Shown here one piece after another: positions 1-64,000 of a stretch of 64,000 nucleotides of DNA. Position 1 is the first letter of the stretch; each line of letters starts with the position of its first letter. A program made the translations under genes and the position numbers. The notes below the pieces were generated by a model, which was given only the letters and a program-made list of their open reading frames with translations, did no database searches and had not been told where the DNA came from. Origin of the DNA: Crenobacter oryzisoli (lineage in GTDB: Bacteria; Pseudomonadota; Gammaproteobacteria; Burkholderiales; Chromobacteriaceae); contig NZ_JAUEDK010000023.1 in NCBI RefSeq assembly GCF_030385785.1, positions 1 to 64,000 on the forward strand, given 5' to 3'.

Positions 1-1182
1 GAAAAGTTCGAGCGGACAAAACCGCACGTAAACGTTGGCACCATCGGTCACGTGGACCATGGTAAGACCACTCTGACTGCAGCGATCACCACCATTCTGT
101 CGAAGAAGTTCGGTGGCGAAGCCAAGGGCTACGACCAGATCGACAGCGCGCCGGAAGAAAAGGCTCGTGGTATTACTATTAATACCGCGCACGTTGAATA
201 CGAAACCGAAAGCCGTCACTACGCACACGTAGACTGCCCGGGCCACGCCGACTATGTGAAGAACATGATCACTGGCGCTGCGCAGATGGACGGCGCGATC
301 CTGGTGTGCTCGGCCGCTGACGGTCCGATGCCGCAGACCCGCGAACACATCCTGCTGTCCCGTCAGGTAGGCGTTCCGTACATCATCGTCTTCCTGAACA
401 AGGCTGACCTGGTGGACGACGCTGAACTGCTGGAACTGGTGGAAATGGAAGTGCGCGACCTGCTGTCGTCGTACGACTTCCCGGGCGACGACACCCCGAT
501 CATCGTGGGTTCTGCTCGTCTGGCGCTGGAAGGCGACCAGTCCGAATACGGCGAGCCGGCGATCTTCCGCCTGGCCGACGCTCTGGACAGCTACATCCCG
601 ACCCCGGAGCGTGCTGTTGACAAGCCGTTCCTGCTGCCGATCGAAGACGTGTTCTCGATCTCGGGTCGCGGCACCGTAGTAACCGGTCGCGTAGAGCGCG
701 GTATCGTCAAGGTCGGTGAAGAGCTGGAAATCGTGGGCCTGAAGGCTACCGCCAAGACCACCTGCACCGGCGTGGAAATGTTCCGCAAGCTGCTGGACCA
801 GGGTCAGGCCGGCGACAACGTGGGCGTGCTGCTGCGCGGCACCAAGCGTGAAGATGTAGAGCGTGGTCAGGTTCTGGCCAAGCCGGGCAGCATCACCCCG
901 CACACCAAGTTCGAAGCTTCGGTGTACGTGCTGAGCAAAGAAGAGGGTGGTCGTCATACCCCGTTCTTCGCGAACTACCGCCCGCAGTTCTACTTCCGTA
1001 CCACCGACGTGACCGGTGCCATCTCCCTGAAAGAGGGTGTGGAAATGGTTATGCCGGGTGACAACGTGGAGTTCTCGGTTGAACTGATCGCTCCGATCGC
1101 CATGGAAGAAGGTCTGCGCTTCGCTATCCGCGAAGGTGGCCGTACCGTCGGCGCCGGCGTGGTTGCTAAGATCATCGCTTAA
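1..1182 (+). CDS. tuf: Elongation factor Tu, copy 1 (5' end missing)
   Basis: EF-Tu is the GTPase that delivers aminoacyl-tRNA to the ribosomal A site. The window opens at codon 4; by comparison with the second copy only the first three residues (M-A-K) are missing. The G1 motif GHVDHGKT, the G3 region DCPGHADY and the G4 motif NKAD are all present, followed by beta-barrel domains 2 and 3. The encoded protein is identical to the copy at 16631-17821, with only a handful of silent differences near the 3' end. tRNA-Trp follows 19 nt downstream, so the two are probably co-transcribed. Confidence 0.98.
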
Positions 1183-1201
1183 TTGTTGATCTAAAGGTTT
1201 T

Positions 1202-1277
1202 AGGCCAGTAGCTCAATTGGTAGAGTATCGGTCTCCAAAACCGAGGGTTGGGGGTTCGAGACCCTCCTGGCCTGCCA
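1202..1277 (+). tRNA. trnW: tRNA-Trp (CCA)
   Basis: A 76-nt cloverleaf with encoded CCA end. The acceptor stem AGGCCAG pairs with CTGGCCT, the T arm carries GGTTCGAGACC, and the anticodon loop reads CTCCAAA with anticodon CCA. It sits between tuf and secE, an arrangement in which EF-Tu and a tRNA share a transcript. A strong hairpin with a T tract follows within 5 nt. Confidence 0.97.
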
Positions 1278-1281
1278 AATA

Positions 1282-1316
1282 AGACTAACCGGCGAATTTT
1301 CGCCGGTTGGTCTTTT
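1282..1316 (+). terminator. Rho-independent terminator after tRNA-Trp
   Basis: A 15-bp stem (AGACTAACCGGCGAA with TTCGCCGGTTGGTCT, one G-U wobble) with a 2-nt nominal loop is followed by TTTT. It should end the tuf-tRNA-Trp transcript. It lies only about 30 nt before secE, leaving little room for a separate secE promoter, so partial read-through is likely. Confidence 0.85.
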
Positions 1317-1345
1317 GTCGCATACGCGCAAGAGATATTCCCCTC

Positions 1346-1699
1346 ATGGAAATGCAAGACAAAATCAAACTGGTGCTGGCGGGCCTCTTGGTCGTTGCTG
1401 GTATTGCTGGTTTCTATCTGATTCCTGAGACGCAGGGCATTCTGCGTGTGCTGGCCTTCGTGGCCGGTCTGGTTGCTGCCGCCGGGGTGATTTGGGTGTC
1501 GCAGCCGGGCAAGGCGTTTGCCGGTTACGCGCAGGAATCGGTGGGCGAAGCTCGCAAGGTAGTGTGGCCCTCCCGCAAGGAGGCGATGCAGATGACCGGG
1601 CTGGTCTTCCTGTTCGTGCTGGTGCTGTCGCTGTTCATGTGGTCGGTCGATTCGACCTTGTCCTGGGTGTTCTATGACTTGCTGCTGGGTCGGGGTTAA
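1346..1699 (+). CDS. secE: Preprotein translocase subunit SecE
   Basis: SecE is the small membrane subunit that clamps SecY in the SecYEG protein-conducting channel. The 117-residue product has three predicted membrane helices (about residues 8-25, 31-50 and 85-113) and the conserved cytoplasmic amphipathic segment with VVWPSRKEA before the last helix, the family signature. I start it at the ATG at 1346 because the longer reading frame runs back into the terminator. nusG follows after 3 nt, the usual secE-nusG pair. Confidence 0.96.
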   Translation: MEMQDKIKLVLAGLLVVAGIAGFYLIPETQGILRVLAFVAGLVAAAGVIWVSQPGKAFAGYAQESVGEARKVVWPSRKEAMQMTGLVFLFVLVLSLFMWSVDSTLSWVFYDLLLGRG

Positions 1700-1702
1700 C
1701 TG

Positions 1703-2236
1703 ATGGCTAAACGTTGGTATGTTGTGCACGCCTATTCGGGTTTCGAAAAGAGCGTGCAGAAGGCGCTTCGCGAGCGTATCGACCGCGAAGAGAAGCAGGA
1801 CCTGTTTGGTCAGATCCTAGTGCCGGTAGAAGAGGTGGTCGACGTCAAGAATGGTCGTCGCTCAATCACCGAGCGCAAGTTCTTCCCGGGTTATGTGTTG
1901 GTCGAGATGGAAATGACCGACGACACTTGGCACTTGGTGAAGAGCACGCCGAAAGTGACCGGCTTCGTTGGTGGTACCGCCAACCGTCCGGCGCCGATTT
2001 CCGCGAAGGAAGTCGAGGCGATCATGCAGCAGATGCAGGAAGGCGTCGAAAAGCCGAAGCCGAAGGTGTTGTTCGAGGTGGGTGAGCGCGTGCGCGTCAC
2101 CGAGGGTCCGTTCACCGACTTCAATGGTTCGGTCGACGAGGTCAACTACGAGCGCAACAAGCTGCGCGTGTCGGTGCAGATCTTCGGTCGCGACACCCCG
2201 GTCGAGCTGGAATTCAGTCAGGTCGAAAAGCTGTAA
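1703..2236 (+). CDS. nusG: Transcription termination/antitermination protein NusG
   Basis: NusG binds the RNA polymerase clamp, suppresses pausing and links polymerase to Rho or to ribosomal protein S10. The 177-residue protein has the N-terminal NGN domain ([11 protein letters not shown] at the start, [10 protein letters not shown] near residue 60) and a C-terminal KOW domain ([15 protein letters not shown], about residues 128-142). Length matches the family (E. coli 181). It is coupled to secE three bases upstream. An independent promoter follows before rplK. Confidence 0.98.
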
Positions 2237-2245
2237 GCGATTGCT

Positions 2246-2273
2246 TTGTGATTTCAATGGAAGCGTGTATACT
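2246..2273 (+). promoter_or_regulatory. Candidate sigma-70 promoter for rplK-rplA
   Basis: TTGTGA (2246-2251), a 16-bp spacer and TATACT (2268-2273) lie in the nusG-rplK gap, giving a start site about 55 nt before rplK. The spacing and the -10 box fit sigma-70 well. A good ribosome-binding site (TAGGAG) follows just before the GTG start of rplK. Confidence 0.65.
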
Positions 2274-2336
2274 TACGCGCTTTCGTCGGGAAGCGGGTGC
2301 TGTTGCCCGCGTTAAACCCATCTTAGGAGCCTCATT

Positions 2337-2768
2337 GTGGCAAAGAAAATTGTCGGCTACGTAAAGCTGCAAGTGCCCGCTGGTAAAGCCAACCCGTCGC
2401 CACCGATCGGTCCGGCGCTGGGTCAGCGTGGCCTGAACATCATGGAATTCTGCAAGGCGTTCAACGCCGCGACCCAAGGCATGGAGCCGGGTCTGCCGAT
2501 TCCGGTGGTTATCACCGCCTACGCGGACAAGTCCTTCACCTTCGTGATGAAGACCCCGCCGGCCACCATTCTGCTGAAGAAGGCCGCTGGTATCCAGAAG
2601 GGTAGCCCGAAGCCGCATACCGACAAGGTTGGTAAGGTGACCCGCGCTCAGCTGGAAGAGATTGCCAAGACCAAGCAGCCGGATCTGACCGCTGCTAACC
2701 TGGATGCCGCTGTGCGCATCATCGCTGGTTCGGCCCGCTCGATGGGTCTGGAAGTGGAGGGTCTGTAA
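2337..2768 (+). CDS. rplK: 50S ribosomal protein L11
   Basis: L11 binds the GTPase-associated region of 23S rRNA, helps recruit translation factors and is needed for RelA activation. The 143-residue protein begins [20 protein letters not shown], with the proline-rich N-terminal domain ([11 protein letters not shown]) and the C-terminal RNA-binding domain ending in [10 protein letters not shown]. It uses a GTG start at 2337 behind TAGGAG. rplA begins 1 nt after the stop. Confidence 0.98.
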
Positions 2769-2769
2769 G

Positions 2770-3465
2770 ATGGCTAAGCTGTCCAAACGTCTGCAGGCGC
2801 TGAAATCCAGCGTTGATCGCAACAAACTGTACCCGGTTGAAGAAGCCCTCGCGCTGGTGAAGGGCGCCGCTACCGCCAAGTTCGACGAGTCGATCGACAT
2901 CGCCGTGAACCTGGGCGTGGATCCGCGTAAATCCGACCAGGTTGTGCGTGGTTCGGTTGTGCTGCCGCGTGGTACCGGTAAGTCGGTGCGCGTTGCCGTG
3001 TTCGCCCAAGGCGCGAACGCCGAAGCCGCCAAGGCTGCTGGTGCTGAAGTGGTTGGTTTCGAAGACCTGGCCGAGCAAGTTAAAGCCGGCAATCTGGACT
3101 TCGACGTTGTGATCGCTTCGCCGGACGCAATGCGTATCGTCGGCCAGCTGGGTCAGATCCTCGGCCCGCGTGGTCTGATGCCGAACCCGAAGGTTGGCAC
3201 CGTGACCCCGAACGTCGCCGAAGCCGTGAAGAACGCTAAGGCAGGTCAAGTTCAATACCGTACCGACAAGGCCGGTATCGTTCACGCCACCATCGGCCGC
3301 GCTTCGTTCGAGGCCGATGCCTTGCGCGAGAATCTGACCGCTCTGGTTGATGCCCTGGTGAAGGCCAAGCCGGCCGCCGCCAAGGGCCAGTACCTGCGCA
3401 AAGTCGCCGTGTCCAGCACCATGGGCGTGGGCGTTCGCGTAGATACCGCTACCGTTACTGCCTAA
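2770..3465 (+). CDS. rplA: 50S ribosomal protein L1
   Basis: L1 forms the mobile L1 stalk that guides deacylated tRNA out of the E site; in E. coli it also represses its own L11-L1 mRNA. The product is 231 residues (E. coli 234) starting [11 protein letters not shown], and contains the signature [16 protein letters not shown] at about residues 131-146. I start at the ATG at 2770, just after the rplK stop, rather than further upstream inside rplK. The next gene is separated by a 347-nt gap holding the L10 leader and a tRNA. Confidence 0.98.
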
Positions 3466-3504
3466 GTAATGGTAATAGGCGGGCCGCCCGGCTCGCCAAG
3501 GCTT

Positions 3505-3612
3505 TGGGCTGGAGGCAGGCGTGCCTGCCTCCAGATTGTCAAAGACCGTAGGAGCCTTCCGGCTTAATCGCTGCTCGCAGCATCCTACGCAGATGGTGAA
3601 CCCGAACAGCAG
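3505..3612 (+). promoter_or_regulatory. L10 leader (ribosomal protein autoregulatory element)
   Basis: The sequence matches the layout of the L10 (rplJ) leader: an 11-bp hairpin CTGGAGGCAGG/CCTGCCTCCAG (3509-3534), then the conserved strand AAGACCGTAGGAG, an internal loop with CTTAATC, and the closing strand CCTACGCAGATGGTGAACCC. In E. coli the L10-L7/L12 complex binds this fold and represses rplJL translation. Here a tRNA-Thr gene lies between the leader and rplJ, an unusual layout discussed in the findings. Confidence 0.85.
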
Positions 3613-3638
3613 GCTTTATATCTGTTGTCGTAATCAGA

Positions 3639-3713
<75 letters not shown>

Positions 3714-3812
3714 GTTACGATGACGGAAATCCGTAATGTCTCCTGAAACTGGTCGCCGCTGCACTGAAGGGGAATGGCGCAAGCTGTTCCGTTCATGACT
3801 AGGAGGTAGACC

Positions 3813-4310
3813 TTGAGTCTCAATATCGAAGCCAAGAAGGTGGTAGTGGCTGAAGTGGCGGCAGAAGTTGCCAACGCTCAGACCATCGTTATCGCCGAAT
3901 ACCGCGGCGTCGGAGTGGGCAGCATGACCCAGCTGCGTGCGAAAGCGCGTGAGCAGGGCGTGTACCTGCGTGTTCTGAAGAACACGCTGGCTCGCCGCGC
4001 AGTGGAAGGCACCCCGTTTGCTGGTCTGGCCGAACATATGGTCGGTCCGCTGGTCTACGGTGTTTCCGCTGACCCGGTGGCAGCTGCCAAAGTTCTGCAT
4101 CAATTCTCCAAGCAGGACGACAAATTTGTCGTCAAGGCCGGTTCCTACGATGGCAAGGTGCTGAACGTCGCTCAGGTTGCTGAGCTTGCGTCCATCCCGG
4201 GTCGCGAAGAGCTGCTGTCCAAGCTGCTGTACGTTATGCAGGCTCCGGTTGCTGGTCTGGCTCGCGCTCTGGCCGCTGTGGCAGAGCAGAAGCAGGCCGA
4301 AGCCGCTTAA
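3813..4310 (+). CDS. rplJ: 50S ribosomal protein L10
   Basis: L10 anchors the L7/L12 dimers to the 23S rRNA stalk base. The protein is 165 residues, the same as E. coli, starts [15 protein letters not shown] and ends with the L7/L12-binding alpha-helix. Translation starts at a TTG (3813) behind a full AGGAGGT Shine-Dalgarno 5 nt upstream; the weak start codon fits tight translational control. rplL follows after 42 nt. Confidence 0.97.
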
Positions 4311-4352
4311 TCCGATTTGCTTTAAACGAATACCGATTCAGGAGTTTTACAA

Positions 4353-4724
4353 ATGGCTATTACTAAAGACGACATCCTCGAAGCCGTTGCCGCTATGCCG
4401 GTTATGGAACTGAACGAGCTGGTTAAGGCGTTCGAAGAGAAGTTCGGCGTATCCGCTGCTGCCGTTGCCGTTGCCGGCCCGGCTGCTGGTGGCGCTGCCG
4501 CTGCTGAAGAAAAGACCGAGTTCGACGTGGTTCTGACCGCTGCTGGCGATCAGAAAGTGAACGTGATCAAGGTTGTTCGTGCTCTGACCGGTCTGGGCCT
4601 GAAAGAAGCCAAAGACCTGGTAGACGGCGCTCCGAAGACCCTGAAGGAAGCCGTGTCGAAGGCCGAAGCCGACGATATCGTGAAACAGCTGATCGAAGCT
4701 GGCGCGAAAGCAGAAGTGAAGTAA
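4353..4724 (+). CDS. rplL: 50S ribosomal protein L7/L12
   Basis: L7/L12 forms the flexible stalk dimers that recruit EF-G, EF-Tu and IF2. The 123-residue product has an N-terminal dimerisation domain, an Ala/Gly-rich hinge (about residues 36-53) and the globular C-terminal domain with [18 protein letters not shown]. Made in several copies per ribosome, it is followed by a hairpin that probably trims read-through into rpoB. Confidence 0.98.
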
Positions 4725-4749
4725 GCTTCCTATACAGGAAGAGCGTTAG

Positions 4750-4778
4750 GGCTGGCGGAGTAATCCGCCAGCCTTGTT
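4750..4778 (+). terminator. Attenuator-like hairpin between rplL and rpoB
   Basis: GGCTGGCGGA pairs perfectly with TCCGCCAGCC around a GTAA loop, followed by TTGTTG. The T tract is weak, so partial termination is expected. E. coli has a partial terminator at the same place, which lowers rpoBC relative to rplJL. Confidence 0.7.
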
Positions 4779-4875
4779 GCGCTTGTTAGCGTCAAGCTGA
4801 CAAACGTCAGCATTACAATTGCGCATGACTGCTGACCTTTGGTTGCTTGCGCCACCCCACCTCGATGGAGACTCT

Positions 4876-9051
<4,176 letters not shown>

Positions 9052-9058
9052 TCACTGC

Positions 9059-9114
9059 GTGAGGTGTGGAGTGCGAAGGTTGGCCAGTGGCCGGCCTTCG
9101 CGCCTGATCCTCAC
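9059..9114 (+). promoter_or_regulatory. Long hairpin between rpoB and rpoC
   Basis: GCGAAGGTTGGCC (9073-9085) pairs with GGCCGGCCTTCGC (9089-9101) as 13 pairs with two G-U wobbles and a 3-nt nominal loop; outer GTGAGG (9059-9064) pairs with CCTCAC (9109-9114). There is no T tract, so a terminator is unlikely. It could be an RNA processing or stability element. The rpoC ribosome-binding site GGGAG lies just outside it. Confidence 0.55.
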
Positions 9115-9131
9115 CCCGCACGGGAGTAAAA

Positions 9132-13319
<4,188 letters not shown>

Positions 13320-13330
13320 GCCTCGCGAAC

Positions 13331-13399
13331 AGCCCGGTTCGCCGGGCTTGCAAAAAACGCTGCCAATTCAACGATTAACGCTGAAGGGGCAGCGTTTTT
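13331..13399 (+). terminator. Terminator region after rpoC
   Basis: Two hairpins in tandem: AGCCCGG-TTCG-CCGGGCT (13331-13348) without a clear T tract, then AAAAACGCTGCC (13353-13364) pairing with GGCAGCGTTTTT (13388-13399). The second ends in a T run and is a good factor-independent terminator, separating rpoBC from the rpsL promoter that follows at once. Confidence 0.8.
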
Positions 13400-13403
13400 C
13401 TCA

Positions 13404-13433
13404 TTGACGCTGCTTGACTGATTAAAATATAAT
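13404..13433 (+). promoter_or_regulatory. Strong sigma-70 promoter for rpsL (str operon)
   Basis: TTGACG (13404-13409), an 18-bp spacer and a perfect TATAAT (13428-13433) lie directly after the rpoC terminator and about 55 bp before rpsL. A second -35-like TTGACT (13414-13419) is too close to the -10. This is the best consensus promoter in the ribosomal block. Confidence 0.85.
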
Positions 13434-13487
13434 CCGCTGCTTGGCGGTATGGTGCCGCCAGTTTTACCTCAATTAGGAACTGAAGTA

Positions 13488-13859
13488 ATGCCAACCATTA
13501 ACCAACTCGTGCGCAAGGGCCGCGTCGCCATCAAGGCGAAGAGCAAGGTCCCGGCACTGGAATCCTGCCCGCAGAAGCGCGGCGTGTGCACCCGTGTGTA
13601 CACCACCACCCCGAAGAAGCCGAACTCGGCTCTGCGTAAGGTGTGCAAAGTGCGTCTGACCAACGGTTTCGAAGTGATTTCGTACATCGGCGGTGAAGGC
13701 CACAACCTGCAGGAACACTCGGTAGTGCTGATCCGCGGCGGTCGTGTAAAAGACTTGCCGGGTGTGCGTTACCACACCGTCCGCGGTTCGCTGGATACCG
13801 CTGGCGTGAAAGATCGTAAGCAGGCCCGTTCGAAGTACGGCGCCAAGCGTCCGAAGTAA
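13488..13859 (+). CDS. rpsL: 30S ribosomal protein S12
   Basis: S12 sits at the decoding centre and affects accuracy; it is the classic streptomycin-resistance target. The 123-residue protein contains [13 protein letters not shown] and [12 protein letters not shown] with the wild-type lysines, consistent with sensitivity. I start at the ATG at 13488 ([11 protein letters not shown]) behind TAGGAAC; an upstream in-frame ATG would add a non-conserved 13-residue tail that covers the promoter region. Confidence 0.98.
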
Positions 13860-13959
13860 GCTTCGGCATCTGTCGGCAGCCCGTGGCTGTCGAGTAAGTG
13901 ACCGCTTGATTGGGTGGTCATGAGCCCATTGCTCAACTGAATAAATTTAAGGAATTACC

Positions 13960-14430
13960 ATGCCGAGACGCAGAGAAGTCCCGAAGCGCGATGTATTGCC
14001 GGATCCGAAGTTCGGTAGCCAAGACCTGTCGAAGTTCATGAACGTTGTCATGATCGACGGCAAGAAGTCGGTAGCCGAACGCATCATCTACGGCGCGCTG
14101 GACCAGATCGCCAAGAAAACTGGCAAGGACGCCATCGAAGTGTTCAACACTGCGATCGCGAACGCCAAGCCGGTTGTCGAAGTAAAGAGCCGCCGTGTCG
14201 GTGGCGCCAACTATCAAGTTCCTGTTGAGGTCCGCCCGTCGCGTCGCCTGGCTCTGGCAATGCGTTGGCTGCGTGACGCTGCGCGCAAGCGCGGCGAGAA
14301 GTCCATGGACCTGCGTCTCGCCGGTGAGCTGCTCGATGCCTCCGAGGGTCGTGGCGGTGCTATGAAGAAGCGTGAAGAAGTTCACCGCATGGCTGAAGCC
14401 AACAAGGCGTTCTCGCACTTCCGCTTCTAA
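13960..14430 (+). CDS. rpsG: 30S ribosomal protein S7
   Basis: S7 nucleates assembly of the 30S head and lines the exit-site tRNA path; in E. coli it represses the str operon. The 156-residue protein begins [20 protein letters not shown] and keeps the helical core with [13 protein letters not shown]. The 100-nt gap from rpsL ends with AAGGA before the ATG. fusA follows after 27 nt. Confidence 0.98.
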
Positions 14431-14457
14431 TTTTCTCTTAAAGATAAGGCAACCGCT

Positions 14458-16554
<2,097 letters not shown>

Positions 16555-16565
16555 TCTGCGCGCTG

Positions 16566-16594
16566 AGGTTGGCCGAACCGGTTTCGGCCGACCT
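16566..16594 (+). repeat. Inverted pair of the TTGGCCGAA motif between fusA and tuf
   Basis: AGGTTGGCCGAA (16566-16577) and TTCGGCCGACCT (16583-16594) form a 12-bp stem with one G-U wobble around a 5-nt loop. The left arm is an exact copy of the 9-mer that recurs through the window. No T run follows, so it is at most a weak attenuator of fusA into tuf. Confidence 0.6.
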
Positions 16595-16630
16595 GGCTCT
16601 GTTGTTCTTTAAATCAAGGATTTTTGCAAA

Positions 16631-17821
16631 ATGGCAAAAGAAAAGTTCGAGCGGACAAAACCGCACGTAAACGTTGGCACCATCGGTCACGTGGACCATG
16701 GTAAGACCACTCTGACTGCAGCGATCACCACCATTCTGTCGAAGAAGTTCGGTGGCGAAGCCAAGGGCTACGACCAGATCGACAGCGCGCCGGAAGAAAA
16801 GGCTCGTGGTATTACTATTAATACCGCGCACGTTGAATACGAAACCGAAAGCCGTCACTACGCACACGTAGACTGCCCGGGCCACGCCGACTATGTGAAG
16901 AACATGATCACTGGCGCTGCGCAGATGGACGGCGCGATCCTGGTGTGCTCGGCCGCTGACGGTCCGATGCCGCAGACCCGCGAACACATCCTGCTGTCCC
17001 GTCAGGTAGGCGTTCCGTACATCATCGTCTTCCTGAACAAGGCTGACCTGGTGGACGACGCTGAACTGCTGGAACTGGTGGAAATGGAAGTGCGCGACCT
17101 GCTGTCGTCGTACGACTTCCCGGGCGACGACACCCCGATCATCGTGGGTTCTGCTCGTCTGGCGCTGGAAGGCGACCAGTCCGAATACGGCGAGCCGGCG
17201 ATCTTCCGCCTGGCCGACGCTCTGGACAGCTACATCCCGACCCCGGAGCGTGCTGTTGACAAGCCGTTCCTGCTGCCGATCGAAGACGTGTTCTCGATCT
17301 CGGGTCGCGGCACCGTAGTAACCGGTCGCGTAGAGCGCGGTATCGTCAAGGTCGGTGAAGAGCTGGAAATCGTGGGCCTGAAGGCTACCGCCAAGACCAC
17401 CTGCACCGGCGTGGAAATGTTCCGCAAGCTGCTGGACCAGGGTCAGGCCGGCGACAACGTGGGCGTGCTGCTGCGCGGCACCAAGCGTGAAGATGTAGAG
17501 CGTGGTCAGGTTCTGGCCAAGCCGGGCAGCATCACCCCGCACACCAAGTTCGAAGCTTCGGTGTACGTGCTGAGCAAAGAAGAGGGTGGTCGTCACACCC
17601 CGTTCTTCGCGAACTACCGTCCGCAGTTCTACTTCCGTACCACCGACGTGACCGGTGCCATCTCCCTGAAAGAGGGTGTGGAAATGGTTATGCCGGGTGA
17701 TAACGTAGAGTTCTCGGTTGAACTGATCGCTCCGATCGCCATGGAAGAAGGTCTGCGCTTCGCAATCCGCGAAGGTGGCCGTACCGTCGGCGCCGGCGTG
17801 GTTGCTAAGATCATCGCCTAA
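16631..17821 (+). CDS. tuf: Elongation factor Tu, copy 2
   Basis: Complete 396-residue EF-Tu starting [16 protein letters not shown]. The GTPase motifs are as in copy 1 and the protein sequences are identical where both are visible. Over the shared length the first about 950 bases show no nucleotide difference; all differences I see are silent and lie in the last 225 bases. rpsJ begins 17 nt after the stop behind GGAGA, so str and S10 genes are probably one transcript. Confidence 0.99.
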
Positions 17822-17838
17822 TCAGATCGGAGAACGAT

Positions 17839-18150
17839 ATGCAAAGCCAGAAAATCCGCATCCGCCTGAAGGCGTTCGATTACAACCTGATCGATCGTTC
17901 CGCCCAGGAAATCGTTGAAACCGCCAAGCGCACCGGCGCCGTGGTCAAAGGTCCGGTTCCGCTGCCGACCAAGATCGAGCGTTTCAACGTCCTGCGTTCG
18001 CCGCACGTGAACAAGACCTCCCGCGACCAGCTGGAGATCCGCACTCACCTGCGTCTGATGGACATCGTTGACCCGACCGACAAAACCGTCGATGCTCTGA
18101 TGAAGCTCGACCTGCCGGCTGGCGTGGACGTGGAAATCAAGCTGCAATAA
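17839..18150 (+). CDS. rpsJ: 30S ribosomal protein S10 (NusE)
   Basis: S10 is a 30S head protein and, as NusE, part of antitermination complexes where it binds NusG. The 103-residue product ([19 protein letters not shown]) equals the E. coli length and holds the motif [20 protein letters not shown]. It follows tuf closely. The next gene is separated by 145 nt containing two hairpins. Confidence 0.98.
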
Positions 18151-18158
18151 TCACACGG

Positions 18159-18250
18159 TTCAAGCGCCGTTTGCGCTAAGTGCTTGCGGCGCTTGAATTT
18201 TCTGTGATACATTTGCGGACTTGCCATTTTGGCAAGTCCGCTTTTGTTTT
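18159..18250 (+). terminator. Double hairpin with terminator between rpsJ and rplC
   Basis: First stem: TTCAAGCGCCG (18159-18169) with CGGCGCTTGAA (18187-18197). Second stem: GCGGACTTGCCA (18215-18226) with TGGCAAGTCCGC (18230-18241), followed by TTTTGTTTT, a textbook factor-independent terminator. A weak promoter-like pair, TTGCGG (18184-18189) and ATACAT (18207-18212) at 17 bp, lies between them. The S10 cluster thus appears to be re-initiated or attenuated after its first gene. Confidence 0.75.
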
Positions 18251-18295
18251 AGATTGCTGGTCAATCGTAATCAGCACCTGCAAAAGGAAATAAAC

Positions 18296-18940
18296 ATGAC
18301 TTTAGGTCTTGTCGGTCGCAAAGTCGGCATGACCCGCATTTTTGCCGAAGACGGTGCATCCGTTCCGGTAACTGTGCTGGACATGTCCGCTAACCGCGTG
18401 ACGCAAATTAAGAATGCCGACGTAGACGGCTACACTGCCGTTCAGGTGACCTTCGGTTCCCGCAAGGCTAATCGTGTGACCAAGGCTGAAGCCGGTCATT
18501 TTGGCAAGGCTGGCACTGAAGCCGGTCGTGGCCTGCACGAATTCGCCCTGTCGGCCGAAACCCTGGCTAACTACAAGGCTGGCGACGCCATCACCGTCGA
18601 AATCTTCACCGTGGGTCAACTGGTCGATGTGACCGGCACCTCCAAGGGTAAGGGTTTCTCGGGTGTGATTAAGCGTCACAACTTCAGCTCCAACCGCGCA
18701 TCGCACGGTAACTCGCTGTCGCACAATACGCCGGGTTCTATCGGTCAAGCTCAAGATCCGGGCCGTGTATTCCCGGGTAAGCGCATGGCTGGTCAGTACG
18801 GCAACGTCAAGAGCACCGTTCAGTGCCTCGAGATCGTGCGCATCGATGCCGAGCGTCAGCTGCTTCTGGTCAAGGGCGCAGTCCCGGGTGCCAAGAACGG
18901 CGACGTAGTCGTTCGTCCTAGTGTGAAGGCGGGTGCGTGA
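18296..18940 (+). CDS. rplC: 50S ribosomal protein L3
   Basis: L3 is an early assembly protein whose central loop reaches the peptidyl transferase centre. The 214-residue product starts [16 protein letters not shown] and contains [13 protein letters not shown] and the [13 protein letters not shown] loop. I take the ATG at 18296 behind AAAGGA rather than the longer frame that runs through the terminator. Its TGA overlaps the rplD ATG (ATGA). Confidence 0.98.
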
Positions 18941-19560
18941 TGGAATTGAAAGTAATCAATGCACAAGGTCAGGCTGCCGAAGGCCTGCAGGCGTCCGAAA
19001 CCCTGTTCGGTCGTGAGTACAACGAAGCTCTGGTTCACCAGGTCGTCACCGCTTTCCTGGCTAACGCCCGCAGCGGTAATCGTGCCCAGCTGAACCGTCG
19101 CGACGTCAAGCACTCGACCAAGAAGCCGTGGCGCCAGAAGGGTACCGGCCGTGCTCGTTCCGGTATGTCCTCCTCGCCGGTATGGCGTGGTGGTGGTCGT
19201 GCGTTCCCGAACAGCCCGGACGAGAACTTCGCCCAGAAAGTTAACCGTAAGATGTTCCGTGCCGGTATGGCCGCGATCCTGTCGCAGCTGGTCCGTGACG
19301 AACGTCTGATCGTTGTTGACGAGCTGTCCGTTGCATCCCCGAAGACCAAGGAATTCGCTGCCAAGGCGAAGGCCCTGGGCGTGGAGCAGGCTCTGTTCGT
19401 GACCAAAGAGATGGACGAAAACCTCTACCTCTCGTCCCGTAACCTGCCGAACGTGCTGGTGATCGAAGCTCAACAGGCTGACCCGTATAGCCTCCTGCGC
19501 TTCAAGAAAGTTGTGATCACCCGCGACGCCGTGAAGCACCTCGAGGAGCAGTGGGCATGA
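18940..19560 (+). CDS. rplD: 50S ribosomal protein L4
   Basis: L4 lines the peptide exit tunnel and binds macrolide-proximal rRNA; in E. coli it regulates the S10 operon. The 206-residue protein ([11 protein letters not shown]) has the tunnel-loop segment [15 protein letters not shown] at about residues 63-77 with no insertion or deletion suggestive of macrolide resistance. The start at 18940 overlaps the rplC stop and the end overlaps rplW. Confidence 0.98.
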
Positions 19561-19859
19561 ATCAAGAACGTCTGATGCAAGTAATCCTTGCTCCGGTAGT
19601 CTCCGAAAAGAGCACGTTCGTTGCTGAGAAGCACCAGCAAGTTGTCTTCCGCGTAGCAACCGATGCTACCAAGCCGGAAGTCAAGGCTGCGGTGGAACTC
19701 CTGTTCAACGTAAAAGTTCAGGATGTGACCACTGTGAACGTTAAGGGCAAGGTCAAGCGCTTCGGCCAACGTTTCGGCCGTCGCAAAGACTGGAAAAAGG
19801 CTTATGTAAGCCTGGTTCCGGGTCAAGAACTTGACCTGAACGCCGCTGCTGCGGAGTGA
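19557..19859 (+). CDS. rplW: 50S ribosomal protein L23
   Basis: L23 sits at the tunnel exit and docks trigger factor and SRP. The 100-residue product starts [20 protein letters not shown] and holds the conserved extended loop with [11 protein letters not shown]. The ATG at 19557 overlaps the rplD TGA by 4 nt. An exact TTCGGCCAA (reverse of the recurrent 9-mer) lies at 19761. Confidence 0.98.
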
Positions 19860-19870
19860 GGAGATAGAGC

Positions 19871-20704
19871 ATGCCTATCGTAAAAGTAAAGCCGACTTCT
19901 GCGGGTCGCCGTGGCATGGTCAAGGTGGTGTCGCCTGACCTGCACAAAGGTGCACCGTATGCGCCGCTGCTGGAGAAGAAAATCTCCACCGCCGGCCGCA
20001 ACAACAATGGTCATATCACCACTCGCCACATGGGCGGTGCACACAAGAAGCACTACCGTGTGATCGACTTCCGTCGCAACAAGGATGGTATCCCGGCGAA
20101 GGTTGAACGTTTGGAATACGACCCGAACCGTACCGCGCACATCGCGCTGCTGTGCTACGCCGACGGCGAACGCCGCTACATCATCGCCCCGCGCGGTGTG
20201 AAGGCTGGCGCCGTGCTGCTGTCCGGCGCTGAAGCGCCGATCAAGGCTGGTAACGCCCTGCCGATCCGCAACATTCCGGTTGGTACCACCATCCACTGCA
20301 TCGAAATGCAGCCGGGCAAGGGTGCGCAAATCGCCCGTTCGGCCGGTGCTTCGGTGATGCTGCTGGCCCGTGACGGTTCTTACGCTCAGCTGCGTTTGCG
20401 CTCGGGTGAGATCCGCAAGGTGCACGTTGACTGCCGCGCCACCGTTGGCGAAGTGGGCAACGAAGAGCACAGCCTGCGCAAGATCGGTAAAGCCGGTGCC
20501 AACCGCTGGCGCGGTATTCGTCCGACCGTTCGCGGTACTGCGATGAACCCGATCGACCACCCGCACGGTGGTGGTGAAGGTAAGACCGGCGAAGGCCGCG
20601 TACCGGTTAGCCCGTGGGGCACGCCGGCGAAGGGCTATCGCACCCGTCGCAACAAGCGTACGAGCAACATGATCGTACGCCGTCGCTTCTCGAACAAAGG
20701 GTAA
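19871..20704 (+). CDS. rplB: 50S ribosomal protein L2
   Basis: L2 is a highly conserved protein required for subunit joining and peptidyl transferase integrity. The 277-residue protein has [15 protein letters not shown] near the N-terminus and the C-terminal signature [16 protein letters not shown] with the histidine linked to peptidyl transfer. It begins 11 nt after rplW behind GAGGAGA. Confidence 0.98.
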
Positions 20705-20711
20705 TTGACAT

Positions 20712-20990
20712 ATGGCACGTTCGCTGAAAAAAGGCCCGTTTGTTGATCTGCACCTGTTGAAGAAGATCGACGCGGCTCGTGCGACCAATGACAAGCGTCC
20801 GATCAAGACCTGGTCGCGTCGTTCGACCGTCCTGCCGGACTTCATTGGCCTGACCATCGCTGTTCACAACGGCCGTACCCACGTTCCGGTTTATGTTTCC
20901 GAGAACATGGTGGGTCACAAACTGGGTGAATTCTCGCTGACTCGTACCTTCAAAGGCCACGCGGCCGACAAGAAGGCGAAGAAGAAATAA
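20712..20990 (+). CDS. rpsS: 30S ribosomal protein S19
   Basis: S19 lies in the 30S head and contacts the A-site finger and S13. The 92-residue protein starts [19 protein letters not shown] and ends with the typical basic tail after [17 protein letters not shown]. The length equals E. coli. It is spaced 7 nt from rplB. Confidence 0.98.
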
Positions 20991-20999
20991 GGTGATGCA

Positions 21000-21329
21000 A
21001 TGAGAGTTTCTGCACAACTTAACAATACGCGCCTGTCGGCACAGAAGTGCCGCCTGGTAGCGGATCTGATTCGCGGCAAGTCGGTTGAGCACGCCCTGAA
21101 TATCTTGACCTTCAGCCCGAAAAAAGGCGCTGAGCTGATCAAGAAAGTGCTGCTGTCGGCTATCGCCAACGCCGAGCACAACGAAGGCGCGGATATCGAC
21201 ACCCTCAAAGTGACGACCATCTACGTCGACAAGGGGCCGAGTCTGAAGCGTTTCACCGCCCGTGCCAAAGGCCGCGGTAACCGCATCGAAAAGCAGACTT
21301 GCCACATCACGTTGACCGTGGGCAATTGA
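21000..21329 (+). CDS. rplV: 50S ribosomal protein L22
   Basis: L22 lines the exit tunnel with a long beta hairpin and is a macrolide-resistance site when altered. The 109-residue product starts [20 protein letters not shown]; the tunnel hairpin segment ([15 protein letters not shown]) looks normal. It lies 9 nt after rpsS and 10 nt before rpsC. Confidence 0.98.
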
Positions 21330-21339
21330 GGGAATAGCA

Positions 21340-22044
21340 ATGGGTCAGAAGATTCATCCGACGGGGTTCCGTCTTGCCGTAAACAAGAACTGGGCGTCCA
21401 AGTGGTTCGCTAGCTCCCAGAACTTCCCGGGCATGCTGAAGCAGGACATCGAAGTCCGCGAGTTCCTGAAAAAGCGCCTGGCTCACGCGTCCGTTGGTCG
21501 TGTGATCATCGAGCGCCCGGCCAAGTCCGCCCGCATCACCATTCACAGCGCCCGTCCGGGTGTCGTGATCGGTAAGAAGGGCGAAGACATCGAGCTGCTC
21601 AAGAAAGAGCTGCAAGCTCGCCTGGGCGTGCCGGTGCACGTGAACATCGAAGAAGTCCGCAAGCCGGAAATCGACGCGCAAATCATCGCTGACGGCATTG
21701 CCGCCCAGCTGGAAAAGCGCGTGATGTTCCGCCGTGCGATGAAGCGTTCGATGCAGAACGCCATGCGCATGGGCGCTCAGGGCATCAAGATCATGTCCTC
21801 GGGTCGTCTGAACGGCATCGAAATCGCTCGTACCGAATGGTACCGCGAAGGCCGCGTGCCGCTGCACACTCTGCGTGCTGACGTGGACTACGCGACTTCC
21901 GAAGCGCACACCACCTACGGTGTCATCGGTATCAAGGTTTGGGTTTACAAGGGTGAGTTGAAGCCGGGTCAGGCTCCGGCCGCACCGGTAGCCCCTGAGA
22001 AGAAATCCAGAAAGGCAGGTGGTCGAAATGCTGCAGCCAACTAG
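21340..22044 (+). CDS. rpsC: 30S ribosomal protein S3
   Basis: S3 helps form the mRNA entry channel and has helicase-like activity with S4 and S5. The 234-residue protein has the N-terminal [18 protein letters not shown], the KH domain with [14 protein letters not shown] and the C-terminal domain with [17 protein letters not shown]. Its TAG stop lies 17 nt inside rplP, suggesting coupled translation. Confidence 0.98.
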
Positions 22045-22444
22045 ACTCAAGTACCGTAAACAGCAGAAGGGCCGCAACACCGGCATCGCTACCCGTGGTA
22101 ACAAGGTTAGCTTCGGTGAGTTTGGTCTGAAAGCCGTCGGTCGTGGTCGCCTGACTGCTCGTCAGATCGAAGCTGCCCGTCGTGCGATGACCCGTCACAT
22201 CAAGCGTGGCGGTCGCATCTGGATCCGCGTGTTCCCGGACAAACCGATCACCTCCAAGCCGGCCGAAGTCCGGATGGGTAACGGTAAAGGTAGCCCGGAA
22301 TACTTCGTGGCGGAAATCCAGCCTGGCAAGATGCTGTACGAAATGGATGGTGTGAACGAAGAGCTGGCACGTGAGGCTTTCCGTTTGGCCGCAGCTAAAT
22401 TGCCGATCGCGACTGTGTTTGTGACTAGACAGGTAGGTCAGTAA
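22028..22444 (+). CDS. rplP: 50S ribosomal protein L16
   Basis: L16 organises the A-site region of the large subunit. The 138-residue product from the ATG at 22028 starts [17 protein letters not shown], which is the conserved N-terminus. An upstream in-frame GTG would add three residues not expected in the family. It overlaps rpsC by 17 nt, and its TAA shares one base with the rpmC ATG. Confidence 0.97.
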
Positions 22445-22632
22445 TGAAAGCGTCCGAACTGAAAGCAAAGAGCGTGGACGAGCTGAAGGCTGAACTGTTG
22501 AGCCTTCTGAAGGCCCAGTTCGCGCTGCGTATGCAGCATGCTACCCAGCAGCTCGCTAAGAACAGTGAACTGAAGAAAGTGCGTCGTGACATCGCTCGCG
22601 TTCGCACCATTCTGAAAGAGAAGGCTGCTTAA
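22444..22632 (+). CDS. rpmC: 50S ribosomal protein L29
   Basis: L29 is a small helical protein near the tunnel exit that touches trigger factor and SRP. It is 62 residues ([20 protein letters not shown]), two antiparallel helices, with the conserved [14 protein letters not shown] at the end. The start overlaps the rplP stop (TAATG) and rpsQ follows 1 nt after the stop. Confidence 0.98.
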
Positions 22633-22633
22633 C

Positions 22634-22897
22634 ATGAGCGAAACCAAAGTGGTACGTACGCTGACCGGTAAGGTTGTCAGCGACAAGATGGACAAGACCG
22701 TAACCGTCCTGGTCGAGCGCAAGGTTAAGCACCCGATCTACGGCAAGGTAATCCGTCGTTCGAAGAAGTTCCACGCTCACGATGAGCAAAACGAGTACCG
22801 CGAAGGCGATATCGTTGTTATCAGCGAATCCCGTCCGCTCTCGAAGACCAAGTCGTGGGTCGTGACTGCACTGGTCGAGAAAGCTCGTCAAGTGTAA
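22634..22897 (+). CDS. rpsQ: 30S ribosomal protein S17
   Basis: S17 is an early-binding OB-fold protein of the 30S body. The 87-residue protein includes [20 protein letters not shown] and the KKFHAHDE loop. It ends the S10 segment. A 199-nt gap with a promoter and hairpins separates it from rplN. Confidence 0.98.
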
Positions 22898-22900
22898 TGC

Positions 22901-22929
22901 TTGCAGAGGGGGTGACCCCTCTGTATAAT
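22901..22929 (+). promoter_or_regulatory. Promoter for rplN (spc segment)
   Basis: A perfect TATAAT (22924-22929) stands 17 bp after TTGCAG (22901-22906). The spacer is a near-palindrome, AGAGGGGGTGACCCCTCT (22905-22922), which could bind a regulator or fold in read-through RNA. The start site would lie near 22936, giving an untranslated leader of about 160 nt before rplN. Confidence 0.65.
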
Positions 22930-22939
22930 GGCCACTTTC

Positions 22940-23016
22940 TCGCCTTTAGAAAAAGGCGAATCCGCCCGTACGGGTTCCAAGACTGGCCGTTTGATACGCC
23001 GCGTAAGCGGCGTTTT
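22940..23016 (+). promoter_or_regulatory. Structured 5' leader with terminator-like hairpin before rplN
   Basis: The leader contains TCGCCTTT pairing with AAAGGCGA around an AGAA-like loop (about 22941-22962), and ACGCCGC-GTAA-GCGGCGT followed by TTTTG (22996-23016), which looks like a weak factor-independent terminator. Together with the promoter just upstream this is an attenuator candidate. In E. coli the spc operon is controlled by S8 further downstream, near rplE. Confidence 0.5.
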
Positions 23017-23096
23017 GCCTAGATATGGTTGCACCCTCGCAACCCGCTGTCGCGGCGAAAGTGACGGAATAAGTTGGAAAGAAAGGTAATCACACA

Positions 23097-23465
23097 ATGA
23101 TTCAAATGCAGACCATGCTGGAGGTCGCAGATAACACTGGTGCGCGCAAAGTAATGTGCATCAAGGTTCTCGGCGGCTCCAAGCGTCGCTACGCATCCGT
23201 AGGCGACATTATCAAGGTGAGCATCAAGGACGCCGCTCCGCGCGGTCGCGTCAAGAAGGGTGACGTGTACAGTGCCGTGGTTGTGCGCACTGCCAAGGGC
23301 GTTCGTCGCCCGGACGGCTCGCTGATCAAGTTTGACAACAACGCGGCTGTGTTGCTCAACACCAAGCTTGAGCCGATTGGCACCCGTATCTTCGGGCCGG
23401 TGACTCGCGAACTGCGTACCGAGCGCTTCATGAAGATCGTGTCGCTCGCGCCGGAAGTGCTGTAA
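23097..23465 (+). CDS. rplN: 50S ribosomal protein L14
   Basis: L14 contributes to intersubunit bridges and is the docking site of the silencing factor RsfS. The 122-residue protein starts [18 protein letters not shown] and contains [20 protein letters not shown] good ribosome-binding site (GAAAGG) precedes the ATG. It opens the spc segment behind its own promoter and leader. Confidence 0.98.
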
Positions 23466-23476
23466 GGAGAGGTCGC

Positions 23477-23791
23477 ATGCGTAAGATTCGCAAGGGTGAC
23501 GAGGTCATCGTTACCACTGGTAAAGACAAAGGCAAGCGTGGCGCCGTGCTGCGCGTGCTGGACGAAAAAGTGATCGTGGAAGGCGTGAACGTCGCCAAGA
23601 AACACCAGAAGCCGAACCCGGTTCGCGGTGTTGCTGGTGGTGTTGTCGAGAAGACCATGCCGATTCACGTGTCTAACGTGGCGATTTTCAACCCGGCTAC
23701 CCAGAAGGCTGATCGCGTTGCGATCAAGCAACTGGAAGATGGCCGCAAGGTTCGCGTGTTCAAATCGAACGGCGAAATCGTCGGCGCGTAA
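23477..23791 (+). CDS. rplX: 50S ribosomal protein L24
   Basis: L24 is one of the assembly-initiating proteins of the large subunit. The 104-residue protein begins [20 protein letters not shown], a KOW motif, and keeps [14 protein letters not shown]. The length equals E. coli. It is spaced 11 nt from rplN and 9 nt from rplE. Confidence 0.98.
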
Positions 23792-23800
23792 GGAGCAAAC

Positions 23801-24340
23801 ATGGCACGTCTTTACGATTTCTATAAGAGCGATGTTGTACCCGAGCTGATCAAGCAGTTCGGCTACAAGTCGGTCATGGAAGTGCCGCGCATCGAGAAGA
23901 TTACCCTGAACATGGGTGTCGGCGAAGCGGTGGCAGACAAGAAGGTCATGGAACATGCCGTGGCCGATCTTCAGAAGATCGCAGGTCAAAAACCGGTTGT
24001 GACGGCAGCCAAGAAGTCGATCGCCGGCTTCAAGATCCGTGATGACTACCCGGTTGGTTGCAAGGTGACCCTGCGTCGCGAACGTATGTACGAATTCCTG
24101 GATCGCCTGGTGACGATCGCGCTGCCGCGCGTTCGTGACTTCCGCGGTGTGTCCGGCAAATCGTTCGATGGTCGCGGCAACTACAACATGGGTGTGCGTG
24201 AGCAGATCATCTTCCCGGAGATCGAGTACGACAAGATCGATGCTCTGCGTGGTATGAACATCACGATCACCACCTCGGCGAAGACTGACGAAGAAGCCCG
24301 CGCTCTGCTGGCTCTGTTCAAGTTCCCGTTCAAGGGTTAA
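23801..24340 (+). CDS. rplE: 50S ribosomal protein L5
   Basis: L5 binds 5S rRNA and contacts the P-site tRNA and S13. The 179-residue protein has [20 protein letters not shown] near the N-terminus and [20 protein letters not shown] near the C-terminus. The length equals E. coli. rpsN begins 4 nt after the stop. Confidence 0.98.
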
Positions 24341-24344
24341 GCAC

Positions 24345-24650
24345 ATGGCAACACTTGCACTGATCAATCGTGAGAAGAAGCGCGCTAAGCTGGTGGCTAA
24401 GTTTGCCGGCAAACGCGAGCAGCTCCTCGAGATCGCCAATAATCTGTCGCTCACCGAAGAAGAGCGTTTCGAAGCACGCCTGAAGCTGCAGGCGCTGCCG
24501 CGTAACGCCAGCCCGGTTCGCCAGCGTCGCCGCTGCGCCATCACCGGTCGTCCGCGTGGCGTATTCCGCAAATTCGGTCTGGGTCGCAACAAGCTGCGTG
24601 AGATCGCCATGAAAGGCGAGATCCCGGGTGTTGTGAAGGCCAGCTGGTAA
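24345..24650 (+). CDS. rpsN: 30S ribosomal protein S14
   Basis: S14 belongs to the 30S head. The 101-residue form with only one cysteine in [12 protein letters not shown] is the long zinc-independent type, unlike the short C-x2-C type. It starts [17 protein letters not shown]. It is tightly spaced to rplE and rpsH. Confidence 0.98.
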
Positions 24651-24663
24651 TAGGAGATACCGA

Positions 24664-25059
24664 ATGAGCATGCATGATCCTATTTCCGATATGTTGACCC
24701 GCGTTCGTAACGCACAGCGTGCAGCCAAGGTGTCGGTTTCTATGCCGTCCTCGAAGCTGAAACTGGCGATTGCCCAGGTGCTGAAAGACGAAGGTTATAT
24801 CGAAGACTTCGCCGTAGGTGGCGAAGAGAAGAAGCCGGTTCTCGACATCCAGCTGAAGTACTACGCTGGCCGTCCGGTGATCGAACGCATCGAACGCGTT
24901 TCGCGTCCTGGTCTGCGTGTCTACAAAGGCACCAGCGAGATTCCGAAGGTGATGAATGGCCTGGGCGTGACCATCGTGTCGACTTCCAAGGGCGTCATGA
25001 CCGATCGCAAAGCGCGCGCAGCCGGTATCGGCGGCGAGCTGCTCTGCATCGTGGCTTAA
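24664..25059 (+). CDS. rpsH: 30S ribosomal protein S8
   Basis: S8 binds helix 21 of 16S rRNA and, in E. coli, represses the spc operon. The 131-residue protein starts [18 protein letters not shown] and has the C-terminal signature [20 protein letters not shown]. It lies in the conserved rpsN-rpsH-rplF order. Confidence 0.98.
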
Positions 25060-25070
25060 TGGAGGGTTGA

Positions 25071-25604
25071 ATGTCTCGCGTAGCTAAGAACCCGGTTGCG
25101 ATCCCGGCTGGCGTTGAAGTGAAGTTCAACGCGACCGACGTGACCGTGAAAGGCAGCCTTGGCACCCTCAGCACGCCGCTGTGCGGGGATGTCGAAATCA
25201 AGCTCGATAACAACGAGCTGACCTTCGCTGCGAAAAACGATAGCAAGTTCGCACGTGCCATGTCCGGCACGCTGCGTGCTCTCCTCAACAACATGGTGAC
25301 CGGTGTCTCCAAAGGCTTCGAGAAGAAGCTGCAGCTGGTGGGTGTGGGTTACCGCGCTCAAGCCGCTGGCGATACCCTGAACCTGTCGCTTGGTTTCTCG
25401 CACCCGGTGGCCCACAAGATGCCGGAAGGCATTACCGTGGCGACTCCGACGCAGACCGAAATCCTGGTTAAGGGCGCTAACAAGCAGCTCGTTGGCCAGG
25501 TGGCTGCCGAGATCCGCGCTTACCGCTCGCCGGAGCCCTACAAAGGTAAGGGTGTTCGTTATGCGGATGAAGTCGTGGTTCTCAAAGAGACCAAGAAGAA
25601 GTAA
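25071..25604 (+). CDS. rplF: 50S ribosomal protein L6
   Basis: L6 lies near the factor-binding site next to the sarcin-ricin loop. The 177-residue protein begins [19 protein letters not shown], and near its C-terminus carries the signature [17 protein letters not shown]. The length equals E. coli. It is spaced 11 nt after rpsH with ribosome-binding site GGAGG. Confidence 0.98.
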
Positions 25605-25617
25605 TTGAGGCGCTGAA

Positions 25618-25971
25618 ATGGACAAGAAACAAGCTCGACTCCGCCGTGCACGCAAAACCCGTGCTCGGATTGCGGAGCTCAAGATGGTGCGGCTCAGCGT
25701 GCATCGCACGAACGGCCACATCTACGCTCAGATCATCGATGAGACTGGTAGCCGTGTGCTGGCCAGCGCTTCGACTCTTGAAGCTGAAGTGCGTTCGGAT
25801 GCAGGCAATGGCGGCAACGTGAAAGCGGCCGTCGCTGTAGGCAAACGCATCGCCGAGAAGGCTAAAGCAGCTGGCATCGAGAAAGTGTCGTTTGACCGCG
25901 CCGGCTTCAAGTACCACGGCCGTGTCAAGGCCCTGGCTGATGCCGCTCGCGAGCACGGTCTCGTATTCTAA
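25618..25971 (+). CDS. rplR: 50S ribosomal protein L18
   Basis: L18 binds 5S rRNA with L5 and L25. The 117-residue protein starts [18 protein letters not shown] and ends with [20 protein letters not shown], the family signature. The length equals E. coli. rpsE follows after 13 nt. Confidence 0.98.
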
Positions 25972-25984
25972 TTCGGAGTGAAGA

Positions 25985-26503
25985 ATGGCTAAGCACGAAA
26001 TGGAAGATCGTGGCGACGGTCTGATCGAGAAAATGATCAGCGTCAACCGCGTCACCAAAGTGGTGAAGGGCGGTCGTATCATGGCCTTCTCCGCGCTCAC
26101 CGTGGTGGGTGATGGTGATGGCGGTATCGGCATGGGCAAAGGCAAGTCGAAAGAAGTGCCGGTTGCCGTGCAAAAAGCGATGGAACAAGCCCGTCGCACC
26201 CTGGTGAAGATCCCGCTCAAGAACGGCACCCTGCATCACGCCGTAGTGGGTAAGCACGGTGCTACCACCGTCTTCATGCAGCCGGCCAAAGAAGGTACCG
26301 GTGTGAAGGCTGGCGGCCCGATGCGTGTGATCTTCGACGCCATGGGCGTTCACAACGTGTCCGCGAAGATTCACGGTTCGACCAACCCGTACAACGTGGT
26401 TCGCGCCACGCTGGACGGTCTGAACAAGATCTGCACTCCGTCGCAGATTGCTGCGAAGCGTGGTCTGACCGTCGAGGACATCCTGGGGGTGGAGCATGAG
26501 TAA
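25985..26503 (+). CDS. rpsE: 30S ribosomal protein S5
   Basis: S5 stabilises the decoding region and is the spectinomycin-resistance target. The 172-residue protein contains [20 protein letters not shown] with the loop near the spectinomycin site apparently wild type, and [16 protein letters not shown] near the C-terminus. Its end overlaps rpmD by 8 nt. Confidence 0.98.
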
Positions 26504-26681
26504 CGCTAAAACCGTGAAAGTGACGCTGGTGAAGAGCCTGATCGGCCGCCTCGAGTCGCACAAGGCGTGCGCTCGTGGCTTGGGCCTGAAGAAGATTCGC
26601 CAGACCGTCGAAGTGATCGACACGCCTGAGAACCGTGGCATGATCAACAAGATCAGCTACCTTCTGAAGATTGAGGGCTAA
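26496..26681 (+). CDS. rpmD: 50S ribosomal protein L30
   Basis: L30 is a small large-subunit protein with a ferredoxin-like fold. The 61-residue product includes [20 protein letters not shown] and [14 protein letters not shown]. The ATG at 26496 overlaps rpsE, implying coupled translation. rplO begins 4 nt after the stop. Confidence 0.97.
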
Positions 26682-26684
26682 ATC

Positions 26685-27119
26685 ATGTTGCTGAACACGA
26701 TTAAACCGGGCGCCGGCGCTAAACACGCCAAGCGCCGCGTTGGTCGCGGCATCGGTAGCGGCTTGGGTAAGACTGCCGGTCGTGGTCACAAGGGCCAGAA
26801 GAGCCGTGCCGGTGGTTTCCACAAGGTCGGTTTTGAAGGCGGCCAGATGCCGCTGCAGCGCCGTCTGCCGAAGCGCGGCTTCAAGTCGCTGACCGCTGGC
26901 AAGACTGCTGAAGTGCGTCTGTCCGAACTGAACCTGCTGCCGGTTGACGACATCGATCTGCTGGCGCTGAAGCAGGCTGGCCTGATCGCTATCCAGTCGC
27001 TGTCGGCCAAGGTCATTCTGTCCGGCAAAGTTGAGCGTGCTGTGACGCTGCGTGGTGTGCTGGCTACCGCCGGTGCCCGTGCTGCGATCGAAGCCGCTGG
27101 CGGCAGTATTGTTGAATAA
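26685..27119 (+). CDS. rplO: 50S ribosomal protein L15
   Basis: L15 is a late-assembly large-subunit protein. The 144-residue product has the glycine-rich basic N-terminus ([20 protein letters not shown]) and the C-terminal globular domain with [19 protein letters not shown]. The length equals E. coli. It precedes secY, the standard spc order. Confidence 0.98.
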
Positions 27120-27130
27120 GGCGCACGTCG

Positions 27131-28450
27131 GTGGCGAATACTTCTCTAGTGGCAAGCGCCAATAAATTTGGCGATCTGAAAAAGCGCATTTGGTTCTTGA
27201 TCGGTGCGTTGATCGTATACCGGATCGGGGCTCATATCCCGGTTCCGGGCATCAATCCTGCCGAACTAGCGAAGTTGTTCCACTCGTCGCAAACGGGCCT
27301 CCTGGACATGTTTAACATGTTTTCCGGGGGGGCCCTGTCGAGATTTACGGTATTTGCCATTGGCATCATGCCGTATATCTCGGCTTCCATCATTCTGCAG
27401 CTTGCGGGCGAGGTCGTGCCCAGTCTCAAGCAGCTGAAGAAGGAAGGCGACGCGGGGCGGCGCAAGATCACTCAGTACACTCGCTACGCCACAGTGCTAC
27501 TCGCGACTTTCCAAAGTTTCGGTATCGCTGTGATGCTGTTTAAGCAGCCGAATCTGGTGGTGACGGCTCAGTGGGAGTTCTACCTCACCACGGTTGTTAC
27601 CCTGGTAACGGGTACGATGTTCTTGATGTGGCTGGGTGAACAGATCACCGAGCGCGGCATCGGCAACGGTATTTCGCTGATCATCTGCTCGGGTATTGCG
27701 GCAGGTGTACCGGCAGCAATCGGCAAGACGCTGACTCTGACGAGCCAGGGTTCGTTGCCGATTCTGTTTGCGATCGTGCTGTTCATTGCCGTAATTGCCG
27801 TTACCTACCTGGTCGTGTTCGTCGAGCGCGGTCAGCGCAAGGTGCTGGTCAACTACGCCAAGCGCCAGGTGGGCAACCGGATCATGCAGGGCCAGAGCAC
27901 GCACTTGCCGCTCAAGCTCAACATGGCCGGCGTGATTCCACCTATCTTTGCTTCGAGCATTATCCTGTTCCCGGCTACCGTGCTGGGCTGGTTTGGCAAT
28001 ACGCAAGGGTTTGGTTGGCTGAAGTCGGTGGCAGACAAACTGCACCCGGGCCAGCCGATTTACGTGCTGCTTTACGCGGCAGCCATCATCTTCTTCTGCT
28101 ATTTCTACACGGCGTTGGTCTTCAACCCGAAGGAAACGGCGGACAACCTGAAGAAGAGTGGGGCGTTCGTTCCGGGTATTCGTCCGGGTGAACAGACTTC
28201 TCGGTACATCGAGAAGATCCTCCTGCGGCTGACGCTGATTGGAGCGATTTACATCACGCTGGTCTGCTTGCTGCCAGAATTCCTGATCCTGAAGTGGAAC
28301 GTTCCGTTCTATTTTGGGGGTACCTCGCTGCTGATTATGGTAGTGGTGACCATGGATTTCATGGCACAGGTCCAGTCCTACGTGCTGTCACACCAGTACG
28401 AGAGCTTGCTGAAGAAGGCCAACTTCAAAGGCAATGCGCTCACCCGCTGA
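27131..28450 (+). CDS. secY: Preprotein translocase subunit SecY
   Basis: SecY is the channel of the Sec translocon in the inner membrane. The 439-residue protein has ten predicted membrane helices and conserved segments such as [11 protein letters not shown] (start of helix 1), FALGIMPYI-like [14 protein letters not shown] (helix 2) and [19 protein letters not shown] (cytoplasmic loop). It uses a GTG start at 27131. infA begins 21 nt after the stop. Confidence 0.98.
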
Positions 28451-28471
28451 TTGACCGAGTTCACTGGGTTT

Positions 28472-28690
28472 ATGGCTAAGGAAGATACGATCCAGATGCA
28501 GGGCGAGGTCCTGGAAACGTTGCCTAACGCGACTTTCAGGGTCAAGCTGGAAAATGGACACGTAGTACTCGGGCATATTTCCGGGAAGATGCGGATGCAC
28601 TACATCCGCATCCTGCCGGGCGACAAGGTGACGGTGGAAATGACCCCGTACGATCTGTCGCGTGCCCGAATCGTGTTCCGTGCGAAGTGA
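28472..28690 (+). CDS. infA: Translation initiation factor IF-1
   Basis: IF-1 occupies the A site during initiation. The 72-residue OB-fold protein starts [20 protein letters not shown] and ends with the strand [11 protein letters not shown] use the ATG at 28472; an upstream in-frame TTG would add seven non-conserved residues. It lies between secY and rpmJ as in many proteobacteria. Confidence 0.97.
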
Positions 28691-28722
28691 TTGCTTCGCG
28701 CGCGTTTAGATAAGGAACTGAC

Positions 28723-28836
28723 ATGCGAGTACAGCCTTCGGTAAAGAAAATTTGCCGTAACTGCAAAATCATTCGTCGCAATCGCGTAGTTCGCGTGATC
28801 TGCACGGATCCGCGTCACAAGCAAAAACAAGGCTAA
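28723..28836 (+). CDS. rpmJ: 50S ribosomal protein L36
   Basis: A 37-residue zinc-ribbon protein of the large subunit, start ATG at 28723 behind AAGGAA. The sequence begins [20 protein letters not shown] and carries the C-x2-C...C-x4-H ligands, so this is the zinc-binding (C+) form. It is short enough to be missed by length-filtered gene callers. Confidence 0.97.
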
Positions 28837-28839
28837 CAT

Positions 28840-28868
28840 TTGTTAGACCTGTTTTTGCGTGTTACAAT
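28840..28868 (+). promoter_or_regulatory. Candidate promoter for rpsM (alpha segment)
   Basis: TTGTTA (28840-28845), a 17-bp spacer and TACAAT (28863-28868) fall in the rpmJ-rpsM gap, with AAGGA before the rpsM start. The spacing is optimal and both boxes match consensus at four or more positions. It would give the alpha operon genes extra initiation. Confidence 0.6.
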
Positions 28869-28899
28869 CGCAAACTTTTCAAGGTCTTAAGGAAAGAGT

Positions 28900-29262
28900 A
28901 TGGCCCGTATTGCAGGGGTAAACATCCCCAATCATGCGCACGCCGTAATCGGCCTGCAGGCCATCTATGGTATCGGTTCCACCCGTGCGAAGGGCATCTG
29001 CGCCTCCGCCGGGATCAACACCACCACCAAGGTGAAGGATCTGACCGAAGCCGAGATGGAGACGCTGCGTGAAGAAGTGGCCAAGTTCACCGTAGAAGGT
29101 GACCTGCGTCGCGAAATCACCATGAGCATCAAGCGTCTGATGGACATGGGCTCCTACCGTGGCATGCGTCATCGCCGTGGTCTGCCGTGCCGTGGCCAGC
29201 GTACCCGCACCAATGCCCGTACCCGCAAGGGTCCGCGCAAGGCTATTGCCGGCAAGAAGTAA
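28900..29262 (+). CDS. rpsM: 30S ribosomal protein S13
   Basis: S13 forms head bridges to the 50S subunit and contacts P-site tRNA. The 120-residue protein begins [20 protein letters not shown] and ends with the basic tail [17 protein letters not shown]. It heads the rpsM-rpsK-rpsD-rpoA-rplQ order. Confidence 0.98.
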
Positions 29263-29279
29263 TTTAAGGAACACAGAGA

Positions 29280-29675
29280 ATGGCTAAAGCAAACACAGCT
29301 GTCCGTGTACGCAAAAAGGTGCGCAAGTCTGTTAGCGAAGGCATCGTGCACGTGCACGCTTCGTTCAACAACACCATCATCACCATCACCGATCGTCAAG
29401 GGAATGCTTTGTCTTGGGCTACCTCCGGCGGTGCTGGTTTCAAAGGCTCGCGCAAGAGTACACCCTTTGCTGCTCAGGTAGCAGCAGAGCATGCTGGTAA
29501 AGTTGCCCAAGAATACGGTGTGAAGAACCTGGAAGTTCGCATCAAGGGCCCGGGCCCGGGTCGCGAATCCTCCGTGCGTGCTCTCAACGCGCTGGGCTTC
29601 AAGATTACCAGCATCTCCGACGTGACGCCGGTGCCGCATAACGGCTGCCGTCCGCCTAAAAAACGTCGTATCTAA
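29280..29675 (+). CDS. rpsK: 30S ribosomal protein S11
   Basis: S11 lies on the 30S platform near the anti-Shine-Dalgarno. The 131-residue protein has [20 protein letters not shown] and the C-terminal [18 protein letters not shown]. It is spaced 17 nt from rpsM with AAGGA upstream. Confidence 0.98.
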
Positions 29676-29693
29676 TTCGGAGAGTGTGAGAAC

Positions 29694-30314
29694 ATGGCAC
29701 GTTACATCGGCCCAAAATGTAAACTCGCGCGTCGCGAAGGTACCGACCTGTTCCTGAAGAGCGCCCGACGCTCTCTGGACTCCAAGTGCAAGCTGGACAA
29801 AGCTCCGGGTCAGCACGGTGCCAAGACACCCCGTCTGTCGGACTACGGTGTTCAACTGCGCGAGAAGCAAAAGATCCGCCGTATCTACGGCGTTCTGGAA
29901 CGTCAGTTCCGCAAGTATTTCGCTGAAGCCGTTCGCCGCAAGGGTTCGACTGGCGAAAACCTGCTGCAAATCCTCGAGTCCCGTCTGGACAACGTGGTTT
30001 ACCGCATGGGTTTCGGTTCCACCCGCGCTGAAGCACGTCAGCTGGTGAGCCACAAGGCCATCACGGTAAACGGCATCGTGGTCAACATCCCGTCGTACCA
30101 GGTGAAAGCCGGCGACGCGGTGGTGGTTCGCGAGAAGTCCCAGAAGCAGGTTCGTATCCAGGAAGCGCTGGCGCTGGCTGGCCAAGCCGGTTTCCCGGCT
30201 TGGGTTTCGGTGGATGCCAAGAAAATGGAAGGCGTGTTCAAGAACATGCCGGAACGTTCCGAACTGTCTAGCGATATCAACGAACAGCTTGTTGTGGAAT
30301 TCTACTCCAAGTAA
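29694..30314 (+). CDS. rpsD: 30S ribosomal protein S4
   Basis: S4 is a primary 16S-binding protein and, in E. coli, the translational repressor of the alpha operon. The 206-residue protein starts [20 protein letters not shown] and contains the S4 RNA-binding domain with [20 protein letters not shown]. The length equals E. coli. Confidence 0.98.
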
Positions 30315-30337
30315 TCGCTAGCCCATAAGGAATGACA

Positions 30338-31321
30338 ATGCAAAACAGCGCTTCGGAATTTCTGAAACCGCGCCTCATCGATGTTCAGCCGATTTCGGCC
30401 ACGCATGCACGCGTGTCGATGGAGCCGTTCGAACGCGGCTACGCCCACACCCTGGGCAATGCGCTTCGTCGCATTCTGCTGTCGTCGATGCCCGGCTTTG
30501 CTCCGACCGAAGTGACTATCGCTGGCGTTTTGCATGAGTATTCCGCTCTGGACGGTGTTCAGGAAGATGTCGTCGACATCCTCCTGAACCTGAAAGGCGT
30601 GGTGCTTAAGCTGCATGGTCGTGACAGCGTGGTGCTCTCCCTCAAGAAAGAGGGCGAGGGCGCTGTCTTGGCTGGCGATATCGAGTTGCCGCACGACGTC
30701 GAGGTGATCAATCCGGATCATGTGATCGGTCACCTGGCCGCTGGCGGCAAGATCGAGATGGAAGTCAAGGTCGAGAAGGGCCGTGGCTACCAGCCGGTGG
30801 CTAGCCGCGTGAACCACGAAGAGAACCGTACCATCGGTACCATCCAGATGGATGCGTCGTTCTCGCCGGTGCGTCGCGTGAGCTTTGCTGTGGAGTCGGC
30901 ACGCGTTGAACAGCGTACCGACCTCGACCGTCTGGTGCTCGACATCGAGACCAACGGCGTGATCGAACCGGAAGAAGCAGTCCGCTCCGCGGCTCGCATT
31001 CTGGTCGACCAGCTGTCGATCTTCGCCGATCTGCAAGGCACGACGGTAGAGGAAGTGGTCGAGAAGGCTCCGCCGATCGATCCAATCCTGCTGCGCCCAG
31101 TCGACGATCTCGAACTGACGGTACGTTCGGCCAACTGCCTGAAGGCTGAGAACATCTACTATATCGGTGATCTGATTCAGCGCACCGAGACTGAGCTTCT
31201 GAAAACCCCGAACCTGGGTCGCAAGTCGCTCAATGAAATTAAAGAAGTTCTCGCCTCCAAAGGTCTGACTCTCGGCATGAAGCTGGAGAACTGGCCGCCG
31301 GCAGGGCTGGAAAAGCCGTAA
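30338..31321 (+). CDS. rpoA: DNA-directed RNA polymerase subunit alpha
   Basis: RpoA dimerises to start polymerase assembly, and its C-terminal domain contacts UP elements and activators. The 327-residue protein starts [18 protein letters not shown]. The ATG at 30338 is preferred over the in-frame ATG at 30332 because AAGGA (30327-30331) directly abuts the latter. The C-terminal domain contains [17 protein letters not shown] and [12 protein letters not shown]. Confidence 0.98.
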
Positions 31322-31346
31322 GGTTTGAGACTAAAGGACATTAAGA

Positions 31347-31745
31347 ATGCGTCATCGTTACAGTAATCGTAAACTGAACCGCACGACCAGCCACCGCCTG
31401 GCGATGCTGCGCAACATGGCGAACTCGCTGCTGCGTCACGAAGTGATCGTGACCACGCTGCCGAAAGCCAAGGAACTGCGTCGTGTGGCCGAGCCGCTCA
31501 TCACGCTCGGCAAAAAGCCGTCGCTGGCCAACCGCCGTCTGGCGTTTGACCGCACTCGTGACCGCGACATCGTCGTTAAGCTGTTCGACGAGCTGGGCCC
31601 GCGTTTCGCAGCCCGCAATGGCGGTTACGTGCGCATCCTGAAGTACGGTTTCCGCAAGGGCGACAACGCCCCGCTGGCTCTGGTTGAGCTGGTTGACCGT
31701 GCTGAAGGTGCGCCGGTAGAAGTCGTAGAAGAAGCTGCTGCCTAA
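31347..31745 (+). CDS. rplQ: 50S ribosomal protein L17
   Basis: L17 lies near the tunnel exit. The 132-residue protein starts [20 protein letters not shown] and keeps [19 protein letters not shown], with an acidic alanine-rich tail slightly longer than E. coli (127). It is the last ribosomal gene of the run and is followed by a strong terminator. Confidence 0.98.
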
Positions 31746-31763
31746 TCGATAGCGCTTGTTCAG

Positions 31764-31792
31764 AAAAAGCCAGCCCTAGGGCTGGCTTTTTT
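31764..31792 (+). terminator. Terminator of the ribosomal protein run
   Basis: AAAAAGCCAGCCC-TA-GGGCTGGCTTTTTT: a long G+C stem with flanking A and T runs, a textbook factor-independent terminator about 20 nt after rplQ. The A run on the left would also let it act on the opposite strand. Confidence 0.92.
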
Positions 31793-31834
31793 GCGTCCGC
31801 CTTTGGCCGCGATCTTGCGGTTAGGGTGGAGAGG

Positions 31835-31938
31835 TTGGGTTAAAATAGCCCATCAGATCAATGGCTTGGGATTGACTCATCTGTCGGATGATGCGGCTTG
31901 GCTGCTCAACGCGCAGGTGGCCTTGTGCTAAAATCGCC
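31835..31938 (+). promoter_or_regulatory. Two related promoter-like elements upstream of miaB
   Basis: TTGGGTTAAAATAGCC (31835-31850) and TTGTGCTAAAATCGCC (31923-31938) share 13 of 16 bases, and the second matches the ttcA element at 52599-52614 in 15 of 16. TAAAAT is a plausible -10 box; no consensus -35 is evident. The downstream copy would give a leader of about 125 nt before miaB. Confidence 0.5.
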
Positions 31939-31965
31939 CAACTTATTCATTTGCCTGTGAAAATT

Positions 31966-32038
31966 GCCGCCCCATTGGTTGTCCGGGCGCTTGGTCACGG
32001 GTGAGATCACCGGGTCGCTGCCAGCCAATGGGAGCGGC
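31966..32038 (+). promoter_or_regulatory. Long-range stem-loop in the miaB leader
   Basis: GCCGC-CCCATTGG (31966-31978) pairs with CCAATGGG-A-GCGGC (32025-32038): 13 bp with one bulged A, closing a 46-nt loop that has further pairing (GGTGA with TCACC). A second small hairpin, CCCG-CTTCAA-CGGG (32041-32054), covers the only ribosome-binding-like GGGA before miaB. Possible RNA regulatory element; I do not recognise a known riboswitch class. Confidence 0.5.
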
Positions 32039-32067
32039 GGCCCGCTTCAACGGGAAGTGCCGCAACA

Positions 32068-33402
32068 ATGAAGAAGGTGTACATCAAGACCTTCGGCTGT
32101 CAGATGAACGAGTATGACTCGGACAAGATGGTCGATGTGCTGGGCAGCAAGGAGCCGCTCGAGAAAACCGACAAGCCGGAAGAAGCCGACGTTATCTTGT
32201 TCAACACCTGCAGTGTGCGTGAGAAGGCGCAGGAGAAGGTATTCTCGGACCTGGGGCGCATCCGACACTTGAAGGATCAGAATCCCAACTTGGTGATCGG
32301 GGTGGGTGGCTGTGTGGCATCGCAGGAGGGCGAGGCGATCGTGAAGCGAGCGCCGTTCGTCGACGTGGTGTTCGGGCCGCAGACGCTGCACCGTCTTCCG
32401 GAGCTGATTTCGGCCAAGCAGGAGAGCGGCGCTTCCCAAGTGGACATCTCATTCCCTGAGATCGAGAAGTTCGACCACATTCCGCCTGCGAAGGTGGAAG
32501 GCGGCGCGGCCTTTGTGTCGATCATGGAAGGCTGTTCTAAATACTGTTCGTTCTGCGTGGTGCCCTACACCCGCGGAGAGGAAGTGTCGCGGCCGTTCGA
32601 CGACGTGCTGACCGAGATCGCGGGCCTGACCGCGCAGGGGGTGAAGGAAATCACCCTGTTGGGGCAGAACGTCAACGCCTATCGCGGACTGATGGCGGAT
32701 GGCGAGATCGCCGACTTCGCGCTGCTGCTCGAATATGTGCACGAGATTCCGGGCGTGGAACGCATCCGCTTCACCACCAGCCATCCGCGTGAATTCTCTC
32801 AGCAGATCATCGACTGTTATGCCAAGCTGCCGAAACTGGTCTCGCATCTGCACCTGCCGGTGCAGAGCGGGTCGGACCGGGTGCTGATGGCGATGAAGCG
32901 CGGTTATACTGGCCTGGAATATAAGTCGATCATTCGCAAACTGCGCGCGATCCGCCCGGACTTGTGCCTGTCGAGCGACTTCATCGTCGGTTTCCCGGGG
33001 GAATCCGAGGCGGATTTTGAGGCGACGCTGAAACTGGTGAAGGACTTGGAGTTCGATTTCAGCTTCGTGTTCATTTACAGTCCGCGCCCCGGCACACCGG
33101 CGTCCAACTTGCCGGACGACACCCCTCATGCCGAGAAGGTGCGCCGCCTGGAGGCCCTGAACGAGGTGATCGAGGCGAAGGGCTTCGAGATCAACCGCAG
33201 CATGGTCGGCACGGTGCAGCAGGTGCTGGTTGAAGGCATCTCAAAGAAGGATCCGTCGATGCTGGCGGCGCGCACGATGAACAACCGCGTGGTGAACTTC
33301 GTCGGCCATCCACGTCTGATCAACCAGATGATCGACGTGGTGATCACCGAAGCGTATCCGCATTCGCTCGGTGGCGAGGCGGTGATTGTCGAGGCGGTGT
33401 AA
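32068..33402 (+). CDS. miaB: tRNA-2-methylthio-N6-dimethylallyladenosine synthase MiaB
   Basis: MiaB is a radical-SAM methylthiotransferase that adds the 2-methylthio group to i6A37 of tRNAs reading UNN codons. The 444-residue protein has the N-terminal UPF0004 domain with three cluster cysteines ([27 protein letters not shown]), the radical SAM motif CSKYCSFC near residue 160 and a C-terminal TRAM domain. It heads the miaB-ybeZ-ybeY-ybeX-lnt group known from E. coli. No good Shine-Dalgarno is exposed, which fits the structured leader. Confidence 0.96.
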
Positions 33403-33466
33403 GGGTTTCGCCCGGGCGGTGGCGGCGGTATCCTAACTGTTTCGCGACTATCATGGGTAGCATGCC

Positions 33467-33763
33467 ATGTTCATCGTTTCGCTGAGCTATACTGCGGCGC
33501 TCGAAGAGATCGACGTGCACTTGGCTGAACATGTCGAGTGGTTGGAGGCCGGCTACGCGGCTGGGGTGTTTCTCGCTTCAGGGCGCAAAGTGCCGCGCGA
33601 TGGAGGAGTGATCCTGGCGCGCGGCGAGCGTGCAGCGCTGGAAGCGCGGTTGGCCGACGACCCGTTCGCACGGGCAGGCCTCGCGCGTTATGAGATTACC
33701 GAGTTCATTCCTACCATGACCGTCGACGAGCTTGCCGCCGTGCGCGAGCGCTTACCGGCCTGA
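33467..33763 (+). CDS. YciI-like (YCII domain) protein
   Basis: A 98-residue single-domain protein with the YCII fold pattern: MFIVSLSYTAALEEIDVH, the conserved H of HVEWLEAG, FLASGRKVPRDGGVIL and DPFARAGLARYEITEF. The family's His-Asp pair and the DPF segment are present. Its biochemical role is not established in general; some members are small enzymes or enzyme domains. It sits between miaB and phoH, where the E. coli operon has no such gene. Confidence 0.85.
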   Translation: MFIVSLSYTAALEEIDVHLAEHVEWLEAGYAAGVFLASGRKVPRDGGVILARGERAALEARLADDPFARAGLARYEITEFIPTMTVDELAAVRERLPA

Positions 33764-33781
33764 TCCGCGGAGTTGTCCTAC

Positions 33782-34753
33782 TTGCACACTGAGAATCTGA
33801 GTTTCAACCCGATAGACAATGAGCGGCTGGCCCGACTGTGCGGCCCGCTGGACGAAAATCTACGTCAGATCGAGACCGCGCTCGATGTGGTCATTCACCG
33901 CCGTGGCGAGGCGTTCCGCATCAAGGGCGAGCTAGCACGCGAGGCGGTGACGGCACTGACCCGTTTCTATCTGTTGGCCGAAAAGCAGGACCTGGAGGTT
34001 GACGATATCCAGCTCGGCCTGGTCGAGGTGCGTCGCCATCAGCAGCCGCTGAGTGCCGCCGATGAGGCGAGCGCGCCGGTGCTGCAGACCCGTCGTGGTG
34101 AACTGCGCGGTCGCACCCCGCGCCAGTCGGGCTATATCAAGGCCATCCTGGAACACGATGTGACTTTCGGCCTGGGACCGGCTGGTACCGGTAAGACCTA
34201 TCTGGCGGTGGCCTGTGCGGTCGATGCGATCGAGCGCGATGCGGTCAAGCGCATCGTGCTGGTGCGTCCTGCGGTGGAGGCTGGCGAGAAGCTCGGCTTC
34301 CTGCCCGGCGACCTCGCGCAGAAGGTCGATCCGTATCTGCGTCCGCTTTACGACGCGCTCTATGACCTGCTCGGTTTCGACAAGGTGACGCGTTACTTCG
34401 AGAAGAACCTGATCGAGATCGCACCGCTCGCCTATATGCGCGGGCGCACGCTGAACAGCGCCTTTATCATCCTTGACGAGGCGCAGAACACCACGCCCGA
34501 GCAGATGAAGATGTTTCTGACTCGGATCGGTTTCGGCTCCAAAGCGGTGATTACCGGCGACCAGAGTCAGGTCGACCTAGCTCGCCACCAGAAGAGCGGC
34601 CTCGCCGAAGTCGAGCGCATCCTTGGTCATGTGCGCGGCATCCATTTCCACCGTTTCCAGAGCGACGACGTGGTGCGCCACCCGCTGGTGCAGAAGATCG
34701 TCGACGCTTACGATGCATATCAGGGTAGTACCGATGAAAATCGCCAAGCGTAA
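33782..34753 (+). CDS. ybeZ: PhoH-family ATPase YbeZ
   Basis: PhoH-like P-loop ATPase that partners with the RNase YbeY in ribosome quality control and rRNA processing. The 323-residue protein has Walker A GPAGTGKT near residue 130, Walker B-type [16 protein letters not shown] and the sensor [11 protein letters not shown]. No ATG fits; TTG at 33782 lies 9 nt after GGAG, while an alternative TTG at 33773 abuts it. ybeY overlaps its 3' end. Confidence 0.94.
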
Positions 34754-35240
34754 CCCGCTGCGCCAGCGGTTGGCCGAACGGCTCAATCTGGCGCTGGCTA
34801 TCCGTAGCGCGGCAACCGACCTGCCGCGTGTCGCAGAGCTGAAGCGCTGGGCGCGCGCCGCGCTGCAGGCCGACGTGCGCCAGGCCGAGATTTCGCTGTT
34901 GATCGTCGACGCTGAAGAAGGCCAGACGCTCAACCGCGACTATCGCGGCAAAGACTATGCGACCAATGTATTGAGTTTCGCGCTGAACGAGGGTGAGCCG
35001 GTACCCGGCATGCCGTTGTTCGGCGATCTGGTGCTGTGCGCGCCGGTGGTGGCGCGTGAGGCGGCCGAGCAAGGCAAGCCGCTCGCTGCCCACTATGCCC
35101 ATTTGACCGTGCACGGCATGCTGCACCTGCAAGGTTTCGACCACGAAGACGACGCCGAGGCCGAGGAGATGGAGGCGCTGGAGACGCGCATCCTCGCCGG
35201 CCTGGGCTATCCCGACCCCTATCTTGAGGCCAACCCGTAA
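34734..35240 (+). CDS. ybeY: Endoribonuclease YbeY
   Basis: Zinc-dependent endoribonuclease required for 16S rRNA 3'-end maturation and 70S quality control. The 168-residue protein carries the zinc motif [11 protein letters not shown] (about residues 126-136) and the fold core [19 protein letters not shown] start at the ATG at 34734, overlapping phoH by 20 nt in another frame; the longer frame upstream is phoH shadow. Confidence 0.95.
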
Positions 35241-35247
35241 TTCCACC

Positions 35248-36093
35248 ATGGACGACCCCAGTAAGCCCCGATTGAACTGGTTCGAGCGCCTGCTCAACCG
35301 CCTGTCCCACGAGCCGGAAGACCGCGAAGAACTGGTCGCGCAACTGCGCTCCGCCTTCGAGCGCAACCTGATGGACGCCGACGCACTGGCGATGATCGAA
35401 GGGGTGCTCAATTTCAGCGAGATGACGGTGCGCGATGTGATGGTGCCGCGCAGCCAGATGGACGTACTGCGGGCCGACGACCCGATCGAGCGCTTCCTGC
35501 CCTTCGTGGTGGAGATGGCGCACTCGCGCTTCCCGGTGGTCGGCCATGACAAGGACGACGTGCTCGGCGTGCTGCTCGCCAAAGACCTGCTGCGCTATTT
35601 CACCAGCCCGGATACCTTCGACCTGCGTGCCAGCCTGCGCAAGCCGGTGTTCGTGCCCGAGTCGAAGCCGCTGAATACCTTGCTGAAGGACTTCCGCTCT
35701 GCGCGCTATCACATGGCGATCGTTGTCGACGAATACGGTGGCGTATGCGGCCTGGTGACGATCGAGGACGTGATCGAGCAAATCGTCGGCGACATCGAGG
35801 ACGAATACGACTTCGACGACAGCGAGGACAACATCGTCGCGATGCGCAACGGCCGTTACCGGGTGAAGGCACTCACCGAGATCGCCGATTTCAACGAATT
35901 CTTCGATACCGATTTTTCCGACGACGAGGTCGATACCGTCGGCGGCCTGGTGATCGGCGCGTTCGGGCTGATGCCCAAGCGCGGCGAGAAGGTCGATATC
36001 GGCCCCTTCACCTTCACCGTGCTGCGCGCCGACAGCCGCCGCTTGCACACATTGAGCGTCGAGCCACGCCGCGAGCCGGAAACCACGGACTGA
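35248..36093 (+). CDS. ybeX: CorC/YbeX-like protein with CBS pair
   Basis: Soluble 281-residue protein with an N-terminal helical part, two CBS domains (about residues 65-190, e.g. VRDVMVPRSQMDVL and YHMAIVVDEYGGVCGLVTIE) and the C-terminal CorC_HlyC transporter-associated domain (DDEVDTVGGLVIGAFGLMPK). E. coli YbeX/CorC is linked to magnesium and cobalt resistance and to ribosome homeostasis. It stands between ybeY and lnt as in E. coli and lacks a DUF21 membrane domain. Confidence 0.93.
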   Translation: MDDPSKPRLNWFERLLNRLSHEPEDREELVAQLRSAFERNLMDADALAMIEGVLNFSEMTVRDVMVPRSQMDVLRADDPIERFLPFVVEMAHSRFPVVGHDKDDVLGVLLAKDLLRYFTSPDTFDLRASLRKPVFVPESKPLNTLLKDFRSARYHMAIVVDEYGGVCGLVTIEDVIEQIVGDIEDEYDFDDSEDNIVAMRNGRYRVKALTEIADFNEFFDTDFSDDEVDTVGGLVIGAFGLMPKRGEKVDIGPFTFTVLRADSRRLHTLSVEPRREPETTD

Positions 36094-36096
36094 CGC

Positions 36097-37590
36097 ATGC
36101 TGCGTTCCCTTTGCTATCTGCTACTGGCGATCGTCGCCGGCGCGTTGACGGTGTTTGCGTTTGCGCCGTTCCGGTTGTTCTGGCTGATGCCGCTGCTGCT
36201 CGCTGTGCCGGTGGTACTGGCGCAGAGAGCCCCACGCCATGCCTTTTTGCTTGGCTACCTGTGGGGACTGGCGACGTATACCAGCAACTTCCACTGGATT
36301 TACAACAGCCTGCACGACATCGCCGGCTTGCCGGCGTGGATCGCCGCGCCGCTGGTGCTGCTACTGCCAGCGTATCTCGCACTGTATCCGGGTTTGGCGA
36401 CCTGGTTCGCGGTTCGGGTCGATACGCGGCCATGGCTGCGCTGGGCTGTGGCGTTTCCGGCTGCCTGGACGGTGACCGAATGGCTGCGCAGCTGGATGTT
36501 GACCGGCTTCCCCTGGGGGGCCGTCGGCTATTCGCAGATTACCGAGAGCCCGCTGGCGGGCTTTGCCCCGGTGACCGGCACGCTAGGGGTGACGTATGCG
36601 GTGGCGCTGTCCGTCGGCCTGATCGCGCTGTTGCCGCTGGTGACGTGGCGCAGCCGGCTGGTCGCCGTGCTGGCAGGGCTGGCGCTGTGGAACGGCGGGC
36701 TGTGGCTGAAGGGTCAACAATGGACCTCGCCGGTCGGCCAGCCGGTGCGGGTGGCGCTGGCGCAAGGCAATATCCCGCAGTCGCTGAAGTGGGATCCAGC
36801 CAATTTCGAAAGCTCGTTGAGGCGCTACTACCAGCAGGTGGCGACCACCCGGGCCGACCTGATGATCCTGCCGGAGACCGCGCTGCCGGTGTTTCTCGGC
36901 GATCTGCCGTCTGGCTACCTGACCATGATCACCAATGCCGCCGCTATTAATCATATGGCGCTGGCGACCGGTATCCCGCGTCGCACTCCGGACGGCCGCG
37001 GCTACCTGAATGCGGTGGTGGCGCTGAGCGACCCGACCCAGCCCTACTATGCCAAGGACCACTTGGTACCGTTCGGTGAGTTCGTGCCATTGCCGCTGAT
37101 CACCGGTTGGATCTACCAGTTCATGAACATGCCGCTGTCCGGCTTTACCCGTGGCGGCGAGAACCAAGCGCCGTTGAGCCTGGCTGGGCAACAGGTGGCG
37201 TTCAACGTCTGCTACGAGGACAGCTTCGGTAACGAGCTGATTGGCCCGGCTGCCCGCGCCACCATTCTGGCCAACGTTAGCAACCTTGCCTGGTTCGGGC
37301 AGAGCAATGCGATGAGCCAGCACCTGCAGCTGTCGCAGGCGCGGGCGCTGGAAACCGGCCGCTACATGCTGCGTGCCACCAATACCGGTATGACCGCGAT
37401 CATTCTCCCGAACGGCGAGATCGGTTCGGTGGCAGCGCCGGATTCCCAGCAGGTGCTGATCGGCACCGTCACTGGCCATACCGGGCTGACGCCGTATATG
37501 CGTTACGGCGACCTGCCGGTGTTGCTGCTGGCCGGTGTGCTGATGCTGCTGACCCTGCTGACCGGCTGGTGGCGCAACCGGCGAGGCTGA
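36097..37590 (+). CDS. lnt: Apolipoprotein N-acyltransferase
   Basis: Lnt adds the third acyl chain to lipoproteins in the inner membrane. The 497-residue protein has about six N-terminal membrane helices, a nitrilase-like periplasmic domain with the Glu-Lys-Cys triad (LPETALPVF, YAKDHLVPFGEF, FNVCYEDSFG) and a final C-terminal helix. It starts 3 nt after the ybeX stop and ends the operon before a strong terminator. Confidence 0.96.
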   Translation: MLRSLCYLLLAIVAGALTVFAFAPFRLFWLMPLLLAVPVVLAQRAPRHAFLLGYLWGLATYTSNFHWIYNSLHDIAGLPAWIAAPLVLLLPAYLALYPGLATWFAVRVDTRPWLRWAVAFPAAWTVTEWLRSWMLTGFPWGAVGYSQITESPLAGFAPVTGTLGVTYAVALSVGLIALLPLVTWRSRLVAVLAGLALWNGGLWLKGQQWTSPVGQPVRVALAQGNIPQSLKWDPANFESSLRRYYQQVATTRADLMILPETALPVFLGDLPSGYLTMITNAAAINHMALATGIPRRTPDGRGYLNAVVALSDPTQPYYAKDHLVPFGEFVPLPLITGWIYQFMNMPLSGFTRGGENQAPLSLAGQQVAFNVCYEDSFGNELIGPAARATILANVSNLAWFGQSNAMSQHLQLSQARALETGRYMLRATNTGMTAIILPNGEIGSVAAPDSQQVLIGTVTGHTGLTPYMRYGDLPVLLLAGVLMLLTLLTGWWRNRRG

Positions 37591-37612
37591 GCACTTGCAC
37601 CGCTCCATGGAG

Positions 37613-37635
37613 ACCCCGCTTCGGCGGGGTTTTTG
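37613..37635 (+). terminator. Terminator of the miaB-lnt operon
   Basis: ACCCCGC-TTCG-GCGGGGT followed by TTTTTG: a 7-bp G+C stem with a stable tetraloop and T run, 22 nt after lnt. Confidence 0.92.
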
Positions 37636-37665
37636 TTGGCCCCGCTTGGAGAGTCGGGCGGAATG

Positions 37666-37690
37666 AAAAAAGCCCGGCGCTGGACCGGGC
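37666..37690 (-). terminator. Terminator of the mmsA operon (minus strand)
   Basis: Read on the minus strand, GCCCGG-TCCAGCG-CCGGGC is followed by TTTTTT, about 35 nt after the mmsA stop. It faces the lnt terminator, so the convergent operons are insulated from each other. Confidence 0.88.
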
Positions 37691-37725
37691 AAGGGATGAC
37701 AGGGTCGCTGTCTTGATGCACCTGT

Positions 37726-39213
<1,488 letters not shown>

Positions 39214-39277
39214 GATTAATCCGTGTTGCGAGGGCGCCGCGCGCCAGGGCGCGGCGCGGTGTCGATAAGCGGGGCGA

Positions 39278-40594
39278 TCAGGCGGTGGCGTTGATCGCGT
39301 AGTCGATGATGCCGAACAGCTGCTGGATCTCGGCCTCGCTGATGATCAGCGGTGGCGAGACGGCGATGATGTCGCCGGTGAAGCGCACCAGTGCACCCTT
39401 TTCCCAGCATTTCAGGAACACGTCGAAGGCGCGCTGTCCCGGCGCGCCCGTGCGGCTTTCCAGCTCGATGCCGGCTACCAGGCCCAGGTTACGGATGTCC
39501 TTCACGTGGCGGGTGCTGCGCAGCGCGTGGGCGGCGTCCTCGAAGACCTGCGACTTGGCGGCGGAGGCCTGGAACAGCCGCTCGTCTTGGTACAGGTCCA
39601 GCGTGGCGATCGCCGCGGCGCAGGCCAGCGGGTGGGCCGAGTAGGTGTAGCCGTGCGGGAACTCGACGGCGCGTTCCGGTGCGGCGGCCATGAAGGCGTC
39701 GTGGATCTCGCGCTTGGTCAGTACCGCGCCCATCGGTACCACGCCGTTGGTCAGGCCCTTGGCGCAGGTGAGGATGTCCGGCAGCACGTCGAATTTGTTG
39801 GCGGCCCAGTCGGCACCGAGTCGGCCAAAGCCGGTGATCACCTCGTCGAAGATCAGGAGGATGCCGTACTTGTCGCAGATTTCGCGCAGGCGCTTCAGGT
39901 AGCCCTTCGGTGGGATCAGCACGCCGGTGGAACCGGCCATCGGCTCGACGATCACCGCGGCGATGGTCGACGGGTCGTGCAGGGTGACGATGCGCTGCTC
40001 CAGCTCGTCGGCCAGTTCTGCGCCGTGCTCCGGCTCGCCGCGGCTGAAGGCGTTGCGGGCCAGGTCGTGGGTGTGAGACAGGTGGTCGACCGTCGGCAGC
40101 GATACCGGGAAGTGCTTGCGGTTGCCGGCCATGCCGCCGACCGAGATGCCGCCGTAGTTGACGCCGTGGTAGCCGCGCTCGCGGCCGATCAGCTTGACGC
40201 GTGCCGCGTCACCGCGCACCCGGTGGTAGGCCTGGGCGATCTTCAGCGCAGTGTCGGCCGCCTCGGAGCCCGAGTTGACGAAGAACACCCGGTCGAGACC
40301 CTGCGGCGCCATCGCGGCGAGCTTCTCGGCCGCCTCGAACGCCTTCGGATGGGCCATCTGGAATGGCGGGGCGTAGTCGAGGGTGGCGATCTGCTGCTGT
40401 ACCGCCTCGACGATGGGCTTGCGGTTGTGGCCGGCGTTGACACACCACAGGCCGGCGCTGCCGTCGAGGATCTGGCGGCCGGCGTCGTCGGTGTAGTACA
40501 TGCCGTCGGCCTTCACCAGCATCCGCGGTGCGGACTTGAAGTGGCGGTTGGCGGTAAACGGCATCCAGTAAGCGTCCATGGCGGGGCGATTCAT
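39278..40594 (-). CDS. Beta-alanine:pyruvate aminotransferase (omega-aminotransferase)
   Basis: Class III PLP aminotransferase of 438 residues. Seen are [23 protein letters not shown], the substrate segment [35 protein letters not shown] and the PLP lysine in [10 protein letters not shown]. The N-terminus with the WMPFTANR motif is characteristic of beta-alanine/omega-amino acid:pyruvate transaminases (BauA/OptA type). Upstream of mmsA on the same strand, 64 nt apart, it would feed malonate semialdehyde to MmsA. Confidence 0.93.
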
Positions 40595-40662
40595 TGGCAG
40601 GTCTCCTCAGGGTGGCACCACCTGTCTCGGCGGCGGCTCTGTTTAAGAATCTAGACAGAAAA

Positions 40663-40730
40663 CCAGTACAATCACAGGTACAGTTGGGCGGAATTTCCGA
40701 CGTTCTGTACTGACGCTTCGGCCAGTACAG
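40663..40730. promoter_or_regulatory. Operator candidates between aminotransferase and MocR regulator
   Basis: A perfect palindrome CTGTACTG-N10-CAGTACAG (40705-40712, 40723-40730) and two further half-sites, CAGTACA (40664-40670) and GGTACAG (40677-40683), lie in the 210-bp divergent gap. Arrays of direct and inverted half-sites next to the regulator gene are usual for MocR-type factors. No clear -35/-10 pair could be assigned to either direction. Confidence 0.7.
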
Positions 40731-40804
40731 TAGGTTGATCAGCGGCCGCGCCGCCGGCCTATGGTGTGTCGTTATAGACGGCGTACGGCATCCTGGAGAA
40801 TGCG

Positions 40805-42211
40805 ATGAGCGATAAGGACATCAAGTTGGCACCCGGACAGACTCGGGTCGAGTGGCTGGTCGGGCGCTTGATTGGTGCGATCGAGCAGGGGCGCTACCTG
40901 CCCGGCAGCCGGGTGCCATCGATCCGCCGTACCGCCGCCGATGCAGGCCTGAGTCCGTTTACCGTCGCCGACGCCTACGACCGGTTGGTGACGCGCGGCT
41001 ATCTGTCGGCACGCCGCGGCGCCGGTTACTACGTCGAGGCCAGACAGGTGACGCCGCCACCGCGACCGGCGGTGCTCGACGAATTGCCGATCGACGATTC
41101 CTGGCTGCTGCGCAGCGTCTACGAGACGCGCCAGCTCGGCGTACGCGCCGGTTGCGGCTGGCTGCCGGCCGGCTGGTACGACGACGAGGCGCAGCAGCGC
41201 GCACTGCGCGCACTGGCGCGCGGCGGCATCGTCGGCGACCACTACGGGGAGCCGAAGGGGTATGGCGCGCTGCGCGCTGAGCTTGCCCGCCAGTTGGCCG
41301 AACGCGGCATCCCGACCGGACCGGAGCAGCTGGTGCTGACGCAGGGTGCCAGCAAGGCGCTCGACATGGTCGCGTGTACCCTGGCGCGGCCTGGCGACAC
41401 CCTGCTGGTCGACGATCCGGGCTACTGCAACCTGATCTCCTGCCTGACCTTCCGCGGCTTCAAGCTGGTCGGCGTGCCGTGGACGGCGCAGGGTCCGGAC
41501 ACCGCGGCGCTGGAGGCGCTGCTCGCCGAGCACCGGCCGCGCGCCTACTTCACCAATCCGTGGCTGCACAATCCGACCGGCGCCAGCTACACGTTGCCGG
41601 TGGCGCATCGGGTGTTGAAACTGGCCGAACAGCACAATTTCTGGATCGTCGAGGACAATGTGTCGGCCGACCTGTGCGCCGAGCGCACGCCGAGCCTGGC
41701 GGCGCTAGATGGCCTGTCGCGGGTGCTCTACATCGGCAGCTTCTCCAAGACGCTGTCACCGGGCCTGCGCGTCGGCTTCATTGCCGCGCCGACCGAGCCG
41801 GTGGAGCGGCTGGTGCGCTACAAGATGCTGTCCGGCCTGACCACGCCGGAATTGAACGAGCGTCTTGCGCTGGCGCTGGTGTCGGACGGTCGCTATCGGC
41901 GCCAGGTCGAGCGGCTGCGCCAGCGGCTCGCCGGCGCGCAGGCGAGGGTGGGGCGGCGACTGCAGGAGCTGGGCTGGACGCTGTTTACGCAGCCGACCGG
42001 CGGGCTGTTTCTGCTGGCCCGTCCGCCGCGCGACGTCGACCCGCAAGCGTTGGCCGAATCGGCGCAGGCCGAGGACATTCTGCTCGCGCCAGGCCGTCTG
42101 TTCAGGCCGCATGGCGCCGCCTCGCCGTGGCTGCGCTTCAACGTTGCGTACAGCGACGACGAGAAGCTGTGGCGCTTCCTGGCGCGCTCGGTCGAGCAAA
42201 CAGCCGATTGA
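40805..42211 (+). CDS. MocR-type GntR regulator with aminotransferase domain
   Basis: A 468-residue PLP-binding regulator. The N-terminal winged helix-turn-helix (about residues 12-80) has LVGRLIGAIEQGRYLPGSRV, PSIRRTAADAGLSPFTVADA and GYLSARRGAGYYVE; the rest is an aminotransferase class I fold with LTQGASKALDMV, NPWLHNPTGASY and the PLP lysine in YIGSFSKTLSPGLRVG. Divergent from the aminotransferase-mmsA pair, it probably controls beta-alanine catabolism in response to a PLP-reactive amino compound. Confidence 0.92.
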   Translation: MSDKDIKLAPGQTRVEWLVGRLIGAIEQGRYLPGSRVPSIRRTAADAGLSPFTVADAYDRLVTRGYLSARRGAGYYVEARQVTPPPRPAVLDELPIDDSWLLRSVYETRQLGVRAGCGWLPAGWYDDEAQQRALRALARGGIVGDHYGEPKGYGALRAELARQLAERGIPTGPEQLVLTQGASKALDMVACTLARPGDTLLVDDPGYCNLISCLTFRGFKLVGVPWTAQGPDTAALEALLAEHRPRAYFTNPWLHNPTGASYTLPVAHRVLKLAEQHNFWIVEDNVSADLCAERTPSLAALDGLSRVLYIGSFSKTLSPGLRVGFIAAPTEPVERLVRYKMLSGLTTPELNERLALALVSDGRYRRQVERLRQRLAGAQARVGRRLQELGWTLFTQPTGGLFLLARPPRDVDPQALAESAQAEDILLAPGRLFRPHGAASPWLRFNVAYSDDEKLWRFLARSVEQTAD

Positions 42212-42263
42212 GCACGCTATCCAAACGGAGTACGCTCGCAGGCTTCACGAGGGAGAGAACAGC

Positions 42264-43061
42264 ATGCAGTTGAGCCAGCTTTATGTGCACCCACTCAAGT
42301 CCGGCCGCGGCATCGCCTATAGCCGCGCTTACGCTGGCCTGCAGGGCTTGCTGCACGACCGCGAGTGGTTGATCACGCTGCCGGACGGCCAGTTCATCAC
42401 CGCGCGCGACGAGGCCAAGCTGGTGACGCTCCGCGTCACGCCGCTGGCGGGTGCGCTGCTGCTGCATGCGCCGGGCCGTGCACCGATCGCCGCGTTGACG
42501 CCGGTCTACACTGAGCCAGTCGCGACCACCGTTTGGCGCGACCATTTCACCGCGCAGCACGGCGACCCGGATGTCGACGCCTACCTATCGGACTGGCTCG
42601 GCAAGCCGTGCCAGCTGCTGTGGCTGGGTGCGAAGCCGACCCGCTCGCAGAAGACCATCGCTGCGCCGTTGTCGTTCGCAGACGGTTATCCCTACCTCTT
42701 GATCAATCGTGTCTCGCTCGATGCGCTGAACGAGATGCTGCCGCGCCCGGTGACCGAGCGCCACTTCCGCCCCAATCTGGTGATCGACGGTGCGTTGCCT
42801 TGGGAGGAGGACGACTGGCAGGTGCTGAAGATCGGCGACATCGTGTTCGACGTCGCCAAGCCGTGCACCCGCTGCGTGCTGACCACCATCGACCCCGAGC
42901 TGGGCGAGCGCGATCCGGGCGGCGAGCCGCTGAAGACGCTGATCCGCACCCGCCAGCTGCCGGAGGGTATCTGCTTCGGCGTCAACCTGGTGGCGAGGAG
43001 CGAGGGCATCCTCGAGGTTGGCGCGCCGGTTGAAGTGCTGGAGGGCAAGTACCGCTTCTGA
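42264..43061 (+). CDS. MOSC domain-containing protein (YcbX-like)
   Basis: A 265-residue protein with the N-terminal MOSC beta-barrel (LYVHPLKSGRGI, HDREWLIT) and the MOSC domain including FRPNLVIDG, KPCTRC and a closing beta segment. The conserved cysteine in CTRCVLTTID is the likely molybdenum-cofactor ligand. YcbX-type proteins reduce N-hydroxylated compounds such as 6-N-hydroxylaminopurine; here the C-terminal 2Fe-2S domain of E. coli YcbX is absent. I start at the ATG at 42264 behind GGGAGAG; the reading frame open further upstream is MocR shadow. Confidence 0.9.
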   Translation: MQLSQLYVHPLKSGRGIAYSRAYAGLQGLLHDREWLITLPDGQFITARDEAKLVTLRVTPLAGALLLHAPGRAPIAALTPVYTEPVATTVWRDHFTAQHGDPDVDAYLSDWLGKPCQLLWLGAKPTRSQKTIAAPLSFADGYPYLLINRVSLDALNEMLPRPVTERHFRPNLVIDGALPWEEDDWQVLKIGDIVFDVAKPCTRCVLTTIDPELGERDPGGEPLKTLIRTRQLPEGICFGVNLVARSEGILEVGAPVEVLEGKYRF

Positions 43062-43085
43062 GGGCGCATCGCCAGCAGAGAAAGG

Positions 43086-43113
43086 GCCGGGAGCGGATGC
43101 TTCCGGCTTTTTT
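43086..43113 (+). terminator. Terminator after the MOSC gene
   Basis: GCCGGGAGC-GGAT-GCTTCCGGC (9 bp with one G-U wobble) followed by TTTTTT, 24 nt after the stop codon. Confidence 0.9.
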
Positions 43114-43221
43114 GTGTCGGCTCGATCAGCGCGACACATCAGTTAGGGCAGGGCATGGGAGTGCCAGCGGGTAGATAACGGCAATGGTTGCTATACGCAA
43201 CGATATCGCTTAAAGTGCCCA

Positions 43222-43255
43222 ACTAGTTTCTTGCGGTATTACTAGAATGGCTAGT
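43222..43255. promoter_or_regulatory. CTAG-rich operator candidate of the MarR gene
   Basis: Three CTAG sites occur in 32 bp (ACTAGT at 43222-43227, ACTAG at 43241-43245, CTAG at 43251-43254). CTAGT and ACTAG at 43223-43245 form an inverted repeat spanning the region just before and over the MarR start codon (43247). MarR-family proteins commonly autoregulate from such palindromes. Upstream, GTTGC-TATAC-GCAAC at about 43182-43197 is another small palindrome. Confidence 0.5.
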
Positions 43256-43675
43256 CAAACTGAGGCCGCCCTGTTGCGGCAAGTCATGTACGGCTTCTTC
43301 GCCGAGCAGCGCCAACAGCTGACGCTCGCCAATATCGTGGGCAGCCACCGGCTGCTGCTGCCATTGGCACGCCACGAGCCGATGTCGCAAGCCGAGCTCG
43401 GCCGGTTGGTGATGCTGGAAAAGAGCTGGGTCAGCCGTGCGATCGACCGGCTGGTGGCGCAGGGCTGGGTCAACAAGGCGCCCAGCCGTCACGACGGCCG
43501 GGTGGTCGAGTTGACGCTGACCGCTGCCGGTCGCAAAGAAGCGGCGCGCATCGAGGCGCTGCTCGACGAGCATGCCACCACGGTGTTGGAGCGCTTGGAC
43601 GATGACCAGCGTGCTGCGCTGGTGTCGGCGCTGCGAGCGTTGGCCGAAGCCGTGTTGCCCGCTCGTGTCGCGTAA
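43247..43675 (+). CDS. MarR-family transcriptional regulator
   Basis: A 142-residue winged-helix protein: MSQAELGRLVMLEKSWVSRA is the recognition helix-turn-helix (about residues 46-65), followed by LVAQGWVNKAPSRHDGRVVE (wing) and LTAAGRKEAARI. Flanking helices form the dimer interface. The exporter gene starts 29 nt downstream on the same strand, so the two form an operon, the usual regulator-efflux pair; the ligand is unknown. Confidence 0.93.
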   Translation: MASQTEAALLRQVMYGFFAEQRQQLTLANIVGSHRLLLPLARHEPMSQAELGRLVMLEKSWVSRAIDRLVAQGWVNKAPSRHDGRVVELTLTAAGRKEAARIEALLDEHATTVLERLDDDQRAALVSALRALAEAVLPARVA

Positions 43676-43704
43676 TTTGTAGAGTCCCCCTGTACGGATA
43701 TCCC

Positions 43705-45261
43705 ATGGCTCCTCCCCGCTCCCGATTCGAATCCCTCGCCGCGATGATCGGCATCTGTCTGGTGCTGATGCTGATCGCGCTCGACCAGACCGTCGTCGGC
43801 ACTGCGCTGCCGCGCGTGGTCGCCGAGCTGCAGGGCTTTGCCCTGTATCCCTGGGTGGCTTCGGCCTACCTGATGACCAACGCGGTCACCATCCCGATCG
43901 CCGGCCGGCTCGGTGACCTGTACGGCCGCAAGCCCTTCGTGCTGGTGTCGATCATCGTGTTCACGCTCGCTTCGGCGCTGTGCGGCATGTCGCAGAGCAT
44001 GCTGCAGCTGGTGCTGGCACGCGCGCTGCAGGGCCTGGGCGGCGGCATGCTGGCCGGTGCCGCGTTTGCCGCCGTCAGCGACCTGTTTCCCGACCCGATG
44101 CAGCGGGTGCGCTGGCAGGCGATGCTGTCGGCGGCTTTTGGCATCGCCACCACCGTCGGCCCGGCGCTGGGCGGCTGGCTGACCGAGCATCTGGGCTGGC
44201 GCAGCGTATTCTACGTCAACCTGCCGATCGGTCTCTTGGCCTTCCCGGTCGTATGGCGCTTCCTGCCGCGGGTGGTGCACCATCAGGGCGATCGCCGCAT
44301 CGATTGGCTGGGTGCGCTGCTACTCACCGTCGCGGTGGTGACGTTGCTGGTGACCACCGAGCAGGGCGAGCGGCTCGGCTTCGCCAACCCGCTGTTCTGG
44401 GGGCTGGTGGCGTTGTCGCTGGGGCTGGGCTGGCTGTTCATCCGTCACCAGCATCGCTCCGCCGCGCCGATCATCCCGGCGCACCTGTTCGACAACCGCA
44501 CGGTGAGACAGCTATGCGCGCTGGGCGCACTGACCGGGCTGGTGATGTTCGTGCTGGTGTTCTACGCGCCGCTGCTGCTGCAGGGCGGCTTCCACCTGTC
44601 GCCGAAGGAGGCGGGCCTCTTGGTGACGCCGCTGCTGGTCAGCATCACTGTGGGCAGCATCATCAATGGCCGCCTGCTGCCCAAGCTGCCGCATCCGGAG
44701 AAGCTGATCTCCTGGGGGCTGATCGGCTTGGCGGTGGGGGCGGCGTTGCTGGCCACGCTGAGCCATGAGACCAGTCACGCGCTGATGGCGGTGATGTTCG
44801 GCCTGTGTGGGCTGAGCCTGGGCTTCCAGCTGCCCAACCTGACGCTGCAGATCCAGGCGGCGGTGGAGAAGCGCGACACCGGCATCGCCTCGGCGCTGAT
44901 CCAGACCACCCGCACGCTGGGCAGCATGGTCGGCGCCAGCGTGGCCGGCCTGGTGGTCAACCTGCAGTATGGCCGCACGGTGGCGGCGGCGCTGGCCGAG
45001 GGCAAGGTCGGCGATGCCGCGGTGCACCGGCTGTTCGCCACCCCGCAGCTTCTGGTGCGTCAGCAGGACCTGGACAGCTTGGCGCGTTTCGGCCAACAAC
45101 TGCACTTCGATGCGGCGGCGTTGGTCGAGCAGGGGCGGCTGGGCCTGGTCGGTGGCATCCATCAGGCCTTCGCCGGTTGTGTGCTGGTGACGCTGCTGAG
45201 CTTCGTCATCGCTCGCAGGTTGCCGCCGTTTGTCCCAAGAGGGGCTGCACGCGGCAGATAA
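43705..45261 (+). CDS. DHA2-family MFS drug exporter (EmrB/QacA type)
   Basis: A 518-residue inner-membrane proton antiporter with 14 predicted membrane helices. Motif D1 appears as LDQTVVGTALPRVVAEL at the end of helix 1, motif A as GRLGDLYGRKPFVLVS in the loop between helices 2 and 3, and motif C as GPALGGWL in helix 5. A long loop before the last helix is typical of the family. Paired with a MarR regulator, so drug or organic anion efflux is the likely role; no partner EmrA gene is adjacent. Confidence 0.92.
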   Translation: MAPPRSRFESLAAMIGICLVLMLIALDQTVVGTALPRVVAELQGFALYPWVASAYLMTNAVTIPIAGRLGDLYGRKPFVLVSIIVFTLASALCGMSQSMLQLVLARALQGLGGGMLAGAAFAAVSDLFPDPMQRVRWQAMLSAAFGIATTVGPALGGWLTEHLGWRSVFYVNLPIGLLAFPVVWRFLPRVVHHQGDRRIDWLGALLLTVAVVTLLVTTEQGERLGFANPLFWGLVALSLGLGWLFIRHQHRSAAPIIPAHLFDNRTVRQLCALGALTGLVMFVLVFYAPLLLQGGFHLSPKEAGLLVTPLLVSITVGSIINGRLLPKLPHPEKLISWGLIGLAVGAALLATLSHETSHALMAVMFGLCGLSLGFQLPNLTLQIQAAVEKRDTGIASALIQTTRTLGSMVGASVAGLVVNLQYGRTVAAALAEGKVGDAAVHRLFATPQLLVRQQDLDSLARFGQQLHFDAAALVEQGRLGLVGGIHQAFAGCVLVTLLSFVIARRLPPFVPRGAARGR

Positions 45262-45613
45262 GCCGTTTCGGTGAGTCGTCTACCCTGTTACGGGCGTCCT
45301 TGTGGCGCCCGTTGTCGTTTTGCGAGCGACGATGTCACTGTTATCGATAGTGGAAAACCATTTATATGGGCTAAAAGCTGATGTTGCCGGCAACCCCACC
45401 TAGGAAATCGCCGAGATGATCGGCCAGATTCAGCAACGCAGCAGCCAGGTGTCCGAGCCGTTGCAGGACGGTGTGGAACGGCTCGGCAGCGGGGGGCGTT
45501 CTTCAAGCTGTAGTCCGCCGGCTTGGCTGGCCGGCTGGTGGTGACGTGCTTGATCTGCAGCGTTCAACGAACACGGCCCGGTATGACCGGGCCGTGTTGT
45601 CGTGGACGAGCGC
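45262..45613. other. Intergenic region with terminator hairpins
   Basis: No gene is evident in these 352 bases. ACGGGCG (45290-45296) pairs with CGCCCGT (45306-45312) and is followed by TGTCGTTTT, a likely terminator of the exporter gene. AACACGGCCCGGT-ATG-ACCGGGCCGTGTT (45570-45598) is a 13-bp perfect hairpin that could end the minus-strand LysE gene, though neither side has a clean T run. The middle holds a short chemoreceptor-like remnant. Confidence 0.6.
45401..45490 (+). pseudogene. Fragment resembling a chemoreceptor (MCP) signalling domain
   Basis: Read in the frame of 45401, the bases after an in-frame TAG translate as EIAEMIGQIQQRSSQVSEPL followed by QDGVERL, close to the heptad pattern of the methyl-accepting chemotaxis protein cytoplasmic hairpin (typically T-x-E-I-x-x-M-I-x-x-I-Q). 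There is no start codon or continuation on either side. It is probably the scar of a deleted receptor gene, but the stretch is short. Confidence 0.4.
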
Positions 45614-46246
45614 TCAGTGGCGCGAGGCGAAGGCTAGTCGGCATGCCAGTGCGGCGAATACCGAACCGAGTAGGTACTGCGGCAGCTTGTGATAACGCAG
45701 GCTGGGCGATGCCAGGCGGCGCAGGCGGCTGGCGGTCAGGATCACCAGGCCGTTCACCAGCAGGCCGACCAGGTTCAGCACGGTAGCCAGTAGCAGCATC
45801 TGCAGCACCAGCGAGCTGCTGCCCGGTTTGACGAATTGCGGGAACAGCGCCAGCACGAACAGCGCCATCTTGGGGTTGAGCAGATTGGTCAGTAGCCCTT
45901 GGCGGAACACTCGCCCCAGCGGCAGGCGCGGCGATGCGCCATCAGGGGTGCTGGCTACGCCATCGGCTCGCACGGTTTTCCAAGCCAGGAAGAGCAGGTA
46001 GGCGGCACCGGCGAGGCGGACCACATCGTAGGCGACCGGTACCAGCAAAAACAGCTGTGACAGCCCCAGAGCGGCGGCCAAGGCATGGCAGTAGGTGCCC
46101 AATTGGATGCCGGCCAGGGAGGCGAAGCCGGCGCCGCGGCCCTGGCTGACGCTGCGCGAGGCGATCAGCAGCATGTCCGGGCCGGGGGTCGCAGCCAGCA
46201 CCAGGCAGGCGGAAGCGAACAGCGCAAGTGTGTAAATGTCCGGCAT
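45614..46246 (-). CDS. LysE/RhtB-family amino acid exporter
   Basis: A 210-residue membrane protein with six predicted helices and the family N-terminus: LVLAATPGPDMLLIASRSVS, GFASLAGIQLGTYCHALAAA and, mid-protein, RVFRQGLLTNLLNPKMALF. Such proteins export amino acids such as homoserine, threonine, lysine or leucine; the substrate cannot be told. I start at the ATG whose complement is 46244-46246; an in-frame extension upstream adds a non-membrane tail of 17 residues. Confidence 0.9.
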   Translation of the reverse strand: MPDIYTLALFASACLVLAATPGPDMLLIASRSVSQGRGAGFASLAGIQLGTYCHALAAALGLSQLFLLVPVAYDVVRLAGAAYLLFLAWKTVRADGVASTPDGASPRLPLGRVFRQGLLTNLLNPKMALFVLALFPQFVKPGSSSLVLQMLLLATVLNLVGLLVNGLVILTASRLRRLASPSLRYHKLPQYLLGSVFAALACRLAFASRH

Positions 46247-46380
46247 GGCGGGGGCCTCGGGAAAAGGCGAGTGTAGCATGCACGCCGCGGCGCGCATGGC
46301 TGCCCAGGCCTATGGCCTTCTGAGATTGCCGGCTTATCAATCACTTGGCGTTATCGCAGTGCGGGAGTATAAGAAACCTC

Positions 46381-46463
46381 GTCACACACTGTGACAAACT
46401 GTGACGCACTGCAACATCTGTAAACACTTCTACACTGGAGTCCTGGCGCCGGACCGATACAAT
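46381..46463 (+). promoter_or_regulatory. Repeat-containing promoter region of a candidate sRNA
   Basis: GTCACA-CAC-TGTGAC (46381-46395) followed by AAAC and TGTGACG (46400-46406, adjacent CACTG) gives three TGTGAC-type half-sites in 27 bp. A -10-like GATACAAT (TACAAT at 46458-46463) lies about 55 bp downstream, without a consensus -35 box, consistent with an activated promoter. The predicted start is near 46470. Confidence 0.45.
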
Positions 46464-46469
46464 GAGCTT

Positions 46470-46601
46470 GTACCTGCCGTCGTCCTGAACCCGTTCAGGT
46501 GGCACCCGCGGAATCCCCCTCTGCACGGTGCCATGGTATGTGCAGCTTTTCTCCTTCTTTGTGTCCAAGCTTAGCGGCGGCCCCATGGCCGCCATTTTTT
46601 T
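46470..46601 (+). ncRNA. Candidate small regulatory RNA
   Basis: Between a promoter-like element and a strong terminator (GGCGGCC-CCAT-GGCCGCC-ATTTTTTTT, 46575-46601) lie about 130 nt without a credible gene. They contain CCTGAA-CCCG-TTCAGG (46484-46499) and GGCACC...GGTGCC (46501-46532) whose 20-nt loop has the C-rich CCCCCTCT, complementary to a Shine-Dalgarno. A pyrimidine-rich single-stranded stretch (46547-46565) precedes the terminator. This is the build of an Hfq-dependent trans-acting sRNA. I could not match it to a named family. Confidence 0.5.
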
Positions 46602-46841
46602 TGTCGACCAAAAGCCGCTGCTATCGGGGAAGGCCAGCGTCGCCAAGCGTATCCATGGCGAGATGTAGGCCTACGGCACGCGAAGCCCTGCGAAAGACAA
46701 GGAACTGGCAAGATCGCCGCAGGCGGCTAACCTTGATCTGATGGTCGGCGTGTGATGGTTGCCCACTGTCTTGCTCGTTGCGGCCCAGCTCGATGTGGGC
46801 TCATGAGCGCTGGTGCTTATCGGATCGATCGGTCTCTGTCC
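46602..46841. other. Intergenic region before the DUF2905 gene
   Basis: 240 bases after the candidate sRNA terminator. Short open frames run through it but none has conserved-looking sequence or a good ribosome-binding site. I see nothing else in it. Confidence 0.4.
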
Positions 46842-47042
46842 ATGCAACGCTTCCTCGTTATTGTCGGGCTGCTGCTGGTCATCGTCGGTGTGGCCTGGCC
46901 TTGGCTGTCAAAGTTTCCGCTTGGTCATCTGCCGGGTGACATTCACATCGTCAGGGCGGGATTCAGCTTCCACTTTCCTATCGTGACGTGCATCGCCATC
47001 TCTCTGCTGCTGTCCCTGCTGCTCTGGATCTTTCGGCGCTGA
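46842..47042 (+). CDS. DUF2905 small membrane protein
   Basis: A 66-residue protein of the DUF2905 type: MQRFLVIVGLLLVIVGVAWP, then PLGHLPGDIHIVRAGFSFHF and a second membrane helix ending IFRR. Two membrane helices flank the conserved LPGDI-x(4-6)-F-x-F-P segment. The function of the family is unknown. The ATG at 46842 matches the family's N-terminus; no clear ribosome-binding site is seen. It converges on the HugZ-like gene. Confidence 0.88.
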   Translation: MQRFLVIVGLLLVIVGVAWPWLSKFPLGHLPGDIHIVRAGFSFHFPIVTCIAISLLLSLLLWIFRR

Positions 47043-47072
47043 AGCGGTGGCGCCTGATGGCGTCATCCGCGC

Positions 47073-47753
47073 TCACTCCCGGGGCCCTTGAGCCGCGTGG
47101 GCGTCAAGCCCGGTGACGAGCGCCTCGGCGACGGCCTGCTGGCGCGCTTCGGCATTGGCGGCGGGAGCCGGGAACGATAGCCGCTGTCGCTGGCCGCGAT
47201 ATTCCAGATCGGCGCCATAGGCATCGAGCCCCAGCCAGCGGGCATCGGGAAAACGCGATGCGAGGGCGGAGAGTTCCACCGCTTCTTGTTCCGCTACGAG
47301 CACCTCTGCCTGGCCCAGTTCATTGTCCTCGATCCAGCCCATCCGCCCGAAACCGGCGATCAGCCGCCATGCCAGCGGCTCCAGTCGGTAGAAGGCGAAA
47401 TCGCCAAGCGCGAGATAGTCGGCTGCTTCGGGGTAATAGCGCAGATAGCGCTCGGTCATGATGGCATCGGCCCCGACTGGCTGGACTTCTCCCACCACGG
47501 TCAGCCGTGCGCTGCTGAGCACATCGGTGGCGTCCGGCTCGGCCACCAACAGGCTGGCGCGCGGGTCGGCGGCGAGGTTGCGGGTGTGCTCGGCGAGACG
47601 GCTGATCAGGAACAGCGGCCGGTGCTGGGCATCTGGCACGAAGGGCAGTAGGGTGGCGAACGGGTAACCGGGCAGGTGCAGGGAATGGCTGGCTAACGCG
47701 CCGTGGGCGGCGGTGTGCAGCAGGTCGATGACATGGCTGGGCGGGATCTTCAT
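47073..47753 (-). CDS. HugZ-like pyridoxamine 5'-phosphate oxidase family protein
   Basis: A 226-residue protein with an N-terminal FMN-binding split-barrel of the PNPOx family (GALASHSLHLPGYPFATLLPF, LISRLAEHTRNLAADPRASL, RLTVVGEVQPV) and a C-terminal DUF2470-like domain (LGLDAYGADLEYRGQRQRL). This two-domain layout resembles HugZ haem-utilisation/haem oxygenase proteins. The haem-ligand residues cannot be judged by eye, so the reaction remains open. Confidence 0.82.
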   Translation of the reverse strand: MKIPPSHVIDLLHTAAHGALASHSLHLPGYPFATLLPFVPDAQHRPLFLISRLAEHTRNLAADPRASLLVAEPDATDVLSSARLTVVGEVQPVGADAIMTERYLRYYPEAADYLALGDFAFYRLEPLAWRLIAGFGRMGWIEDNELGQAEVLVAEQEAVELSALASRFPDARWLGLDAYGADLEYRGQRQRLSFPAPAANAEARQQAVAEALVTGLDAHAAQGPRE

Positions 47754-48019
47754 GGCGGTGTCCGGACGGCGTCAGGGGTGACGAAAGCATAGCCGCTTCG
47801 CCGCGAAAGGCAATCAGGAGGGCCGTTGGCGTGCGGTCCAGTGCCGGCGAGCGGCTCGTGGAACCCGACCATGACCATGGTCGCACTGGCACAGGATCTG
47901 GCGGCTTGGCTGAGCGCCCGTTAAGTCCAGCCTCTAGATCGAGCGGCGAGAGTGCCGCTTCAAGAGGGGCGCTCTTCGCGCCAATCGGCCAACCTGTATC
48001 CAAGGTTGGCTAAATCCTT
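47754..48019. other. Intergenic region with palindrome
   Basis: 266 bases with no credible gene. GACCATG-AC-CATGGTC (47867-47882) is a perfect 7-bp inverted repeat that could be an operator, although it lies about 110 bp upstream of the HugZ-like gene. GCCAACC (47988-47994) and GGTTGGC (48004-48010) form a hairpin after the lipoprotein stop that may serve as its terminator, without a T run. Confidence 0.45.
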
Positions 48020-48421
48020 TCAACCCTCTTCCAGGCGGCCGCCGTCGCGAACCGTCAGCTCCTTCATGATGTGACCATCGCGGATAAAGACGGCACGATG
48101 TTGGATGCCGGCGTAGGCACCGGAGCTGTTCTTGATGTTGACATTGTAATAGGCGAGATAGCCGTAGGTGATCACGGTGAGGTCGTGCCGACTCCAGGCC
48201 GGCGTTATCGAGCTTAGTCCCTTGAGCTGGTAGGCAGTGCCGTGAAGCGTGCTGGCCAAGTGCCCTCGGATCAGGGCAGCTGCTTCGCGCTGCGTGGGCT
48301 TATGGCCGTAGTCGGCCGCCTCTTGCTGCGCTAGAGAGGGGTCACGCATGCCGGCGCAGCCGGACAGGCCGAGTGTGGCGGCGAGAGCCGCCGCAGCGAG
48401 TAACGTTCTTGCCAAGGACAT
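48020..48421 (-). CDS. Small putative lipoprotein
   Basis: A 133-residue protein with a lipoprotein signal: MSLARTLLAAAALAATLGLS followed by GCAG, i.e. a lipobox LSGC at about residues 19-22. The mature part is about 110 residues, hydrophilic with a beta-rich C-terminus (DLTVITYGYLAYYNVNIKNS). I do not recognise a family. Its signal predicts outer-membrane anchoring after Lgt, LspA and Lnt processing. No Shine-Dalgarno is evident before the ATG. Confidence 0.7.
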   Translation of the reverse strand: MSLARTLLAAAALAATLGLSGCAGMRDPSLAQQEAADYGHKPTQREAAALIRGHLASTLHGTAYQLKGLSSITPAWSRHDLTVITYGYLAYYNVNIKNSSGAYAGIQHRAVFIRDGHIMKELTVRDGGRLEEG

Positions 48422-48984
48422 ATTTTTTACGAGGGGGCGTTCGTGCTACGGGTTTTATAATCGGTTGCTTTACCGCGCTGGTCTCATCATCGTGCGGGGG
48501 CTGCGATAGCCCCTTTGTACGTCCTTCGGGCCGGATGTCGCCGAATTGTTCAGCTCGGTCTTGTCGACGCTCGCCTCGCCCAGGGGGATGCTTGAGCCTT
48601 GTCCCCATCTGCACGGTTCTTGTCCGGTCGCTGTCTGGTCGAGCTCCAAATCGGGGAATGGAGCAGGAGGCATCTGTATCATCGCCTATAAAATCAGGCG
48701 TCGATTCTAGCAGGCTGAATGTGAAATGAATGTTGCGCGCCGAGCCGTCTAGCCTGGAATCTGACGAGCGGTTCCAGCGCTTTGCCGGCTTTCAAGGCGG
48801 CCTTCCACTCAAGGCCCAGTCCAGCGATGGCACCTTGTTGCCGGCCCGCAAGGTACAGCGATCGAGCATGTGGAATGCTTGCGTTAAAAGTGCGAGAAAT
48901 GTTCCTTGTCGGAATAAACCAAATGGCTATTCATGAAGGGCGATGAGCTGCGGGTGCTCGAGTTCAATTGATAAACCCGCTCCA

Positions 48985-49024
48985 CACAAAACAAAGCCGC
49001 CCGGAGCTTGAGGCCGGGGCGGCT
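48985..49024 (-). terminator. Minus-strand terminator in the gene-poor region
   Basis: On the minus strand AGCCGCCC pairs with GGGCGGCT around a 14-nt loop and is followed by TTGTTTTGTG. It lies about 35 nt after the stop of the micro-ORF at 49060-49137, so the pair may be a small transcription unit. Confidence 0.65.
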
Positions 49025-49059
49025 CGCTTCCTGGGCGGCGACATCACTCAAGAACAGAT

Positions 49060-49137
49060 TCAGCGATCTGGATAAGGGTCGGCTGGCGGGGTGGCTGGCA
49101 CGTTCGGCCAGGAGTCGAATGGGCAGCTATCAACCAT
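49060..49137 (-). CDS. Possible 25-residue micro-protein
   Basis: ATG preceded at 7 nt by GGAGA encodes MVDSCPFDSWPNVPATPPAD followed by PYPDR and TGA; one third of the last 15 residues are proline. A factor-independent terminator follows. No family is recognised and the size makes chance occurrence plausible, but the ribosome-binding site, start and terminator are all correctly placed. Confidence 0.3.
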   Translation of the reverse strand: MVDSCPFDSWPNVPATPPADPYPDR

Positions 49138-49484
49138 AATGCTTCTCCAATAATAATGACAATGACTTTGCTGAATCGGCCTAGATCGACTTAGCGTCAT
49201 TCCTCGCCTTCTCCATGGACGAAAAGGCAAAGTTTCCTGAAGGTGATTGACAGAACTATTCGTCAGTCAAATGGCTGGGCCGCTTCGTCGTCCCTCAGGT
49301 CAGTCGTATTAAACATCTGGATTCTTGAATGTTGACCCCCGCTATCGGAGTGGGGTCGCAGCCCCCCCTCGTCCGCCAAAGGGAAAGCGCGAAGCGAAGT
49401 CGTCTTTTGGTACCCGGAGGTATTTGACTGGGCAATGAGGGGCCGGCAAGTCAGTGGAAATGCCGCCCAGCCTGGCTTACCGCA

Positions 49485-49625
49485 CTAACCGATAGTTGCT
49501 ACCCGGTGGTTATTGCCCAGCCAAGGAGTGTCTGGTGACATCCAGATGGTGAGCTTGGCCCGGTACTGTAGGCTGCGGTTGTTGGCTGGTTTGGTGGTGC
49601 GGTAGCTAGTCTTGCGCGGGTTCAT
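49485..49625 (-). pseudogene. Relic of an IS5/IS903-type transposase N-terminus
   Basis: Translation from the ATG at 49625 gives MNPRKTSYRTTKPANNRSLQ and then YRAKLTIWMSPDTPWLG before a stop, which aligns in pattern with the start of IS903-like IS5-family transposases (YRTTNW-x-x-YN-x-x-L-x-x-RG-x-LT-x-W). Only about 45 codons survive and no terminal inverted repeats were found. Called from memory of the family motif, not from an alignment. Confidence 0.45.
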
Positions 49626-49792
49626 CTGGCGATGACTACATGCACAAGGCCGCGAAGATAAGAAAAAATAATTGGAATATATGGCCGCTTCGTGGGGGTG
49701 TGACATGCCATATAAATCAACGGAGAGGCTGGTAAGCGCTAAAGCTGGGCCATTTGCTGGTGTTGAGCCTTTGTTCAGCCCAGAAACGGAAA

Positions 49793-49820
49793 AAGGGGTT
49801 ACGTTTGCACGTAACCCCTT
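49793..49820 (-). terminator. Terminator of the tRNA(CAT) gene
   Basis: On the minus strand AAGGGGTTACG pairs with CGTAACCCCTT around TGCAAA, followed by TTTCC; 8 nt after the tRNA CCA end. Confidence 0.88.
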
Positions 49821-49827
49821 AAAATCC

Positions 49828-49904
<77 letters not shown>

Positions 49905-50013
49905 GTTACTCGCTGCGCTTGGCGCTGCGAAGTGGAGCGAACTATACGTGGCGGCTTTTTGGCTGTCAACACCCTGTGCCGAAAATTTTTCATTTCAGTG
50001 AAATGTCATTCTG

Positions 50014-51165
50014 CTACAAAGTGTGGCAGCGGTCGCCCTGGGTGAAGCCGATCCAGTCGATCGGCACGTTGCGGCCGAAGCCGATCACCTTGAACAGCTC
50101 GCCCATCTCGGCCGGGTTGGTCAGTTTCTGCACCGCGTTGGCCATGGGCAGGTAAGTGGCGTGGTCGTCGATGTCGAGGGCGGCCAGTTCGGCGGTGAGG
50201 CCGGCGTTGATCAGGAACTGCGCCTGGGTGGTGTAGCCGATCAGGTCGAGGCCGGCGTCGAGGCCGGCTTCGGCGATCAGGGTGAAGTCGACGTGGCAGG
50301 TCAGGTCCATCAGGCCGGGCAGATAGAACGGGTCGTCGACGGTGTGGTGGCGGTAGTGGCCGATCAGCGTGCCCATGTGGCGCTGCGGGTGGTAGTACTC
50401 GGCGCGCGGGAAGCCGTAGTCGATCAGCAGGATGGCGCCGCGTACCAGCCGTTCGGCCAGCAGGGTAATGAATCCACGGTTGGCCAGGCTGATTTCGCTG
50501 GTGTAGCCGGACAGCGGCGGGAACACCGTATCGGCCAGCCTCTGCAAGGCGGCGTCGACGATCGGGCGGTCTTCCCAGGCGAACGCGCCATCGCGCACGG
50601 TGACGCCGCGTTGCAGCGGCGCGCCGTCCCAGCGCAGCAGTTCGCAAGGCATGGCGTCGAGCACTTCGTTGCCGATCACCACGCCGTCGAGCTCGGTCGG
50701 TAGTTCGACGAGCCACTCGACCCGATCGAGCCAGTGCGGCACCCGTTCGGCCAAGGTTTGACGCTGGCGCTCGATCAGCTCGGGCGACAGGTCGACGATG
50801 CAGTAGCGCGCAGGCGGTACGCCGAGTGCGTCGAGCGCGGCGAGCAGGTCGGCGGCGAGCATGCCGGTGCCGGCGCCGAACTCGTAGACGATGCCGGCGG
50901 TGTGCGGCAGCAGTTCGGCCAGCTGGCGCGCTACGGTGCGCGCGAACAGCGGGGTCAGCTCCGGGGCGGTGACGAAGTCGCCGGCCGCGCCGAACTTGCG
51001 GCTGCCACCGGCGTAGTAGCCCAGGCCCGGCGTGTACAGCGCCAGTTCCATATAGCGCGAAAACGGCAGCCAGCCGTCATGGGCGGCGATCTGGTCGGCG
51101 ATGTGGCGAGAGAGTGCCTGGCTTGCGGCCAGTGCATCGGCGGACGGGGAGGGAAGGGTGCTCAT
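50014..51165 (-). CDS. SAM-dependent methyltransferase, MidA/NDUFAF7 family
   Basis: A 383-residue class I methyltransferase of the former DUF185 family; the mitochondrial homologue NDUFAF7 methylates a complex I arginine. Signatures are GWLPFSRYMELALYTPGLGY, GDFVTAPELTPLFARTVARQ, the SAM motif YEFGAGTGMLAADLL and VIGNEVLDAMPCELL. I start at ATG complement 51163-51165; the frame extends further upstream but only over the divergent gene. The bacterial substrate is unknown. Confidence 0.92.
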   Translation of the reverse strand: MSTLPSPSADALAASQALSRHIADQIAAHDGWLPFSRYMELALYTPGLGYYAGGSRKFGAAGDFVTAPELTPLFARTVARQLAELLPHTAGIVYEFGAGTGMLAADLLAALDALGVPPARYCIVDLSPELIERQRQTLAERVPHWLDRVEWLVELPTELDGVVIGNEVLDAMPCELLRWDGAPLQRGVTVRDGAFAWEDRPIVDAALQRLADTVFPPLSGYTSEISLANRGFITLLAERLVRGAILLIDYGFPRAEYYHPQRHMGTLIGHYRHHTVDDPFYLPGLMDLTCHVDFTLIAEAGLDAGLDLIGYTTQAQFLINAGLTAELAALDIDDHATYLPMANAVQKLTNPAEMGELFKVIGFGRNVPIDWIGFTQGDRCHTL

Positions 51166-51225
51166 TGGAGGTAAACCGTTATACTCTGGCGCGAATTGTC
51201 GATGAATTCGTCGAGGTTGAGAAGA

Positions 51226-51738
51226 ATGAAGAAGATGCATGGCGCAGCCTTGGTGCTGGCGGCGCTGCTGACTGGCATTGCCCATGCTGCTGACTGGCAG
51301 GTCAGCAGCCCGTACGCCGACAACGCCTTGGAGACGGCCTGGATCCGCTCGGGCAGCACCGATGTGCTGTGGTCGTGCCGCGCCGACGCCGGCCAGCCGG
51401 TGCTGGCGCTGGAGGTGCCTGCATCCAGCAGCTTCGATCTGGGGGCTTTCGAGGGGCGGGGTGCGGCTGGCGAGAAATACAAGCTCGCGGCAATTGGTCT
51501 GGACGGCAAGTTTACCCCGGTCAATGTTAGCGGCTGGCATGTCGACAGCGACCACTTCCACTGGGAGGTGACGTTGCCGCCGGCGCTGCTGGCGCGGGCG
51601 ATCAAGGCGCGGTTGCTGGCGTTATCGGTGAAGCCGGCCAGGGGGAGCGGCAACCGTTACCGGCTGTGGGTCGAACTGCCAGCCAACCACGCGACGCTGC
51701 TCGAGGTGTTGCAGCCTTGCCTGGACGCGAATAACTAA
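51226..51738 (+). CDS. Secreted protein of unknown function with DUF3999-like context
   Basis: A 170-residue protein with a Sec signal peptide (MKKMHGAALVLAALLTGIAH ending in AHA before ADWQ). The mature 145 residues appear beta-rich and contain single cysteines in WSCRADAG and QPCLDANN that could form a disulphide. I do not recognise the family with confidence. It is divergent from midA by 60 bp and is followed 19 nt later by the SDR gene, suggesting co-transcription. Confidence 0.7.
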   Translation: MKKMHGAALVLAALLTGIAHAADWQVSSPYADNALETAWIRSGSTDVLWSCRADAGQPVLALEVPASSSFDLGAFEGRGAAGEKYKLAAIGLDGKFTPVNVSGWHVDSDHFHWEVTLPPALLARAIKARLLALSVKPARGSGNRYRLWVELPANHATLLEVLQPCLDANN

Positions 51739-51757
51739 CCCACGACGAGGATTGCCC

Positions 51758-52498
51758 ATGCACGACAAGGTGGTTTTGATCACCGGCGCGGCAAGACGCG
51801 TCGGCGCCGGCATTGCCCGGCATCTGCATGAGCACGGCTGGCGGCTGGCGCTGCACTGCCGAGGCTCGCGCGCCGAGGCCGATGACTTGGCCGAACAGCT
51901 GAACGCGCAGCGCGCCGGCTCGACCATGGTGTTGCAGGCTGACCTGCTCGACAATGAACGTTTGCCGGGGCTGGTCGACGCGACGGTGGCGGCGTTCGGT
52001 CGGCTGGATGCGCTGGTCAACAATGCATCGAGCTTCTTTCCGACCGAGGTCGGGGAGGTGACCGAGGCGGCGTGGCATGACCTGATGGGTTCGAACTTGA
52101 AGGCGCCGTTGTTTCTCGCCCAGGCGGCCGCACCGCATCTGGCGGCCTGCGGCGGTGCCATCGTCGGCATCGTCGACATCCATGCCGAGCGGCCGATGAA
52201 ATCACACCTGGTCTATAACCTTGCGAAGGCCGGCCACGCGCAGCTGATCCGCTCGCTGGCGATCGAGCTGGCGCCGAAGGTGCGTGTCAACGGCGTGGCG
52301 CCGGGCAGCAACGTCTGGCCGGAGGGCGATTCGTTCTTCGACTCCAAGCTTCGGACGGAGATCGAGGCGAGCATTCCGCTGCAGCGCACCGGAACACCAG
52401 ACGACATCGCCCGCACCGTGCGTTTCCTGCTCGACGATGCGCCTTACATCACCGGACAGATCATTGCGGTGGACGGCGGGCGCAGCGTGGTGCTGTAG
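51758..52498 (+). CDS. Short-chain dehydrogenase, pteridine reductase-like
   Basis: A 246-residue SDR with ITGAARRVGAGIARHL; the TG-x3-R-x-G form, with Arg in place of the usual Gly, is typical of pteridine reductases (PTR1/FolM) and of NADPH use. Further motifs are NNASSFFPT, the substrate-site Asp in VDIHAERPM, and the active-site YNLAKAGH (Tyr-x3-Lys). It would reduce dihydrobiopterin or dihydrofolate type substrates. The ATG at 51758 lies just inside an in-frame TTG. Confidence 0.88.
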   Translation: MHDKVVLITGAARRVGAGIARHLHEHGWRLALHCRGSRAEADDLAEQLNAQRAGSTMVLQADLLDNERLPGLVDATVAAFGRLDALVNNASSFFPTEVGEVTEAAWHDLMGSNLKAPLFLAQAAAPHLAACGGAIVGIVDIHAERPMKSHLVYNLAKAGHAQLIRSLAIELAPKVRVNGVAPGSNVWPEGDSFFDSKLRTEIEASIPLQRTGTPDDIARTVRFLLDDAPYITGQIIAVDGGRSVVL

Positions 52499-52538
52499 CC
52501 GCGTCACGCCGCCGCTTTTGGCCAACGTCGGCCGCCCG

Positions 52539-52572
52539 CGCCGCCCGCGCTTCGCCGCCGGGCGGCGTTTTT
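52539..52572 (+). terminator. Terminator after the SDR gene
   Basis: CGCCGCCC (52539-52546) pairs with GGGCGGCG (52560-52567), followed by TTTTT. The region upstream (52499-52538) is also very G+C-rich. Confidence 0.8.
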
Positions 52573-52598
52573 GCACGCGGGCTGAAATCGGCGCCGCT

Positions 52599-52614
52599 TT
52601 GCGCTAAAATCGCC
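52599..52614 (+). promoter_or_regulatory. Promoter-like element of ttcA, shared with miaB
   Basis: TTGCGCTAAAATCGCC with -10 box TAAAAT (52605-52610), 15 of 16 bases identical to the element at 31923-31938 before miaB. No consensus -35 is visible. The leader to ttcA would be about 25 nt. Confidence 0.5.
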
Positions 52615-52641
52615 TGTTTTTCAAATTCTTAGCCGCACCCC

Positions 52642-53607
52642 ATGCACGACACCGAACAAGGTCTTGATCCCAAGGCCAAAAAGGAACTCTTCGAGGCGAA
52701 CAAGCTCGCCAAGCGGCTGCGCCACCATGTCGGCGACGCCATCAACGATTTCAACATGATCGAGCAGGGCGACCGCATCATGGTCTGCCTGTCCGGCGGC
52801 AAGGACAGCTATGCCATGCTCGACATCCTGCTCGGCCTGCAGAAGTCGGCGCCGATCGACTTCTCGATCGTGGCGGTGAACCTGGACCAGAAGCAGCCGG
52901 GCTTTCCCGAGCACGTGCTGCCGACCTATCTGACTGAGCTCGGCATCGAGTACCGCATCGTCGAGGAGGACACCTACTCCATCGTCAAACGCGTGGTGGA
53001 AGAGGGCAAGACCACCTGTGCACTGTGTTCGCGGCTGCGCCGCGGCATCCTGTACCGCGTCGCCGACGAGCTGGGCGCGACCAAGATCGCGCTGGGCCAC
53101 CACCGCGACGACATCCTGCAGACGCTGTTCCTCAACATGTTCTACGGCGGCAAGCTCAAGGGCATGCCGCCGAAGCTGGTGTCGGATGACGGCAAGCATA
53201 TGGTGATCCGCCCGCTGGCTTACTGCCGCGAGAAGGATATCGAACGCTATGCCGCGATCAAGCAGTTCCCTATCATCCCGTGCAATCTGTGCGGCTCGCA
53301 GCCGAACCTGCAGCGCCAGGTGATCAAGGAGATGATCAACGACTGGGACAAGCGCTTCCCGGGGCGTGTCGAGACGATGTTCCGTGCGATGCAGAATGTC
53401 GTGCCGTCGCATCTGGCGGACACCGAGCTGTTCGACTTTGCGGGTTTGAAGACCGGCGCGGTGCCGGAGGCCGGTGGCGACATCGCCTTCGACAAGGAAG
53501 AATTCCGCGATCCGCAGCCGGAAGGTGCTGATGCGCTACGCGGCATCAGCATCCTCGATTCGCGTAAGCCTTCGACGATCGTTGGGGAGCAGACCTGTGG
53601 CAGGTAA
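52642..53607 (+). CDS. ttcA: tRNA 2-thiocytidine(32) synthetase TtcA
   Basis: TtcA inserts sulphur at C32 of certain tRNAs using ATP and an iron-sulphur cluster. The 321-residue protein has the PP-loop [17 protein letters not shown] near residue 50, the first cysteine pair [12 protein letters not shown] (near residue 128) and the second [15 protein letters not shown]. The spermidine-synthase-like gene starts 11 nt before its stop, suggesting coupled translation. Confidence 0.96.
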
Positions 53608-54397
53608 GGCGAGACATCCGTTCCGGCGCCGGGTGCGCCAGGGGCAGGACGCGCTGCCCGAGGTGGAGATTTCCGAGGTCGACAACATCCGCTCGCTGCA
53701 CCTCGGTAGCGAGACGGTGCAAAGCTCGATGGACATCGACGATCCGGAGCGGTTGGTGCTGTCGTACAGCCGCTCGATGATGGGCTGGCTGCTGTTCAAC
53801 GACGCGCCCCAGCATATTCTGCAGATCGGCCTCGGCGGCGGTTCGTTCGCGCGCTGGATCGACTTCTACCTGCGCGACGCCAAGAGCGTGGCGGTGGACA
53901 TCAACCCGCAGGTGATCGCGGTGGCGCGAGCGTTCTTCGAGCTGCCGGAAGAGGGCGAGCGCTTTGAGATCGTCGAGGGCGACGGCGCCGACTATGTGAA
54001 GGTGCTGCGCGAGTCGACCGACGCGATCCTGGTCGACGGTTTCGACGGTTTCCAGATCGTCGATGCGCTGACCACCGAGGAATTCTTCGAGGACTGCAAG
54101 CGCGCACTGACACCGGACGGCGTGTTCGTCACCAATTGGTGGAGCGGCGACATCCGTTACGTGAGCTTCCTGGAGCGACTGCTGTCGGTGTTCGAGGGGC
54201 GGGTGCTGGAGCTGCCGGCGTCGACGCACGGCAACGTGGCGGTGATGGCGTTCAAGAACTCGCCGAGCCCGGTGCGGCTCGATGCGCTCGCCAAGCGCGC
54301 GGAACAACTGGAGGCGCGCTTCGGTCTGGAATTCGGCGACTTCGTCGGCAGGCTCAAGTCGAACAACCTGCATTCGGCCAACCGCCTGACGGTGTAA
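53597..54397 (+). CDS. Spermidine synthase-like protein
   Basis: A 266-residue protein of the SpeE-like methyltransferase fold: [20 protein letters not shown], the acidic ligand-site [24 protein letters not shown] and [10 protein letters not shown]. It lacks the N-terminal beta-domain residues of true spermidine synthases, so the aminopropyl acceptor, or even the reaction, is uncertain. GTG at 53597, 7 nt after GGGGAG, overlaps the ttcA end by 11 nt; upstream extension would be ttcA shadow. Confidence 0.82.
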
Positions 54398-54436
54398 CGA
54401 TTCGTACATCGGCACCGCGCCGCGCGGGGCGAGGCG

Positions 54437-54442
54437 TATAAT
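54437..54442 (+). promoter_or_regulatory. Possible -10 box upstream of the polysaccharide locus
   Basis: A perfect TATAAT stands 175 nt before wbpA. No convincing -35 is present 16-18 bp upstream, so confidence is limited. The 220-nt gap between the spermidine-synthase-like gene and wbpA also carries an exact TTGGCCGAA (54494-54502). Confidence 0.4.
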
Positions 54443-54617
54443 CGCCGACAATCGCGCGGCAGTGCGTCGGTTTGCGGCAGAACAGCGTCAAGTTTGGCCG
54501 AAACCACTACACCGGCCGCCAGCGGGCCGCTGCCGGCGCTTCGCGTCGCCAGCCCGGACATGATATCGGCAGTGGGCGCTACCCGCGCGCTGCCACGACA
54601 TTCTCAAGCTTTGGATC

Positions 54618-55931
54618 GTGATCGTGATCAAACAGCAACTGCTCCAGAAAGTGGCGGACAAATCCGCCGTCATCGGCATCGTCGGGCTGGGCTATGTCGG
54701 CCTGCCGCTGATGCTGCGCTTCGCCGAAGTGGGCTACAAGGTGCTCGGCTTCGACATCGACCAGAGCAAGGTCGACGCGCTGAGCGCCGGCCGTTCCTAC
54801 ATCGAGCACATCAGCGCCGACAGCATCGTCGAAGCGCGCGAGCGTGGCTTCGAGGCGACCACCGACTTCAGCCGCGCACCGGAAGCCGACACGCTGATCC
54901 TGTGCGTGCCGACCCCGCTGAACAAGTACCGCGAGCCGGACCTGTCCTTCGTGCTCGACACCATGGACAGCCTGGTGCCGTACCTGCGCGAAGGCCATCT
55001 GGTGTCGTTGGAGTCCACCACCTACCCGGGCACCACCGACGAGGAACTGCTGCCGCGCATCGAGTCGCGCGGCTTCAAGGTGGGCGAGAACGCCTTTTTG
55101 GTGTTCTCGCCGGAGCGCGAGGACCCGGGCAACCCGAACTTCACCACCCGCACCATCCCGAAGGTATGTGGCGGCGTCACCGAGGCCTGCCAGGAAATCG
55201 GCGTGGCGCTGTACAGCGCGGTGATCGACCAGGTGGTGCCGGTGTCGTCGACCCGCGCCGCCGAGATGACCAAGCTCTTGGAGAACATCCACCGCGCGGT
55301 GAACATTGGTCTCGTCAACGAGATGAAGATCGTCGCCGACAAGATGGGCATCGACATCCACGAGGTGATCCGCGCTGCCGCCACCAAACCGTTCGGCTTC
55401 GTGCCGTACTACCCGGGCCCGGGCCTGGGCGGCCACTGCATCCCGATCGACCCGTTCTACCTGACCTGGAAGGCGCGCGAATACGGCGTGAACACCCGCT
55501 TCATCGAGCTGGCCGGCGAGGTGAACAGCAATATGCCGGACTGGGTGGTCAGCAAGGTGGCCTCGGCGCTCAATACTCGCAAGAAGGCGATCAACGGCAG
55601 CCGCGTGCTGGTGCTGGGCATCGCCTACAAGAAGAACGTCGACGACATGCGCGAGAGCCCGTCGGTGTTCCTGATGGAGAAGCTGCGCGACCTAGGTGCC
55701 GAAGTGGCGTACAGCGACCCGCACGTGCCGGTATTCCCGAAGATGCGCGAGCATCACTTCGATCTGGCGAGCGTGGCGCTGACCGCCGAGAGTATCGCCA
55801 GCTACGACTGCGTGCTGCTCGCCACCGATCACGACAAGTTCGACTACGCCCTGTTGGCCGAACACGCCCAACTGCTGGTCGACAGCCGCGGCAAGTACCT
55901 GACGCCGCGCGCCAACGTGGTCAAGGCCTGA
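54618..55931 (+). CDS. wbpA: UDP-N-acetyl-D-glucosamine 6-dehydrogenase WbpA
   Basis: Oxidises UDP-GlcNAc to UDP-GlcNAcA with two NAD+. The 437-residue protein has the Rossmann start [20 protein letters not shown], the [16 protein letters not shown]-type [11 protein letters not shown] segment, and the catalytic cysteine in [19 protein letters not shown] (near residue 273). Order with wbpB, wbpD and wbpE matches the P. aeruginosa O5 pathway. Start is GTG at 54618 (or GTG at 54624); no ATG is available. Confidence 0.92.
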
Positions 55932-55992
55932 TCGCTGCCGTCTGATTCGTCGCCCCGGCCCGGCCGGGGCGGCTCACAAGGATCTCCGTCCC

Positions 55993-57057
55993 ATGCTCGT
56001 CCCCCAACACTCCCCGATCACCGACCGCAAGATTCGCTTCGCGCTGGTCGGCTGTGGCCGCATCGCCAACAATCACTTCGGCGCGCTGGAAGCGCACGCC
56101 GACCGTGCCGAGATCGTCGACGTCTGTGACGTCGACCCGGTGGCGCTGCAAGCCGCGGTCGAGCGCACAGGCGCGCGCGGTCACACCAATCTGGCCTCGC
56201 TCTTGGCCAGCAGCGATGCCGACATCGTCATCCTGACCACCCCGTCCGGCCTGCACCCGAACCAGAGCATTGCCTGCTCGGAAGCCGGTTTCCACGTGAT
56301 GACCGAGAAGCCGATGGCGACGCGCTGGCAGGACGGCCTGCGCATGGTCGAGGCGGCCGACAAGGCCGGCCGCCGTCTGTTCGTGGTGAAGCAGAATCGC
56401 CGCAACGCGACCCTGCAGCTGCTCAAGCGCGCGATGGAAGCGGGCCGCTTCGGCCGCATCTACATGGTCAACGTCAACGTGTTCTGGACCCGCCCGCAGT
56501 CCTATTACGACGCGGCCGACTGGCGCGGCACCTGGGAGTTCGACGGCGGCGCCTTCATGAACCAGGCCAGCCACTATGTCGACCTGCTCGACTGGCTGAT
56601 CGGCCCGGTGGAGAGTGTGCAGGCCTACACCGCCACGCTGGAGCGCAATATCGAGGTGGAAGACACCGGCGTGGTCAGCGTCAAGTGGCGCTCGGGCGCG
56701 CTTGGCAGCATGAACGTGACCATGCTGACCTACCCGAAGAATCTGGAAGGCTCGATCACCATCCTCGGCGAGAAGGGCTCGATCCGCGTCGGCGGCATGG
56801 CGGTCAACGAGATCCAGCACTGGGAGTTCGCCGAGCCGCATGAGATGGACGAGGAGATCAAGGCAGCCAGCTACGCCACTACCAGCGTCTACGGTTTCGG
56901 CCACCCGCTCTACTACGACAACGTGATCAAGGTGATGCGCGGCGAAGCCGACCCAGAGACCGATGGCCGCGAGGGCCTGAAGTCGCTGGAGCTCTTGATT
57001 GCGATGTACCTGTCGGCCCGCGACGGCCGCCGCGTCAGCCTGCCGCTCGACTATTAA
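55993..57057 (+). CDS. wbpB: UDP-GlcNAcA 3-dehydrogenase WbpB (Gfo/Idh/MocA family)
   Basis: WbpB oxidises C3 of UDP-GlcNAcA to the 3-keto sugar that WbpE aminates. The 354-residue protein has [20 protein letters not shown] (NAD-binding), the Gfo/Idh signature [15 protein letters not shown] with the catalytic Lys, and [20 protein letters not shown] with the active-site His. It follows wbpA by 61 nt. Confidence 0.92.
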
Positions 57058-57115
57058 TCTGCTGTGCCGCCCGGTGTGTCCGGGCGGCCCGATCCACTAC
57101 TGCGACGAGTCTGCC

Positions 57116-57700
57116 ATGAGCGATATCACGATTCACCCCACCGCCATCGTCGACGACGGCGCCACCCTGGGAGCCGGCACCCGCGTCTGGCATTGGGTGC
57201 ACATCAGCGCTGGTGCCACCATCGGCGAACGCTGCTCGTTCGGCCAGAACGTCTACGTCGGCAACGACGTGCTGATCGGCAACAACGTCAAGGTGCAGAA
57301 CAATGTGTCGATCTACGACGCGGTGACGCTGGAAGACGACGTTTTCTGTGGCCCGTCGATGGTGTTCACCAACGTCAACAACCCGCGCAGCCACGTGGTG
57401 CGCAAGCACGAATACCGCCGCACCATCGTGCGCCGCGGTGCGTCGATCGGTGCCAACGCCACCATCGTCTGCGGTCACGAGATCGGCGAGTACGCCTTCA
57501 TCGGCGCCGGCGCGGTGGTGACCCGCGACGTGCCGGCCTATGCGCTGATGGCCGGCACGCCGGCGCGGCGCATCGGCTGGATGTGTGCCTGTGGCGAGCG
57601 GCTGCCCGAGCAGATCGACGTGCACTGCTGTTCGGCCTGCGGCCAGCGTTACGAGATCGGCGGCAACCACTGCACGCCGCTCGGTCCGGACGCCGAGTAA
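57116..57700 (+). CDS. wbpD: UDP-sugar N-acetyltransferase WbpD
   Basis: WbpD acetylates the 3-amino group using acetyl-CoA. The 194-residue protein is a left-handed beta-helix of hexapeptide repeats ([40 protein letters not shown]), with [14 protein letters not shown] and the catalytic-His region. The last 35 residues carry a cysteine-rich tail (CACGERLP...[10 protein letters not shown]), a possible zinc ribbon. I start at ATG 57116; upstream sequence in frame is wbpB shadow. Confidence 0.9.
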
Positions 57701-57707
57701 ACGCAGC

Positions 57708-57726
57708 ACCGGGCCGCAAGCCCGGT
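57708..57726 (+). promoter_or_regulatory. Hairpin between wbpD and wbpE
   Basis: ACCGGGC-CGCAA-GCCCGGT forms a 7-bp stem within the 176-nt wbpD-wbpE gap; no T run follows, so it may be an intra-operon processing or polarity element. An exact TTGGCCGAA (57853-57861) occurs in the same gap. Confidence 0.4.
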
Positions 57727-57876
57727 TCGAATCAGTTGGCGGAGTGCCTGCATGGCGGGGCTTCGCCGTTTTCCGTTCAATGCCCGCGGGCCCCGACTGG
57801 GGTGTCCGGCCCGGGCGGGAAGAGGGCGCCGATCCGGCGCACAGCGGCCATGTTGGCCGAAAGAGTGGACTAGCCC

Positions 57877-58968
57877 ATGAATTTCATCGACCTGAAGTCG
57901 CAATACCAGCATCTGAAAGCCGACATCGACGCGCGCATCCATGCGGTGCTCGACCACGGCCAGTACATCATGGGCCCGGAAGTGGCCGAGCTGGAGGCTC
58001 AGCTGGCGGCTTATGTCGGCGTGAAGCACGCGATCGGCGTGTCCGATGGCACCACCGCCTTGCAGATCGCGCTGATGGCGATCGGCATCCAGCCGGGCGA
58101 TGAGGTGATCACGACCCCGTTCACCTTTATCGCCACCGGCGAGATGATCGCGCTGCTCGGCGCCAAGCCGGTGTTCGTCGACATCGACCCGGCTACCTAC
58201 AACCTCGACCCCAATCTCATAGAAGCGGCGATCACGCCGAAGACCCGCGCGATCATGCCGGTGAGCCTGTACGGCCAGTGCGCCGACTTCGACACGATCA
58301 ACGCGATCGCCGCCAAGCACAATCTGGCGGTGATCGAGGACGGCGCGCAGAGCTTCGGCGCGACGTACAAGGGCCGGAAGTCCGGCGCGCTGTCGACCAT
58401 CGGCAGCACCAGCTTCTTCCCGTCCAAGCCGTTGGGTTGCTACGGCGACGGCGGCGCGTTGTTCACCGATGACGACGAGCTGGCCAAGACCATCCGCCAG
58501 ATCCGTTCGCACGGCCAGGACCGCCGCTACCACCACCCGATCATCGGCCTGAACGGTCGTCTCGACACCCTCCAGGCCGCAGTGCTGCTGGCCAAGCTGC
58601 CGAGCTTCGCCGACGAGGTCGCCGCGCGTGAACGCATCGGCGCGCGTTACTCGGAACTGTTGAAGGACGTGGCGCGCGTGCCGGCGCTGGCAGAGGGCTG
58701 CAACAGCGTGTACGCCCAGTACACCATCGAGATCGATGGCCGCGAAGCGGTGCAGGCCGCGCTGAAGGAGCAGGGTGTGCCGACTGCGGTGCACTACCCG
58801 GTGCCGCTGAACCTGCAGCCGGCCTTCGCGCACCTGAACCAGCCGGTCGGCAGCTTCCCGCATGCCGAGGCCGCCGCGCGCCGGGTGATGAGCCTGCCGA
58901 TGCACCCCTTCCTCGACGAGGCGACGCAGGACCAGGTCGTCGCGGCGGTGAAACAAGCGCTGGCCTGA
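57877..58968 (+). CDS. wbpE: UDP-3-keto sugar aminotransferase WbpE (DegT/DnrJ/EryC1/StrS)
   Basis: PLP enzyme that transfers an amino group to C3 of the keto sugar made by WbpB. The 363-residue protein has IMGPEVAELEAQLAAYVGVK, GVSDGTTALQIAL, EDGAQSFGATYKGRKSG and the PLP lysine in SFFPSKPLGCYGDGGA (about residue 184). With WbpA, WbpB and WbpD it completes UDP-2,3-diacetamido-2,3-dideoxy-D-glucuronate synthesis. The flippase follows after 3 nt. Confidence 0.92.
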   Translation: MNFIDLKSQYQHLKADIDARIHAVLDHGQYIMGPEVAELEAQLAAYVGVKHAIGVSDGTTALQIALMAIGIQPGDEVITTPFTFIATGEMIALLGAKPVFVDIDPATYNLDPNLIEAAITPKTRAIMPVSLYGQCADFDTINAIAAKHNLAVIEDGAQSFGATYKGRKSGALSTIGSTSFFPSKPLGCYGDGGALFTDDDELAKTIRQIRSHGQDRRYHHPIIGLNGRLDTLQAAVLLAKLPSFADEVAARERIGARYSELLKDVARVPALAEGCNSVYAQYTIEIDGREAVQAALKEQGVPTAVHYPVPLNLQPAFAHLNQPVGSFPHAEAAARRVMSLPMHPFLDEATQDQVVAAVKQALA

Positions 58969-58971
58969 TCG

Positions 58972-60246
58972 TTGCTGCTCGTTCGCCTGAAAAACCTGGC
59001 CGGCAGCGGCTTCGCGCGCAATGTCGCGACGCTGGCCGGCGGGGCCGCGCTCGCGCAGTTCCTGCCGCTGCTCGCGTCGCCGCTGTTGACCCGGCTCTAC
59101 CACCCGGCCGAGTTCGGCGTGCTGGCGGTGTATGTCGCCTGGCTGTCCAACCTGGCGGTGCTGGCCACCGGCCGTTACGAGTTGGCCATCGTGCTGCCCG
59201 ACGACGACCGTCGCTCTGCCAACCTGATGGGGTTGTCGCTGACCATCGCGCTGGGCCTGTCGGTGCTGTGCGCGCTGCTGTTCTGGCCCGGCCACCAGTG
59301 GCTGGCGGCCAAGGCCGGTGCTCCTAAGCTCGCGCCGTGGCTGCTGCTCTTGCCGCTGTCGGTGCTGCTGGCCGGCCTGATGCAGGCATGGACCAACTGG
59401 AACAACCGGCTGCAGCGCTACCAGGCCAATGCCGGCGGACGGATCGCCCAAGCGATCGGTAGCACCGGCGTGCAGCTCGGTCTCGGTTTTGCTGGCGCCG
59501 GGGCGGGCGGGCTGGTGTTCGGCCAACTGGCCGGCCAGGCGGCGTCGCTAGCGGCGCAGGCTTGGCAGGACGTGAGGCAGCGCTTCGGCTGGCGACACCA
59601 AGTCAGCCGCGACGGCATGGCCGCCGAGGCGCGCGCCTATGTGGAATTTCCGCGCGTCAACGCGCCGAACGCCTTCGTCGCCGCGCTGCTCGACACCCTG
59701 ACGGTGACGCTGCTGACCATGCTGTCTGGTTCGGTGACGGTGGGTCTGTATGGGCTGATGATGCGGGTGCTAAAGCTACCGGCGGCGCTGATCGGCCAGG
59801 CGGTCGGCCAGGTGGCGTTCCGCGACTTCGCCGCGGCCAAGAACGCCGGCCTGTCGCTGCTGCCGCTGTACCGCAAGACCGTCGCCGTGCTGATGGCGCT
59901 GGCGGTGCCGCCGTTCGTGGTGATCCTGCTGTGGGGCGAACCGCTGTTCGGCCTGGTGTTCGGCGCGAGCTGGCGCCCGGCCGGGGCGATGGCGTCGATG
60001 CTGGCGCCGTACATCCTGTGCCATTTCATCGCGTCGCCGCTGGGGATGATCCCGCTGGTGATCCAGCGTCAGCGCACCGCCTTCGTGTTCACCCTCGTCG
60101 GCAACGCCTTGTTCCTAGGCAGCTTGTGGGCCGGTTTTGCGCTGTGGGGCAGCGTCACCGCCGCGTTCGGCTTGGTGTCGGCGGTGATGGTGGTGTACTT
60201 CCTCGTCTACTTCTACTGGCTCTACCGGGCCGTTCAACAGCCATGA
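58972..60246 (+). CDS. Polysaccharide flippase (Wzx/MOP superfamily)
   Basis: A 424-residue membrane protein with about 11-12 predicted helices: GGAALAQFLPLLASPLLTRL begins it and ATLAGG precedes the first helix, typical of Wzx-like lipid-linked sugar flippases of the MOP superfamily. It uses TTG at 58972, 3 nt after the wbpE stop, and its TGA overlaps the next ATG. It would move undecaprenyl-linked repeat units across the inner membrane, though no Wzy polymerase is seen in the window. Confidence 0.87.
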   Translation: MLLVRLKNLAGSGFARNVATLAGGAALAQFLPLLASPLLTRLYHPAEFGVLAVYVAWLSNLAVLATGRYELAIVLPDDDRRSANLMGLSLTIALGLSVLCALLFWPGHQWLAAKAGAPKLAPWLLLLPLSVLLAGLMQAWTNWNNRLQRYQANAGGRIAQAIGSTGVQLGLGFAGAGAGGLVFGQLAGQAASLAAQAWQDVRQRFGWRHQVSRDGMAAEARAYVEFPRVNAPNAFVAALLDTLTVTLLTMLSGSVTVGLYGLMMRVLKLPAALIGQAVGQVAFRDFAAAKNAGLSLLPLYRKTVAVLMALAVPPFVVILLWGEPLFGLVFGASWRPAGAMASMLAPYILCHFIASPLGMIPLVIQRQRTAFVFTLVGNALFLGSLWAGFALWGSVTAAFGLVSAVMVVYFLVYFYWLYRAVQQP

Positions 60247-60818
60247 GTCTCTGGACCAAGATCACCCACCGCCTGTCTGGCCTGATCGGGCCGCGCATGG
60301 TCGTGGGCTTTACCCGCCACGATGGACAAAGGTTGCACCGGGTGCGCATCAGCAATATGACCCGGGTGGAGACGCTGGCGCGGCTCGACATCGAGGACAA
60401 TGTCTACATCGGCCACTTCAGCCTGATCGACGCCTCGGGCGGCTTGTCCATCGGCGCCGGATGCCAGATCACCAACTACGTGTCGCTGTTGACCCACTCC
60501 AGCCACGTGGCGATCCGCCTGTACGGCGACGCCTACCTGGAACACCGCGACCATGTCGGCTATCTGAAGAAGCCGAGCGTGATCGGCCGCTACAGCTTCA
60601 TCGGCCCGCACTCGGTGCTGATGCCGGGCGTGGCGATCGGAAAGGGCTCGATCGTGGCCGCCTACAGCTTCGTCGAGGCGGGCAGCTATCCCGATTTCGC
60701 GATCATCGCCGGAAATCCGGCCCGCGTGGTCGGCGATACCCGCGAGGGCGACGCCAAGTGGTTGGCCGAACACCCGGAACTGCAACCTCATTACCAAGCG
60801 TGGGCCGAGCGTGACTGA
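60243..60818 (+). CDS. Hexapeptide-repeat acyltransferase
   Basis: A 191-residue left-handed beta-helix protein of the LbH/xenobiotic acetyltransferase type (IEDNVYIGHFSLIDASGGLS, IGAGCQITNYVSLLTHSSHV, GPHSVLMPGVAIGKGSIVAA, and the terminal GNPARVVGDTREGD). It probably acetylates a sugar of the surface glycan. ATG at 60243 overlaps the flippase stop (ATGA); the end overlaps the next GTG by 8 nt. Confidence 0.85.
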   Translation: MSLWTKITHRLSGLIGPRMVVGFTRHDGQRLHRVRISNMTRVETLARLDIEDNVYIGHFSLIDASGGLSIGAGCQITNYVSLLTHSSHVAIRLYGDAYLEHRDHVGYLKKPSVIGRYSFIGPHSVLMPGVAIGKGSIVAAYSFVEAGSYPDFAIIAGNPARVVGDTREGDAKWLAEHPELQPHYQAWAERD

Positions 60819-61893
60819 ACCCGTCGTCGACAAACTGCTGATTATCGGCTCCGCCTCCGTGCACACCTGGCGCTACCTGACGGGCATCGCCCCGCATGCG
60901 CGCGAGGTGTATCTGGCCTGCAACGGCGAGGTGCCGGCCGAGCGCCGTCCGGCCAACCTGGCCGGCACGCTGAAGCTGGACTTTCGCTTAGCGGCGCTCG
61001 GCAGCGCGGCGAAACTGAGAGCCTGGGTGCAGCAGATCCAGCCGGACCTTGCCCACGTGCACCAGGCCAACAGCGTTGCCTGGCACGCCAGCCGCGGTTT
61101 GCGTGGACTCGGCATTCCGTTGGCGCTGACCGCCTGGGGCTCGGACGTGCTGTTGTTGCCGAACCAGAATGCGCTGATGGCGCGGATGGTGAAGGCCAAC
61201 CTCGCCGCGGCCGACCTGATCACCTCCGACTCGCTGTACATGGCGGCGAGGATTCGCGAACTGGCGCCGGTGAAGCGGCTGGCGGTGCTCAACTACGGCA
61301 TCGATAGCCTGCCGCCGGAACCCGACGTCGCCGCCAAGCCGAAGAAGGTGTTGTCCTGCCGGCTGCACAAGCCGCTCTATCGCATCGACGCGATCCTCAA
61401 GGGCTGGGCGGCGATCGAGGCGCAGCCGGAGTTCGCCGATTGGTCGCTCACCGTCGCCGCCAGCGGCAGCGAGACCGACGCACTGAAAGCGCTGGCCGAA
61501 CGGCTGGGCCTGACACGCGTCACCTTCACCGGCTTCGTGGCCAGCGACGTGCTGGGACAGCTCTACCGCGACAGCCGGGTGTTCGTCAGCGTGCCGGAAT
61601 CGGACGCGACCAGCATCAGCCTGTTGGAAGCGATGGGCCACGGCTGCCTGCCACTGTTGTCCAATCTGCCGGCCAACCTGGAATGGGCGATCGACGGCCT
61701 GAACGGCCGCATCGCCGAGGACGTGAGCCGGCTCGGCGACGATATGGCGCGGGCGATGCGTGACGCGGCCGACGACGAGCGGCTCGCGCGCATCGCCACG
61801 CTCAATCGCGGCCTCGTTGCCGACAAGGCCTTGCACGCCGACAATATGGCGGCCTTTGCCGCCCTTTACTCCGAATTGCTGCAAAAACCATGA
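60811..61893 (+). CDS. Glycosyltransferase (GT4-like)
   Basis: A 360-residue GT-B glycosyltransferase. N-terminal half: IIGSASVHTWRYLTGI and HVHQANSVAWHASRGLRG, with TAWGSDVLL. C-terminal half: VTFTGFVASDVLGQLYRDSR and VPESDATSISLLEAMGHGCL, the E-x7-E retaining donor site of family GT4. It uses GTG at 60811 overlapping the acyltransferase gene, and its TGA overlaps the next ATG. Donor and acceptor sugars are unknown. Confidence 0.87.
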   Translation: MTEPVVDKLLIIGSASVHTWRYLTGIAPHAREVYLACNGEVPAERRPANLAGTLKLDFRLAALGSAAKLRAWVQQIQPDLAHVHQANSVAWHASRGLRGLGIPLALTAWGSDVLLLPNQNALMARMVKANLAAADLITSDSLYMAARIRELAPVKRLAVLNYGIDSLPPEPDVAAKPKKVLSCRLHKPLYRIDAILKGWAAIEAQPEFADWSLTVAASGSETDALKALAERLGLTRVTFTGFVASDVLGQLYRDSRVFVSVPESDATSISLLEAMGHGCLPLLSNLPANLEWAIDGLNGRIAEDVSRLGDDMARAMRDAADDERLARIATLNRGLVADKALHADNMAAFAALYSELLQKP

Positions 61894-62984
61894 AAATCGC
61901 CCATTTGACCAGCGCCCATCCGCGCCACGACATCCGCATCTTCGTGAAGGAATGCGCGTCGCTCGCTGCCGCCGGCCACGAGGTGACGCTGATCGTCGCC
62001 GACGGTCTGGGCAACGAGATCAACCGCGGCGTGCATATCCACGACGTTGGGCCGAAGTCGGGCGGACGGTTGTCGCGGATGACTGGCACGGTGCGCCGGG
62101 TAATGGACGCGGCGCTGGCGCTGAAGCCCGATGTCGCGCATTTCCACGACCCGGAGCTGATCCCGGCGGCACTGCGGCTGAAGAAGGCCGGCATCAAGGT
62201 GGTGTACGACGTGCACGAAGACGTGCCGCGCCAGATCCTGGCCAAGCATTGGATTCCCGGCGTGCTGCGGCCGACAGTGTCCGGCACCTTCGAGAAGCTG
62301 GAAGACTTCGCGGTGCGCCGTTTCGACGCCATCGTCACCTCCACCCCGCACATCCGCGAGCGCTTCCGCCCGCTGAATCAGCGGGTGGTCGACATCTGCA
62401 ACTTCCCGATCCTGGAAGAACTGGTGCGGGACACGCCGTGGGAGGCGCGCCGCAACGAAGTGTGCTACATCGGCGGCATCTCGCGCATCCGCGGCATCGA
62501 GCCGATCGTCGCGGCGCTGCCCGATTCCGGCGCGCGGCTGAACCTGGCCGGGCCGTGGAGCGAGAGCGACCTGAAGCAGAAACTGCTGCCGAGCGAGGGC
62601 TGGGCGCGCGTCAACGACCTGGGCGTGCTCGACCGCGCCGGCGTGGCCGACGTGCTGGCGCGCTCCAAGGTGGGCTTGGTGACGTTGTTTCCGACGCCGA
62701 ACTATGTCGATGCACTACCGATCAAACTGTTCGAATACATGGCCGCCGGCATGCCGGTGATCGCCAGCGACTTTCCGGTGTGGCGTGCCATCGTCGACGA
62801 CGCCGGCTGCGGCCTCTTGGTTGACCCGCAGGACCCGGCGGCGATTGCCACGGCGATCCGCGAACTGTTGGCCAACGAGGAACGCGCCTACGCGATGGGA
62901 GAGGCCGGCAAGAAAGCGGTACTGAACAAATATTCGTGGGCGGCCGAGGCGGACAAGCTCGTGCGGCTCTACGCGCAGCTGTGA
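61890..62984 (+). CDS. Glycosyltransferase family 4
   Basis: A 364-residue GT4-type enzyme: MKIAHLTSAHPRHDIRIFVK, HFHDPELIPAALRLKKAGIK, YDVHEDVPRQILAKHW, TSTPHIRERFRPLNQRVVD and the C-terminal LPIKLFEYMAAGMPVIASDF, the E-x7 donor-binding region. It overlaps the previous gene by 4 nt (ATGA) and is likely one of the glycan assembly enzymes of the locus. Confidence 0.88.
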   Translation: MKIAHLTSAHPRHDIRIFVKECASLAAAGHEVTLIVADGLGNEINRGVHIHDVGPKSGGRLSRMTGTVRRVMDAALALKPDVAHFHDPELIPAALRLKKAGIKVVYDVHEDVPRQILAKHWIPGVLRPTVSGTFEKLEDFAVRRFDAIVTSTPHIRERFRPLNQRVVDICNFPILEELVRDTPWEARRNEVCYIGGISRIRGIEPIVAALPDSGARLNLAGPWSESDLKQKLLPSEGWARVNDLGVLDRAGVADVLARSKVGLVTLFPTPNYVDALPIKLFEYMAAGMPVIASDFPVWRAIVDDAGCGLLVDPQDPAAIATAIRELLANEERAYAMGEAGKKAVLNKYSWAAEADKLVRLYAQL

Positions 62985-62997
62985 GAAAGTCCCACGC

Positions 62998-63447
62998 ATG
63001 AAGATCTGGCAGCAATCGCGATGGCAGCCGGCGCTGACGGTGGCGCTGGCCGTGCTGTTGTTCGTGTTGGTCCTGCCGGTGCTGCGACCGGGCTGGGCGG
63101 CCGGCGTCGCCGGGCTGGCGCTATGTCTGGGGCTGGTCGCCTGGCTGAGCCGCGGGGCACAGCGCCTGCGCGCTTTCGAGGGCCAGCACATCGAGCGCTG
63201 GCCCGCGGTGCGGGCGGCGGGCCTGTCGCGCTTTATGCTGCGCCATTGCGTGTTGGCAATGTTGCTGCCGGGCATGCTGTTCCTCGTGGGGGTGCAGCAA
63301 CTGCGGCTGCCGATGCCGGGTGCGACGAGCCCGGTCGGCTGGCTCGTGCCACTGTTATATCTGGCGATGCCCGGGGTGTGGACCATCTGGTCGACCTGGC
63401 GCCGTCTCGAAAAAAATTATCAGCTGCATCTGCAGCAAAAGGGATAG
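62998..63447 (+). CDS. Unrecognised small membrane protein (polysaccharide locus)
   Basis: A 149-residue protein with four predicted membrane segments (about residues 12-30, 34-50, 80-98 and 108-130), a basic cytoplasmic loop (RGAQRLRAFEGQHIERWPAV) and a charged C-terminus. The high Trp/Arg content and the terminal TRP-rich WSTWRRLEKNYQLHLQQKG suggest an inner-membrane protein. I recognise no family. It lies 13 nt after the previous glycosyltransferase and 5 nt before the next small gene, so it belongs to the operon. Confidence 0.7.
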   Translation: MKIWQQSRWQPALTVALAVLLFVLVLPVLRPGWAAGVAGLALCLGLVAWLSRGAQRLRAFEGQHIERWPAVRAAGLSRFMLRHCVLAMLLPGMLFLVGVQQLRLPMPGATSPVGWLVPLLYLAMPGVWTIWSTWRRLEKNYQLHLQQKG

Positions 63448-63452
63448 GCATC

Positions 63453-63749
63453 ATGGCCAAGGAAACCTCCACCGCGTTCTGGGCGCGTTGGCGCGAACAA
63501 CGCAAGAAGGGGCCGCTCGCCTTCATTATGCGCAAGGCGCTGATCTACGCCGTGCTGGCGCTGCCGGTCGGCTACCTGTACGACTGGATGCGCGGCAAGC
63601 CGATCAATCCCGATCCGTTCTACCATCTGCTCAACCTGCTGGCGCTGCTGCTGTTGCTCGGCGTGCTCGGCTATATCGGCTGGCGTTTCAACGAGGCGCG
63701 CTTCAAGGGTCTGGACGACGAAGCAAGACGGCGCGGTTTCTCCGAATGA
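63453..63749 (+). CDS. Unrecognised 98-residue membrane protein (polysaccharide locus)
   Basis: Starts MAKETSTAFWARWREQRKKG behind GGGATAGG and has two predicted helices (about residues 28-45 and 58-78) followed by a charged tail (RFNEARFKGLDDEARRRGF). The N-terminal KKGPLAFIMRKALIYAVLAL is amphipathic into the first helix. No family recognised. The stop overlaps the next glycosyltransferase start (ATGA). Its location between glycosyltransferases suggests an accessory role in glycan export or assembly. Confidence 0.72.
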   Translation: MAKETSTAFWARWREQRKKGPLAFIMRKALIYAVLALPVGYLYDWMRGKPINPDPFYHLLNLLALLLLLGVLGYIGWRFNEARFKGLDDEARRRGFSE

Positions 63750-64000
63750 AGATCCTCTACATCAACCACTATGCCGGCAGTCCGCGCCACGGCATGGAGT
63801 TCCGCCCCTACTATCTGGCGCGCGAATGGGTGCGTGCCGGCCACCAGGTGACGATGGTCGCCGCCGACACTTCGCACCTGCGCCAGCGCAACCCGCGCAT
63901 GAACGAAAAGTACCGCGACGAGGACATCGACGGCATCCACTACCTGTGGTGCCGCACCCGTCCGTACCAGGGCAACGGCATCGGTCGGGTGCTGAACATT
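63746..64000 (+). CDS. Glycosyltransferase (3' end outside window)
   Basis: The first 85 codons of a GT4-type glycosyltransferase: MKILYINHYAGSPRHGMEFR, YYLAREWVRAGHQVTMVAAD and YLWCRTRPYQGNGIGRVLNI. The start resembles WbuB/WcaL-like family 4 enzymes with an N-terminal GSPRHGMEFR segment. ATG at 63746 overlaps the preceding stop. The rest lies beyond the window. Confidence 0.8.
   Translation, partial: MKILYINHYAGSPRHGMEFRPYYLAREWVRAGHQVTMVAADTSHLRQRNPRMNEKYRDEDIDGIHYLWCRTRPYQGNGIGRVLNI

Follow-up and report, generated by a model that had tools for sequence, protein, structure and literature searches.

An element in the 64,000-nt window analysed here (the whole stretch of contig NZ_JAUEDK010000023.1 under study, from the 4.93-Mb genome of Crenobacter oryzisoli) is very probably a small RNA (sRNA) gene. 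The complete explanation that we favour, and that we consider fairly probable, is that of a free-standing, factor-controlled sRNA gene of ~130 nt whose product would repress by pairing with ribosome sites. According to this model, a regulator, which may be a response regulator of the OmpR family, would bind the tandem 10-bp half-sites and activate a promoter with a poor −35 box, and the resulting sRNA would fold into a stable three-way junction and stop at a terminator whose U tail could be held by Hfq. The exposed pyrimidine linker, which is invariant, would then pair with the ribosome-binding sites of chosen mRNAs, with a UCCCCC loop in support, both segments mimicking the anti-Shine-Dalgarno sequence of the ribosome, and translation would be blocked. 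Conservation, the predicted fold, the arrangement of promoter and terminator, the independence from neighbouring genes and an hfq gene in both genomes are seen in the sequences, and transcription, the class of activator, Hfq binding, repression and targets are inferred from them. Such a gene would add a lineage-restricted regulatory RNA to the little-studied Neisseriales group, and its clean anatomy (operator, promoter, junction fold, contact linker and terminator) would make its regulator and targets directly testable.

Locus and Conservation of the Element

The comparison set for the element comprised two sequences, the window genome and a single congener, taken as Neisseriaceae bacterium JH1-16 (record JAPDNP010000008.1). 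The DNA search gave a congener match with 85% identity over 46390-46601, and the local alignment had the same ends, the first promoter repeat (46390) on one side and the T tract (46601) on the other. Outside this segment, no local alignment between window and congener was obtained, and the global alignment returned scattered matches only. The genes around the element also differ, since in the congener a methyl-accepting chemotaxis receptor gene, and not the LysE-type gene, is found upstream on the same strand, while a PNPOx-family gene lies downstream, convergent with the element, with the DUF2905 gene absent between them and no same-strand gene close behind. The different upstream gene and the convergent downstream gene lead us to regard the element as a unit of its own. 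In this way, the proposal of the earlier note, a free-standing and terminator-ended sRNA gene with anti-Shine-Dalgarno character, was supported as a conserved unit with differing neighbours, and the repeats, TACAAT box, UCCCCC loop, pyrimidine linker, terminator and T tract were all found in place (Table 1).

Identity along the element was unevenly distributed. The repeats (46390-46425) were identical at 33/36 positions, the following segment 46426-46434 at 7/9, the −35 candidate at 5/6, the spacer 46441-46455 at 8/15 and the −10 region 46456-46463 at 8/8. Within the predicted RNA, the 5′ arm of the junction (24/24) and its 3′ arm (13/14) were nearly unchanged, seven of the 11 aligned positions of the 12-position first hairpin were identical, and the terminator kept 15/18, with its three changes all in the loop, an unchanged stem and a tail identical at 8/8. 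The variation is placed where a promoter followed by a putative folded RNA would permit it.

As for the surroundings, DUF2905 separates the sRNA from the PNPOx-family gene in the window and not in the congener, a difference reflecting a local gain or loss. In the latter, the end of the PNPOx-family ORF (L002 1482-1499) is placed ~17 nt from the sRNA terminator, and its mRNA could extend antisense into the sRNA.

Table 1. Features of the candidate sRNA locus, with positions in the window unless a locus handle is given.
Feature	Position	Strand	Basis or remark
Operator-like tandem repeats, four TGYRA units	46389-46425; starts 46390, 46400, 46410, 46419	+	Conserved in congener
Poor −35 candidate CTGGAG	46435-46440	+	2/6 to TTGACA by eye; 17 bp before −10
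−10 box TACAAT	46458-46463	+	Sequence; RNA start placed near 46470
Predicted sRNA, ~133 nt	46470-46602	+	Conserved block, fold, terminator
Three-way junction domain	46466-46546	+	Predicted fold
Junction arm with C-rich loop	46501-46532; UCCCCC 46514-46519	+	Fold; loop core kept in congener
Open pyrimidine linker	46547-46575	+	Mostly unpaired in ensemble
Proposed contact site UCUCCUUCUUU	46550-46560	+	Within pyrimidine linker
Intrinsic terminator (hairpin 46576-46593) with 7-bp G+C stem, then A and eight T	46576-46602	+	
LysE-type ORF	45614-46297	−	Probable start 46243; upstream flank of element
DUF2905 gene	46842-47042	+	Downstream flank, 240 nt past terminator
Mechanical ORF overlapping element	46341-46646	−	No Pfam match
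Mechanical ORF overlapping element	46499-46741	+	No Pfam match
Second element	L106 1434-1600; L107	− (L106); + (L107)	G000:C27 and G001:C1

Predicted Promoter and Operator-Like Repeats

The four TGYRA units are spaced by 10, 10 and 9 bp and end just upstream of the −35 candidate. This four-unit chain was the only one in the window on both strands and did not arise in 5000 rounds of mononucleotide shuffling of the region, and a three-box version of the pattern occurred once in the window against 0.01 expected, both figures referring to a motif that was defined after the repeats had been seen. When the promoter stretch was used as a DNA query, the E values of all other places in the two genomes were 0.64 or weaker. 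A sigma-70 scan did not call the promoter on the plus strand, its sole promoter call being on the opposite one. A poor −35 box suggests that an activator is required, and the arrangement of the repeats suggests that a tandem-site activator acts on the putative sRNA promoter. It was described in an excerpt of one report that many regulators of the OmpR family bind direct repeats and that the OmpR site is a 20-bp tandem (PMC7380067). The layout of such operators, though nothing beyond the layout, is matched here by tandem direct half-sites ~10 bp apart placed just upstream of the −35 candidate, and the assignment of the activator to the OmpR family is offered tentatively, as a possibility slightly below even chances.

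Predicted RNA Fold and Terminator

The segment 46466-46603 had a predicted folding energy of −52 kcal/mol against −38.1 ± 3.3 for dinucleotide shuffles (z −4.17), none of the 200 shuffles being as good. The same was observed when the terminator was left out (46464-46546; z −3.19, 0/200 shuffles as good), whereas the RNA of the congener was less exceptional (z −2.78, 2/200 as good). Each of the two RNAs was predicted to form a three-way junction, followed by an open linker and then the terminator. The two stem-loops reported in the earlier note are, in this prediction, arms of one three-way junction instead of separate hairpins. Among the 41 consensus pairs of the two sequences, four had a one-sided compatible change, and none was broken or changed on both sides; these changes are consistent with the predicted fold, the covariation being thin.

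It had also been proposed that pairing of CTGCAC with GTGCAG would compete with the C-rich loop and switch the RNA between conformations. The complementarity is real, but all its pairs had a probability of 0.0 to four decimals, and forcing them cost 6.4-10.1 kcal/mol in the window RNA, depending on the assumed start. In the congener, one of the six pairs was lost and the forced alternative cost 10.4-15.0 kcal/mol, again depending on the assumed start. The switch was rejected, the alternative pairs being improbable and costly in both RNAs.

Alternative Explanations

The same conserved block could be explained without a trans-acting sRNA. It might be a cis-acting leader or attenuator of the DUF2905 gene, which lies on the same strand 240 nt past the terminator in the window; however, the congener keeps the element next to a convergent gene, with no DUF2905 gene between, and this change of neighbours, which also speaks against a conserved 3′ UTR, makes a leader extremely unlikely. 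The element could otherwise be an inert remnant kept only by recent common descent, since it is carried by just two related genomes whose neighbouring genes were rearranged. Against this stand the absence of local alignment beyond 46390-46601 and the distribution of changes, which fall in the promoter spacer and the loops and spare the boxes, linker and stems, and we regard a remnant as very unlikely.

Two further readings give the block a function of another kind. A 14-codon frame including the stop (MVCAAFLLLCVQA, 46533-46574) runs over the 3′ arm and the linker and is open in both species, with a GTG start in the congener, as a gene for a small protein or leader peptide would be. However, no ribosome site was seen by eye in front of it, its start is buried in a predicted helix, and variation is no greater at its third codon positions than at the other two, a pattern that points to selection at the RNA level. 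We regard a peptide gene as highly improbable. The RNA could instead act as a structured molecule whose junction domain binds or titrates a protein, with no mRNA pairing, which would be in line with a junction that alone beats 200/200 shuffles and is larger than the carrier of a seed needs to be. Nevertheless, among the open stretches the longest one without any change is the pyrimidine linker, and the junction hairpins are the parts that vary, so that protein binding alone is considered quite unlikely. The trans-acting sRNA gene remains the preferred reading, and the sequence matches a trans-acting Hfq-type sRNA in its own promoter, intrinsic terminator, independence from neighbours and conserved unpaired contact region, the linker.

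Distribution of the Element

The predicted sRNA gene is restricted to the genus, no homologue having been found outside it among the genomes searched. At E ≤ 10, the DNA search matched all of the 61 family genomes, yet outside the genus there was nothing beyond terminator matches, the best having an E value of 0.0044 over the terminator part. A DNA search of 61 relatives likewise gave only terminator matches outside the genus. The order sample comprised 399 genomes, of which six had a match at E ≤ 0.001: the genome of the window itself and five more, in which the matches fell within query positions 186-225, corresponding to the terminator. The covariance model search (model R1), with stricter filters than the DNA search, matched 35/61 family genomes at E ≤ 1; only the two congeneric genomes exceeded 40 bits, and the next match reached 37.5. 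The surroundings of four weak R1 matches (G012, G036, G068 and G003) were inspected, and all four were rejected, as they overlapped protein ORF ends and rested largely on a terminator. Each of the two genomes had one DNA match and one strong R1 match.

Among 30 loci with the PNPOx-family neighbour, inspected out of 53 genomes, the element was found downstream only in the two congeneric genomes, and plasmid and phage records gave no match to it. In a collection of species genomes, an exact 21-mer of the linker, a query that would miss diverged copies, matched JH1-16 only. A covariance search of Rfam, suggested earlier as a check, gave no match at threshold for the element and called only tRNAs in the window. 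Titles and abstract starts in the literature, with subscription journals outside the scope, contained no report of this RNA and nothing for JH1-16 with Neisseriaceae.

Proposed Contact Site and Candidate Target

The linker segment UCUCCUUCUUU resembles the anti-Shine-Dalgarno sequence, and pairing of this kind through the linker is probable. In the earlier note, contact was ascribed to the C-rich loop. The UCCCCC core of this loop is indeed kept in the congener, but the linker is the likelier contact site because it is identical at 29/29 positions, against 24/33 for the hairpin bearing the loop.

In the two genomes, the linker 10-mer TTCTCCTTCT had no more than 5 and 6 occurrences. Complementary 10-mers were also counted, with 5 and 6 occurrences for AGAAGGAGAA (reversed control, 8 and 8) and 7 and 6 for AAGAAGGAGA (reversed control, 3 and 7), the 10-mer counts taking in the element's own opposite strand. 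Overall, the complementary 10-mers of the linker showed no excess over reversed controls in the two genomes, and counts of a 15-mer complement with up to two mismatches were similar to those of its reversed control; the single match of this 15-mer in the window was dropped since it sits in a coding stretch.

When the 10-mer loci were compared, two orthologous pairs were found besides the element itself. The first fell at the beginning of a gene for an efflux outer-membrane subunit (TIGR01845, 419 bits), which follows a gene for an RND permease. The ribosome site of the subunit gene contains AAAGAAGGAGA in both genomes (L127 1500-1521 and L118 1500-1521). This site overlaps the end of the permease gene and also encodes the last residues of the permease. 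A match to the locus was obtained in 60 family genomes, and 30 of the orthologous loci were inspected. The 11-mer was uninterrupted in 2/2 sRNA-bearing genomes, which are sisters, and in 0/28 loci from genomes lacking the sRNA. However, 7/28 of these sRNA-less relatives reached a duplex energy of −21.7 kcal/mol or better, and three of those −23.2 or better, the two values being the energies of the sRNA-bearing loci. Duplexes at 47 gene starts of the window had a mean of −11.4 (sd 3.5) and none equalled the efflux site, a rank that is no independent test of a target that came from the motif search. Shuffled linkers equalled the efflux duplex in 7 and 6 of 300 cases, and the 47 window starts, crude ones set by an ORF picker, did not in general favour the linker above shuffled versions of it. 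Three more places before a long frame were found in one genome each only (L119, L116 and L109). The equal energies in sRNA-less relatives and the existence of a second orthologous pair lower the odds of the efflux outer-membrane gene, which is thus a rather unlikely target and would represent one weak candidate, not a regulon. An hfq gene was present in 2/2 genomes, and the predicted sRNA has a U tail.

Comparison with Known Regulatory RNAs

MicF-type sRNAs are controlled by OmpR and act on outer-membrane proteins. The tandem half-site operator and the candidate outer-membrane target of the window RNA recall this arrangement, a resemblance of logic only, in which both regulator and target are putative. 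The earlier note had likened the element to the sibling sRNAs of Neisseria. According to excerpts of two reports, these RNAs (NmsRA/NmsRB, the same as NgncR_162/163) pair with ribosome-binding sites through a UC-rich linker and loop (PMC5362039, PMC9973317). The analogy of design holds as far as these excerpts go, both systems being terminator-ended and having a UC-rich open linker and a loop complementary to ribosome sites. Kinship does not follow, since the Neisseria RNAs are described there as lying in tandem between dsbB and lrp and as having three stem-loops, whereas the window RNA is a single copy in another place, lacks an Rfam match and has a three-way junction and a linker adjoining the terminator. 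The best of the weak Rfam scores, over the U-rich linker and terminator, were those for mmgR/suhB (RF00519; 17.5 bits, cut-off 41) and isrD (RF01388; 20.6 bits, cut-off 37), of which the RNA is not a member.

A Second RNA-Like Element with the Same 10-mer

The second orthologous pair was not a target, but a terminator-ended intergenic element, 88% identical between the two genomes and flanked by genes that we take, from their sequences, to be a SpoU-type methyltransferase gene and moaA. In both genomes it carries TTCTCCTTCT in sense orientation. In the window genome, the 10-mer lies in a predicted 16-nt hairpin loop AUAUUCUCCUUCUGGC (z −3.74, 1/200 shuffles as good), while in the congener the loop is partly paired in the predicted fold. 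Nothing was shared with the window RNA beyond the 10-mer and two 7-nt matches, and neither TGYRA units upstream nor an Rfam match was found for this element.

The occurrence of one 10-mer in two seemingly unrelated RNAs lends mild support to a functional pairing module, which, if true, would be used by both of them. A broader scenario is unlikely, in which the two sRNAs would converge as partners on one common set of mRNAs and would be expressed from different promoters, one with an operator of two-component type. In this scenario, the targets would include the channel gene of an RND-type efflux operon, which would be uncoupled from its pump within the mRNA that both share.

The linker-terminator part of the second element (CTTCCCCGATAC...) was also detected in 8 genomes of another genus with 79-82% identity, in which the two flanking genes were not beside it. 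In these 8 genomes, CTTCCCCGATACCTTG followed by a terminator is located near 1501-1550 of L168-L175, in non-syntenic positions and with no Rfam match, and elements of the CTTCCCCGATACCTTG type possibly constitute a wider sRNA family of the bacterial family.
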